Shown: piece after piece, positions 1-64,000 of the stretch
Position numbering within the stretch: the stretch's first letter is position 1
How the letters are laid out: every line of letters begins with the position of its first letter
NCBI GenBank assembly: GCA_004369045.1
Contig: ML213504.1
Location: forward strand, 1,846,894 to 1,910,893
DNA from: Heliocybe sulcata
Lineage: Eukaryota > Basidiomycota > Agaricomycetes > Gloeophyllales > Gloeophyllaceae
Direction: 5' to 3'
DNA length: 64,000 bases
Made by a program: the position numbers and the translations under genes
The notes under the pieces: generated by a model
What the model was told of the DNA's origin: nothing
Seen by the model: only the letters and a program-made list of their open reading frames with translations
Database searches by the model: none

Positions 1-3000
1 GCTCAGTGATTGCTGAGCAATGTCCATCGTTATGCCTCTGACCATGCCTGTAAACAAACCACATCAAGCATAGGATCGCAAGTAACATACCTTTCTCTTT
101 CTTCTTGTGTCCCATCCAGCTCCCAGGCCCAGCTGAAGCTTCCCTTCCCGACCTTGTTACTACCTCTTTCGTTCGCTACCCTCCTCTTCTCGTCGATCCT
201 GCCAAGCTCATACAACAATCGACCCATAAGAGTCGATTTGCCCGCATCAACATGACCTTCATACCACTGTTACCTTGAGCACCGACCTCAGACCACAGAA
301 GCCGCACCAATGACAATAAGGCTCACGCCCCTCTTTCCCTTTTCAGAGGCTTCAATCGCTTTGCGCGCCTCCTCGAGCAGCTTCTCTCTTGCCATCGTCA
401 CCTTCGGCGGCTCCTCGTCCACGACAGGGCCCTCGGTTTCGTCATCGTTCAGATTGAGACCCGCCATGTCGAGGTCACGCTGGTCAGTCGCCTTCCGCAA
501 CGGCGTTGGCCCAGGCGCTCCTTTCGCCGTCGCAATGCCTCCCCCACCTTTGTTACTCGCACTCTTTGCACTGCCAACAGGGCTCGCAGCCCGCGAAGTC
601 GTCTCAGCCGCCTTTTTCTGTTGCGCCAGCTTCTCCGCCTTTTCGCGTTGCTTCGCAGCTATAGATTACAGACAAACAATTAGTACATGCCACAATTACT
701 GTAATAAATAACCAATCAAGCCCTCGGACGAATGGGTCTAGCAGTAGAGACAGAAGAGGAAGATGAACGAGAAGAAGAATGTGCCGAAGCAGGCTTGCGA
801 GAGTGCTGCTGAGCGAGCGATGTCCCGCGCCGCGCGTTGTGAACCATGTCATCCGGACTGGGAGAGTCGAATGCGAAGCCACTGGGTTCTGCCATCGTGG
901 GTATCGCTGGCATGGGCTTGTCCCTGTGCCGTGCATGCGACCACCCGCTGGCAGTGGAAGCTGCAGAGGGCGATGAACCGCTGGACCCTTGATGACCGAA
1001 ACCGGTCAGAGCATCGTCCCCAGTAAGCAACTGAGCGAAAGGCGAGGGCGACGCACGGGAGCGAGTCGTTTTCGATGAAAATAACTGTAGATCCGGAAGG
1101 ACTACGGGCTCCTCTTCTTCGGGTGACGGCGAAGGGTTCTGCTGCATCCGACTGCGTGCTTTCATCGCGAGCTTGGACTGCTTGCCATTCAGCTCTGACG
1201 AACTCTTCTCAGGCGCAGGGTAAGAAGGAGGGAGGCCCGACTTCTTTGGCGGGATTAGGTTATATAATGTCTGGTACTGCGTAGTAATTGCAGTCGTCGC
1301 TGTCGCTCCATTCGCGACTGGGGTCAGATACTCCGTGCGAGCTTCATGCAGCATGCTCCTGGGAGACGGCGATCTAGGCTGTGTCTTGGGCTTCGGGCCA
1401 TACTGTGAACCTTGCTTGGCCTTGGCTTGAGCCATCAACGCCAACTTCGAAGGAGGCTTGCCATTTCCCGAACGCGACGAAATCGTTGACTGAGAGCCCG
1501 TCACACTCCTCCCCTGGGCTGATGGAGACGATTGACCCAAGGACATTCCTGACCTACTGGAGCTCCCAGCCTCTGACCTGAAGGCCCCCTCCGCTGCCTC
1601 CTTGTCCTGCCTCTCAAGCTCCAGTGCGGTCTGTATTGCTCGGCGCACGTGTGAAGACATGGAAGTCGAAGTAGTCTCTACTTCAGACGGCACTAAGGAC
1701 ATCTGCGAAGCTGGTGAAGGTCTCAGGGCGGGATAGGTCACGAATGACTCCGCATCGGTACGATCGTCATGTGTTGCTGTGGTGGTTCTACTAGTCATGC
1801 TTGTCATGCTAGGGCGTGATCGCGAACTAGCTAGCGCGGATAATTTCGATTGCCTTTTGGGCATGACAGTAACATCGGACTTCTCAGTCTTCTCGGAAAT
1901 TGTAGAGGAAGGTCTCCGCGGCGGGTGCTGTGGGGACGGAGGGGCGCCACGTGCAGATGCCGTGGGATAGTCTGGTATGTCCGGGATAGCTTCGATGGGA
2001 GGGACTGGAGGCGGGGGAGAACGGGGTGGCGTAGGCGTCGACGGAGGGGACGCTGACTCTGACCTCGGCAACGATGGAGCAGGTTCGATGATGGACAGAT
2101 ACTGCAGTGCTGAGAGCGACGGCGAGGGGGGCATAACATTTGGCTCGGGATTGTTGAGCTTGGACTCTATATAGGCGAAACATAGAGATCAGCCTACGCG
2201 AGAGAAGCAGTATGCGAAGCACGCACCGATGGGCTGACCGTAATCGACCGTCGACGTCATCGACATCCTCGGTCCGTACGCGGACAACCGAGGGCCCACT
2301 GTAGACTCCTCCGTGCGCTCTGTCCGCTCCGTGATCGTGCTCAAGCGAATGATTGGCGGGCGTGGCGTCGATGCCTCCGAGAATTCCTCGTAATACTCGC
2401 CGGCATCGCCTTCATAAGGGATCGGCACTGGGATAACCGGACGACTCGCTCGCTGCATGAGCCCTGGGGACGCACTGCTCGTGTCCGACATGGCCTCGTC
2501 TTCCTCAGCAGGTATTGGAGGAAGGGATTTTTGACCTTTATAGATGTAAGCGAGTGCTGACGGCGGGTTTTCTGAAGCAGCTCGAAAAGGCTAAATACCT
2601 TGTCGGGTCCATTCTAGGGAGAATCGCAGCAACAATAGGAAAGCAAAGAAGGATAAAAGAGGATAAACAAGGTACTACTACAATTGGGACAAATTCCACT
2701 TGCACACGAACGCTCACCTTTACGCTCCTGAGCTACCCTTCTCCGCTCTTGTTCCTCTAAGGGGCCGGATTAGAACATAGAAGGCATGCCTCAGGGGACA
2801 GTCGCACCTAGTAATAGTTGTAGAGTCCTTTCTACATCGAAGTACTGATCCCAGAGTGCGTTCTTGATCATCTCGTCATCTAGCCCTGACTCGCGTTCGG
2901 ACCCCACGACATGCCGGACCTGTTCCAAGCCGTACGCCATTTGTTCTGCATGTTTCTGTGTCACAAATCAGCAAGTCTACAGACGCCGCTGGAAACACAC

Positions 3001-3154
3001 CTTCTTGTTCAGGCGTAAGCTCATCCTCCCCAAAATCTCCGGCATCATCGTCGAGCTCGTCTGCCCATCGCCGGAGTCAAGACCCAGTTCCTTCCGCAGA
3101 TTTCCCGCACTCACCTTGAATGTTCATATTCCTGACATCTCTATGCCGCGACAT
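1..3154 (-). CDS. HBS1: HBS1-like translational GTPase, 5' complete, 3' end outside window
   Basis: Hbs1 is the eRF3/EF-1alpha-like GTPase that works with Dom34/Pelota to free stalled ribosomes in the cytoplasm (family knowledge). Exons in gene order: 3115-3154, 3001-3060, 2808-2945, 2718-2756, 2227-2535, 730-2166, 308-658, 91-256 and 1-37; all phases agree. The protein begins [11 protein letters not shown], then an acidic stretch and the HBS1_N helical domain ([18 protein letters not shown]). About 670 low-complexity Ser/Pro-rich residues follow. The GTPase domain starts with G1 GHVDAGKST, built across the 257-307 intron, and reaches [13 protein letters not shown] (G2/G3 approach) at the edge. 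The donor at 729 (GTCCGA) is weak but is the one I found that keeps frame. Intron 2536-2717 is unusually long at 182 nt. The gene is divergent from RIM1, with 173 bp between start codons. Confidence 0.93.
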
Positions 3155-3327
3155 ATTTCAGGAAAAGCTGTAGGTACAGTTGGAACGTGGATGTGTACAA
3201 TTACTGCAAGGCGCGGCGGCAAGGACGCGATATCACGGTGACGTCTGTCACATTAGGCGATATCGCGGCGTTTGCCGAAGTTTTGTTGATCTACGCGTCG
3301 CCGCCAACATCGTCGTCGACGCTCATC
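3155..3327. promoter_or_regulatory. Shared HBS1/RIM1 upstream region
   Basis: These 173 bp separate the start codons of two divergent genes, so both promoters and 5' leaders must lie here or overlap the genes. I see no specific binding motif I would name. A bidirectional promoter is inferred from layout only. Confidence 0.5.
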
Positions 3328-4013
3328 ATGTTCAGCTCGATTCGCTCTACCGTTGTCGCTCGCAGCAGCGCTCGAGTGAGTGCCCCAAGCTCCCATATGC
3401 TGTGACGGTTATTGCTGAACCTAAAGCATGGCCATTCGTAGGCATTCTCGACTACGCGTATGGTGGCGGCTGATTTATCCAAGCTCACGCTCATCGGCCG
3501 GTTGGGCAGAGACCCAGAGACCCGCAAAACCAGGAACGACGAGGAATACATCTCGTGCGCGTTACTTACTGTATCATAGTAGTACGTATACTGACATTTA
3601 TGTATGATAGGTACACTGTTGCGACCACCAACTACCCTGCTCCTCCTCCCAACCCCGACGGCAGTAAGTGTTCGTTTGTGCATCTCGTTTGATGACCTGA
3701 CGACACGTCTCAGCTCGCCGGGAGCCTTCAACCACCTGGCACAGCGTCTATTGCTTCCAGCCCGGCGCCGTTAACTACCTCAAGACCCTGAAAAAGGGGA
3801 CGCGCGTCTACGTCGAGGCTAATTTCGAGCTGCGCGACCCAGATCCCACTGCTGACCCTGATTCGCCCCAGGGCCAGCGCCAAATCTTCCTGAAACATGG
3901 TAGGCTCATATACTCCATGTATTGCTAGAAAGTTCGTGACGTTCTTGCCAGAGGCCATCCGGGTTATCCAGAGTGCCCCGAAGGCTGAGTCCGGGGAAGA
4001 AGAGCACTTCTAA
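3328..4013 (+). CDS. RIM1: Mitochondrial single-stranded DNA-binding protein
   Basis: This is an OB-fold ssDNA-binding protein of the bacterial SSB/Rim1 type that coats ssDNA during mitochondrial genome replication. Exons 3328-3375, 3442-3554, 3611-3663, 3714-3899 and 3952-4013 join in phase to 153 residues, normal for the family. The N-terminus is Arg/Ser-rich without acidic residues and contains ARAFSTTR, a typical mitochondrial presequence ending near residue 22. The SSB core is clear: LTLIGRLGRDPETR, then TWHSVYCF and LKKGTRVYVEANFELRD. The tail is short and acidic (SGEEEHF). Every intron is GT-AG, 50-66 nt. The start is the only ATG giving a presequence in frame. HBS1 lies divergently upstream and the UPF0303 gene convergently downstream. 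Confidence 0.95.
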
Positions 4014-4433
4014 GTGCTCTCTCAGATTGCCTCTAGGCCTTATATATCCGATCCGTTACACTATATTTGTTCTACTCCTTGGGATTGGAATGACCAATCT
4101 TCGCTCTCAGACATGCCATTGCCACTCCTGTAGTGCTACGGGCACCTATATGTACACCTTGTACAAGTTTATTTACAGCAAGGCTCGGCCGCCACCATGC
4201 TCGCTTGGCGCTATCGCCCGTTCTCATGATGCATCATCTCTGTCGGCGAGCCCGTCTCACTCGGGGCAGCATGTCTAAGCAACCACGTCTACATATATCG
4301 TCGTTCAGCCAGATTTCGTCGCCAAGTTCGGCGCAGTATACGTACCGTGCTCTGGCCTGGTGTCATCTCCGCATAAGGCGATGGCACCGGTTTCACTGTT
4401 TCTTGCTGATGAGCCTTTGCAGGGTCATGTAAG
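4014..4433. other. Convergent intergenic stretch
   Basis: This 420-bp stretch lies between the 3' ends of RIM1 and the UPF0303 gene. It should hold both 3' untranslated regions. Reading frames here are short and show no recognisable protein similarity. I see nothing else. Confidence 0.5.
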
Positions 4434-5282
4434 TTACATGAATTCTGAGCTGTGGTCGTAATGATGTACTACGTGCGGGTTGGGCATCGCTGGGCCCGTC
4501 GGGATCGAGGAGCTGGTGGCCGTCGGGGGCGGTGGACCATTTCTGAACATTTTATTGATGTAGTCGCGTACGCCTGTGACGACCAGCTGTGAGAAACATG
4601 AGTTCGGCTCCAAAAAAAGATGCGGAGGGAGAGGCGGACGCACATTGTGGTCATCGACGCTTGAGCCGGAGAAGCAGCCTACAATTGCTATCGGGCAACA
4701 TAGTGCGTTCTGCGGATGGTCAATCGAGGGTACGAACAGAGAGGGACGAGTCATGTATTACCTCCAACCAAATTGGAAAGGCTAATAGGATGCCCTTCAA
4801 TCAGTACAATATCATCTACTTTTTTTGCCAGCGCATGTCATACCTCCTCCGCAAAGGAACTCCTTCTGCAAGTTCGCATTCGGGTTCGGGTTCGTTGCCT
4901 GACCAGCCTTCGCCATGGCCCCCATCCCCTTCTCGACATAATAGCTCGAATGGCCCGTCCTCTTCACCACGTTCATCATGCCCTCCAGACAGGTCCAGCT
5001 CTCTAAGCTTACATCGCCAACGCCGCTGACACCGCCGAGGTTACCCACCGTGCACGCAAACAGCGTGTGCCCTGCGATGGTCTGGATGGAGATGACAAGC
5101 CCCTTGCCCCTCGCATACCGCCGCGATGCACGGAAGCGCTTGCGCAGGGAGAGCCCCAATGTCACGGCATCGTCGGCTGAGAACGAGGGGAAGCGATGCA
5201 GAGATTCTTCGTGCAAGACTGAGGCAGCAATCTCTGCGTCCGAGGTTGGCATGGGAGACTGGAACCCCGTTAGCATAGACAT
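4434..5282 (-). CDS. UPF0303 / HbpS-like (DUF336-type) protein
   Basis: It belongs to the UPF0303 family, whose fold is shared with haem-degrading HbpS-like proteins; the physiological role in fungi is not established. Exons 4844-5282, 4762-4794, 4644-4687 and 4434-4586 join in phase to 222 residues. Family landmarks are visible: the Arg-rich LSLRKRFRASRRYARGKGL, IQTIAGHTLFACTVG, then SLESWTCLEGMMNVVKRTG and HSSYYVEKGMGAM. The core ends with a GGGHPISLSNLVG loop and GAIVGCFSGSSVDDHNLVV. Exon 2 is only 33 nt. Its downstream acceptor was placed at 4688 because that choice alone restores GAIVGCFSG. After NKMF the tail is Pro/Ser/His-rich and atypical of bacterial members. No signal peptide is seen, so the protein is probably cytosolic. 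Confidence 0.88.
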
Positions 5283-5856
5283 CGTGCTGCGTAGTCGTTA
5301 GTGCACAGCTGGATATTGTAGAGCAACTAGATGCAAGGGACGGAGCAGTTAACAGTCCACGGATGGGTTCAACCTATGGAATGCAGCACTAGAAACCTGA
5401 CGTGCGCCAGACAGACAGGACTACGGAAAGTAAGACATGAAAGCAGCGTGTACGACAGGGATGGAAATCGCAAGTACTGGAGCGCAACGTGCAGGAAGGT
5501 GGCGAAGCGTACACGTTTTTGTCGGAGGCTGACGTTATTGAATCTGGCCATCGCCTCGGCTGATACGGCTCAGGATCCTGGACCACACAAATGGTGTTAA
5601 AGCATAGAATGCATAGACCTGTAGCATTGCAATTCCGTGATTGCAAACCCAGCTACCGGGCACTCTTTCGACGGACCAGGAAGAGCGGATCAACGCGCGT
5701 GGGAATCCCGACGCTCGTCCGGTCACTAGCATCCCTCTCGCTATAGGGTCACACTGCTCAACTACACCTATAACTCTAGCGCGAATAATTTTGCGCAATC
5801 ATCATCGATACTAGTACTGAAGTACTGACGTATGGTGTCAATGTCTGGCTCGGTGT
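5283..5856. other. Intergenic region upstream of UPF0303 gene
   Basis: This 574-bp region should contain the promoter of the minus-strand UPF0303 gene and any 5' remains of the F-box pseudogene. Open frames are short and look random. A small imperfect inverted motif around agtactgaagtact occurs near 5810-5828. Nothing else is supportable. Confidence 0.4.
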
Positions 5857-7235
5857 ATCGACGACCTCCCGAGCGAACTACCCGCCGACGTCTGGGACTA
5901 TACCCGTGAATGTCACTCGTTACTTGGAGGTGCTTTCAGTCGCGGCGACTATTACTGCTACTTTGGAGCCCCATCCGTACTGAAGCTGCTCTGGGTCAGC
6001 CATCGATGGCGGACGATTGCTATGGATAGCCCACTGGCAGTGCTTGGAGCGATATGCTGGTGTCTCCCCATATGTCGATGGAGATGGCAAGGATGAAAAT
6101 CAGAAGATCCCGATTAGACCCGCTCACTATCAGAGTCGAATGCTCTCACTCTCGCGGCAGGCGGGACGTCCTTAATATTACAGTCGACCGGCTGCGACAG
6201 CTGATGGATATTATTTCGCCTCACATCGACCGCTAGCAATCATTGCAAGTTAAGATGAGCCCTGGAGTCACCGGGTTGGCCGGTCATGTCGTTATCATGA
6301 ACGGTCGCACGGGTCCAGAGATCATGGACATCTGTTTTGGTGTCCTCCGCCACTCACCTGCGTCTCAGTTGGCTACTCTACGTCTCTACTGCGTTTCTGA
6401 CGTCCCACCTGCAATTCCCATGTTCCTCGGGGCTCGTCTCCCTGTACTTCGGCGAGCGTGATTCATTGGCGTAGACATCCGCTCGAACCTGCAGGCGCTG
6501 GCAAGCTTGACCACGTTACAATTACACCTTCCTGCGAACTATCGACTCAGTTCTGGCCAGATGTGCGCTGTCTTCCAGGCCTGTCAGGATTTGACTACTC
6601 TGCATTTGCATGGATCTCCACTGCACCATGAGTCACTCGCCCCTGAGCCATACATTCAGCCTACCATCGTGGCGTCTTCTGTGCGTACGCTAAAACTGCA
6701 CATTCCCGAGGAAGGGGACTTCAGTTATTATTTCTTCAAACCCTTCGCTCTGCCGAGCTTGGAGACCCTTCACCTCCACGCAGCCTTTACCCAAGCACGG
6801 GCCTTCGCGAGAGATTTGTCCGATACTGCTGCAAGCTTTACTCCGAAATTTCCCATGCTAACTACTCTTGCGCTATCTTCGGTCGAACTAGAGGTTTTAA
6901 GGATGATCCTTCGTAAATTGCTAACCGTGACGCACCTCCGGGTTGTGAACCTCTATGTGGATGACCTGCTCGAGGACCTCGAGATGCAGGAGGCGGATGG
7001 GCAGTCGATAACCTGCAAGGTTCTTCCCATCCTGGATACAATCACTTGGACCGGCTCCTCCGAAGAGGCAGTGATCCAGCTCCGACAGTTGAGCCAAAAG
7101 TGCCCTTTGACAAAGGTGAATATATGGACGAATTTCCTGAAGTTGCCGTCGGATCTCCAACATGAGCTCTCGGAGCTGGTCGATGTCCACGTCCTCAGCT
7201 CACGGGAACTCTATGACTACGATGAATCCGACTAG
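5857..7235 (+). pseudogene. F-box / leucine-rich-repeat-like gene, inactivated
   Basis: The translation resembles agaricomycete F-box proteins. An F-box-like start (IDDLPSELPADVWDYTREC) is followed by LKLLWVSHRWRTIAMDSPL, then a long region of leucine-rich strands such as LTTLQLHLPANYRL, LTTLHLHGSPLHH and VRTLKLHIPEE. These proteins normally recruit substrates to SCF ubiquitin ligases. The frame changes near 6033-6048 by one base. The downstream frame then carries TAG at 6234-6236 and TGA at 6459-6461. Both stops sit where the context expects tryptophan (HIDR-W-QSLQ and LRRA-W-FIGVD), so each is explained by one G-to-A transition from TGG. From 6507 to 7235 the frame is open for 242 residues and ends in an acidic tail. 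Any exon upstream of 5857 is unclear. I call it a recent pseudogene. Confidence 0.75.
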
Positions 7236-7762
7236 CTTCAAGTTGCACAGGTCGCTCTAGTCTATTCTTCATCTCTCTAGTCTTCTGATCAACACGTAGT
7301 AGATACTAGAAATACATCCCTTCACGTACGTGCGCATATCTCTGGACTGTTGTGTAGAAGGCTTGGTGTGTGATGCTCGAGACTATCTGCAGCTCTACTT
7401 GGTCCAAAGTGATACTAAGGTCACCGTGTGATGGATTGCAAGCAATGACTTAGCGTTTCTCTGACCGCCATACACAATGGTGGAAGCCGTTCCTATTGTG
7501 CGCCTAATGCAGCATATCCTCGATCACGGCAGTAGCCGAAATGATCCAGGGTGCTCCCGTGATTGGTCGGCTCACTCTGCCACATGTCTCGGATGCAAGA
7601 AGATTGATGCTGAAAGAAGGCAAAGGCAGCGCATTTATGGCCTCGCATATGGCCATAGAGGCAGCTCTCCTTCCCTCTACCGTCTTGCAAAAGTAAGTGG
7701 CATATAGTCTGTGTATCCTGATGAGATGAATTGACCCATCAGGCCTCCGCTTGTATCTGTAG
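7236..7762. other. Intergenic region with probable 5' UTR intron
   Basis: This stretch holds the 3' flank of the F-box pseudogene and the upstream region of the small LRAT-like gene. A donor-like aaaagtaagt at about 7688-7697 and an acceptor ctgtag directly before the ATG at 7763 suggest a 5' UTR intron of roughly 70 nt. No coding sequence is recognised. Confidence 0.35.
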
Positions 7763-8152
7763 ATGTCCAAGCTTTACGTCGCACACTATGGGCATCCCTT
7801 GCTTAAGGGCGCAAAGCACTGGGCCCTTTTACTGCCTACAACAAATCAATCCTATGTGGCATACCAGATTTCGGGTTCAACCGACACATACGAGGTCAAG
7901 CCACCGGAGGACGTACGACCAGCCGAAGATAGCACGTATCTCGGGAAAGTCGAAGTTGGTCACGTCGAGAACGATCAGAGAGAAAAGCTGGAGAAGGCAG
8001 TACAAGCTATCGCTGTTACGAGGGGCGACCTCTCCTGGAATTGCCAGAATTGGATCATCGAGGTTCTTGGGAAGTTGAAAGCCGAGGGTTTCGCGGTGAC
8101 GAACTATAGTCTTCGAGAATTACAGGACCTTTTAGCAGCTTGTTCGAAGTAG
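7763..8152 (+). CDS. Small protein with LRAT/NlpC-like H...NCxxW pattern, copy 1
   Basis: Function unknown. This single-exon frame encodes 129 residues starting MSKLYVAHYGHP. Two blocks are shared with the paralogue at 10072-10458: the N-terminal GAKHWALL (about residues 16-23) and WNCQNWIIEVL (about residues 92-102). A histidine in an HWAL strand followed later by a cysteine in NCxxW or NCxxF is how permuted NlpC/P60 and LRAT/HRASLS-type thiol enzymes arrange their catalytic residues, so a papain-like fold is a reasonable inference. Catalysis is not shown. The middle segment (STYLGKVEVGHV) also aligns with the paralogue. There is no signal peptide or membrane segment. It sits in a stretch rich in decayed sequence but is itself intact. 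The start codon directly follows a probable acceptor. Confidence 0.7.
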   Translation: MSKLYVAHYGHPLLKGAKHWALLLPTTNQSYVAYQISGSTDTYEVKPPEDVRPAEDSTYLGKVEVGHVENDQREKLEKAVQAIAVTRGDLSWNCQNWIIEVLGKLKAEGFAVTNYSLRELQDLLAACSK

Positions 8153-8991
8153 CGGGGGTGTTCCATGTGCCACGGCAATAATCAACTGTCTTCGGTGGTG
8201 GCGGACTAATATTGCAAACAAAGTGAATCTATATTCTTTCACATCTATTGACGGATAGTAAGAGCGTGGGCCAGTGGGACCATGTCCTGATAGGAGTACT
8301 AGTACTTCGGCACCGGGTGAGGACCTCGGAGTGCTGTGCAAGATGTTCTGCAGCCTGCAAGGAGGGCAGCTCGAGTAATAGCTCTGCCTATCCTATACAT
8401 TATCAAACTGAGAGCACACGTCGGCTGGAAGGAGTGCGGATTTTGGAGAAACCGGATACTTGCGCGGCTATGGTCGCGGCGCCCTGTGGCACATCACGTG
8501 ATCCATAAAATGTGCGTCACAGTGCGTGACTACGCGTTGACGGTCACGGTTCTAATGATCATCCAATCACCATTCACTCGAAACCCTCACAAAGGCGAGG
8601 TTATGAGCATTAATTCTTACTGGAGCTAGTGGAAGTGCTAGATTACCTTTCTGATTGGCTAAACGGCGGCGCAGGAGGAGTCCGTTCCCTCTGTAATTTG
8701 GACGATCTAGAAGGACACAGTCTCCGAACGTCGCATATATTCCCTACAACGTAAACCCAAGGCGACAGAGGCTAGACGCACCTTCTCTTGAGATGCTTTT
8801 TAAACATGATCTGCTCTCTTTAAGTGCTTCGACTTGATGAACGGTATTCGATACAGCTCAGTTGGAGTGCTGAATCAATGCGTTGGCTGCTCAAGCCAAT
8901 GTTCTACAGGCAGAGTTGGTGAAGGCTACGCAGATCTGGTAAAAAATAAGGCAGAACGAGTAGGATTGATTAATTCCTTTTACCCATTAGC

Positions 8992-9063
8992 GACCTTCCG
9001 GACGACATACTCAATGAAATCTGGGACTACGCTCGCGAGTTTCACGCGAAACGCCTGGACTAG
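8992..9063 (+). pseudogene. F-box gene relic
   Basis: A 72-nt stretch reads DLPDDILNEIWDYAREFH followed by five residues and a stop. It resembles the F-box start of the pseudogene at 5857 (DLPSELPADVWDYTREC). It directly follows an acceptor-like tacccattag, as if it were the first bases of an exon. No leucine-rich downstream part is found. I read it as a truncated remnant of the same F-box family. A chance match is possible given its length. Confidence 0.5.
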
Positions 9064-9461
9064 CGACAGGATACTGACAGGACATGTGCCACAATAAATG
9101 CTATAGATGCGATGTTATCGGTGTACTAACTGGCATATCCAATAGGCAGTTAACACGTTCATTCAGTTATTCCAAGATCATGGTATCGGCATTAGAAAGA
9201 GTCATACATCGACGAGTTGAGTGTGGTATATAATGTTTGCCGTTTATTATTGTCAAACGGCAGGCACACAGTAATATTACCTCGCTGAAACGCAAGCAAC
9301 GGAGGACGCACGGTGCGCTTCTCCATTCTGGAGACGGTCTGCCACAGTGGGAAGGAAGGTTACCACTGCTGCTCCATAACTATGCCTGCCCTCTACCGAT
9401 CCATCCGTCACTGGCCCGTCGTCGTTCACGACAGATGTGGCTCATGCCACCTTACCTCATA

Positions 9462-9866
9462 CATCATTGGTCGTTAGAAACGACGAGCCACAGGGTTGCG
9501 GACAATGGAGAGAGTGCGACACAATGCCAAGCGGCTTCGGCACCTGAATGCAATTTGTGGCGTATCCATCGAAGTAGGCTCCGAGCGGCGAATGGACCTA
9601 AAAAACCGAGGGTATAAGCCTGCCGTAGTGGAAGGGAGATTTACAAGCAATCGTTCATAAGTATGCCCGCCAAATGCGGCTATGTCTGAGGAGGTTCACA
9701 GCTGAGGGTCAGAGTCTCATCCAGTTGTTGGTGGCTGGTACACTGTGGCACAGGGCGGGTACGCCTCCTCACTCTTTACCTGGTGCATCATTCGTCGCAT
9801 AGGCAACCGTGAACCACAGGGTCGCAAACAATGAAGAAGACAAAGTGCAATGTTAAGCGGCTTCGG
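9462..9866 (+). repeat. Diverged direct repeat, two ~80-bp copies
   Basis: Copy A (9462-9540) and copy B (9786-9866) both begin catcatt and share blocks such as ccacaggg and aagcggcttcgg in the same order and spacing with many substitutions. They lie 324 bp apart in direct orientation. The repeat does not overlap an identified gene. It may be what remains of a local tandem duplication that also produced the two small paralogues, but that link is inference. Confidence 0.55.
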
Positions 9867-10071
9867 TTACTTACACGTGTATGTGGCATCCTCACCGAAG
9901 GATGCCACAGGTGATGAAAGACGCACAAAGCGCAGGGTATATGAAGAGAGACGCTGGCTGTAGGAATGAACCATAACGCACTCTCTTCATAGAAGGTAAG
10001 AGCCCCTTCACCGCTACCGAGAGTATTTTTCTCAGTTTTTTTGGCCGCAGCAGACATCGATCATATTGACC

Positions 10072-10458
10072 ATGCTCACCGTCTACGTCGCGCACTACGG
10101 CCACCCACAGCTTCGCGGTGCAAGGCATTGGGCTATCCTCATCCAGCTTCCATCTGGCCTGTTCAAAACCTACCACATCGAGGGCTCCACCAACAGTTAC
10201 AAGTTACTGCCCGTCGAGATCGTGGATTTGGAGAAGTCCAGCTCATACATGGGCAAGGTACCTGTCGGCCAGGTCGACGAGACCAGGGTGCAAGTATTTC
10301 AGGACGTCGCGATGGCTACTCCAGTCGTATTGGGATCCTTGCAGTGGAACTGCCAGAACTGGGTAGTTGATGCTCTCAAGGCAGTCAAGAAGGAAGGCTT
10401 TGATATCAAAGACTACAACGTCGAGACTCTTCAGAACTTACTTTCCAAGGTGACCTAG
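10072..10458 (+). CDS. Small protein with LRAT/NlpC-like H...NCxxW pattern, copy 2
   Basis: Function unknown. It is a paralogue of the gene at 7763-8152: 128 residues from the ATG at 10072, starting MLTVYVAHYGHP. Shared blocks are GARHWAIL near the start, EGSTNSYKL, SSYMGKVPVGQV, and WNCQNWVVDALK near residue 92. By eye roughly half of positions match between copies, and His and Cys of the two motifs are invariant. The pattern recalls permuted NlpC/P60 or LRAT-like thiol enzymes (inference). The C-terminus is a short Leu-rich helix (VETLQNLLSKVT). No signal peptide or membrane span is visible. An upstream in-frame TTG exists, but the ATG matches the start of copy 1. Retention of both motifs in both copies suggests selection. 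Confidence 0.72.
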   Translation: MLTVYVAHYGHPQLRGARHWAILIQLPSGLFKTYHIEGSTNSYKLLPVEIVDLEKSSSYMGKVPVGQVDETRVQVFQDVAMATPVVLGSLQWNCQNWVVDALKAVKKEGFDIKDYNVETLQNLLSKVT

Positions 10459-11307
10459 GCAATTTAACGCACTGGATTTGACGTATCTATCATAGCGAAC
10501 GCGGCTGGATGCACTGTATATTATAATCTTCTGTTGAGAGCAATGCGGTATACGACGCGATCTTGGGCCCTATCACGTCGTTTAACGATTCCCCCTGCAA
10601 ATTCAACTTCAATTTCAAAGGTGATGCAGTTCTATCTAGCATTAGGACGTACTGATTGGGTTATGAAACCGCTCCAATGCAACTACAGCATCGCCATCGG
10701 AAGGAGTCCTATGCACAGGCCCATTGGAATGAACTCGTGTGCATCAAGTCACATTGGCAATGGCTCTGTAAAGCTAGATACCTACCAAAGCTTTGGTATA
10801 CCTGTGAATCGGAAGATACGAGGATGTTCGCTACTAGCTTGGCTATCAACCCTGACAGCGCCGGAACAAACTGGCCTTTAGGTGTCGATAGAACTAGCAT
10901 AGGAGCGTCAAGCCACGGGTGCGCCAGAATAAGGCGTAGGGATTGAAGTAGATACATGTAAGTAGACACTCAAGAATGTTCAATTCACGTTACCCGGCTT
11001 CAAGAACTCATACGAAAACGTTTTGGACATATGAGATCGGACTCATCATGATGTATAGCGGGCACGCACGATCAGGTATTCCCTTGCAGTGGATATTGCA
11101 ATGCCAGGTCAACATGCCAGTTCCTTCGGGAGTACGGCATACAATGCAAGTCCACCGGTGAGAGAGGTCGTCGAAATCCAATGCATCTGGGACCCATAAT
11201 CGTCCACACAGCTAATCTCCCGCGCCTGCTTTAGACGCCCATGTCATGATGCGGAACGGAAGATACAATAATCACGAGCGCTGCGGGCATCAGCGAGTAC
11301 CTTTCGG
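10459..11307. other. Intergenic stretch upstream of PEX12
   Basis: About 850 bp. One open frame at 10656-10946 is rich in Trp, His and Tyr but has no recognisable family and no start context I trust. The PEX12 promoter should lie at the right end. No repeats or RNA genes were recognised. Confidence 0.35.
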
Positions 11308-12703
11308 ATGGAGTTCTTCAATAACGTCGGGGGCGACTCTCTGAAGCCCTCTCTCTTCGAGCTTGTTGCTCAGGAGCAACTCCGAGATCTGCTTCAGCCC
11401 GCCCTCAAGTACGTGTTGTCGGTGGGTGGCTTAGGCTGTACGGGCACGCGATTTAGTAGTCTAAAGGAGACCAACGTCTAGGTATTCGCGCAACGATACC
11501 CAAGGTATCTGTTGCGTGTAGTAAACCGTCATGAGGAGTTCTATGCCTTCATAATGCTGTTCATAGAGCGGCATTACCTCCGCACGCATAGTACGCACGT
11601 CCGCTATTTTCGACACTGACAATGGAACTCATGATGCTACAGATGCCTCCTTCGCCGAGAACTTCTACGGGATGAAACGCAGAAGAAGACCATTGATAGA
11701 ACCGGAGAGAGCCAAGGCGGCTGTAGGAGGCGTTTTAGAGGAAGAGAAGTTGCGTGGTCGTGAAACATGGAGGTCACTCGTCTTCCTGGTGCGTGTATCA
11801 TTCTATTCCACTTTAGCCTATATCACTCTGATGCACGATGATTCAGGTAGGTCTCCCATACCTCCGATCGAAAGCGCAAGATTACTACGAAGACCTGGGA
11901 GGAGGTATCGACCCCGACATATTGGACGAGAACGCGAATAGCCGGCAAATCCGCGCTCTGACAGATCAGGTTTGTATCTGTATGTTCCAGCTAGACATCC
12001 ACTGAACCGTGAAATACAGAGCTTCAGGGGTCGATGCCGGAGGGCCTTCAAAGCGGCATACCCCTGGCTAAACATGACTTGGGAACTATGGCTACTGGTC
12101 TTCGATGTAGCGTATCTCTTTGACCGCACGCCCTTTTATCGGCCGTGGTTATCATGGATAGGTGTTGATCTGCGTCGCTTAGGCATGGATGACTATGTAT
12201 GAGTGATCTTCCTTGCATCATGACGTTTTGCTGATAGTCTACTCTTGATCCAGCGTGAAGCTGCTCTGGCTGCTCAGCGGACCCTGGACTCACCATCACG
12301 CCAAAGGAGCGTGTTGTCCATGATTCGAAGGGTACTTCTCAGGTCGCCACGACTTCTGCTCGACTCATTGAAAGTCGCTCTGCCTCTGGCGATATTCTTT
12401 GTCAAGTTTCTAGAATGGTGGTATTCACCGTCGTCTCCAGCGCGGTCCCTCATGGCATCGCCTCTCGGGCCTCCAGTTCCTCCGCCGAAGTTACTACCGC
12501 CTCATCCGAAGGGACTACAGATCGACGGCACTCAGTACGGCCGTTGTCCGTTGTGCAAGGGAGCCATTGCCAACGCCACGGCACTGCCGTCGGGGTATGT
12601 ATTCTGCTATCGATGTGCCTATGAGCAGGTACAGAAGGACGGCAGGTGTCCCGTTACGTTCCTTCCGGCGCGGTTATGGGAGTTGAGAAAAGTTCTGGTC
12701 TGA
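11308..12703 (+). CDS. PEX12: Peroxin-12, RING subunit of the peroxisomal ubiquitin ligase
   Basis: Pex12 forms a membrane E3 ligase with Pex2 and Pex10 that ubiquitinates the import receptor Pex5. Exons 11308-11421, 11482-11590, 11643-11788, 11847-11969, 12020-12196 and 12254-12703 join in phase to 372 residues, typical for fungal Pex12. The start [19 protein letters not shown] and the segments [19 protein letters not shown] and [15 protein letters not shown] are family hallmarks. Hydrophobic membrane segments lie in the centre and before the RING ([15 protein letters not shown]). The C-terminal RING-like domain reads [18 protein letters not shown], then GRCPVT. It has fewer zinc ligands than a canonical RING, as expected for Pex12, which binds a single zinc. 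All introns are GT-AG, 50-60 nt. Confidence 0.97.
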
Positions 12704-13104
12704 TGATCGTTCTGGATGTTATAGTTGGCACACACGTTCGTTGCGTCGTATCCCCTGTCCGTTATAGCGTAGCGCACTCGCGGACTCGGAAATAACTATC
12801 GCTGGATATTGCACACAGGATTGCGGGGTGAGGCGGAGAAGTCGTCTCTCTGGCTGAAGGAGGGGAGAATCTGAATGTGACTGCCTCCTCAACTGAGCGA
12901 ATATCAGACGAGTTATGTACGGCGACTGCCTTTCTGGGCACGTGCGTCGTACCGAGATCTAGATGAGACGCGGACGGCCCGTTCAGAACATGGCAAGAAT
13001 CCTCTTAGCCTTCTGGCTTCGCCTTTCTTCATGCTCCGCCGTATTTCTTTGACTTTACCCTCGTATAAACTCTTTGTTCTCTGCATCGACGTCTGGAGTA
13101 AGCG
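12704..13104. other. PEX12-PHO81 intergenic region
   Basis: About 400 bp between the PEX12 stop and the PHO81 start. It should hold the PEX12 3' end and the PHO81 promoter. I did not recognise a Pho4-type box with confidence. Nothing else is seen. Confidence 0.4.
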
Positions 13105-16100
13105 ATGAAGGTGTGTTTGCTCCGAGAGAGGCCCAGTATTCGATTTACTAAAGCTTCCGTAGTTCGGCAAGCAGATCCAAGCGAACCAGATACCGGGCTG
13201 GTCAGCCTATTACCTGGATTACAAGGCGCTCAAGAAAATTATCTCAGTCGTCACGTCAAAGTCACAGGAGACGACAGACTCAGCCGGAATCTTGGCCTCT
13301 TCAGTCAGACCGACAGATCTATTCCATCGAGCTGCGTCAACCCCAGAAACACCCAGCGGACTTGCGCAACAAGAGCCCGGACACGTCTTCACCACCGAAT
13401 TCTCTGCCCCATCGATTATATCGACCTTGGGGCTCGAGGAAGACAGAGGTCCTGATTTCCAAGCCCACAAGGCCGCATTTTTCTTCAAACTCGAGCGCGA
13501 GCTCGAAAAGGCACGAGTATCGCTCCTCTTCCGATGATTCTCTTGACTAAGACAAGAGATCAGATCAATGCATTTTACCTCCAGAAGGAAGCAGAACTCA
13601 GGCTCAGGCTGGAGACTTTACTAGCGAAGCGCAGGGCCGCCGCAATGCGCGTCCTGCCCGACACCGACAGTGATAACATTCACAATCACGTCGAATGGAT
13701 AGCGGTTCAGGAGGGCTTCCGCCTTCTTGAGCGAGATCTCGAAAAGCTGCAGGTATAAAGCTCGACTGTCCAGATTGCCCGCTCATGCAAATATGGTGCT
13801 CTCCAGCAATTTATCGAGATAAACGCTATAGGCTTTCGGAAGATTCTCAAGAAATGGGATAAGCGGTCTAAGTCTAGCACGAAAGAGCTGTATCTGGCTC
13901 GTCAAGTGGATGTGCAGCCAGTCTTCAACCGACAGGTCAGTTATTTCCCTCTGCCTGGCTTCGGCAACATGTTCATCAACGTCTCTATAGTTGATCTCGG
14001 AGATGTCCGATACAGTCGCTGCGTGTCTTTTGGATATAACCGACTTATCCACCGGCTTGACGGTCGAACGACCTGCTGCGGACGATATCGTATTTACTCA
14101 TCAGTTCGCGGTTGAGGGGACCCCAGGATTGGGACCCTTCCGGGATCTCGAGAGTAATTTGCGTAAAGCAGTAGCGAACTCCGACACCGAGGCTATCAGG
14201 GAAATCGTCCGTTATTCGGATACACTCTCCCAGCAGCAGGTCGGCAAGACCAATGTGACGCGAATACTTTGGAAGGCCGTCATCGACGCACCCCCTGATC
14301 TTGCCGACCTCATCATGTCCTGTGCCACGAATCAATTTGACTTCCAATTCGTGGACGATATTAACGGAAGGACCTGTCTCCACGAAGTCGCCATTGCCGG
14401 TATATTGCGTCTTGTCGGCATATGCTTGGACCATGGTCTTCAACCAAATAAGGCAGATGTTTACGGGCGTTCAGCTCTCCATTATGCTTGTATGAACGGC
14501 CATGCTGAAGTATGCCGGCAGCTTCTGGATGCTGGATTGGACCCATTCGCATTGGATAGGGACAATTACAGCCCTCTTGTCTACGCCATCCTGAGCGGCA
14601 ATGTCGACTGCGTTCGGGCCTTGCTGGATATTGGTCATGTCCAGATCGAGTCGGAGGCGCAGGGTGACCTAATGCCGTTGTCGCTTGCCAGTCAAGCTGG
14701 ATATGTTGACATCGTGCTACTGTTACTCCAAAATCGCGCTAGAAGTCTACCGAACACCAATGGCGAGTATCCCATACACCTCGCTGCTCGAGCTGGTCAT
14801 GCAACCGTCGTCCGGCATCTGTTAAGTCTCGATGGCTGGGACACGCCAGATAAATACAGCGAGTGGACACCTCTGTTCCATGCCGCCCGCTATGGCCATG
14901 ACTCGTGCATAGCAGTGCTCTTAGAGGCTGGTGTACGAGTGGATCACCTTGACGAGTCGGGTAATATGGCCGTCCACTACTCTGCTTGGTACGGATACGA
15001 GGACTGCGTCGACCGGCTCTTGGATGCCGCTACACGATTACCCATTAGCATGGAAGCGCAGATTCTATTGGGTCGGTCCCCTCCATCTTCAGGGAGTCAC
15101 TCTCAACCCATGGAGACGGATATCGATATGATTCCTTCGCTGTCGCTGCCACCTCCTATTATGCCGTATCGCATATATGGTCATAACTATTTGGATAAAA
15201 ACTGCCTGGTCCAGGTTTCCATCGGTCACTTCTTCTCCAGGTACAGTGAATGCTCTCGGCAACCCAGCGCGGCCGTACGACTAGACGCTCGTCTGGGTGG
15301 GGCTCAGCCAAAGGACCGACACGCTCTTGCATCCTCCTTCTTGAAGCTGGTCATGACCTCCGCTACCGATATAAGTACGGCACCCTTCAGTCTAGCGCTG
15401 CCAGTGAAGGTGGAAGAAATGGAAGTGTTCACATTCCAGGTGCCCTCAATGGACGCCTTACGACTGGAGTTCTCTATCTGTCCTAACTTCGGCACCAAGA
15501 CAATAGCAAGAGCTGTTGCTTTACCATTCGCACTGTCTGGAGCGGACAACAGCCAGCCCTTCATGCTACCCATACTTGATCACCGTCTACAAGTAATTGG
15601 GGAGGTAACGACCGTTCGTACTGTCTGCATGCCTACTTTTAACCGGTTGTATGTAGATGTCCTTCGAGGTGAACATGATCACGCCTTTCAGGGGCGTACA
15701 ATTAGAGGTCGGTGGTGCCATCGAGACGTACTGGAAGTCTCTAGCGCCGTCGGCGTCAAATCCGCTCTCGCCAAGGTCTGGACTACAAGTTTCTTTCAGA
15801 CCACCAGGTTCGACGCATACATCGCCGTCTACGCGTTCTGTTGTTGGACAGAGTGGTCATACCTCGACTACGTCATCCGTCACTGGGCCTCACATGCACG
15901 TAACAGTGCAAGTCACACGGGACTTACACCCAGTGGTGTACGATGACTGGAAGTTGCCGGTGGAAGAGTATGAATTAGGGGTGTCCGATTTGACCCTAAC
16001 TCAATTCGAGGCATTAGCCAAGCGCCTAAATCGGAGGCTCGAAGATCCTAATGCTGCCCTCAGTACACAAGGCTGGCAGGAGCTCCTACAAGGATCGATG

Positions 16101-16841
16101 TGCTCGCTGGAGAATCTAATGCAGGTTCGTTACCAGCCTTCTGTGAATGTCTCGGCGTCTTATCTCTTTTAGGTCTTACCATTCGGCTTTGGGCTGAGCG
16201 TCGATGTTGCTTACCCACCAGATACCATTCGGAAACGGCACTTCCTTCATAATCGAATAGGTCTGAACGAGGCCGTGGATAGTATCCTCCGCACTATCTA
16301 CCACACTTCCTCTATGGCCGAGAGCGCCTTCGGCAGGCGGAGATTCGTTTTCATGTCTTCTTCGCCTGATGTCTGTTCGTCATTGAACTGGAAACAGCCT
16401 AATTGTGAGCTATTCGTGTATCTGAGGAGACCTGTTACTAACAGATTGGAAGATCCCGTTTTCTTTGTCTCGCAATGTGGCAAAACTGCCACTCACGCAA
16501 GCCCCACAACGTTAACCATGCACGACGCAGATGATCGCCGTCTATCTAATCTAGGCGCCGCTGTCGAGTTCGCGAAGTCGAACAACCTCCTGGGAGTTTG
16601 CCTTGATGCCCAGCTACTGGTGAGCCTCGTGTACTCTTAATGAGCGGTTCTCACTTACGTTATACAGGCACGGGTCCCGTCTTTGATTCAAGGGATAAAG
16701 GACCTAGGCTTATTGGTTGGCACTTATGGATCCCCAGAAGGATTAGCCAGCCTGTCGGCCATAGTAGGTGCCAGGCCGCTACTCGACGCCGTCCTGCAGG
16801 ACGGCGTACTGAACTTTATGGGACACACCGCCACATCATGA
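13105..16841 (+). CDS. PHO81: PHO81-like SPX-ankyrin-GDPD protein (CDK inhibitor)
   Basis: Pho81 couples phosphate status, sensed by its SPX domain, to inhibition of the Pho85 cyclin-dependent kinase. Exons: 13105-13110, 13163-13510 (or 13516), 13564-13752, 13807-13935, 13991-15604, 15657-16124, 16173-16619 and 16668-16841, about 1,124 residues. The first coding exon is two codons, and intron removal gives MKFGKQIQANQIPGWSAYYL, the SPX start. SPX continues with FFFKLERELEK and INAFYLQKEAEL. Ankyrin repeats follow (GRTCLHEVAIAG, GRSALHYACMNGHAEVC, GEYPIHLAARAGHATVV, WTPLFHAARYGHDSC). The C-terminal third is GDPD-like (VTVQVTRDLHPVVYDDW, VDVAYPP). Intron 2 is ambiguous: a GC donor at 13511 restores the canonical ELEK-INAF junction, while a GT donor at 13517 adds two residues. 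Convergent with the ABC transporter. Confidence 0.93.
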
Positions 16842-16941
16842 TATCTACTAAGTATGTCTAATCTATGGTAAATTATAGAATGATACAGTATAATAGGCAT
16901 ACATGCAGGCAATGTTGTACAAATATAGGGTGGATGGTAGT

Positions 16942-19619
16942 CTATATCGATGCATGGTGCAGAGCAGCGTACGCGCCCTTGCGATCTAAGAGTTCCTGGT
17001 GAGTTCCAAACTCTACTATAGTCTAAAGAAGGAGGTATATCAGTTTGGACTATGAGTCGAGAAGCAGAATCAACTGACCCCATTCTGCATGTATGCTATT
17101 TTATCCGCTCTGCGGGCCGTCGATAGCCGATGTGTAATGAAGACAACGGTCTTCGTGCGCCCCTTGAGACTGCAAGAGACCTTCTCTACTGTGTCGAACG
17201 TTCTGTTCTGTGCATGAGCGTCCAACGAGGACGTCTGAAACGTGCATCAGTGATGAGTACATATCTTTGATGCCAGAACTTGACTTACGGGTTCATCGAG
17301 CACAAGGAGATCTACTTCAGACCGATCGGCTCTCATAAACGCTCGCGACAGCGCTATATGCTGCCACTGGAGACGCATGTCAGCATATGATGGGCACACC
17401 ACGATGGATACACATGCCTCTCCACCAGACAGGCCATGGTGCGTCGATGACGGCCAGGGTTGCAAGCCTGGCATTTGCGGATAGGACGAGTCCGAACCAC
17501 TTGCGTCGAGCCGCGCCTTCAGCCGCCGCGGGAGGGCATCCACAATGTGACTAGCACCAGCCATCTTCACCGCGCGGTGGATCTCGGCATGGTTGTACAG
17601 GTGCTCGACATACCCCACCCCTACGTTCTTCGCGACGGACGCATTAAACTTCGAAAATCCTTGGAAGATGGTCGACAAGTGTCGGTGATACTCGTCTGGA
17701 TCGTACCGCCGGATGTCGACGTCGTTCACTAGGAGTTCACCGGAATCGAAGTCCAGAATCCGCGTGAGGATCTGCGCGAGAGTGGATTTGCCTGAGATTA
17801 ACGCTGACGTTAGCTTGCCAGGCGGTGCATTAATATAATGAAGTATACTAACCGGATCCATTATGCCCGACTGCGCACGAGGGAGATATGAATGATGAGC
17901 GGATTCTAGCGGTAGATTAATTAAAGGAACGCAGAGGCGTACCTATGGCGAGCCGTTCTCCTGGTTCGAGCTTGAAGCTGACACCTTTGAGCGCGGGTTC
18001 CATGCTTCCAGGATATGTGTACGTCAAGTTCCTTGCGTTCAATAATTAGTCGACACCAACAAGTCGCTTCGGTGGATTTACCTGCCTTGCCTCGATTCTC
18101 ATGCCCCTGGACAGGGGGAGGTAGGGAACAGCCCTGCCCTTGGCAGGCATCAAACGGGGGCGAATGTCCATGGCTGCAGAGAACGCTCCCATTAGGAAGA
18201 CGCTTTGCAGGAGCATTCGGGCGGTCGTCATTAATTCACGTAGGGTAAAGACCAGCCCCTGCACGGAATTTCGGTAGAAAGCCACGGACCCAAGGGATCC
18301 GCCGGAGGATTGAAGCATCAAGAGCAAGGGTATCTGCAATCGAGAAATTTGCGAGTTAGCACAATATGCACGCATCCCACACTCTGTGCCACGAACATTT
18401 TGAGAGACGGCCAGAATGTCCGCGAGGCTCAACTGCAATTGAGCGAAGAGCGACGAGAAACTGAGCTCCTTGAATGGATCCGAGTCTAGTTCTTCGAGAC
18501 CAAGTATAGTTCTCCGCGCATTGTCCCAACAGCGCAGTATCCACGGGCCCAGGCCAAAGGCTAGAATTTCTCGCCGATGAGTCTCGCTGTATGCCAGATT
18601 GCGCATCTTTTCCAGTTTCGCAGCGGCTGCAGCTTCTTGAGGGCTGTACAGGTCATCGCTATCCGGCCTAGAGCACATGCGAAGCCAGGTGACGATGTGG
18701 GGGAACAGAACGATGACGGCCGTCAGAAGTAAAATGAATGAGTGACTGGGGGATGTGCGAGCCAGCGAGTAAATTATGAAGACATGGGACGCCACTTCGC
18801 AAATGAGGCTGAGTATGCGTACGATGTCCAAAGGGGACAATAGGCCGAAACCCCCGGCGCCGGACTGCGCAAAGGAACGAACGAAGAGATCGGATTCATG
18901 CACGACATCACGAACAAGCGGATCAGAAAGGGTGGGAATGTCCAGCTGCAGCTGCAGCTGCATCTGTCGATGCTCTACCTCGAGACGAGCCGAATTGTAG
19001 ACCACTTTTTCGGTAGAGTTGCTGGATACATGTCATATGATTGAGGTTAGTGCCTTTGCCACACGGTCAAGAAGATGCCCGTACATGAGCGAATCCAAGA
19101 CGCTCTCCACAATCATTCTAGAAAACTCCCTGCCGAGGAGCCAAGGCAACTGTTTCATATCGAAACGCCCAGTAGAGAAGGCTGTCTGAATCTTTGATAG
19201 ATACGCATAACATTAATGACATTCAAATTCGTTCCACAGTAAGTTACGGACATTACCTCATTTATGATCAGAGCCTGGGAATATCCCCTTAGCGCCGGGA
19301 AGGCGCCCCTCGCTATATTGAGCGACAGGAGAACCAGTGCCCGAAGTCTGTGGCGTCCCCAAACCATTCGGAGCACCTTGGGGGTGGCCTCTTTGGCAAT
19401 GTCGATGGCCAGCCTGACATTGCGGACTGTAAGATTCCTTCGACCGCCTGGGGTCAGAAGGAGGCCTTTGGAACCGGGAACAGCTCGAGAAGCTAGCCAA
19501 GCATCGAAAGTCGATTCATGCGTTCGCATTGGAGGGTGCTCCTTGCGACCAGCTGGAGGTAGAAGCTTTTGCAGCGAGGACTGCAAGGCAAGGTGGAGGA
19601 ACCAGGGATGGCCGTTCAT
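16942..19619 (-). CDS. ABC half-transporter (one TM domain plus one ATPase domain)
   Basis: This is an ATP-driven membrane exporter-type half molecule; the substrate is unknown. Ten exons in gene order: 19257-19619, 19085-19191, 18397-19021, 18086-18333, 17943-18031, 17853-17870, 17418-17791, 17289-17366, 17079-17234 and 16942-17022. They join in phase to 712 residues. Hydrophobic segments lie in the first half (IVRILSLICEVASHVFIIYSL, then SFILLLTAVIVLFPHIV). The ATPase domain has a full motif set: Walker A GHNGSGKST, signature LSGGEWQ, Walker B VDLLVLDEP, D-loop SSLD and H-loop THRLS. Walker A is assembled from three exons, one of 18 nt. Two introns (18032-18085 and 17367-17417) need GC donors to restore EARNLTYTYP and LSGGEWQHIALSR. 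The 63-nt intron 18334-18396 has no stop in frame. Shares an upstream region with GTP cyclohydrolase. Confidence 0.92.
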
Positions 19620-20156
19620 GAGCGGTATTTAAGTAGTGTCGGTCAGGCAGAGGCCCGTTAAATGTCGAGCACCGCCTTATAAGAAAAAAGCGGAGACCCC
19701 AAAGATGATATGCTCCACGTCATGAAACCCGTTATTGTTCACAAGCCAGACCATTCAGAGTGAGATCCGGCAGGATACATTCAGGCCGACGGGCGATATA
19801 TCTGGTATGAGCGTACCGACACAGACTGAGACGAAACATATCGCGTGGAGACACCGGAAATAGGATGCGTCGGATGTGCTGCAGGAGAGCGCAGCGCCAG
19901 CACAGCCCTCTCATGCATCAACAACCTTGATCCACCACTCTCAACGCCATTCACATATCCGCAAAAGGAGACAATGTTCTGCCCCTCAGGTTCCCCGCCA
20001 CTGTGGCGCGGTGATTCCCTTCCAGGTTACCCTTTCGGGAACTCACACGTGCTATGGCCGTGCAGCCTGTGCATCCACAAACGACCACTTCTCTCCCTCA
20101 CATCGGTCGCTGCCGTCGCTGCCGTAAATTCCCTGGCCTTTTTCTCGCTGTGTGAG
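19620..20156. promoter_or_regulatory. Divergent upstream region, ABC transporter / GTP cyclohydrolase
   Basis: These 537 bp separate two divergent start codons. An open frame runs from 19845 into the cyclohydrolase exon, but its N-terminal part lacks any family character, so I treat it as leader. No specific motif is claimed. Confidence 0.4.
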
Positions 20157-21390
20157 ATGGCATCTGGACCACACTCTCCCCACGACGCCCACCACGGCTG
20201 CCGCGGCGACGACCACAGTGCGATGCTGTCCGACAGCTTACAGCGACTTCAATTGAGGCAGCTTGAATCCGAAAACGCTGTCTCCCTCAGTGACCAGGGT
20301 GCCCACGGCGACGACGGACGGACTGCACGAGGTGATGAGCCCAGTGATGGACACCGCGACGCTGATGTCCGTGCCCTCTCAGCGGAATCAGTCCGCACAC
20401 CCGTTAGTCACCTCCTGCGCGAGGGTTACGGCTTTCGCCCGACTTCAGGAGCATCTACGCCCCTAACACCTGGCTCCGGACTCAGAGACAGCCCCCTGCC
20501 CGACCCGCACGGTTTGGGCTGGCCTGGTGAGACTCGCTGTCAATTAGTCGGTATACCCATCCACCTGATATAGCATCCGATCCTCTGTCGTAAGCTAAAT
20601 CCACTATCCTGCGTCTAAACGCAAGCCCAGCAGAGCGAGCAGCACGAGAAAAGAAAATGACTGACGCTGTCCGGACAATCCTCGAGTGCATCGGGGAAGA
20701 TCCGGACAGGGAAGGGCTCGCTCGAACGCCCGAGCGGTATGCCCAAGCTGTTATGTGGATGACGCGGGGCTACGAAGAACGTTTGGCAGGTGCCCGTCCA
20801 CTCATCAAACCGGTATCTAGCCTTTCTGAGAAATGACCGCCCGAACAGATGTCATTAACGATGCGGTGTTCGCCGAAGACCATGATGAGATGGTCATCGT
20901 GCGAGACATTGACGTTGCCAGCCTTTGTGAGCACCATCTTGTCCCCTTCATGGGTAAAGTAAGCAAGCTGGCCGCAGTATGCTATATGCGTAGTCTTGAC
21001 AAAGTTCATCTTCCCGGGATAGATCGCGATAGCCTATATCCCGAATCAGCTCGTTCTAGGCTTGTCTAAACTTGCACGTATTGCGGAAACTTTCAGTCGT
21101 CGCCTGCAAGTCCAAGAGCGACTCACGAAGCAAATCGCGATCGCTATACAAGAGGCGATCAAGCCTCGCGGTGTGGCTGTTGTCATGGAAGCGACGTGAG
21201 CGCCCTTATTACCTCTCATTAACTCTATCCATTCTGATTTTCTGACTTGTTCCTGCGCAGGCACATGTGTATGACCATGCGCGGTGTCCAGAAACCGGGA
21301 TCGATAACAGTCACTTCTTGTATGCTCGGCTGCTTCCGAACTCAACAGAAGACCAGGGAAGAGTTCCTCACGTTGATAAAAGGCAGATGA
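20157..21390 (+). CDS. FOL2: GTP cyclohydrolase I
   Basis: It converts GTP to dihydroneopterin triphosphate, the first step of folate and tetrahydropterin synthesis. Exons: 20157-20526, 20574-20589, 20626-20789, 20849-20958, 21023-21195 and 21261-21390, giving 320 residues. The catalytic core is complete: [20 protein letters not shown], zinc ligands in SLCEHH and [14 protein letters not shown], and the C-terminal [20 protein letters not shown]. The first ~120 residues are a low-complexity extension ending PDPHGLGWP, common in fungal homologues. The 16-nt second exon is bounded by gatatag and gtaagc; it keeps frame and gives [22 protein letters not shown], which looks like the linker seen in relatives. 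Skipping it with an acceptor at 20630 also keeps frame. The start at 20157 is the last plausible ATG before conserved sequence; an upstream start cannot be excluded. Convergent with THO2, 212 bp apart. Confidence 0.94.
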
Positions 21391-21602
21391 AATATTGCTG
21401 CCACGCCGCATCCTCATTTGACTCAACTCCGATTCAACTCGCTCTCAGCACGTCCACCTTGATATATCCTTATTCTTATTCCCTTCAACACGGCATCATC
21501 CGCAACGCATTCAGCAACAAACTCAACATTTGTAGCATTAGTATTACATTATTGGATATACATGTACATCAGGTTTATAGTACGCCTAGGCATCGCATTG
21601 CT

Positions 21603-24600
21603 TCACCCCTTCCTCCCTCCGGATTTGTCCCTGGGATGAGGATCTATAGGCAATCCTTTCCGAACAAGTGAGGGCGACGAAACATATCGGTTGCGATTAA
21701 TCGTATAGCGAGGCCGCTTTGGAGGTTGGACCTGCAGATCTGGCGGCGGAGCGTTCGTCGATGTTTCATTGACGTCCCTTTCTCGCTCTGTAGGAGACTG
21801 TCAAGTTGCGCCAAAGTAACCCTCGATGCGAAAGTACTCACCAGACAGGGTCCGCTTCCTGCCGACGTCACGGTCGTTGTCTCGCGCGCTCTCGGCACGC
21901 GTCCTGTCGGTCTCAACTCGGTAAGGGAGTTCCGACGATTGGCCGGCTGACCGTGAAACCTCCTTGTCACTGATTCGCGCGCGAAGGCTGCCACCAGCAG
22001 GTTCTGGATGGCGACTTGCCGGAGCTCCCTGAGGCATGTGAGGTGCTGGATCCCTGGATGGCCTCCTGTCTCTATCACGTATAGGCTCAGGCTTGCCGCT
22101 TCTTGAGAGGTCGCCTGAAGCCATGGCTCGTGGAGCTGAGGGAGTCGAGGAAGGTAGGGGCTTGGCAGAAGGGCCCTCGGGAACGCGTTTCTCCCCACCC
22201 TGAAAGACGTCAAGACCAATCACTAGTAAAACGTAACAATACTACTCACCGAAACATTCCGGCCGTCCCCATCAGGGCCATCTCGGTCTTTCCTCCGCCG
22301 TTCAGAATCCCTCCCTCGTTCGTGGCCATCCTTGTCAGACGGACGTCTATTTCTCTCATCGCGATGCGCTTCACGTCCGTCTCGCCGTGAACCTCGTTTT
22401 GAGCCTCTGTCGGACTGATGGCAGAATCAGTAACAAGCAAGCCAATCGGAATAATGCAGACGACGTACCTCGTCCTCGTCAAGCCGTCTCCTTTTAATAG
22501 AATCATCCGTAATTGAAGGACGAGACCTCAATGGATCCGGCCTTGTAGGCAGTCCGCGGTCATCAACACCAACAAGCCCCGGAACGCTACCAGGTCCACG
22601 ATCCTTCCTAGAGTCGCGGTCCCTATCTTTATCGTCTCGGCGATGACGATCCCTATCCCGGTCTCTCTCTCTGTCGCGGTCGCGGTCTCGGTCGCGATGA
22701 TCACGATCGCGTTCACGTTCCCTTTCCCTGTCACTATGCCTATCCCGACCACGATCTTTTTCGCGCTCACGTTCCATATCCCGGTCCCTTGCACTGCGAT
22801 CTGCGCGGGAGTCGCGGCGGTCTGGGACGCCCAACTCGCGAGCATCACGGCGAGCGTCTCTCTCTGATCTTCTGTCATCCGTGCGACCTGTATCTGAGCG
22901 GGGCCGACCACCGCTTCCGCGACTGTCTGCACTTGGAGGCCGAGTGCCGGGGCGAGTCGGTGGAGATTGCAGCCGTCGACGAGAAGGTCCAGCATCTTCC
23001 TTCTCCACCGAAGACCTGGTTGTTATGGTCTGCCTCGCCGTCTCACGAAGTTCTTGAGCGGACACCGTCTGGCTCGGCACGGATGGCGGAGGCATGTTGG
23101 CTTGAGGCTCGGCATGAGCACCATTGTCAAGTGATCGGTCCCGCATTCCTACAGGGTGAGGGGATCCCACAGCAGGGGTTAAGGGTCTAGAAAGATCCTT
23201 CTGTGACAGGTCCTTGCGCAGAGGCGATGCGACCGAGGACGGCCGACCAACGTCAGCTGCAACTTGGGCTGCGGCAGCCTTTAGTTGCGCAGCGGCTTTC
23301 CCGTCGACGGAAGCAGGAGGATCAACGTCCATTCTATCGGATGACGTTAACGAAACAGACGCAGGAGAGGCTGCGGCTGCATTATCCGTAGCTTTAGGTT
23401 CAGTGCGGATTCGTTTGACTACTTCAGGGCGAGGGACGCTAGGAGACGCATCTATGAGCAATGGAATCACATGGAATTTTCCCTGCGTACCTCTCCAAGG
23501 CCGATTTAGTGCCACTGACTACAGGCGACTGTTTGTCCCCTTGTGCATGCGATGTCCCATTCAAACCGGCCAATTGAGCGCGAGGCGCCGAAGGTGTGTT
23601 CGAAGGCGAAGCTGCCGAATGACCGTTAGAGGTGTTGGTGTCAGCTGCATTGGGCCGTCCGACTGCCCGAGCCTGCTCGCCATGCAGCCCTGAGGATGCA
23701 GTCTTGCCTTGGGCTGATGAAGCTTGCTGTGCCTGAACATATACGAGTTAACCGGGCTGAGAACGAGAGCAGGGGCGGTTGAGCGTACCTTGAATTCTGG
23801 GGTGAGCCACAAGTGCTCACGCTTTTGCAGACCTGCATGATACCTACGAGCACATCCGTTTGAACCAGGATCAACTTCTAACAGGATGGAACACTCACGC
23901 TCGACCCAGGATCTTCAAGTCGCCTCGTTCTTCTTTCTCTAGGAATCTCCGCATGCAGCTGTCAATGAGAAACCCAGCAGGCGGGGATATGGATCCCAAC
24001 GGGAACACGGGCAGAACCTCCTTCAGCACAACGATAGCGTTGTACACGTGCATGAATTCGCCAGTCTCAATGCATGCTATGAAAGACTGCCAGCCTGTTA
24101 GAGCAAGGTATCTTGATAACGACGGTATTAGGATGCGCACAGTCATGAGTTTCCTGTGCCACTTCCTAACTATCTGGCAGACTTGGCTATGGCTAAGAAG
24201 ATCTTCCACGGAATATTCAGTTTTCGTCGACGGTTTCAGTACCATGCCAGGTAGCACGACACTCTTTCCGCCAACCTTGCTGCGATTATCTTGTATATAG
24301 AATTGTTCATCCTGAAACCATTTTTGTAGATCTGTGAGGATCCCGAGCAAGAACCGGCCTGCAACAGTCCTGATGTATCAGACACTGTTCGTAAAAGTGG
24401 ATATGCTGTCCTGACCGTAGTTTCGAGCCTCGTATTCGCTGCAGGAGAAAACAATGGCCTTTACATGGTCGCCAATAAGCTAAAAGCGACCCTCAGTCCC
24501 TGAGATTTCGTGACTTGGGCGAAACCAACCTTGTCATAGATCTGCAGCGTGGAGAATCCGGGAGTACCCAGTCCGTGCATCACTTTAATGAACTGGACGG

Positions 24601-27600
24601 AGAAATCCGCATCCATGGGCGACATCAGGCATCTCGGCTGTAGGCAGTACTCGACAATTGCTAGCGACACCTCGGCCTTGCTCTTGGGACCTGCTGGACG
24701 CTTCAGAGTATGTCCTGCATGGATGACTAAGGTAGCTGCACTGACTCCGTGAATGTGCGAACCAATGCTGCTTCTCACGCGCAAGCCGTTTAAGCGTAAA
24801 GACCCGCGAGGCGGTTTGCTCTTTGAACTCCTGAGTGAGAGCATTCCCAAAGGCATTGTACCGGTCACGCTTGCTGCGATGGATCACCGCGGTAGCTCTC
24901 TTTGCTCGATCCGATGATCGGTCGGCTGCAGCGTATTTTGAGTCTTCTTGCCGACTCAACGTCCTTAGCGTAGCGCCTTCCTCGTCGTATCTTGTAGCAG
25001 GAGGTGACAGGTCATATGTGGATAGCTGCCAGAAAGTAAGGTAAAATGCCGGGCTGGCGAAGACGTGAATACAACACTATGAAGACCGTACGCAGGACCC
25101 ACGTACCCGAGAACTTGGCTCACTTGCGCAGGGAGTATCTTCTTGACATCATCAAATAGGGCATGCAATTCAGGGAGCCATGGCTGTGGTATTCCCGAGT
25201 CAGAAATCGCAAGGTTCAGCGCATGACTGCCATACCTCGCTGGGAAATGTCGCTGGGGCCAATGCTGACCCGGCGTCCGTTCCTTCCATTACAACATCGT
25301 CTGCCTTGGGAGCGGGCGTGCCAGATTTCCCTTCCACTTCGGACTCTGCCGTGGTGCCCGACTCTCCGGCGGCGGGAGAAGCAACTCGTGATGTCGTAGA
25401 GCTAGGTTCTCGCTTGGCCGTGAGAGCGGCCTTGAGACGCTTCTCCTGCTCTTCGCTCGCCCGGCGTTCCTTCTCTTGCATGGTTAGAGCAGCAGCCTAG
25501 GAGTACAAGCACTTGAGCATATAATGCATGGCAACGGCGAATCAGCGCACCAGGAGCTTTACTTGCAGGACCGGACGATAGATCTGCATACATATGGGCG
25601 GACATATTCCATAGGATTCGCCCAGGTCTGCCAAAGACGGTATGACCTTCGTGGCATAATCATTGGGTGAGACAACGGCGGGTGACGTAAGGAGGTCCAA
25701 GTACTGCAGCAAGACACCATGCGTCTGGAGACAAATGCTCAGGGCCTTAGATGCAAAACAGCCATTAGAATCGCTTACCGTATCAAACAACCCAGAGAGT
25801 GCTTTCAGGGGGGTATCCCTGCCAGCGAAAACACAAGATTGCCGCTGCTGCGCCACCTGAATTAACAAGGGCGTCGCCAGACTAGAGTCCAGCAAAGCCT
25901 TGCCGAGCCTCTGGGGACCCTTCAAGACAGCATCGCTCGGATCCAGACGTGCGCCTCTCGTGGACGACGCCACAGCTTCAATCCGCAGACCGGGTCCCCC
26001 TGCCATCGCCGCGATCTGCGACTCGTTCAAGTTGGGCAACGGCTCGATGCCCGCCATCTTCCAGATCAGCTCGCGCAGCACGACAATCTCCGCCGTCTCG
26101 CCGTTGAGAAGCTGATTGACAATGTACTTGAGAAGCGGCGTCAGATCCGCGCTGTACCTGCGGAACAGCATCCCGGTGAACGACGCGAGACCTATGTAAA
26201 CACGTCATGCCTGGTAAAGGACGAACTCGATGACTGCGACCCACTTTGCAACCAGTCCGCAGTGTTGACACCATCATCCTTGACTCTATTCTTGTTAGGA
26301 TTAGCCAAAGCGTCCAAGATAATATAGAGAAGGACATCGAAGCCCATAGTCGTGACATATCGCAGAGCCTGGATGACGACGCCCGCCAGGTTATCGTACG
26401 CCATGATCTGGTTCACCGCATTCGCAAAGAATATGCACGGATTCGAATGCGCAAGCTTCGCGACCGTCCCCGAAAGCGTGTCCACCGTATTATGCGAAAG
26501 CCGCCGGAGGATCCCCTTGGACTCACGATCAGCCTGCACCTGCCGCACGCGTAGCTCCGAATGCTCCCTGTACGTCTTCGTCTTCCACTCGCCGTACAGC
26601 TGCCACCTCTTCGTCGTCTCATAGTACCTCACAATATTCCAAATCTCCACCGTGCACACGGCGTTGCCTCGTATGAGCGGCAACGCAGGGAGCAAGTAGA
26701 GCCGACAAATCTTGAACCAAAATTTCCGTACAGGATGCTCCGGGTCCGGCTCGCCCACAGGCTTCTTCGTCTCCGGGTCAAGTTGCACCTGCCATCGTAT
26801 CTCTCGTAAGACGCTGCGACACTCCCTCGCCCAAGGGCATTAACACTAGTGTATTCACCGTAGTTGCCATATGGCTGCGCCCCAATCGCAAGAACTTGGT
26901 GAGGAACAGGTTGTCGCGGGAGATATGCACGCTGATATACCGCAGCAGAGGCTCCACCACATCCACCAAGTCGTCCAGAGTGGTAGCGAGTGGTATCCCA
27001 TCCGCCCACCAAGGATAGAAAAACACAAAATCCACCTGGTACGTCGGAGGTGGCGTCGGCGCCCAGAGCGTAATCTTCGGCGTCCGCTGCGGAGGCGTGA
27101 CAACGCGCCCAGCGTCCTTCGAAAACCGCATACTGGGCTGGTCGAAACCCGCCGGCCGCTCCCTCGCAAACACCGAGTCGTACAGCGGCGCAATCGCCAC
27201 CTTGAGGATACGGAGCATGAGATCCGCAAGCTCAGTATGCGCGTCAAACAGCCAAGGATAATGGTTCATGATGTTCATCGCGGGTCGCAGCGCACCCACG
27301 GCCAATAGCGCATCCAGAAACCGAGCCTTATAGTTCAGCACCGGCTTTGGCTCTGCCTTTTTCGTCTCCGCGACAGGTGCTGGCCGCGATTTACTTGACG
27401 AGGGCGCACTGCTAGACTCCAGGGGTGCTGCCAGAGCCAACTGACTAAGCCTCGCGCCAGAAATCCGAGCATCCACAGACGCAAGATATTCCTTATACGC
27501 CTTCTCCATCCCCTGCTCGTCATCGGGACCGATCTGCAAACACGAGCCAAATCAATCTACACCACCACCAACGCAAAAGCACAACGCACATGGGCATACA

Positions 27601-29044
27601 ACTCCTCGAACCCAACAAACCCTTCTCGGACCAGCAAAGCAGCCATAACAAACAAATTCCTTTTCGGCTCCTCCGCACCCGGCGTCTTCCACAGCGTCAG
27701 CGTACGCCCAAGCAGCAATCCATCACCACGCACCTGAGACCGCCAAAACTTGAACCCCAACACCTGCGCCAAAATGCTCTTCCTCGCCGGCACAGGCCTA
27801 AACACGCCCCTTCCCCTCCTCTCCGCCTTCTCCAGCACCTCCTCCACCGTCAACCCCCTATACCCCCCCTCCCCTTCCTCCTCCTCCCGCACCGACCCAT
27901 CCCACTCCGGCCGAAACTCCACCGCCGACCACGCCGACACCGCCAACAGCACCAAAAAGAAGCTATAATGCGTCTCCAGGTGCACCGCAAACACATCCAG
28001 AATCACGTCCAGCGTCCGGTTCGGGTCCAGGTCAAAATAGCCTATCAGCGCGATGATGCGGTCCCAGACCGGCCGCGCGCGCGCCGCGATCTCGCGCCAC
28101 GGCTCGCTGGGCAGGCCCGTGGCGGGGTTGTGCGGCGGCCCGACGCTCGCTGCGAGCTCCGCGATGAGCTTTGCGTACCCTTCAGATTGTTCGCGCAGGA
28201 GGTTGAACTTGTTCTGCTTGTAGCTACCCACCCCGAATTGTCAGCTAATAAAGAAATAGAGAGAGGGGGGAGACAGCACGCACAAAGTCCCCGTCCGCGC
28301 GCGCACCTCCTTCTTCTCAAACGGCCTGTGGTCCCCAATCAACCCCGCATTCTCCAAAAGAGCCGTATCCATCCTCTCCCTACACATGAACCTATCCAAA
28401 ACCCCCGCCACCTGCCCCAAATCAGCCACCTCCCACATCCCACAAAAACCCACCACTCACAATAAGCTCCCTCACAACCCCCGCAACCACAACCCTATCC
28501 GCATCCGTCTGCTTCAGCCCCATCTCCTCCAGGCCCATCTCCAGCGCCCACAGCATATCCACCATTACCTCCCCAAACGCCTCCTTCCTCCTCTCCGCCT
28601 CCCCCTCGCTCCCCCTCGAGCCCTCCGGCAGCGCCCTCACCACCGACTGCACAAACCCCGCCACCTCCTCCGCGCTCATCCGCTTCCCCCACGCAGGCGC
28701 CCCCGACTCGGTCGGGGGGTTCCACACCGCGAGCGCCGACGCAATAAGCGTGTGGTACGCCGTGCTCAGCACCTCCGCGCACCCCGGGTCCGTCGGGTTG
28801 CAATGCGGCGAAATCAGTATACTCCGGCTATCCGCCCACCCAAGTCGAGTCCAGCACAGACGCAAGCGTTCAAGTCGAGTCCACCACAGACGCAAGCATC
28901 CAAGCCAATCCCACCACAAAAACAAGTCCCAAACCCTCATCAACAAAACTCTCCTGCAAGCCAACCAGCAACCACTCACCACTCCGCCTCGCCCCCGCCT
29001 TCCCAATTCTCCAAACATCTTCTAACGTGGTCGACGACATCCAT
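21603..29044 (-). CDS. THO2: THO complex subunit 2
   Basis: Tho2 is the scaffold of the THO complex, which couples transcription elongation to mRNP assembly and export. About 20 exons span 7.4 kb. Early exons: 28980-29044, 28461-28827, 28284-28411, 27590-28223, 26847-27533, 26245-26788, 25563-26191, 25236-25496 and 25107-25183, all phase-checked. The protein, about 2,100 residues, starts MDVVDHVRRCLENWEGGGEA. Hallmarks are YKQNKFNLLREQSEGYAKLI, RWQLYGEWKTKTYREHSEL, FYLTFWQLSTYDLSPPATRY and PRCLMSPMDADFSVQFIKV. The tail from about 22,400 to 22,800 is extremely Arg/Asp/Glu/Ser-rich with many RDRDRE repeats, then SPSLVRKGLPID and a stop at 21603. Such charged tails occur in THO2 and bind nucleic acid. 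Intron 1 (28828-28979, 152 nt) carries a minisatellite. Some middle and C-terminal junctions were inferred from phase alone. Confidence 0.93.
28841..28930 (+). repeat. 30-bp minisatellite in THO2 intron 1
   Basis: Three direct units of 30 bp (28841-28870, 28871-28900, 28901-28930) begin caagtcgagtcc or caagccaatccc and contain cacagacgcaagc variants. Units 1 and 2 differ at only a few positions and unit 3 is more diverged. The array fills most of the intron. Confidence 0.85.
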
Positions 29045-29577
29045 CGCCGTCGCAGCCAGTGGCAAGGTAGTAATGAGGACAGAACCGTCGTGTGGCGTCC
29101 CCCCAGTCTTGTTGTGCGCTGTTGTCCCAAACGGGAAGTGGTTCACGTGGAGACCACGTGGAATGTGGCGTTCCAGATCTCATCACCTCTCGCGACGCTC
29201 TCCAGAGCGTATTGCTGGGTAAAAGACTGTTTCTCCACCGTACATGTGTATTCGTATTCATACGCTGCTACTTGTATCAATATACTAATATTTAACCTAT
29301 CAAAACACGTTCAAGAAAGACTGCATAAGAGTATCGAAACAACAAAGCACCTAACAAAACATGCTCCCCCTTCCCTCGAAACCAATGCACCCCACGCTAT
29401 ACTACATTTTATTATACCACAAGTCCAATAAGCACCCACCCGCCCGCCAACAAGAGCAGCCAGCTGTCACGAAAGCCCAGGCCCGTGTATGCGCCTCCTG
29501 CGTGAAGGACCAGCCCACTCTCCCTCTCGGCACGTCCCCTCCATCCATATCGTTCACCACATCACCCGTCACGACAG
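29045..29577. promoter_or_regulatory. THO2 upstream region / bZIP gene 3' flank
   Basis: This 533-bp stretch precedes the THO2 start codon and follows the stop of the bZIP gene on the same strand. It includes accacgtgg at 29153-29161, whose CACGTG core is a consensus E-box, plus an A/T-rich part with caaaac runs. No coding sequence is seen. Confidence 0.4.
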
Positions 29578-31356
29578 TCAATACCCATACCCCTTCCCTC
29601 CCATCCCCTGCGCGCTCCCAGGCGGGGTCACACTCATCCCCCTAACAGGCTGCCCCATCCCCCCATGCCCCGGCAAGCTCACATTCACCGACACAGGCTG
29701 CGTCTGCCCGTGCCCATTAACTTGCGACACCTGCGGCGCACCCACAATAACAGGCGCAACGCCCGCAGCCCCCACAAGCGCACTCAACCGCGCAATCTCC
29801 TCCCGACTGCTCACCAGCGCGCTCGTCAGCCTCTCATTCTCGTTGCTCAAGAACTCGACTTTGGCTTGGAGCTGCGCCAGCCACGCCTTCTTTCGTTGGC
29901 GGCACTTCAAGGCAGCTATAGTAGATCGACGATTAGATTCAAGTGCATCAATGATGTCAACAAGATACCTACCCTGCCGGTTCCGTTCCAAGAAGTTTCT
30001 CCGCTTCTCCTCCTCTGTCATTGGCTGCTTTTGACCTCGACCATTCTGGCCGCCGTTCTGCAACTGGGTGCCATTGGCCGAACCCATATCGTCGTCGTCA
30101 TCGTCCTCATCACCCAGATCAGTGCCCACGCTTTCGGCACGTCCGGTCCTGCTCAGTACGCTGGCACCCGTGTTGCTCCTCGTCCGCTTGCCCGGGCCCT
30201 TTTGGGGCTGCTGGGGTTGCGGTGTCGGCGACTCGTGTTGGTGGACGCTGGCGTCATACGACTTTCGCTTGGTCCCGCGCTTGCCACTGGCGCCGTTGAC
30301 GGGCGTGCCCTCCTGCTGTCTCTGCATCTCCTCCCGCTTTGTCAGCTCTTGATGGGCCTGACTAAGCAAGAAGAGGCCATTGGCGGCCGTGTTGGCGGCA
30401 TTCGCGGCCGAGTTGACGTAGTCGCCGTTGGCATTCTGCTGGGCGGCTTGCTGGTGAGATGGTATGTGCTGCATCGTGTATTGCTGCGGGATATGGCTTA
30501 TCGACAAGGGATGAGGATTATGAGCAGAGGTCGGTGACGTATGCGACTGCGTAGGGCTGGTGGAGGAGCTACCGTTTGGCTGGCCGTTTGTGGTAGCTGA
30601 TTGAGTTGAGTTGGAGCCGAGCGCGCCGGTGATAGCGCTTAGGGTGTTAGGCGTGATCGTGGGACCCGAGGCGACTCCACCTCCCGGAGCAGCTCCACTG
30701 CCCATCATGGCGAGGAAGGCAGCTGTTCCGGGGCTCGACGGAGGAAAGCTGACTGGTCCGCCCATGAGCGGCGTAAGGCCGGTCCCGGCGGGGGTCAGGC
30801 CGGTGCGAGGGGTCAAGCCAGTGCGAGGCGTAAGCCCAGTGCGGAAAGAGGCGGGATCAAAGGCAGGAGCGGTGGTGTTAGGGGGGTTGTTCTGAGGCCC
30901 AGCGAGCATGGCGGGGGAGAGCGGACCGGAGCGGAGGGAATTTGAGAAGGAAGACGAGTACCAGCCATAGGAGGGATCGGAGGGGGACGAGATGGCGGCG
31001 AGAGGAGGGAGGATGGGTTTGGGGGGAGTAGTGACTTTGTCGCCTGCATGGCCAGAGGCAGTAGAGGACCTCGACTGAGGCCTGTCAATGACGGTGCCGC
31101 GGTCGTCGACAGAGGAGGCTTCAGTGGGAGGACCTAGAGAGTCGCGACGAGTGGTTGCGGAGCGGATAGAGGTAGTGGAATGATGAGAGGAAGCGGAAAA
31201 CGATTGCTCAAAGGGGTTGGGCTCGAGGTCGAAAGCGCGGGGGCGGGGCGGGGGACGTAGAGGTTTGAAGTCTTTGCTGTCGTCGGGGTCATGTGTGGCT
31301 GCAGAAGTGGGGCGGAGCGGAGGAGAAGAGGCGGTGGGGGAAGGGTCGTCGGGCAT
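29578..31356 (-). CDS. Atf1/ATF-CREB-type bZIP transcription factor
   Basis: It is a nuclear DNA-binding protein of the fungal Atf1 group, which usually acts below stress MAP kinases at CRE-like sites. Two exons, 29973-31356 and 29578-29915, give 573 residues. The N-terminus is Pro/Ser-rich (FKPLRPPPRPRAFDLEPNPFEQSF, shown split: FKPLRPPPRPRAF then DLEPNPFEQSF). Between about residues 165 and 215 the motif GLTPRTGLTP is repeated, offering clustered TP sites. The bZIP sits near the C-terminus: RRNFLERNRQ joined to AALKCRQRKKAWLAQLQAKV, then leucine-heptad sequence. The 57-nt intron 29916-29972 splits the basic region, is a multiple of three and contains no stop, so unspliced RNA would encode a 19-residue insertion into the DNA-binding helix. 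The homologue could also be named atf21 or atfA; I leave the symbol open. Confidence 0.92.
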   Translation of the reverse strand: MPDDPSPTASSPPLRPTSAATHDPDDSKDFKPLRPPPRPRAFDLEPNPFEQSFSASSHHSTTSIRSATTRRDSLGPPTEASSVDDRGTVIDRPQSRSSTASGHAGDKVTTPPKPILPPLAAISSPSDPSYGWYSSSFSNSLRSGPLSPAMLAGPQNNPPNTTAPAFDPASFRTGLTPRTGLTPRTGLTPAGTGLTPLMGGPVSFPPSSPGTAAFLAMMGSGAAPGGGVASGPTITPNTLSAITGALGSNSTQSATTNGQPNGSSSTSPTQSHTSPTSAHNPHPLSISHIPQQYTMQHIPSHQQAAQQNANGDYVNSAANAANTAANGLFLLSQAHQELTKREEMQRQQEGTPVNGASGKRGTKRKSYDASVHQHESPTPQPQQPQKGPGKRTRSNTGASVLSRTGRAESVGTDLGDEDDDDDDMGSANGTQLQNGGQNGRGQKQPMTEEEKRRNFLERNRQGRYLVDIIDALESNRRSTIAALKCRQRKKAWLAQLQAKVEFLSNENERLTSALVSSREEIARLSALVGAAGVAPVIVGAPQVSQVNGHGQTQPVSVNVSLPGHGGMGQPVRGMSVTPPGSAQGMGGKGYGY

Positions 31357-34300
31357 AGCGTAGAGAGGACGTCAGTTGGGTGGTTGCGGGAAAAATGACG
31401 CTGGGCAGGGGGCGAGTCTGGTCTGCGCGCAATGACGAATACTGACGTAGCCTATATATACTGGCGGACTTTAAACCCTTATTCCATCAGTGCCTGGGCC
31501 CGGTCGCCCTGCCACCCGCCGGCCCACCTCCTACTGGTCGTCGCCGGTCTCTCCGGCGACACGCGCCGGCCCTTTATGACTAACTGCTCCACTTGCCCAG
31601 ACCTCCCCTATTTATAGTAGCACCCTTTCCGTTTATGACTTCCTATGCAGTTTCCTCGGTGAAGTGCATATACGCAGAATCGGATTTAATACTGCGCGGT
31701 GAATATATTCCGTGCAGCTGCTTCTGATACGTACCACGGCCCATTCCTGCCCATCCTCCCTGAGCCTAACTTATATCTCGTCCGGCCGGCCGGTTCCCTC
31801 CAAGGATATCCCGTAACACATCTCTGGCCCGCATTTGTTATACTGACTGCACCCATGACGCTCGCCGAGTAAACCTCGCCCGGCTCGTCCGCCTCAGTGT
31901 GAACTACAGATGCTCATCCCGAGAGTTTGTCGCTGCAAGTTCTAATCCTGCCTTCTGGCCACGGCCCAGACTATGCGATGCAGCAAACGTGCGGGTGCTG
32001 TCATACGCACGCATGTTCTGGTGGGAAGAACCCTCGGGACATGTACCGTCAGTAGATCTATCTCTGGAAGACTTCTACGCTCCGGCTATCGTTACTGTAT
32101 GCGATCTGACATTCACTGGACTGGCTACCGGATATCACAACGAAAATCAGTACAATCATTCAAACCGTCCGAACTACATCGGCGGGTTCTTCTTCCCATC
32201 TCTACACCGGTATTCGGATCGCAAGATCAATCTCAGACACGGACATCACCACCCCAGGCCCGCACTCCGAACTGCGCGTCGTCTGCTGACCACCAGGTGT
32301 AAAGGGTGCGACCAGCGTTGAATACTGTCATCGGGGAAGGGCTTGTGAAAGATGCACGATCGAGGCTTTTCCCCGCTTCCCCGCGCTGGTCATGCCGCTC
32401 GTGCTCTTCCTACCGCGACAAAGGAGATTGCCACCATCCGTTCCTCCCAAGATGTGATACATAGTCGCCGAGTCTCTTGCGGACTGGGGTTCCCCGCCTA
32501 TACCGCGCCAAGCCAGATTTTGATTCACAGACAACCACTATCCATGACGTTGACCCGCCTCCGGGGTACAGATGCAAGGCGCTCCAAAAGGCATGCAGCA
32601 CGATCGACGCATTTCCCCGCATCGGCCCTTAATCCAAAGATTTGCAGAAGTCAAGCGGGGGCATTGCTCTGAGCGGGTATTGACAGTTGCACACCAGTCA
32701 ACTGTTCAGGCAAGTTTCTCCGCCCCTCTAATCCCGCGGACGGCTGCCTAGTAATTTCAGACCGACGAGGGATCCACGTCGATCTTTCCGCGTTAATAGC
32801 TGGTACTACGCTGCAAGCACTCGTCAACAGAGGCTGCAATTGTTTATGATCTCTACCCATCAGAGCCACAGGTAAGTGTGTATACCCCCGACCCTGAACT
32901 GGCGTGATTTATCGCAACGTGCTCTTAGACCGCACCCCACTTCACATTGTAGCAGTCAAACGCCAGCGCTGAAGCATCCGACTACTAGGGCAGATTCCTA
33001 ACCCGGTCGGTGCAGATGTGCTATCTTTACGACCTTTAGCCCACCGGGCTCTAGGCTTTAATGGCCTTCTTTAACTTCACTAGCTTCCTGCGTTGCGTAC
33101 TTTGTTTTGACCACAGATTCGGATTCTGGGTCGAGAGACGATCGTCGAGCCCGGTTGTGTTCTCAAAACGGCTGATACGATATTCGATCCGGCGCGTGAT
33201 TGGTAGCTGGGTGAGCGTACAAATACCGGCTTGCTGTGAAGACATAGGTCCATGCATCTCGTCCCCCGCTCTATCTCGGGTCTTACGCCGCACATCGTCT
33301 TCATATCGCTCGTCACAGCTGTTGTCTCGGTATAGTGTAGGCATGCCCCATGCCTCACGCTCATCCGTGGCATCCCCATATTCTGTGTACTGGCTCGCGT
33401 CTATCATCTCACCGCAGGCCGGCTGCTGCTCCCCGCCACCCATCGAATTATACGGTCTTGCCCACCGCCGCTCCGCTCGAAAAAATCGATGTGCGGCACA
33501 GAATGCTTGCGCGCGCGGCGGTCTCCTCTGCTCTTCTGTTCGTTCCTTGAGGAGTCTGTCCCCGAGCGTCGAACTTGCTCTTACGAGACACCTGCCTGCC
33601 AGATAGATCAAGGACGGGCGTTCTTGCGACGTCGTGCTCCCTTTTCCGGAGTGTCTTGCCGCGTACACTGTCGATGACCTCTGAGAATGTCCTTCTGTTC
33701 CACCCTTCGTCGTCCTTGCGATGCGTCCCTTGCTCCTTGTGCACGCATGCATTGCGATTCACCTCTACTCCAGTCACGTCGCTGCCTCTAGGCTGAACGA
33801 TACCGTTGAGCCCGCATTGCGTTACTACTACGAGGCCTACCCCGCTAGTACTGCTATCCTGTCCTCTCAGGACTTCCATACAATGTACGCGTCGGCTGGC
33901 GATATTTTGTATGCCCGTTTAGTGGTGCACGAGACGTAGTGAACCTCATCTGAGGCGTTGTACGATACACGAATAGATCGGCCGTACTAATACTGCCCTG
34001 TTCAATATTCAATTCCGAATGGACGTTCATAGGGTATACAGGCCACGAAGGATTGTCATGCCGCATGTATGAACGGCTGTATGGCGCCGAAAGTATACTG
34101 GGCCGGGGCCTTGGGGAAGTGCGCCAACGCAGGGGCCCGACAGTTCTGATCAGATGCATCATTTCAAACTCTCTGAACACCCGCCCCGCCTTCGACGACC
34201 GGAACCGAAACTCTCGTGCCACAAGCCGAGTAGCAACTCCGGAAATGCCACGAAATGATATCAGATATAACTCACCGGTACCCATCACAGCTCGTGGTAT

Positions 34301-35287
34301 CAGATATGAAAGCCACGCCTACTGACCATTGTGCTTCGGAAATATAGCACCGCTGGCCCAAGGCGACTGGGCTTCATCTCGCACTGTATGCATTCCCAGA
34401 CTAAGAATACCCACAACAAAGTTCGCAGCTGACCTCAGAGCCCGCACCCCGCATAGAAGCCTCGCCCCAGATTGATCGACTACTTACCTTGAGCCGGAAG
34501 ACACGCCTTACGATCTTGAGATCAGCTCCGGAAAACGGGGAACGGAGAACGGAGGCAGTACAAGCAGGCTATGGGTTATGGCATGTCATCGTGGCTTCTG
34601 GGGCTCGGAGGTAGACGTACGTTGGGCAAGGGCGCTGGGAAGATCAAGTGATCGTGTACAGGACGTTGATGCAGACGAGGCAACGTCTTTCAAGCTATTA
34701 GGTTCCGAGAGAGCAAGGAACGCGACATGAGGTGTTCAGAGAACCAAGGAGAGCACATCTATATCCACCTGCGAGGGAAAGAGCTTAATATACGTTTCCC
34801 TGAGCAGTGTCTTGTTGTCCAGGCTGGGATCAGATTCCCGGTGAATGCCGCAGAGGTGAGAGCATGAGAGTGCTCCCGAAGGGCTCTTCGGCACCTCTGT
34901 AATGACGTGAAGAATCTGCAACGAGGCCGGACGTGGCAGGGGAAATTGTGAATGATTGGGTGAACATGCCATGGGAGACATCTGCGACTCGCCTCGTCCT
35001 GCTTCAGGCTGACTGGCAGTTGGATTTCAAGTTGAGGTAGGCGGCCAGGATCACACAGCAAGACTTCCGTGATTGAGAATAAGTATCAGGAGTTTCATAG
35101 GAGCAGCTGTGAAACTGACTCTCCCTTGCAGTTTTGAAGAGTGCGTCAAGGGGCGAACACAGAATTCCATGTACTTGAAGCTTATCGGCTATGCGGGCCG
35201 GCGATATCCGGGATAGAGTGCATCTTATGCAGAGGCCTAGCTCGACGTCTCGACAACTGCCACAATATTCTATTCTGTGCTTTGCAA
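31357..35287. other. Long stretch without a supportable gene
   Basis: Nearly 4 kb separate the bZIP start and TAD1. The left end should hold the long leader and promoter of the bZIP gene and is GC-rich (cggccggccgg near 31785). Frames at 31899-32321 (+) and overlapping frames at 33051-33752 (-) and 33061-33606 (+) are open but compositionally unlike proteins I know. A short frame at 33721-33939 (+) starts with a hydrophobic leader but stands alone. No transposon ends, tRNA or rRNA were recognised. A noncoding RNA or a fast-evolving gene is possible. Confidence 0.4.
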
Positions 35288-36784
35288 ATGCTACAGACCC
35301 CAATTGACGAGCTCGTCAGCATAGTTCATGATCTCTACAACACACTCGCTTTTACGCCGCCGCCCAAGCAATTCACTATTCTAGCTGCCTTCATTCTGAC
35401 GTCCAGTCAATGCTCTCCTCATGTAATATCCGTCGGCACTGGGGTCAAATGCCTTCCAGCCTCCAGGCTGCCCGAGCGAGGTGACGCCTTGCACGATAGC
35501 CACGCTGAAGTCCTCGCTCGGCGGGGCGCTGTACGATGGTTCCTCGAGGAAATCCAGCGAAGTGTGGACTCTCCGAGCCCGTGGTTCAGAAAGCGCGAAG
35601 ACGTCACCGAGAAGTACGCTCTTTGCGAGAACGTGGAAGTGACCATGTACGTCTCGACCGTCCCATGTGAGATACCCCGACCACAGCGCCTCTGCCGTAC
35701 TTAAAGACGACCTGCCAAGGTGGAGACGCATCAACAAGGTATCTATCGTCTTTCCAAGACCCAGCAATGGCTGCTCTGAAAGACTCGACTGTCTGGCCCT
35801 CCCTGGCGCCCGGCTTGGCTTCGAGGGGACGGGACAACTACTCTCTCACCGGGGTCTTGCGCACGAAACCTGGTCGCGCGGACTCTCCGCCTACGTTGTG
35901 CATGTCTTGCAGCGACAAAATCGCACGATGGAATGTCTTGGGTATACAGGGTGCTCTGCTTGCCGACTTGATGGAGCCTGTGTATATTACTCGGATCGTC
36001 ATAGGAGAGGTGCCGCTTGGGATGCAAGAGCAAGTCAAGGCCGACTGCGAGCGAGCTTTCTACGGCCGACTTGATGGTATCTCAGGTACACCATCCTGTA
36101 TGCACAGTCCGTTCGAGATACGACTCGCTATCTAGACTTAGCAGTGCCCTACTCGCTTCACCGTCCATCCGTAACGTTCACGTCGATCCCCTTTATCCAC
36201 TCGCGCACCTCCATCTTGCCCTCCGTTTCAAGTCCGTCATCCTGCAACGAATGTGCGCCTTCCTGTCTTCATCCCCTATTCTACGCTCTCCCACCACTGA
36301 CTCCCTATTTCCGGCAGCCCTCACCTACACACCGCCCACCTCCGAAATCCTTATCAACGGCCTCCGCCGCGGTGTCCCCCCAAAACACCGCTCCAACCCC
36401 AAGTTCCGGTACAGGCTCTCATCTTTTCCCCCGCTCGAGGGTGCTGACGACTTGTAAACTCAGGCCTCGATTGTCTAAACTAGCCTTGTACAACCTGTAC
36501 CTGGAAACTCGCGGGGTGCTTGGGCTTCCTCCATTGTGAGCTTTCTTCAGTCCTAGGTCGAGGATGCTCTTAGCGCACAACCTAGGCCCCGCCCAACCTA
36601 CTTCGCCTGCAAATACTCCAAGACCTCCTATCAAGCCGCTAAAGCAGTGTTGCAAGGTAAGGGCGCGCCGTTCGAGGGTTGGATCCAGAGTGGGCAGAGA
36701 TGGGAGAGCTTCGATTCCAACAGCGAACTGGTTCCCTCAACTCGCATGGCGGGGTCGTCTCCCGATTCTTTGGTGAGGGAGTAA
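35288..36784 (+). CDS. TAD1: tRNA-specific adenosine deaminase 1 (tRNA-Ala A37 to I)
   Basis: Tad1/ADAT1 deaminates adenosine 37, next to the anticodon of tRNA-Ala. Exons 35288-35666, 35720-36085, 36142-36252, 36318-36408, 36464-36535 and 36586-36784 join in phase to 405 residues. The zinc-dependent deaminase core is intact: [12 protein letters not shown] supplies the His and catalytic Glu, VPCGDAST (joined across intron 1) the first Cys, and [12 protein letters not shown] the second. [15 protein letters not shown] and [15 protein letters not shown] are typical of the C-terminal part. The chosen start [10 protein letters not shown] lies just before the conserved [20 protein letters not shown]; an upstream in-frame extension to 35141 has no family character. 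All introns are GT-AG, 50-65 nt. Confidence 0.95.
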
Positions 36785-37138
36785 GATGATCTAGGAATTC
36801 TTGTATGTATTACGGAGATTCGAGGAATAGGAGAATACAAAGGGCTACCATAATACAGACGTTCTGCGGGATACTCTCTACGCAAATATATACAACAGTC
36901 AAATAAAACAAGTTGCGAAGTGGAATAAAGAGGGTCGTTATCGTCGTTATTGTCAGATCCAGATAGTATATGAGAGAGAGGAGCAGAACAGAATAAGGAC
37001 ACGTTATAGATGGCGACGAGCGCATAACTAGAGAGAGAGCAGGCGAAAAGCGGCGCAAAACTGAGATCGAAATGGCAGACAGCGGCAGGGAAGCATGACC
37101 AGCGTCGTGAATGGGACGTGGGCTTGAGTGGCAGCAGT
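36785..37138. other. Convergent TAD1-GPC1 intergenic stretch
   Basis: This 354-bp stretch lies between two 3' ends. It is A/T-richer than its surroundings and should contain both 3' untranslated regions. Nothing else is seen. Confidence 0.45.
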
Positions 37139-39027
37139 CTACTGCTCCTTCTTCGCAGCCCCATTCGGCACGCGCGCACCAGCCGCACCCCCGCTGTTCA
37201 AACTAGCACCAACAAGCGTCGACGTGACGGGCGTCATCTCCCTTGGCGGCATCCCGGGCGAGCTCGCCTCGCTTCGAATCTCCGGCGTGTCGTTTTCATC
37301 GTGCTCCTGCTCCAGCCCGCTAGTGGGACTCGAGCGTCCCGAGCGTTGAGCCTCGGCAAGTTCTTTGCGGAGGGCTTCGAGTTCGCGCTCAAATCTACGG
37401 CGATAGAAGGGAAGGAAGGGTTAATATATATGAAGGGAGGGAAGGAGAAAGGAGGCTGCGCACTTCCGACCGAACACTTCGATGTAGAATCCACCTCCGT
37501 TCCAGACGCTAACCGCGAATATGAACAGCAAGAAGATATTACTCCACCGCGGGCTGTCGTACAGCAGAAAGACGGCTGGGAGCTCGGTCAAAAGGGCGTA
37601 TACTGAAAGTGACACGGACGATTGAGTATGATGATCGAGGAGGAGTATGGATCAGCGTACATAGCTGCCCGCCCATGAAAGCCGCCTCCCGGTACTGCTG
37701 GGGGACCTTGGAGAGCGCTCGACCTATGACGCCGCGTTTGTCATTGAGGAGGAAGGAGAAGGAAGTCGTGCGCTGGCCGGATTCTATCTTCTTTCGGCGA
37801 TCGATCAGGACGAACTGGGAAAGGAATGCTATGTTAATCACGCGCATTCAAGATGGATATTCTGTGAATTACCTTCCAGTACAGTGTTTGCCAGATGGCA
37901 TCTGATTGATAATGAGTAAAGAAGGCGATAGTCCGAGAAATACGAGAAGCTCACAGATCACCCCACTCAGGGCGAGCGCTTTGACAGGCTGTAAATGAGG
38001 AAGCTCCTGCAAAGCAGGGAACCGCTGCCCCGCATTTGGATAAAAGTGGCTGAATGATCGCCATCAGGATCGTCTCATAGGAACCAAAGCGGACGTCTCA
38101 CCGTATAACCGTAAATGTGAACGGCGCATAGATATGTATGAACAAGGACGTGACTTTGTCCGAGTCGTGGAACACCAAGCTGTTCCGCCAGGTGATGACT
38201 GCGCTGGCAAGGGAGCCATGGCTGAGACAGTAGCACGCGGTGAAGAGGGACGCATTGCCTGGGAGGAGCCAGATATATATGAAGTTGAGGATGGTGGAGT
38301 AGTAGCAGAGGTCGAAGAGGAAGTAGTGCCAGGCGCGCTTTTTGTACCTGTAGGCGCGCATAGGGAGGAGGTAGAGAGCTTGGATGGTATAGGAGATGTG
38401 GACCCATCTGCGGTGGCAGAGGTTAGCGAAGGAGGTTGGATTGGAGACGCGACAGGATTTACTCAGGTGCCATGCCGAAGAGTAGCGCCGATATCAGAAG
38501 CGAATGTACACCAAAGAAGAACGAGATCTTCTCGCGCGTGCGTACAACCTTTGCGGACTGCCACGCGGTCGCGAGAGATGTCATACGCGTTTGGACCTGC
38601 ACGACAGCTGTTAGTGGCGTGTATAGCCAGAACATGTCTGGACGTACCTTGAGTCTGAACTTGCCCACTTCGCGCTCGAAGTCCTTCGACAACGCGTCGC
38701 CTGAGGGTGATCGGATTTTGAAGTCCCCTATGCGGAATCCCTCCTCTGCCCGCATCTTGAGCTTGTCAGTCTGCTTGGCCAACCTCCGCTGTAACAAGTC
38801 GATCCGCGAGTCGAAGAATGTTTCCAATGTGTCTGTACACTGATCAGATGTGATAGACACGACATGCTCGAACCTAGAATACCTAGTAATGTGAACGCGC
38901 TGGCCCACTCCGAGGCTTCATCGCGAGCGAATTTCTCGAATGGTAGCGAGAAAAAACCTCCCATCGCGCTCGATTCTGCCCGACTCAGCGAGGGTCGATG
39001 CTGTTCGTCATGAATTTCGCCGTCCAT
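37139..39027 (-). CDS. GPC1: Glycerophosphocholine acyltransferase 1
   Basis: Gpc1 (DUF2838 family, yeast YGR149W type) acylates glycerophosphocholine to lysophosphatidylcholine in the membrane, part of phosphatidylcholine remodelling. Nine exons in gene order: 38883-39027, 38648-38832, 38463-38596, 38102-38407, 37955-38049, 37873-37901, 37661-37814, 37464-37602 and 37139-37394. They sum in phase to 480 residues. The family start FFDSRIDLLQRRLAKQTDKL leads into several membrane spans (FGVHSLLISALLFGM; YYSTILNFIYIWLLPG; NIFLLFIFAVSVW). FVLIDRRKKIESGQRTTSF and NDKRGVIGRAL are conserved signatures. After GGGFYIEVFGRKFERELEAL a coiled-coil and a Ser/Pro-rich cytosolic tail follow. One exon is only 29 nt. 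The start at 39027 is in an acidic leader typical for the family. Confidence 0.95.
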
Positions 39028-39221
39028 TGTTGTAGTGCCAAAGGGAAGAGCGCAGCAGGGTTAAAGCGCACAAGAAGGTTGCCAGAAGCGTGCAAGCAGC
39101 GCGAGGCAAATGTGGCAAAGTGGCGGGAGTGGCTCTGGCAACGATGATGCAGCTTACGTCATCAGCTCAGGCACGCCATAAACACGTGCAATACGCGTCC
39201 TCTTGACGTGCTTTTGCCACC

Positions 39222-39257
39222 CTCAACCCAGTAATTTGCCTCAACCCAGTAATTTGC
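39222..39257 (+). repeat. 18-bp tandem duplication
   Basis: The 18-bp unit ctcaacccagtaatttgc occurs twice without a gap (39222-39239, 39240-39257). The copies are identical, so the duplication is likely recent. Confidence 0.9.
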
Positions 39258-39381
39258 CACTGCTCCAAACTTGTCTCTGGCCGGTCAAAGCTCGGGAAAC
39301 ATGTCAACCTCGGTATGGAGCGCTTCTGTGACCAGGAACATAAAGTGTAATATAGCAACGAATGCATTCTGGTTCCTGTTT

Positions 39382-39409
39382 CTTCCCATATCAACCTTCC
39401 CATATCAAC
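39382..39409 (+). repeat. 14-bp tandem duplication
   Basis: The unit cttcccatatcaac occurs twice in tandem (39382-39395, 39396-39409) with identical copies, 124 bp from the 18-bp duplication. Confidence 0.9.
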
Positions 39410-40328
39410 GTATATATGGAACGGTGGACTGACCAAGGGTGAAGGCTTCAATGCAGTGGTCCGGACGACAGAAGCCGTGAATTTTTGCATAACTGATATA
39501 TGAAAGCACGTGTAGGATGCGTACACTGGCGCCCACGAAATGCATTGAACTCCGGGAAACTGGGAGGAGGGAGGTACGCCGCCTAGTACCATAAGTATTT
39601 ACTTGAGCTTGATATGCGCACTAGCTATTGTCTGACCCGAGGATAGAAGTGTGTCCACTTGATACTTCGTTGAATGCAGCTTCATCCTTGTTTTTTTTTG
39701 AGCGTCGCCATTAACGAGGCCAAGCGCTCTCAAGCTGATCCTTAGAGCATATACCGGATTCAGAGTCTTCACCCTGGGTACTGCGGTCTTGAGCCTATAC
39801 ATAGCGAAGCCCAGTTTATTCGAATGGGACTCGTGTACTAAGGTTCCGCTGCTTATCATCTGGATCGCTTCAGTGCAAGAAGCCCAGAGCTGTCAATCAG
39901 CGATGCATACTGACGGGGGGCCGTATTGCACAGTAAGCATCGTTTCCTCTTTCTATGTCGGATATTGAACGACCCACTCTTGAGGACCGGCCGAATGACA
40001 GGGCCGATGGCCTGTACAACGCGATTTCTCGACTGCTGGACTATAGGCTAGTGTTAGCACATCAAGTCCGTCCCCACGGGACTCATACATGTCGTGAAAT
40101 GAGCATGCCTAGGCTTCATACACTCGGTGCTTTCTAGCTGAGCATAGATCACCTACACTCGTTCTATCCCAGCTCTGCATGCTTCGACCGAGGGCCTTCC
40201 TCATAGCGCTTATTTGCAGCCGAAGGTTATGTCGGCTGGGTACCTCATGTTAGCCCATATTTAAGTCGGCTCCGTAGACTATATTCGAATCCGCTCCCTT
40301 CACGAAGTCATACCTCAGCTTGCTCAGG

Positions 40329-41998
40329 ATGCCGAACAGGTTCAGTAAGTGCGACGGTCATCTGTATTTGCTTTCCTGCTGAGCAAGGTCTAAAACTTCA
40401 CAGGATTGCTGCTCCATGGCAAAAAATGTGTGAGGAGTGAGGAGGGTCGACATCTCATCCCCCCGGCTGAGGCTTCCGTCAAGCCTGGCAGCAGGTTTCC
40501 CCTCACCTGGATCTTAACAGTCATTGGTTTGATCGTCAGTGCTGTCTTCAGCGTCGCATGTCTAGGCCTAGGGATTGTCATGCGTCACACAACCCTGCCT
40601 CTCCCGCTTCCTCCCCAGCTTGGTACCCGCTCCGACGGCAATATCAGGCTGCGCTTGCAGATTCCTTTCTTACGAGAGTTCATCCTCCTGTGTCTCAATC
40701 TCACCTTCGTCAAGTTCGCTGTGTGGTCCGTCGCCTCCGCGCACGAGACCACTCTCAAGTGGTCGCTAGCCAGAGAAAAAGATCATTGCTCCCAGCAACG
40801 TCGACTGGAGTTCAAGTCGAACCTCCGATTTTTACAGTCGTCGTACAAATGGTACTCGGCGAATGGCCTCATTGCGAATACTATCATGGCTGTGTGCTTG
40901 GCCGTCACATATGCGTCCAGCTCCATGATCCTACTGGGGGTCGAGGACACGACTCACGGATACGACACCGTCATGTCGTACCTTCCCCCGCTGGTTCTGG
41001 GTTTGGCTATCCTACTGCAGGTCATCATCGCCACCATCGGTTTGTGTACTACTGATGTCCCGACGTGGAGCCAATCTCCGCTTGCCACTGCAAGGGTGAT
41101 GGTCGAGAAAGGATACCTCACGAGGCGGCCTGGAAGGTGCATGCATTCGCTCTGGGACAGATATAACGACGGATCTGCGGAACCGAAGGAGAAACAGCCA
41201 ACAGCTTGGCATTCGCATCCGCAAGTCCGCACATTCGTGTTGGACATCTGGATGTCCGTCGGTGCGGGCTACTATTGGTGCTTCATCATGTGGGCCATGG
41301 CGAAGTCTAGCAGCCAAGCCACCTACTCCAGCCGTAATCCCATAATGGATTTTGGGTGGATGGGAGAGGCTCCGACATCAGGCATGCTATGGGGTCTAGG
41401 AGTTCTAGTGGGGTTCCAGGGAGGGATAATTACCAATGCCCTCACCATGACCGGGATGCTTGTTTCCGTCTCTCGAGATGAGACGCTTTGGAAAGAGGCC
41501 GGATCGGAGAAGGGAGCTGACGAGAACCCCGGTGTCATAAAGATGTTCTTCACAAACTGGCAGTGCCTTGCGGTGCACATTGCGGAACCTATCTTCCACT
41601 GGGCTTTCGGCCTCGCAGTCAATGTATATGCAGATGTAGGCTTTCGGGTTAAGCCTCTTCAGGTGCGTATTCAGGATCTATTGCTATCTCGATTTGCGCT
41701 GATGAATCACGTCTGGTAGGTTTTGTTTATCAGTGTCCTGGGCACTGCGGGAGTCGGACTCATAACTCTAGTCGCGCGCTTTCACCCAACAACTACCCGT
41801 CAGCCGTCCACGTATGGACACTTGCAGACACTGGTCGATCTCGTCGACGTCTGGGGCCCGAAGATTTATTGGGGACACAAACCAAATCAGCCTGGCTGGG
41901 AGGGGAAACTGCATGCCGGGACGAGCGCTAGTCAAAGCGACGTGCAGCGACCTGTACCGCTCGGGGAATATGGAGACAAGGCCGTACTTCGCTGTTGA
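40329..41998 (+). CDS. Multi-pass membrane protein of unknown function, copy 1
   Basis: I do not recognise a named family. Exons 40329-40344, 40404-41662 and 41720-41998 join in phase to 517 residues, starting MPNRFRLLLHGKK. The first coding exon is 16 nt. At least six hydrophobic spans are visible, including WILTVIGLIVSAVFSVACLG, LREFILLCLNLTFVKFAVW, YLPPLVLGLAILLQVIIATI and VLFISVLGTAGVGLITLVA. Charged loops carry SAHETTLKWSLARE, SNLRFLQSSYKWYSANG and TWSQSPLATARVMVEKG. The soluble tail begins YGHLQTLVDLVDVWGPKIYW, then GHK and HAGTS. The paralogue at 57502-59247 shares all these blocks in the same order. The protein is probably an integral membrane protein; whether it transports, senses or anchors is unknown. 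Confidence 0.85.
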
Positions 41999-42556
41999 CT
42001 TTCTCGTTATGCGGCATCGCAAAACAGGATGATCTAGTCGCCTTCATGTACGCTGATGATGGACAACCTTTTCCCGACTGCACTTTCTTACTACAGGCTC
42101 CGCACATTGGAATCTTCACTGCGCTCGGATACTGAGCATCACGAGACAGAATACGGGTATCTACAAATGCAGACGAGTGGCACCTTGATACGGACTCGGG
42201 CATACTCCCAGCTGACCGCAGGATGCGCCAGAGACACAGGGACTAATGCTAACGCCTGATTAATTTGTACGCTGGTATTCAATGTATGCATGTACAACGT
42301 CTGCCAACGCAAGCCTGGCGCTCGGATGAAATACTGTGCAGTAACCCAATGTCTCCGCGCTACGGTATGATATATCCGAAGCCGGCGGCATTGCTGACCG
42401 CTAGACCCACGTGGCTAATACTATGCTTGTAAGGTGGCGGAGCGGGCACAACGCTTGTGTTACCAGAGTACTCTTGTTAAGGGTTGCCACCTCTGCTTAT
42501 TGTGCTTGCCTTGCGCCTCTGCTCGGACGCCACACCCTAACTTGTCCTTTACCATC
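41999..42556. other. Intergenic stretch upstream of EAF
   Basis: This 558-bp stretch holds the 3' flank of membrane-protein copy 1 and the EAF promoter. Frames are short and unrecognised. Nothing else is seen. Confidence 0.4.
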
Positions 42557-44151
42557 ATGGATAGCTCATGGATGCCCGTGCAAGGCAGGCATCAAGTCGA
42601 GGTCGGTGCGTCGCTCGGCCGTGCCCTGCGGGCCAGACGAGGAGCCAGCAACCCTCCCAAACGAGGAGGAATCCCAGACCGCAACTTCCATTGCTGCCGT
42701 TGTGAGTCGCGGAAATACAGGACTCCTTGTTTATCTGACTGGACATTCAAGACAACTTTAAGCCCGAGTCCATCGATCTCACCAGGCCCGGGGCGATAGA
42801 AGTTAAGAAGGGTAATGCTACAGTTGAACGCGGCAGCACGCTGGTGAGTGGGCCTCCGCATATCGTTTGCTTCAATACTCAGAGATGCTCTTAGCCTGGC
42901 GAGAGTCATTTGTTTCTAGGACCTGAGACACCCTCGAAAGATGTGGAGTGTGTGTTGATCTATGACGAGGAACTTGGGGTGAGTCGCATAGCATAGTCTA
43001 TATGAGAGGCTTGCGTACTAAACCATCGCAGCGCTTTACGCTGGAGAAGCTGGACTCGGTAGTGACGCTACACTACGAACGCCGTATTACAGCTCCCGCT
43101 GGCGCGTCCTACTCTTCCCGCAAGTGTCACTCTCATGCAATAGCATACCGGCTAACATACCACTCCTGTAGCTGCTGCTAGTACACCCTCGGCATCTAAA
43201 GAACCCGCTCCCGCCTTGGATCTAGATGATGAACTGGAGCGTGAATTACTCGGCACAGCCGATGCGGAAGGGGAACCAGACCCCGAAGATGACTTGGAAC
43301 AAGCCTTGTCTGCTGCAGTAGCCGCCAGCGCCTCAAAACCAGTCACCAGGCCTCTGCCAAAGCAGGAAGAGGAAGAGGAGGAAGAAGGTGAAATCCCCCT
43401 AGCAGCTCTTCTGGCTCCTGCTCCCCGGAAGCCGCCACAGCCCGCTTCCAAACCTCCCACCTCAAAACCCTCTGTGGCTGCTGCCAAGCCTGTAGTATCT
43501 GCATCGAAAGCTTCGGCACCTGTCGCGCATACATCCTTGCCTCCCAAACCGAAACCGGTTGCTACCCCGAAGACGGCGGCTATGACTAAAGGCAAGGGCA
43601 AACGAGAGCACCCGCCAGACCCGCCTCTTGCTCCTTCTGACGACGTGGATGTCGAAGAGGAGGTGCTCGAATTCGGACGGCCTGCGCGCCCTACGAAGCG
43701 AGCGAAGCCTTCTCCTTCTCCGTCCTTAACCCCGAAGCCCGCTCCCGCTCCTACCGTCTCGCTGGCCCTTCCATCTGCCACTAACATGGTGACTCTCCCT
43801 TCAGCACCCGTGCCGGCCACACCCGCCAATATCATGCCCGTCTACTCCGATTCCGAGGAGGAATGGGACGAAGTCGCCGCTCCGGCCCCCGCTCCCCAGG
43901 CCGCTCTCCCATCCCCGCCTAATGAGCCTCAGCCCGAGCCCGACGTCGATGAGTTCGAAGCAGCGCTGTTCGGCGACGAGCCGGACCTTGCGAAGGACGA
44001 CAACGCCGACGATATCGACTTTTTGGCCGCAGAGCTCGAGGCGGACGCTGGTAGCGCTGCGAAGGTGCCCATGAGCCTGAACCAATTTGCGGGCGGTATG
44101 GCCATGGACGACGACGACTATTCGTCGACGGATGAGAGTGATGACGATTGA
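42557..44151 (+). CDS. EAF: ELL-associated factor-like transcription elongation protein
   Basis: Eaf proteins bind ELL and stimulate RNA polymerase II elongation. Exons 42557-42701, 42752-42864, 42904-42978, 43032-43119 and 43172-44151 join in phase to 466 residues. The conserved N-terminal domain is complete: SSWMPVQGRHQVEVGASLGR, RYNFKPESIDLTRPG, then DVECVLIYDEELGRFTLEKL. The remainder is disordered, rich in Pro/Ala/Glu, with strongly acidic blocks (EEEEEEEGEIPL; PVYSDSEEEWDE) and an Asp/Ser-rich end, consistent with a transactivation region. Intron 4 (43120-43171) uses a GC donor, GCAAGT; the nearby GT two bases on would lead to a stop. Intron 2 was set at 42865-42903 (39 nt), shorter than its neighbours and the least certain junction. 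Confidence 0.9.
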
Positions 44152-44847
44152 TGGATGTTTCGCGGGTGCTGGTACTGGTGTTTTATTCTTAGATGCATCA
44201 CGGACTTTGCTGGATGGAGGAGCTGTAAGTATTTTAAGAAGGTCGGCGTTGTTGTAATTATATTCTGTTGCTCTTGGCTATACTTCTTGATTGGATTCCC
44301 CGTGTAGAGATCGAATGTCGATCCTTGTCAATGGTTGCTTCTCGGCGCTCAGCCAATAGGCAGGTCGTATTCGTATGCTCCCCGGCAGCGCTTTAGCCTC
44401 GTCGTTAGTACCCTCCTGAGGTGAATGACCACGGGATCCACAGGGTCCAGGAGGATGCGATGCAGTAAAAGGCACGTCGAAGCCTATCCTCGCAGCGGGA
44501 CCACTAGCGAACGCGGACTACCAGTTATTCAAGCAAGCTTGAATTCAGCTAAGGCTATAAAAGCGAGGACGACATACTCCGTAACAGCGAAACAGCAGAA
44601 CCCCGAGATCTGATCAAAAGACAGCAAAAAGGACAAGGACCATTATACGTACGACCCCGGGCGGGATAGTACCGGGGCCTTGCCTAGTAAGTAAAAATGC
44701 GCACAGCATCATCAAAGTAGAGTCCATCCTTCCCTGCGGAAGCGAGGCCAGAGTACACTACAGAAAGGGTCCATCGACAGCAAAGCAAGCAAAGAGATCA
44801 AGTGTCCGACAAGTCCAGCAAAGTGTCCGCTATATATACCCTGAGCT
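44152..44847. other. Convergent intergenic stretch
   Basis: About 700 bp between the 3' ends of EAF and the ferritin-like gene. Short frames only. Both 3' untranslated regions should lie here. No repeat or RNA gene is recognised. Confidence 0.4.
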
Positions 44848-46397
44848 TTAGCTCGCGAAGCCGTTCACGGTCATGTGCCCGTCGGGCGACGGGCCCGTGT
44901 ACGAGTTGCGCCCGCCGGGCGTCGAGTCCTGCACAACCGCGGCGGCGACGGTCGACTGTGCTGCTGCGGCAGAGACGGCTGATGCCTGGCTCGCAGCTGC
45001 AGCAGCTGCACCGGCGTTCCCAGTTGGCGCTGCCGCAGCGGCGGCCGCGGCGCCAGTTGCAGTGGCCTGGGCACTCGCGCTCGACATCAGGGAGCTAGCG
45101 TCTGCGGGGGAGATCGTCGTTGTGCTCGTGCCGCTCGTAGCAGAGGCGGCGGCGGCGGCAGTGCTGCTGCTGCCGGATGAGGAAGAGGCGGAGCCACTGG
45201 ATCCGGAGCTGGAGCTGGAGCTCGATGAGGAGCCGCTGGTCGCGAGCGAGCCGAGCATCTGGGGGTCCGTGTCGATGAAGGCCATTTGGGGACCGGCGAC
45301 GACGTTCACGGTTGCGCGCTCCACGACGTTGGCGAGGAGGGGCTGCGTGTCGTTGGTGATGTAGATCGCGACGGGCCCGTTGATACCCGAGGGAACTGTG
45401 CACTGGCTGAAGGGGAGGGTGACGGAGAAAGACATGTCGCCGGTGAGCATTTGGCAGCTCAGTTTCTGTAGGGATGTCCGTCAGTTGATTGTTCGTCATG
45501 TGTGCTCGGGAGAGAATTCTTACGCTGGTGTCGCTGGGGATGGCGTCGGACTTGAACGTCAGAGACGTGCCGGTTGTGACAGCACCGGTGTTTGTAATGG
45601 TCAACGGGGGGTTAGCTGTCCTGAGGTTAACGGGACCGTGCAAAATTGCTTGAATAATGAACGCACCGGAAACTCCGACATCACATCCGGAGATGAAGGG
45701 GCCAGCGATGGCAAGGACTTCCGAAGGGGAGAGGGCAAGATCGAACGCGTTAGGGATAGCGGTACCAGAGCCACTGAGAACGTTGAGGATGCTCTGATGG
45801 CGGGCCTCAACAGTCAAGATGCTGGCAGCCGCGGTCAAGAGGGTGCCATCGTCGACTAGGTGGGCAGCGCCAAGGTAAGCCGCGACACCGACGTTCTCGA
45901 CCACACGCGCTGTAGCAGCCATGGTCTTCACATCAGTGAGCGCACTGGAGAAGTCGAATTTGCAGTTGCTGATAGGGGAGGCGCCGAGGTCGGAAAGTGA
46001 TTTCTGTCAAAAGTGCGTTACGTCAGTGACTAGGACGCAGCCTTATTTCGAGCCTGCACGCACCTCGAGCGTCGTTGCGTGCGTCTTCTCGTCGGTAACG
46101 ATCGTGGAGAACTGCTGGATGGGAACCTGCGCTGCTGAGAAACCAGCTGTTGTGAAGTCGGATTCCTGGAACTTGGCAAGCGCCTGGGTGTAGAACTGCG
46201 TCTCCAGTTGTTCCAAGACATCAGCGAATTCTGGAAAACATGAGTCAATCCACGAAAGATGCTTGTAATCATTGGCACTCACGCAGGACCAGCGTGTCCG
46301 CCGCACTCGCGGCCCGTCTCGTTAATCTCAGAGGTACCGCAGATACCAGTGCGGGGGCCACAAGGGCAAGGATGGAAACAGATGAAGCGAAGCGCAT
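44848..46397 (-). CDS. Secreted ferritin-like domain protein (Rds1-related)
   Basis: It belongs to the fungal ferritin-like family that includes Rds1 stress-response proteins; the biochemical role is not established. Exons 46283-46397, 46064-46230, 45524-46003 and 44848-45465 give 459 residues. A signal peptide is evident (MRFASSVSILALVAPALVSA). The ferritin-like helices carry candidate iron ligands: EQLETQFY, VTDEKTHATTLE and EARHQSIL, with LVDDGTLLTAAASILTVEARH spread over two helices. A beta-rich domain follows (GDMSFSVTLPFSQCTVPSG). The last ~150 residues are an extreme Ser/Ala-rich low-complexity region (serine runs, then Ala/Thr runs), probably O-glycosylated, ending SPDGHMTVNGFAS. No hydrophobic C-terminal span exists, so a GPI anchor is unlikely. 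Introns are GT-AG, 52-60 nt. Confidence 0.9.
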
Positions 46398-47655
46398 TTC
46401 GTTTGATGCTGCCGGAGATCAGAGGCCTGCTGTAGGGTTAAAGGAGAGGAAGCGTCGCAACAAAAAAGTGAAGGTAGTCCAGGGGCGCAGCCGGGCAGCC
46501 CAAAAGAAACAAAGAGCCTGTAATTGACAGAAGATGGTTAGAAAAAAGACATACGGAGGCTAGTCGAAACATACCTTAAGCTGGAGGGAGAAAAGGGAAA
46601 GAGATGGAGAGCCCTGGAGGGAGTGAAGAAAAGGCGGGAAGGCGGAGTGGTATCGCCTTAATAGCAAGCGAATGGGACCAAGGCACTGGATATCCGGGGA
46701 CACCGGTTGCACTGCATCTCTATGGTGATGATTGCCTTTTCAAGACTTTTGTGCGTCGTGATTGGCTGATAACTGGCCTAACGAGAAAGGCTTCCACCGC
46801 GATTGCAAGATTGCGCTTGATTGGTCAGACAAGCAAGCACGAGTTGCTATGCGACCTCGAGCTTTCGTCGTGGTCCACTTAATAACGCCATTCGGTTCCG
46901 GCCATCTTTGTAGCTAGCAAACCTTGCGTACACTAATATCAGAGTTGATAGATGAATGATAGTTAACTACTTCCCAACACACCAAAACCATTCTGAATCA
47001 TGTCAAGGTATCCAGGAGGAATGTCACCTCCAGAACATCGTCTTCTGCCCTCTTGACTATCCCATTTCAGTTGTACAACTTGAATATCGGAAAGGTTATG
47101 GAACTGACTCAACTTGGTAACATAACACTCGCCATCGGAGCTGCAATGAACGAATACCTGGCTTCGCGAAGTCGTCCACCTCCGCCAATCAGATCTTCGG
47201 ATGGGACCCTGCCAATGGTTGAGCCAGGTAAAAATACCACACGCAACACAGATCCCATCAAGGATCCAGAGATATGATGTCCCCGTTGGAGGCGGCGAGT
47301 CGTTGCCCAGGTTGTCAATGGACATCGTACTTGAAGGTAGTGCTCACTCGGGTCGACGCGCGAAGAGGCTCAGATTTACCTGTCTTTGGCGCCGTCGTAT
47401 AATTTAGACAGAGTGCGTCTGAGAGTTGTGCCCCGGTCTTGACATCCGCCGAGATCACCATCGACGTATCATATTCAAGGACCTATCAGTCAAAGCCACT
47501 GACTACCAGCAGTTCAGGCGCTGTCCTGCGCTCGCACCATACCAAGCGGCTCCTTATACCCTAAAGTCAGAAAGGATGGAGCCGTCACAGCACATCACTA
47601 ACAAAATCATAGAGTCACTCACAATCTTATTCAATAATCCAACCAGTCAATGAGC
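46398..47655. other. Intergenic region upstream of ferritin-like gene
   Basis: About 1.26 kb. The left part should hold the ferritin-like promoter; the right part is the 3' flank of the carboxypeptidase gene. A run of A residues lies near 46462-46467. Frames are short and none resembles a known protein. Confidence 0.4.
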
Positions 47656-49821
47656 TCAAAAGCTATCCTCCGCTATCCACCTCTGTATCATAGCCAGCGC
47701 TTCCGCCGGCTTATCATGAGGGACGTAAAATCCCCAGAGCACGCACGTCAGTCAATCCCAGCACCAGCGAGAAAGACGAGAAATACTCATCATATGCCCG
47801 GCGCCTCTTATCGTAGCAAAAGTCAACTTGCCCGCACTCTTCGTCTCCCCCGCCTTCGTCCCCTCCACTTGCCACTCCCTCCACTCCGCCCTTGCATACT
47901 CCTCCTTCCCCACCCACTCCAACCCATCCACCCACAGCTTATTCGCCACCCAATTGCACTGCCAATCGTATGTCCCCGCATATATTAATATCCTCACGCC
48001 TCTGTGCAGGAGACTCGCGACGTGATACTCGGTAGGGTGCGACCACTTGTCCATGTGCGAGACGAATAAACGGCCAACGTCGGACGAGCAGGCGGAGAAG
48101 TTGTTGGGGGAGGTCACGCCGAGTAGCGAGCGCGTGGAGGGTAGGTCGAGGTACGCCTTTATGACGCTGTTTTCGAGGTAGCAGAGGGAGTCGCCGAGGC
48201 ACATCTTCGGCCTCTGTTAGCCATCTGCCTTAGAACGACAAAGGAAAGTGTACCTTGGAAATATCGTAGACATTGCGGCCTGAGAAGACGCAGAATCTTC
48301 CTTCAGGTTGGAACTGGGATGAATACAAGGGGGCGCTTACCGCTAGCCCAGTACCCGCTACTCAGCTCGTTATCGCAAAAGGCGACGGCGGCTGAGCAAC
48401 CAAACTCCTCGAAGTTGTTGCCGCAATGCTTCTCCATCGCCTCCGTGCAGCGAGGCAGCTATATCATTGCAAGCAGCGGATATCAGGTTATTTTGCGGGC
48501 GAGCGCAATATAAGAGGGACGCATACAGCCTGCTTCATCCTCACACACTGACCGATCTTCTGAAACGGCACATCCAATGCCGCCTTACCACACTCAATTT
48601 CGTATCGGCCTTCGTACATCCTAAAAACGGTAGTCCCTATCAACTCAAGACAGCTCTGAAGATCTAAGAATATCGCCTACGTCGAAATACCAGTATTGCC
48701 ATTCCCAATCAGCACGCTCTTCAAATTGATAGTCTGGCGGCCTTCAGCTGCGGCGACTTTATTCTGGTCGACGACTTCGCTGGCGAATACAGGGAGGTAG
48801 CGGCCCTGTTACCTGCATCAGATCGGTTGGATGAACAGGACAGGAAAGGCCTCACGCCGTAGGACTCGCCAGACATGTGGAAGGGCCGCCCAGCGAACTG
48901 GTTGAACGTCTCGAAGAAAATGGAGATGAAGGCGTAGATGTTCTTGGCGGCATCTTCGGTCGTTTCGATGGTCTCGCCGTGGTCGGCGTATGAGAATCCG
49001 ACGCCAACTCTATGCGCGGTTCATCATAATCAAGAGACGCGATGGTGGAGAGGAGGTCTAGCTTACGGTTGGTCGAGGAAGAATATGTTTGCGTTTTCGT
49101 TCCAGGAGTATGGGTTCCAGACTGTGCCGTTTGAGGAGACGTTCTTCATGTCGATTTGGCATGGGCCTGTGGAATCAGTTTAGTTGGGAAGAGAGAGGTG
49201 GTTGGAGACGCGCGACTAGATACCTAGTTCCATGAGAAGGCCCATTGACGAGGAGCATCCGGGGCCTGTATGCGCCATCAAGTTCTGCACTAAAATGCTC
49301 AAGCCCGTCAAAGCCGACTACTGACCACCATTGATCCACATCATAACATCATCTTGCACGCAAACGGGATGTCAGACATCGTCGGGAATACCTTCCATAC
49401 GTTGGGCATACCTTCGTCCGGGTCATTGCGACTCTCGAAGAAATAAAAGAACAGGTGCTTCGCGCCGGAGTCCACATCCAGATACCCTGTATATACACTA
49501 GAGAACACCTCGGTCGGGCCTTGCGACGTCAAGCAATCAAAGGCACGCTTCTTACTTCACGGTAGGGTCACAGAACTCAGTCTTTTTCACCCTGACCTGG
49601 TGGGATGGAAACCGCGGATGGCTCAAGACTGTATACTCGTCCGAGGCGACTGAGGATAGGTGCAAGGTTGATGCATTCAGATTAAAGTTGGGATGCGCTC
49701 CCAGCCCGTTGCCAGTAGACGCGATTCCGCCGTCAAATGAGCTTGCAGTGGAGAACGTCTGCTGAGCGCCGGCTAGCACGCCAAGTAAAAGACCAAGCCC
49801 CAGTACATGTCTCAGCAGCAT
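47656..49821 (-). CDS. Serine carboxypeptidase (S10 family), secreted or vacuolar
   Basis: S10 carboxypeptidases remove C-terminal residues from peptides at acidic pH. The start MLLRHVLGLGLLLGVLAGAQ is a signal peptide. Exons rejoin to CDPTVNVYTGYLDVDSGAKH, then WINGGPGCSSSMGLLMELGP (oxyanion region), FFLDQPVGVGFSYAD and FHMSGESYGGRYLPVFASE. The catalytic Ser is in GESYG, the Asp in AGTYDWQCNW and the His in GAGHMVPHD, so the triad is complete. The last intron, 47725-47790 (66 nt), begins ATGAGT and ends TTTTAC: AT-AC boundaries exactly rejoin GAGHM to VPHDKPAEALAMIQRWIAED. No GT-AG pair there keeps the frame; reading through gives a stop after 12 codons. The final exon is 47656-47724. Several predicted N-glycosylation sites fit secretion. 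Divergent from NOP58 with 248 bp between. Confidence 0.92.
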
Positions 49822-50069
49822 CGTGACGAATCCAGCACCGTGAAGGAGAGATACAGAGTATATTCAGTCCGTCTTATCATCGTCCGTATGAAGGCCAACT
49901 TGGCCGTCGGCTCGATCACTCACAGGCATGTATAGATATTTCCCACGCATACAACAGGCCTCGAAAAATATCATCTCCAAAACTTATGGGCTTGCAAGGT
50001 TGTACTTCTTGGGCTGTCTCCCAAGTGTCTATTCTTTCCTCTTTTCCGGGCGACCTTTGACACGCTCAG
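49822..50069. promoter_or_regulatory. Shared carboxypeptidase/NOP58 upstream region
   Basis: This 248-bp region lies between two divergent start codons, so promoters are probably shared or overlapping. No motif is named with confidence. Confidence 0.4.
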
Positions 50070-52151
50070 ATGTTGGTGCTATACGAGACGCCCTTGGGGT
50101 TCTGTCTGTTCAAGGTCACGGACGCGGCGAAGATTACCAGTCCGGATTTATGGGAGGAGTTCGAGACGCCCGAGAGGGCTAATAAACTGTGAGCATACAG
50201 TTTAAATATCTGTAGAGCGTGTACTGGACTCATACCTTCTGTGCGTCCTTGTTGCGCGCAATGACAGATTAAAACTGAAAGCCTTGCACCGGTTCTCGTC
50301 GACCGCGACTGCCGTGGAGGAAGTCACTGCTATCCAGGAGGGTAAGATCGGCAAGGGCCTCAAAAAGTTCCTGGCAGAAGAGGTTGTGGAGAAGGGCAAG
50401 GGAAAAGAGTCGCTATATGTCGTTGAGGGCAAGCTCGGTATGTCCAGTCTGACTTCGTTAGATGCAGATAAAACTGACATCATCTTGGATCCCCTTGCGA
50501 ATGGACAATAGCCAGCTCGATAAAGAAAAAGCTCGGAATTACTGTGCAATCCGACAAGGAGTCTATGGAACTGTACCGCGGTATTCGGAATCAGATTGCG
50601 GCCTTGCTCGATGGACTGGACCCGAAGGATCTGGCTACCATGAGCTTGGGTCTATCCCACTCATTATCACGGTGGGCATGTTTTGCCTGTGGATACTCCC
50701 GTCTGTCCTGACTCGCCTTTCAGGTTCAAGCTCAAGTTCTCTCCGGACAAGGTCGATACCATGGTGGTCCAAGCCATTGCCCTTCTCGACGACCTGGACA
50801 AGGAGATCAACATTTACTCTATGCGGGTAAAGGTGTGTTGATGGCGTCTTCATAAACGTGGAGGCAGTAGTTGACATATCTTAGGAATGGTACGGCTGGC
50901 ATTTCCCTGAACTCGTCAAAATTATCACCGACAACCTCGCATACGCGAAAATTGTCCGACATATGGGTAAGCACTTCTCAGCTTACTCATTGCTCCGCGT
51001 GGCTCACCGTATCTACAGGCTTCCGTACCAACGCCGTAACAACAGACTTCGCCGCAATCCTCCCAGAAGACCTCGAAGCCACAGTCAAAGCCGCCGCTGA
51101 AATCTCCATGGGCACCGAGATCTCGGACTCGGACATCAGGCACATCCACTCGCTCTGCGACCAGGTCATCGCGATCTCGAGCTATCGCACACAGCTCGCG
51201 GAATACCTCCGCAACAGGATGAACGCTATTGCGCCAAATTTGACGGCGCTGGTTGGCGAGCTTGTTGGCGCGAGGTTGATCAGCCACGCTGGGAGTTTGC
51301 TGAACCTTGCGAAGCACCCAGCGAGTACGGTGCAGATCCTTGGAGCTGAGAAGGCTCTGTTTAGGGCATTGAAGACGAAGCATGATACGCCGAAGTATGG
51401 TTTGATATACCACGCCTCCCTCATCGGGCAGGCACCACCAAAGCTCAAGGGCAAGATGGCCCGTATGGTTGCCACGAAGGCTGCCTTGTCAATACGCGTC
51501 GACGCATTAACAGACGCAGATGGCAAGTCCGAGCCCGAAGCTCCCTCGATAGGTCTCGAGAACCGCGCGAAGCTTGAATCGCGGCTACGTGCGCTCGAGT
51601 ACTCTGGTGACCTGAGCGGCATGCGCCGGTTCGGCGGTGAGGGCAAGAAGCAGGCGAGGTTTGAGATGACGGGCGAGACGAAGACGTACAACACCACTGC
51701 AGATGCGGTGGACCTTGTTCCTGCGCAGAGGGAGCCGATGGAGGCGGCAGTAAAGGCGGTATTGGATGTGAAGGAGGAGAAGAGGAGAGCCAAGGAGGAG
51801 AGGAGAGCGAAGAAGAAGGCGGCGAAGGATGGTAAGGGGGAGAATGAGAATGGGATGGAGGTGGACGGGGAGGAGGACGAGGGCAAGGAGAGTAAGAAGG
51901 AGAAGAAGAGGAAGCGGAGAGAGAGTGAGGCGAATGGTATGGATGTGGATGAGAAGGTGAGATTCTGTGTTAGTCGCATGCTTTCGGCTGTTATCTGACC
52001 ACTAATCCTCTAGGATGCTACGGAGGAGACCGAGGCTGAGCGGAAAGCTCGCAAAAAGGCCAAAAAGGCCGAAAAGGCTGCGGCAGCAGCTGCTGCCGGG
52101 GAATCAGAAGAGTCGTCAAAGAAAAAGAAGAAGAAGGAGAAGAAGGATTAG
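50070..52151 (+). CDS. NOP58: Box C/D snoRNP core protein Nop58
   Basis: Nop58 is a nucleolar scaffold of box C/D snoRNPs that guide rRNA 2'-O-methylation with fibrillarin. Exons 50070-50188, 50268-50437, 50512-50671, 50724-50832, 50885-50966, 51019-51956 and 52014-52151 join in phase to 571 residues. The start [20 protein letters not shown] is characteristic. The NOSIC/Nop domain includes [16 protein letters not shown], then [20 protein letters not shown] and [20 protein letters not shown], with [18 protein letters not shown]. The C-terminus is a long Lys/Glu-rich tail with KKAEKAA and [10 protein letters not shown], typical of Nop58 and nucleolar localisation. All introns are GT-AG; the start was fixed by homology and is the only ATG that fits. 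Confidence 0.97.
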
Positions 52152-52463
52152 TTGGTGCTCTGACTCTTTTGCCGCTCTTGTATTTGCTGTCTTGTGTATA
52201 CCTATCTTACCTTAATTCCTTTTGCTGTGCGTGACGGACGCGTATCAGGTGACCGTGACAAGCTACTTATGCTCGCGTCGTGTCGTACGATTGCCATAGC
52301 CATGAGAGCTCGACGGGTTAGACGTACTTTGCTGACAGCCTCCGAGGCTCGACGACGCTGCTGAGGCCTGAGGGTGGGAACGGTCGCACTTGTCTCCTGG
52401 CTCTTGACTTGCTAGCTACTTTAAGGACTTTCACGGCATTGGGCCCTATCCGAGCATTAATCT
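52152..52463. other. NOP58-ERG27 intergenic region
   Basis: This 312-bp region holds the NOP58 3' end and the ERG27 promoter. No open frame or motif of note is seen. Confidence 0.4.
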
Positions 52464-54007
52464 ATGGAGAGACACCAACCTATTATTGTCGTTACGGGTG
52501 CCAATAGGTATGACTTCACTCGAAACATGCAAGGACGGGCACCTTTAATGATTGGATGTCGCGTCAAGTGGGATTGGTTTCGGTATATGCCAGCGCCTCC
52601 TCCTGCAGCTATCGCAAACACTTCCGCCCGATGCACACCCTCAGTACCACCTGTCACCCGAAGTCGAGCCTCTAAAAGTTCAAGAGGATGATCCCATTTA
52701 CCCTGTCAAAGCTTTGACTTTGGTCATGGCGTGCCGGAGTAGGAAGAAGGCTGAAGTCGCAAGAACGGAATTGCTGCATTTGCTAGATCGCGAGGTTGAG
52801 AAACAAAAACGGAAGCGGAACTATGATGGTCATGCTGAGACGTTTAGGGAGAACTTGCGCTTAGATATACGATATCTGGACCTGTCGAAGGTGGCCAGTA
52901 TATTCAAATTCGGTGATGAAATCATGCAAAAGTACGTGGACAGTCACTAGCTTTCGATCCGAGCCAACAACTAAAGATTTTCCTTACCCACTGATGCAGT
53001 TATCCCTATGTTTCGCACTTGATATGCAATGCAGGGGTGGTCGACCTCATCGGTCTCGACTGGCCGCAGGCTGTTAAGGAGGTCCTGACGAATCCGGTCC
53101 AGGCGGTCACTGCACCATCGTTCTACAAGCAATCGGTCGGTCAGATGAGCGATGATGGTCTAGGGTGGGTTTGGCAGTGCAATGTGTTCGGACACTACGT
53201 GCTGGTAAGCTCTCAGCAATATCTGTCAAACTCGCCGCTAAAGTGACCGAATATGGGGATTATAAGTATCGCACACTGCTCAAGTCATTCCATTCTGTCC
53301 CGGAGCAACTGGGCCCCGCCCGCATCATCTGGACGTCCTCTCTAGAAGCGCACCGAACTTCACTAGACCTGGACGACTATCAGCTCCTCAAGACCGACCA
53401 TTCCTACGAAGCATCCAAGTACCAAATCGAACTCCTTGCGACGCACCTTTCTCGTCAGACTGCAAATGACGGCAAAATCAGGCACTTCGTGGGCCACCCT
53501 GGTGTGGTGCACACGAACGTGTTCGCTGCTGCACTGACATGGTTCACGGATGCGTTGAAGATTATGGCGTTCTATCTGGTCAGCCGTGCTCGCATCTAGC
53601 CCGATTTATCAAGCAGTATCTAATATGTCTATCAGGTGAGGATTGCGGGATCCCGTAATCACCCAGTCATACCGCTCAAAGGCGCCGTCTCCGCCGTCCA
53701 CCTGTGCCTGGTGTCTCTGTCCGTGGTCCCATTATACCTCGCCCGGTTCACCTCATCCACATCCTCTCGAAATCAAAGTGGCTCCGTGCATCCTCATTCA
53801 AACGGAAACGGAGCATCACCGAGTTGCATAGATCCACCAGTGAAGTTCGGATCCGAGACCGACCGATGGGGACGCCCCGAGGTGGGGCTCCAGGAGATCA
53901 AGGGCTGGAGCGAGAATGAAGAGAATGTGGCTATCTTGGCGGAGCGGTGCGAGCGGCTCTATAGGGGTTTCATGGAGGCAGAGGGACGGACTTGGTCGGA
54001 AGCTTAG
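52464..54007 (+). CDS. ERG27: 3-keto-steroid reductase (sterol C-4 demethylation)
   Basis: Erg27 reduces the 3-keto group of sterol intermediates during C-4 demethylation in ergosterol synthesis at the ER or lipid droplets. Exons 52464-52507, 52569-52931, 53000-53204, 53267-53578 and 53636-54007 give 431 residues. It is a short-chain dehydrogenase: the cofactor loop TGANSGIGFG is assembled across intron 1, LICNAGV and WQCNVFGHYVL follow, then the catalytic YEASK with the upstream Ser in IIWTSSLEAH. GHPGVVHTNVF is the conserved PG motif. A hydrophobic segment near residues 320-345 (AVHLCLVSLSVVPLYLARF) may bind membrane. The C-terminal Trp-rich part (ETDRWGRPEVGLQEIKGW) is usual for fungal Erg27. 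Introns are GT-AG. Tail-to-tail with the hexosaminidase. Confidence 0.94.
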
Positions 54008-54172
54008 TTTGAGCAATATGTGGCTTGGGGTCTTCGGATGTATATCTGAGCTCCTGGAATATCCTATATCTTGGTGATCTTAATTCGGCCGACTAATATA
54101 GCGCAGAGGTTGATTGCATTCCCTCGACAGGACAGAATCCTCTTCCGCTTCAACATGACGTGAAAAGCTCTG

Positions 54173-56909
54173 CTAAATATTATAACCAGTCTGTACTGTC
54201 CAAGACTGAATCGTCGCGGACCCTCCACCTTGCACTGTGATATTACTCAGCGGCGCGACAAACGCCATCTGCACGTATCTGCACCCGCAAGAATCAGCAG
54301 ACAGAAAATCAATGGAAGCAAAATCACTCACGCTTCGACGGTCGCATTGTTATACAAACTCAACGGCTCCCCAAACCAGCCTACCTGTTTGCCTCCCACC
54401 CACGCGCCCGTGCCCTGGAGCTGAGTTGTCGCCAGAGTGACGGGTCCGCTCGTGCTGAAGTCAATGACGGTCGTCGCGTTGGTCGTAATGTCCCGCAAAG
54501 GGTACAATGCGCCATTGCTAGCTTGCATGACTAGCGGCTGGCCGTTCTGGAAGGTAAGCACGGTGTCTGGGCCAGAGACTCTCAGGACGGTGGAAGGGGA
54601 GGAGAGAGACAGGCTTAGTGTATATGTGTGGTTCAGTCCGAGAGAGCCGAGGGGTGTGGTCAGCGAGCCCCCGGAGGGGATAACGAGGCCAGCAGGTGTT
54701 ATTCTTGCCGACGAGGAGGTGCGGGCATTGTAGCTGTTCCCGCTTAGGTCAGTCAAGCCAGTCTGGGAGAACTGGTAGTTGAGGACGATCGGGCCTCTGC
54801 TGGGGACGATTCTGTTAAGGTTCTGGCCGGGCGCAATATTTTCTAGGTATTCGCGGACGGATTCGTATGCTTCCATTTGCAAGCCGTTGGCACCCCAGCT
54901 CAGAGCGCCTGCCACGCTATAAGAGAGTTAAATTATGTATGATACAAGGTGAAGAGACTCCTCACCTAATGAGAACCCTGGTCTCATAGAACGCCTCCAG
55001 ATCCGTACTCGCCCTAGGACCATTGTCGTTCCACACCGGTGCAATCGCACCTCGAAGCAGAGGCGTCGTCGGCGATGGGTTGTAAGGGATATCGGTCCAG
55101 TTAAATAGTGACGTATCCCACGTAAGGCCTGGGACGGGTGGGTCGCCGAAGTCGAAGAACCGGGAGAAGTTGGTTGCCGGTGGGTAGGAATCGCTCTTCA
55201 CTGATGTTCAGTCACAACAGAAGTCCCGACGGCGTGAGTCTTACATATTTCAAGACCTTGGCGGACGAAATCAGTATACTGGTGAGCAAAAGACTAAGTG
55301 GCTGATACCTCATAGAATACCCAATCCTGCGAGTTTATCACCGGATAGCCCTCTTCAATGAGCGCGTATGGGTCCGTAGCAAACAAGGCCCTACGGACCA
55401 GCCATCATATTTCGAATTAATTACTGCGAGAGGAGACCAGCGCACCAGTGCTGTATCGTGACGTCCTTGTCGATACTCGTGGTATTGGATGGTTCGTCTG
55501 TGCCCTAAATATGACTGAGTCTGACCAAAGCGAAGCTAATTCAAAACAAGGCCATACCCAAGCTCTGATGTTTTTACCGCTACCTTTGATTAAGGTATTT
55601 AGATCATTGACAAAGCCGATATAATTGTCCGCCAAATCCGACGGGTATTCATCTGGAGAGTAAAATCAGCACAGAATCGCACGTTTTGGATCTCGGACAG
55701 ACCAGCTCCTATGCATACTTCCTTCGTCTGGAACCAAGGAAGAAACTCTGTCCATGCGCTTCCGACCATTTCGGTCACGCCGGGGATAGACAAGTTCAGC
55801 AATGTCTACAGGTCGCGGTGAGTACCCATTATTTGATGAATGAAATAACGAAACATGTACGGGATCTGTATCAATGTACACCTGTTTCCCATACTGTCCT
55901 GCCACAGGCTGAAAGGCATGGCGTGTCCCGGAGCCTCGATCTCAGGGACTATAGTAACTCCGTGAGCGGCACAGGATGATTGGAAGGCTGCGAATGTTGC
56001 CTGGTCGTAAGACTCATTCCTTCATCCATAAGAGCCGTGGTAAGTTGCGTCGGAACCGTCAAAGGAGGAAGGAACTGACTTCTGTGCTAGACCAGCGAAT
56101 GCCGGGTTATCCGACCAGAAGCGGAACCGAGCGTAGTACGAACGCCAGTCCTCGGTACTTTGGAAATTACGATGTCAAAAGTCTAAGATAGCACCTATCC
56201 GACCGACTTACACATAAGGGTACACGTTATCACTAAGATGGACGTGGAATTCATTCAGCTTAAAGAACGACATGTAGTTGCAGAACTCTGTGAGGTACTA
56301 GTGATCCATATTCAGCATACTATAGTTATTGCATTGGAAAGGAAAGGACAATACCTCAGCGCTGTACCAGTGCCTGGCAGCGTCCAACATATGGCCTCTG
56401 ATTGAGTAGTCGGGTCCATCAACAATGTCACCGGATGGGAACCAGCCGCCATTCAAGGCAGCTCCTTGGAGCAGTGTCCTGGTAGCCCACCAAGCCCCTC
56501 TTGCGCCAGATCCAGTGATAGTTATCAAGTTCGCCGAGGATGAAATGCGGTAACCTTCACTGGTGTTTGAGCCGTCAAGCAGCGTGGTGGTATTTGGCGA
56601 GATAGTGAGGTATATGCCAGTCGGAGGCGGGCTTGTTCCAGTTACAACAGTCGGTTTCGAGTTATATGCTGAATCGAGGTCGGCTGCGAACACGGATGCA
56701 AACGAGTGCAGTGAGGGAGGAATCAGAGTCATGCCATCCGTGTCCGTATAGTTCTGGAAGGCTGAATCCACGACAATCGTAACGGGCCCAGACAACGGGA
56801 ACGCCGGACCAGAAGTAAGCGTCCATGACCGAGGCTGAGGCAGGACATTCAGATTGTATGCAAGAGCACCGCATGAAAGCAGAAGCAGTAAGAGAGGCCG
56901 GGCAAACAT
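54173..56909 (-). CDS. GH20 beta-N-acetylhexosaminidase, secreted; one frame conflict
   Basis: GH20 enzymes release GlcNAc from chitin oligomers and glycans. A signal peptide (MFARPLLLLLLSCGALAY) precedes the N-terminal domain (LNVLPQPRSWTLTSGPAFPL). The GH20 barrel follows: IRGHMLDAARHWYSAE, FFKLNEFHVHLSDN, VPEIEAPGHA and the catalytic Asp-Glu in KEVCIGADEYPSDLADNYIG. Most relatives have His where this protein has Cys before IGADE (from memory of the family). SIDKDVTIQHW and a C-terminal beta-rich domain ending TIQSWTVQTGYNI complete it. Introns are many and mostly GT-AG. Between PGHAMPFSLW and the exon ending IDTDP (about 55,860-55,920, minus strand) the frames do not join by any intron I can find; a one-base slip there is the simplest reading. 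It is either a sequencing error, an unusual junction or early gene decay. Confidence 0.82.
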
Positions 56910-57501
56910 GGCTACTCGAGGGACCTCAAGTTATTCCAGCCCCAGTATTTCTAGCTGGGACAAGTTGATGTCATTCGAAGAACGCGTTCGCATCAGGCAT
57001 ATGGCCAGCTCGCGATAAGTGATGCGGCCCGGAATTACTTGATACTGCAGGTGAAGAAGGAGAAGAAGCGGGTAATTTGGGTTATCGCCACACGTGACCT
57101 TGCCTCTGCTGTTGGCTTTCGCTGCTTTCTTCTATGTAGATTCTAGGACGGATCAGAAGTCATGCCGCGCATAGGCTGCGGACTGGGTATCGGAGTGGAC
57201 ATCGGCATCGATGATTTAAACCGGTCTGCAGCGTACTCGGACGGGCAGCCTGTCATAATAGTTCCGTTTGGCCTGACGTCCTCAACATCCCAGATTATCG
57301 CAGATAGGAGAGTGGTGTGAAGAAGGACATGGTTTTAAGGACCATGGTAAAACAAACCAGACATGCCTCATTATAAAGCGGAGATGGGCACGCAAGTTGT
57401 CCAAGTACCTAGCTGAGAATTATTAATATACATGAAGTCGCAATGGCGTGCAGAGTAAGAAATCACCGGTGCACTCCTTGGAACGCAAGACCCGCTTGTG
57501 C
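56910..57501. other. Intergenic region upstream of GH20 gene
   Basis: About 590 bp upstream of GH20 and beyond the 3' end of membrane-protein copy 2. Short, unrecognised frames only. The GH20 promoter should lie here. Confidence 0.4.
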
Positions 57502-59247
57502 TCAACAGTCGTCACAATTTTTATCTCCGTACCACACTTCCTCGCGCACTGGGGTGACATCCTCTTTGGTGTCGCTTGTCCCCGCGTGCGCAATCTGATT
57601 TGGTCCGATGCGCTTATGTCCCCAGTACATTTTGGGATGCCATTCATCAACCAGGTCCACTAATGTCTGCAGGTGACCGAAGGCGGTAGGTTGCGGACTC
57701 TTGTGTCTGATGTGGCGAGAACCAATACTGACTACGATAACGATGAATAATCCCAATGAACAAAGACCCAGCGCCCGATAAAGATGTCAAACGATATGTC
57801 AAACGATATCGTTGTGAAGCCGCGGTAGAGTACTCACATATTTTGGTCTGAGTAGAAGTCCAGCATCGGCATCCAAGCTTAGCGCCATCCCGAAAAACCA
57901 GTGTAATGTTGGTTCAGCAATATGGACTGTGATAGTCTGCCAATTCGCAAACAAGGTCTTCAAAGGACCAGGAGACTCGTCTGAGCCGCGCTCTGATGCC
58001 GCCTCCTTCCACCAATTTTCATCGCGAGTAAGGCTGGTAAGCGTGTTGGACATGGTGAAGCCCGCAGTGAGTATGCATCCCTGCATGGCGACTATGACCA
58101 TCAATGCCGAGAGTAAACCGGAGATGGACGCCTCATTTGTCCACCTGATCTGCATGGCACCCAACGTAGCCCCTCCAGTGCGAGATGCCATGACGGCCAC
58201 GAGGAGACCGGACAAGTAGTAGCCAGTGCCCACGAAAAACCAGGGGGAAAAGACGAATGTCCCAATCTGCGGGTGCCGTTCCCACCCGGAATGTCGGATT
58301 AGTTTTGGTTTCAGAGGCCTCCGAATATGTTCGCCCGCTACGGAATGCATACATCGTCCTCTGCGCTTCTTCAGCACTCCTGCCTCGACCATTGTCCGGG
58401 CAGTAGCTAGAGGCGACTGGCTCCAGATAGGCACGGTGGTCGTGAGAAGACCTATTGTCCCGATGATGACCTGCAACAAAATAGCCGTGCCTAACACGAA
58501 TGGCGGTAGGGAGGATATGACAGCAGTGGACTGCTCGTTCGCGCCCTCTTCCGCGTCAGCTAAGAGCATCATGGAGCTGGCAGCGTACGTCACTACTAGA
58601 CAAGATGCCATGGTAGCGTTGGCGAATATGCCATTGGCTGAATACCATCTGCGGGAGGCTTGCAGGAAACGAAGGTTCGAGTTGTACTGCAAGCGAGGCC
58701 CGCCTAACCTGTCCGTCTCGGCGGCTAGTGTCCACCTCAGAGTGGTCTCATGAGCGGAACCAGCGGACCATACGGCAAGCTTAACGAAGGCGAGGTTAAG
58801 GCAGAGAAGCAGAAGCTCTCGCATGAATGGAAACGGCAGGTGGAGTCGGAGGTTTCCATTACATTGGTCGACGTATCCTCCCCATGCAAGAAGAGAATGC
58901 GGTGGCTTAAGGGTTGCAACCCCGAGTGATATGCAAGCGACTCCAAAGAGGCCGCTGATGACCAAGCCCGCAACAGAGATGATACGGGTTAATGGGAAGT
59001 TTGAACACGGTTTGAAAAGCGCTCTGCCGCCGGCCAGCTCCATTGTATCCATCTGATCGTCCATGGACGAGCTACAATAAAGAGATTCGGTTTGTACGGC
59101 CATGTCAACCGTTTCTCGTTCATCAGGCAGTCCTAGAATCGCCTGCAACTCAGCGCTCGTCGAGAATCTCGAACCTAGGGACTTGAATCTCGGACCTAGG
59201 GACTTACGGACTTTGCTGGACATCTTGAAGATGGAGGTGCTCTCCAT
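57502..59247 (-). CDS. Multi-pass membrane protein of unknown function, copy 2
   Basis: A paralogue of the gene at 40329-41998, on the opposite strand. The large exon from 59247 (or another ATG at 59322 or 59223) to about 57834 matches it block by block: RELLLLCLNLAFVKLAVW, SAHETTLRWTLAAETD, SNLRFLQASRRWYSANG, PIWSQSPLATARTMVEAG and HIAEPTLHWFFGMAL. The last exon (to 57502) encodes the same tail, FGHLQTLVDLVDEWHPKMYW then GHK. The intron between them starts GTGAGT at about 57836, but no AG lies where the acceptor should be; instead there is a 12-bp tandem repeat. The final junction is therefore unresolved. An N-terminal 7-residue repeat (SLGPRFK, SLGSRFS) comes from a 21-bp duplication. Function unknown; at least six membrane spans. 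Confidence 0.78.
59163..59204 (+). repeat. 21-bp tandem duplication in coding sequence
   Basis: Two 21-bp units (59163-59183, 59184-59204) differ at one base. They add a second seven-residue unit to the N-terminus of membrane-protein copy 2 without breaking the frame. Copy 1 lacks this segment. Confidence 0.85.
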
Positions 59248-60281
59248 AAGCCCAACGAGAAGGGATTTATAGGGCCAGAAACGCAGGTTCACTGAACATC
59301 TCTGTTGCGACTCTGGAGGCATATTGTCTTTGAGGCACTGCTGGTATCCCTAGGCAGTTACTTCGGATGCGAGTAGATGCTGGATTCCGATGTCTCTTTT
59401 GTTACAGCCTGAAGAGGAACACGGACGCGCGCGGGACATGAGTGCAGCAAGCGGTCTCATGGTACCGGATGCGGAGCCCGTGCTTATGACAGACTTTTCC
59501 CCTTGACGGTCTGTCTTCCCAGCTCGAGCGTCGTGAAGCCCAACTAGGAAGTAATCCATGATACTTCGAGTCTGGACTCAAGCGCGGATATTCCACATTT
59601 CATCCACGCAGGCCAGTAGTCTGGTACGGCTTGACAGAATGAATCAAGTGATTATAACAGCCTTAGTCGACCAGAATACTGATCCGGGACCATGTGAGGC
59701 AAGTATCAGTGATGCCCGTGATGTCGACGAGCCCTGTGGTCGACATTAGGAGGCTGGGGTCGGAAGATCATCGTTCGTGATGGAGGATGGAGGAACCGTG
59801 AAGTTTTCGAACAGCAGAAGATTGCAACAGGCGAAAATGTTGTAGAGTGTATAGGCAAAGGCATGGCAGATCCAGGCTGAATATCCCATCCACGAAGTTG
59901 TCAGGAAGGAGCAGTTACCTGTGGCTATGCGCCTAAGTGCAGGTCTCTCTTGATATTGCCTTCGAGTCTTCTGATGCTCATGTCCAACCTAAGTCGGGCT
60001 GCCTTTGGCCAACTATCGAATCAGAGGCGTTGAGAAGACCGGCTACAACAGAGTCGATGATCTGATATATGCCTCGGGCTTGCAGAATTACAGCTCTGTA
60101 GACCTAGTAAGGCTTGCAGACATGGAAGTCAGACGAAGTACTTGCGAAGTACTGTGCTTTAAGTTGCTCTCCAAGTGAGGGATTGGCTGAGGCATTGCGT
60201 GTGGCATCCACGTGGTCTCAGATTCGATCGGTTAGATTGCACTTCTGATTCAGAGTCGACCCTGCCTCTCACCTTAACGCG
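59248..60281. other. Intergenic region between membrane-protein copy 2 and CTU1
   Basis: About 1 kb between divergent genes. It may include up to 75 bp of extra coding sequence if copy 2 starts at 59322. Other frames (for example 59350-59559, minus) show no family character. Promoters of both genes should lie here. Confidence 0.4.
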
Positions 60282-61762
60282 ATGCCCCGTCTCTGTGCCC
60301 TATGTTCTACCCAGCGACCCATACTAAAACGACCTAAAACTGGCCAGCAAATATGCAAAGACTGTTTCTTCTATGTCTTCGAGACCGAGGTGCACAACAC
60401 GATCTTGGAGGCTAAGCTCTTCCAGCCGGGGGACAGGGTAGCCATAGGCGCATCCGGCGGAAAGGGTCAGTGGTAGTTCAGGGATCCAAGTCATGGTGGA
60501 AAGGAATGCGGTTGACCGACTTAGATTCTACCGTTTTGGCGCACGTTATGAAGACGCTGAACGACAGATATGATTATGGCCTTGAGCTATTTCTCTTGTC
60601 GATAGATGAGGGTATTACTGGGTATCGGGATGATTCACTGGAGGTACGAGATTACATGCGGTTATGCTGACGCGCATTTCTCACCTGCACTTCCGTACTG
60701 GATAGACGGTGAAGCAGAACCAGAAAGAATACAACCTTCCCCTCAAGATTCTCTCTTACAATGAATTTTACGGCTGGACCATGGACTCCATCGTGGAAGA
60801 AGTAGGACGCAGGAACAACTGCACATTCTGTGGGGTGTTCCGGAGGCAAGCATTGGATCGCGGTGCTGCCATGTTAGGTGTCGATCACATTGTTACCGGC
60901 CATAACGCGGATGATGTCGCAGAGACGGTCTTGATGAACAGTAAGTCCTGAAATACTCTGGTCCTTTGAAGAGGTCGCTGATTTACTGCGCTCACTCTTG
61001 TACAATAGTCATGCGAGGTGATATAGCAAGGCTCGGTCGGTGCACCGCCATTTGTACCCAAGGCGAAGATACAATCAAACGATCCAAGCCGTTCAAATAC
61101 ACGTACGAGAAGGAAATTGTCATGTACGCCTCCCCATCCCCTTCCCTCATACCTGACTTACCATTGTACTTGGCAGGTACGCGTACTTCAAGCGGCTCAC
61201 CTACTTCTCCACCGAGTGTATCTACTCCCCGGACGCCTACCGCGGGCACGCTCGCTCTTTCCTCAAAATGCTCGAAGCTGCACGACCCAGCGCGATCATC
61301 GATATCATATACTCCGGGGAAGCGTGCGAGGTGGGCGAGGAGGCTACGAAGGAGCTGAAAGAACGAAGTGCGTGCAGTTGCCTCGTGCCATTTTCTGACT
61401 TTGCTGAATTAAGCCTCCCCGCCTGCGTCCAGAGACGTGCAAGAGGTGCGGCTACATTGCGTCTAATGACCTGTGTAAGGCGTGTACTCTGCTTGAGGGA
61501 TTGGAGCGTGGGATGGGCAATGCTGGGATCGTCAGTTCATTGTACTCTCGGCTCTCGGCGTATCTCACTCATGTTGTTGTTGCAGACGGACCGAGGTCGG
61601 AAGCAGCTGGAAGCCTCTGGCCCAACGCCCGACGGTCTGCGCACCATACCCTTCTTCCAGATGAACGCAAGTACGCCTACCGACGCAACATCATCCGTTA
61701 CGACTTCGGGTCAAGGATCTGGCGCCCGAATATCTCCTGTTGTTGATGTATCGGCGGGCTGA
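60282..61762 (+). CDS. CTU1/NCS6: Cytoplasmic tRNA 2-thiolation protein 1
   Basis: Ncs6/Ctu1 adenylates and thiolates the wobble uridine 34 of cytosolic tRNAs (Lys, Glu, Gln), taking sulfur from Urm1. Exons 60282-60465, 60525-60643, 60706-60940, 61009-61123, 61177-61369, 61414-61530 and 61586-61762 give 379 residues. An N-terminal zinc site (CALC...CKDC) precedes the PP-loop [15 protein letters not shown], assembled across intron 1. [18 protein letters not shown] and [13 protein letters not shown] are conserved, as is the C-terminal zinc pair [16 protein letters not shown]. Intron 5 is odd: with a GT donor at 61368 the next exon meets a stop, while a GC donor at 61370 gives [18 protein letters not shown] in frame. 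The C-terminal ~30 residues are Ser/Thr-rich and unconserved. The protein is cytosolic. Confidence 0.94.
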
Positions 61763-62395
61763 TTGTTAAGTGATCCAGGTTTGCCTTCACTTTGTATTTC
61801 GAGTCTTTGTTTTGATGCTCCTGTGTATCGCTAGAATTTGTATCTGCTACTTACTCCTTGACTTTCTCTCGAAGAATCTCATCTTCCCGAATCTCTCGAA
61901 TACCGATCTCCGGGACGGTGAAGACTCACACAATCCAACTGTGCAGTGCCCGACATCAGATAGAGATGCTACAGAGTACACGCAGCAAGGCGCAAGACCT
62001 AGAGCGAGCAGAGGACTGGTAGAGCTCCAGCCACAGAATATTTGATCTCGCGTCAAATCCTTATATGGTATGTTGCACTTGATACGGGGACGCCGTCTAA
62101 GAAAGGCCAAAGACCCACTTCTGCCAGCGCTATCCGTAGAGTTAAATAGCCCAGTAGCAGCGAGCTAAGGGATTCAATCAAACAGCACTTGAGGATGTAA
62201 GAGAACGTGTGCGGTACTCTATGCGGCTGCCACTCGAGTCGAGCTCATGCATGTACCGGCTGCACGTACGCATGTGAAAATGATCAGCCAATAGGGATGC
62301 AGATAGTAACGGACGCAATCTATTAACCGATACCCCGCATCCGAGTCCTGTAACGTTACCTCCGTGCTTATACTTGCACTGAACTTCCTGGCGCC
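61763..62395. other. CTU1-acyl-CoA dehydrogenase intergenic region
   Basis: This 633-bp region should hold the CTU1 3' end and the promoter of the next gene. A frame at 61770-62045 is hydrophobic at its start but has no known relatives I recognise. No other feature is seen. Confidence 0.4.
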
Positions 62396-64000
62396 ATGAG
62401 CTCTCCTAAGGCCTTGAAGACATTTACTCTAGAGGATGTTGCGAAGGTATGCTGGTATCCGTGAGGCTGGCTGTCTGAAATTCGATCCAGCGTTGTCCGG
62501 TATTAGCATAACAAGGAGGGCGATCTCGTAAGTCGAGTGTATCGGTGTATAAGAGGCATGACTGAATAGCAATGACATCGCAGTGGATTGTGATTGATTC
62601 GAAAGTCTATGATGTCTCGAGATTTGCGAACCTTCACCCAGGAGGAACCTCCGTCTTCTACGTCCCTTCCGTCGGTGAGCGCTTCCGCACTGGACTCTCC
62701 TCCTCCATCGCGCACTGATACTTGATATGTGCAGCTGGTCAAGACGCAACTCAAGTCTTCTTCGGTCTTCATCGCCACGAGGTCCTCCTACGCCCTCAAT
62801 ACGCTCGCCTGCAGATTGGCACCATCTCTGGGCAGGAGGAGGTCATCAAGCCTCTGAAGGCAGGCGAGCTGTCCCAGGTCCCGTACGCTGAGCCGACATG
62901 GCTGGCGAAGGGCTTCTACAGCCCATATTATACGGACAGTCATAAGAAGTTCCAGCAGGCGGTGCGGAAGCTCTTTGTGGATGTCGTACAGCCGGATGCG
63001 CTTCGCTGTGAAGAGAATGGGAAAAGGATCAGTCAGGAGGTCGTGGATCAGCTCGCGTATGTGTCTTTTCTCTTGTACAAGTGTTCGTATGCGACTAAGC
63101 GACTAACGTACCCGCGCTTAGGGCAAATAATATTATTGCGATGCGGTTAGGGCCCGGGAAGCATCTTAAGGGCCGTTCATTAATGGGAGGGGTCATCACA
63201 TCGGAGGAGTACGACTACTTCCACGAGGTATACCTTTTGTGAAGCGCATTATTTATCTATTCCAGTTACTTACTGCTCTGCCTTCTGTAGCTTATCATTA
63301 ACCTCGAAATCGGCCGTCTGGGCACGAGAGGATATGTCGATGGTCTGCTGGCAGGCATTGTCATTGGCCTTCCGCCTGTTCTGAATTACGGGTCTCCGGA
63401 GCTACAGGCGGCTGTTGTTCCTGATGTGTTTGCCGGGAAGAAGTTCGTTGCACTGGCGATCAGCGAAGCGTTCGCTGGAAGTGATGTTGCTGGCCTGCAG
63501 ACGACTGCCGTCAAAGACGGTGATCACTGGGTGATCTCCGGAACAAAGAAGTGAGTGCTACATTTATACCGCAGTCGACCTTAGTGATAACGTATATCCA
63601 GATGGATTACAAACGGTGTATTCGCTGACTACTTCACGACAGGCTGCAAAACGGAGGTCAGCATGTCAGCATGGCGTGTATTGAACCATCTGACATCCTC
63701 TTGTAGAACGGCTTCACTGTAATTCTGATCCCGCGAGGGGAAGGTGTTGAGACGAAACCTATCAAGACATCATACTCATCGACAGCCGGAACGGCGTATG
63801 TAACATTCGACAGGGTCCGCGTCCCAATCGGCAACACTCTCGGCAAGGTCGGCGGAGGCCTCGCAGTGATCCTTAGCAACTTCAACCACGAGCGATGGAT
63901 GGTAACCACCACCAGCGTGGGTGCTCAGCGGATGATTCTCGAGGAGTGCCTAAAGTCCGTTTCTCGCCTGGATGCCTGGATCCATAGGGCACCTAACCAA
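62396..64000 (+). CDS. Cytochrome b5-acyl-CoA dehydrogenase fusion, 3' end outside window
   Basis: The protein joins an N-terminal cytochrome b5 haem domain to an acyl-CoA dehydrogenase (FAD-dependent, alpha-beta desaturation of acyl-CoA); this architecture is common in fungi. Exons begin 62396-62446, 62507-62527, 62584-62674 and 62735 onward, with further introns near 63058-63121, 63229-63290, 63551-63602 and 63655-63706. The b5 part shows MSSPKALKTFTLEDVAK, HNKEGDL, then WIVIDSKVYDVSRFANLHPG with the haem-binding HPGG and a second His in FGLHRHE. The dehydrogenase part shows IGRLGTRGYVDGLLAGIVIG, ALAISEAFAGSDVAGLQTTA, WVISGTKKWITNGVFADYF and VGGGLAVILSNFNHERWM. Exon 2 is only 21 nt. Location could be mitochondrial or peroxisomal; no clear targeting signal is seen at the N-terminus. 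Confidence 0.94.

Follow-up and report, generated by a model that had tools for sequence, protein, structure and literature searches.

A putative U2-type AT-AC intron, with GT-AG as its probable ancestral form, at the active-site histidine of a Heliocybe sulcata serine carboxypeptidase

Introduction

How can a gene keep the active site of its product intact when the intron interrupting it appears to begin with AT and end with AC, and how could such ends have arisen? The question is raised by a stretch of 64,000 nucleotides from the basidiomycete Heliocybe sulcata (the window, whose first letter is position 1), in which a sequence-only reading had described a 66-nt segment with AT-AC boundaries next to the catalytic histidine of a serine carboxypeptidase. 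The U2-type spliceosome has been said to recognise AT-AC introns poorly, and a table in the same source, in the parts considered here, gives U2-type AT-AC introns as 0% in Saccharomyces cerevisiae, Schizosaccharomyces pombe and Caenorhabditis elegans (PMC7367187). As regards their origin, section 16 of PMC2831892 puts forward U12-type AT-AC introns as the ancestors of existing U2-type ones and states that an end switch within the U2 class would require simultaneous mutations. The Heliocybe locus bears on this proposal because sister genes in the same genome carry an intron at the same site.

Results

The carboxypeptidase gene and its product

The assignment to the serine carboxypeptidases was borne out by Pfam, as the spliced product matches PF00450 with 363.6 bits over profile positions 12-419 of 420 and contains both the serine context GESYGG and the histidine context GAGHMVP. 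Yeast CPY matches it with E=2.2e-98 and aligns without a gap over the AT-AC junction, which places this junction in the context of the active-site histidine, as had been claimed. The reading frame is otherwise intact across the 12 exons, the ten remaining introns are all GT-AG (10/10, 49-68 nt long), and a 301-base query spanning the site has a single match in the 31.6-Mb genome. The best reading of the sequence is that the product would be a normal carboxypeptidase with its histidine in the usual context. Coordinates of the gene, its splice signals and its neighbours are given in Table 1. Two similar-looking, membrane-protein-like ORFs (40394-41719, plus strand, and 57799-59349, minus strand) flank the carboxypeptidase gene; neither has a Pfam match at E<=0.01. 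A basidiomycete source is in keeping with 28 matches to DUF6533, a family typical of basidiomycetes, and with the abundance of short introns.

Table 1 Features of the window (positions counted from its first letter) and introns near the corresponding site in distant S10 genes of the genome.
Feature	Position	Strand	Description	Basis
THOC2	26778-27551	minus		Pfam
bZIP protein with Aft1_HRA domain	29578-31371	minus		Pfam
Ferritin_2 protein	45095-46006	minus		Pfam
S10 serine carboxypeptidase (CPY-like) gene	47656..49821	minus	506 codons, 12 exons	gene model, splice alignment
Exon 12	47656..47724	minus	VPHDKPAEALAMIQRWIAEDSF and stop	gene model
Alternative 64-nt GT-AG excision	47683..47746	minus	GTGCGT...ATACAG, downstream of read-through stop
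Alternative 87-nt GT-AG excision	47700..47786	minus	donor GTATTT, in frame, VPHDKPAEA lost
AT-AC intron	47725..47790	minus	66 nt, phase 0, after codon 484	excision enumeration, spliced alignment
Acceptor TTTTAC/G	47725..47730	minus	scores above 35/58 GT-AG introns outside the dinucleotide
Candidate branch site CTGAC	47747..47751	minus	branch A at 47748, 23 nt from intron end
Overlapping candidate branch motif TTGAC	A at 47752	minus
Donor G/ATGAGT	47785..47791	minus	U2-type donor save A at +1; scores above 47/58 GT-AG introns outside the dinucleotide
Exon 11	47791..48204	minus	ends ...TIRGAGHM with active-site His	gene model
Nop-domain protein, presumably Nop58-like	50871-51998	plus		Pfam
L002 (distant S10)	codon 482, phase 2		intron
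L013/L027 gene (distant S10)	codon 483, phase 1		intron
L066 (distant S10)	one base before site		intron, phase 2 of Met codon (L007 numbering)
L003/L028 gene (distant S10)			no intron near site
L068, L069, L070 (distant S10)			no intron near site; low-scoring models

Position and ends of the intron

On the minus strand, positions 47790..47725 and their flanks read ...GGGCATATG/ATGAGTATTTC...GGGGATTTTAC/GTCCCTCATGAT... (slashes mark the cuts), so that the segment starts with ATGAGT and ends with TTTTAC. The segment is as it had been described: excision of these 66 nt rejoins GAGHM to VPHDKP exactly, and reading through it gives GAGHMMSISRLSRWCWD followed by a stop. The predicted mRNA junction is CATATG joined to GTCCCTCA.

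We enumerated 1172 excisions around the site, with GT-AG, GC-AG, AT-AC, AT-AG, GA-CG or GA-AG ends. Only two of these, both AT-AC, have GAGHM and KPAEALAMIQRW together in frame; the second, with its donor at +6 (ATTTCT), leaves two extra residues, and the family motif GHMVPxDxP is exactly regained only by 47790..47725. As the bases at the cuts (G/A and C/G) permit no shifted cut that would give the same mRNA, this placement is unique.

The same ends were picked by a purpose-written spliced protein-to-DNA aligner, guided in turn by four of the five sister proteins described below (L008, whose model contains stops, was omitted). The AT-AC ends at 47790..47725 were chosen in 4/4 guided runs with default penalties, in 4/4 when AT-AC was penalised like any odd pair and in 4/4 with flat penalties allowing any dinucleotide, although the flat-penalty runs also shifted several ordinary introns of the gene to odd ends. 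Enumeration and alignment thus agree with the ends first proposed. On poorly matching distant S10 genes the aligner placed doubtful odd introns, including one AT-AC intron (in L069); the assignment here rests on the sharply conserved residues encoded on either side of this one junction. When the aligner was restricted to GT-AG and GC-AG it put no intron at the site in 4/4 runs and lost 29-32 points, which suggests that a gene predictor with the same restriction would misplace the C-terminus of the enzyme.

Could a canonical intron be used instead? The sequence-only reading held that no usable AG acceptor exists. Within the 66 nt this is correct, the sole AG being the one in the donor ATGAGT, but it fails beyond the segment, where the 87-nt GT-AG excision 47786..47700 stays in frame to the normal stop and would give GAGHMMT-LAMIQRWIAEDSF. 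Its signals are poor: the donor lacks a G at +5 and scores above only 4 of 58 GT-AG introns, the acceptor scores above 6/58, and CTGAC would lie 48 nt from the intron end. The resulting protein scores 26.6 Pfam bits below the AT-AC-spliced product. The 64-nt excision 47746..47683 has a stronger donor (above 29/58; acceptor above 15/58), but as it follows the read-through stop its product would still be truncated, and both forms lose the conserved VPHDKP. We regard use of either shifted GT-AG intron as very unlikely.

Alternatively, the segment might be spliced poorly or not at all, the main product being the retained form that ends in GAGHMMSISRLSRWCWD, that is, a truncated enzyme or the product of a dying gene. 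The retained frame does keep the histidine and stops shortly after it, and the AT-AC gene has a long end branch in the gene tree of the S10 sisters (0.86), which makes relaxed constraint possible. However, retention costs VPxDxP and the C-terminal segment and lowers the Pfam score by 27.7 bits relative to the spliced product. In exon 12, moreover, identity to the sisters (9-10 of 17-20 residues, 50-59%) is at the level of the preceding exons from codon 83 onwards (211-222 of 392-394, 54-56%). The exon therefore shows no sign of decay, although a very recent change would be invisible in such a comparison. A dead donor would also leave the exact A and C pair, in an intron whose other signals are kept, unexplained. 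Retention thus appears unlikely, if less so than a shifted intron.

Splice signals and spliceosome type

Outside the terminal dinucleotides, the signals of the AT-AC intron were scored against the 58 GT-AG introns of six S10 genes, the AT-AC gene and its five sisters (Table 1). Of these 58 introns, 38 have a YTRAY motif in the range of 5-45 nt from their end, at a median distance of 15.5 nt; three of the five sister introns at the AT-AC site lack it.

The AT-AC ends would in themselves suit a U12-type intron, removed by the minor spliceosome. Against this, the donor matches the U12 consensus ATATCCTT (RTATCCTT) at 3/8 positions, as expected from the earlier view that it is not of U12 type, and the best match in the intron to the U12-type branch consensus, TTCCTTRAC, is 6/9. 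Searches of the genome for minor spliceosomal RNAs covered three of the four, U6atac, U12 and U11 (the fourth being U4atac); of the 1127, 520 and 1199 first-look candidates, respectively, the best 46, 42 and 39 were scored. Among the candidates scored there was no match to U12 at E<=10 and none to U11 at E<=1, and the 14 matches to U6atac all fell below the cut-off of 33 (best 17.1 bits), four of them being the U6 genes themselves. U6, found in four copies at 89.2 bits, was the sole positive control of these searches. Our null result agrees with published surveys which, in the parts considered here, found neither Ascomycota nor Basidiomycota to have convincing minor introns (PMC10639083, PMC2846911). 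With the donor, the branch and the searches for U6atac, U12 and U11 all against it, a U12-type origin was rejected, and we hold it to be scarcely credible.

Sister genes and direction of change

Five sister genes on contig C19 (L004, L005, L007, L008 and L009) have an intron at codon 484 in phase 0, and in 5/5 it has the form atg/GT...AG, with a length of 51-61 nt. Across the six S10 genes the aligner found 58 GT-AG introns and one AT-AC intron, a count that leans towards GT-AG owing to the lower penalty for these ends. The sister models were built with the protein of the AT-AC gene as guide, so that the comparisons in the two directions are not fully independent. From the five sisters and the general GT-AG rule we infer that the ancestral state at the site was probably GT-AG.

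On C19, at about 341-384 kb, at least five S10 carboxypeptidase genes, the sisters among them, lie clustered on both strands. The spliced model of L008 (C19:374762-378250) contains in-frame stops near codons 344-359, which makes its inner introns less sure; L008 may be a damaged copy. In the gene tree of the sisters, in which one of five inner branches is supported, L008 groups with L005 at full support. A further locus chosen for a GAGHL motif near the cluster (L065) contains only the start of the L009 gene.

Seven distant S10 genes have a model reaching the histidine region (that of L067 did not, and it was excluded), and none of the seven has an intron at codon 484 in phase 0. Three (L002, L013/L027 and L066) have an intron at most 8 bases upstream of the site, and four have none there. 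Counting the C19 genes, introns thus occur at four different places within about 8 bases of the His-Met codons, which perhaps reflects intron sliding or independent gains. In L003 (C2:140345-143842) the aligner placed one GC-AG intron.

Only the first and last intron bases separate the AT-AC ends from the GT-AG rule of the sisters, which is how an ordinary intron misassembled or misread at either end, or at both, would look. Two independent errors would, however, have had to fall on both paired end bases and to yield a tolerated pair, in a gene free of frame errors elsewhere, and we consider such an error highly improbable, even more so than a shifted intron.

We searched the genome for similarly designed introns with the pattern GATRAGT-N25..50-CTRAC-N8..28-TACG, which is narrow and leaves other AT-AC designs outside its scope. 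It matched 17 times (10 forward, 7 reverse) as against 40 times for the reversed control, and thus showed no excess. The 17 loci yielded 15 joined frames having 20 or more residues ahead of the junction and 12 or more behind it, namely that of the known intron and 14 others. Nine of the 14 were searched against Pfam with 70 residues a side (one of the other five is identical to a searched frame), and none reached the curated cut-off; two matches of low significance, with E 0.019 and 0.051, look like chance. Among the frames searched, coding support was therefore found only for the intron at 47725..47790.

Discussion

Taken together, the sequence evidence suggests, with a probability of roughly 0.8, that the AT-AC intron is of U2 type and is removed by the major spliceosome. 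It probably arose from a GT-AG intron by changes at its two end bases. The ancestral intron would have changed G to A at its first base and G to C at its last. The earlier remark that the AC end needs more than a G-to-A change at the donor is right, and the best explanation is a matching second change at the last base. U1 and U6 may still bind the donor through the exon G at -1 and the intron bases TGAGT, and the major spliceosome would then remove an intron whose first and last bases are A and C rather than G and G.

In the second step of splicing, after branching, the first and last bases of the intron are in contact with each other. Yeast intron mutants at these two positions were reportedly described by Parker and Siliciano in 1993. 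In the parts of PMC6726248 considered here, AT-AC is reported to come second only to GT-AG in efficiency among the end combinations of a mutated yeast intron. Given this order of efficiency and the contact between the two bases, the two changes would compensate for each other.

AT-AC introns that do not depend on the minor spliceosome have precedents, each cited here from the parts of the source that concern them. Saccharomyces, a fungus without the minor spliceosome, has AT-AC junctions spliced by the major spliceosome, one in SUT635 and, as an alternative junction, one in RPL30 (PMC6726248). The yeast examples thus comprise a protointron, this alternative junction and mutants made in the laboratory, whereas the Heliocybe intron is a coding intron in which only the AT-AC ends restore the protein exactly. 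Human SCN4A intron 21, a U2-type (type II) AT-AC intron, shares with it the AT-AC ends and a U2-like donor with G at +5, and is removed by the major spliceosome (PMC2831892), as the Heliocybe intron probably is. U12-type AT-AC introns are the proposed ancestors of the sodium channel introns (PMC2831892); in contrast, the sisters of the Heliocybe gene have GT-AG introns with U2-like donors, and its genome yielded no minor snRNA among the U6atac, U12 and U11 searched.

Elsewhere, AT-AC ends were reported for 69 of 14305 junctions in transcripts of Trichoderma longibrachiatum (PMC4324775), among the rarer junction types of Fusarium graminearum, in a study that used Sanger sequencing to check seven genes having non-canonical sites (PMC3577648), for two introns listed as 'other AT-AC' in the basidiomycete Phakopsora pachyrhizi (PMC2846911) and for 59 introns of C. 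elegans, at least 42 of which the authors consider real (PMC3033335). A table in PMC7072748 gives 0.019% AT-AC in the row above plants, which by the order of the paper's other table would be fungi. The Fusarium, Trichoderma, Phakopsora and C. elegans introns, observed in transcripts, are of the same rare non-U12 kind, in lineages taken to lack U12 splicing, but a paralogue comparison like the one in Heliocybe was not found in the accessible parts of these reports. Nor did the open-licence literature, to the extent of its accessible parts, contain a direct switch from GT-AG to AT-AC shown by paralogues. U2-type AT-AC introns are thus already known, fungi included, and what the Heliocybe case most likely adds is an unusually clean sister comparison.

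The contrast between the AT-AC gene and its GT-AG sisters speaks for a direct end switch within the U2 class having occurred. We lean, with some reserve, towards a compensatory double change that became fixed and led directly from GT-AG to AT-AC in a genome without the minor spliceosome, which would make U12-type ancestry unnecessary. If this is true, the Heliocybe intron would be the natural counterpart of the yeast double mutant in the first and last bases. With GT-AG in five sisters and AT-AC in the sixth gene, at one site in one genome, direct switching of intron ends would become testable in nature, and the contact of the first with the last base in a natural gene.
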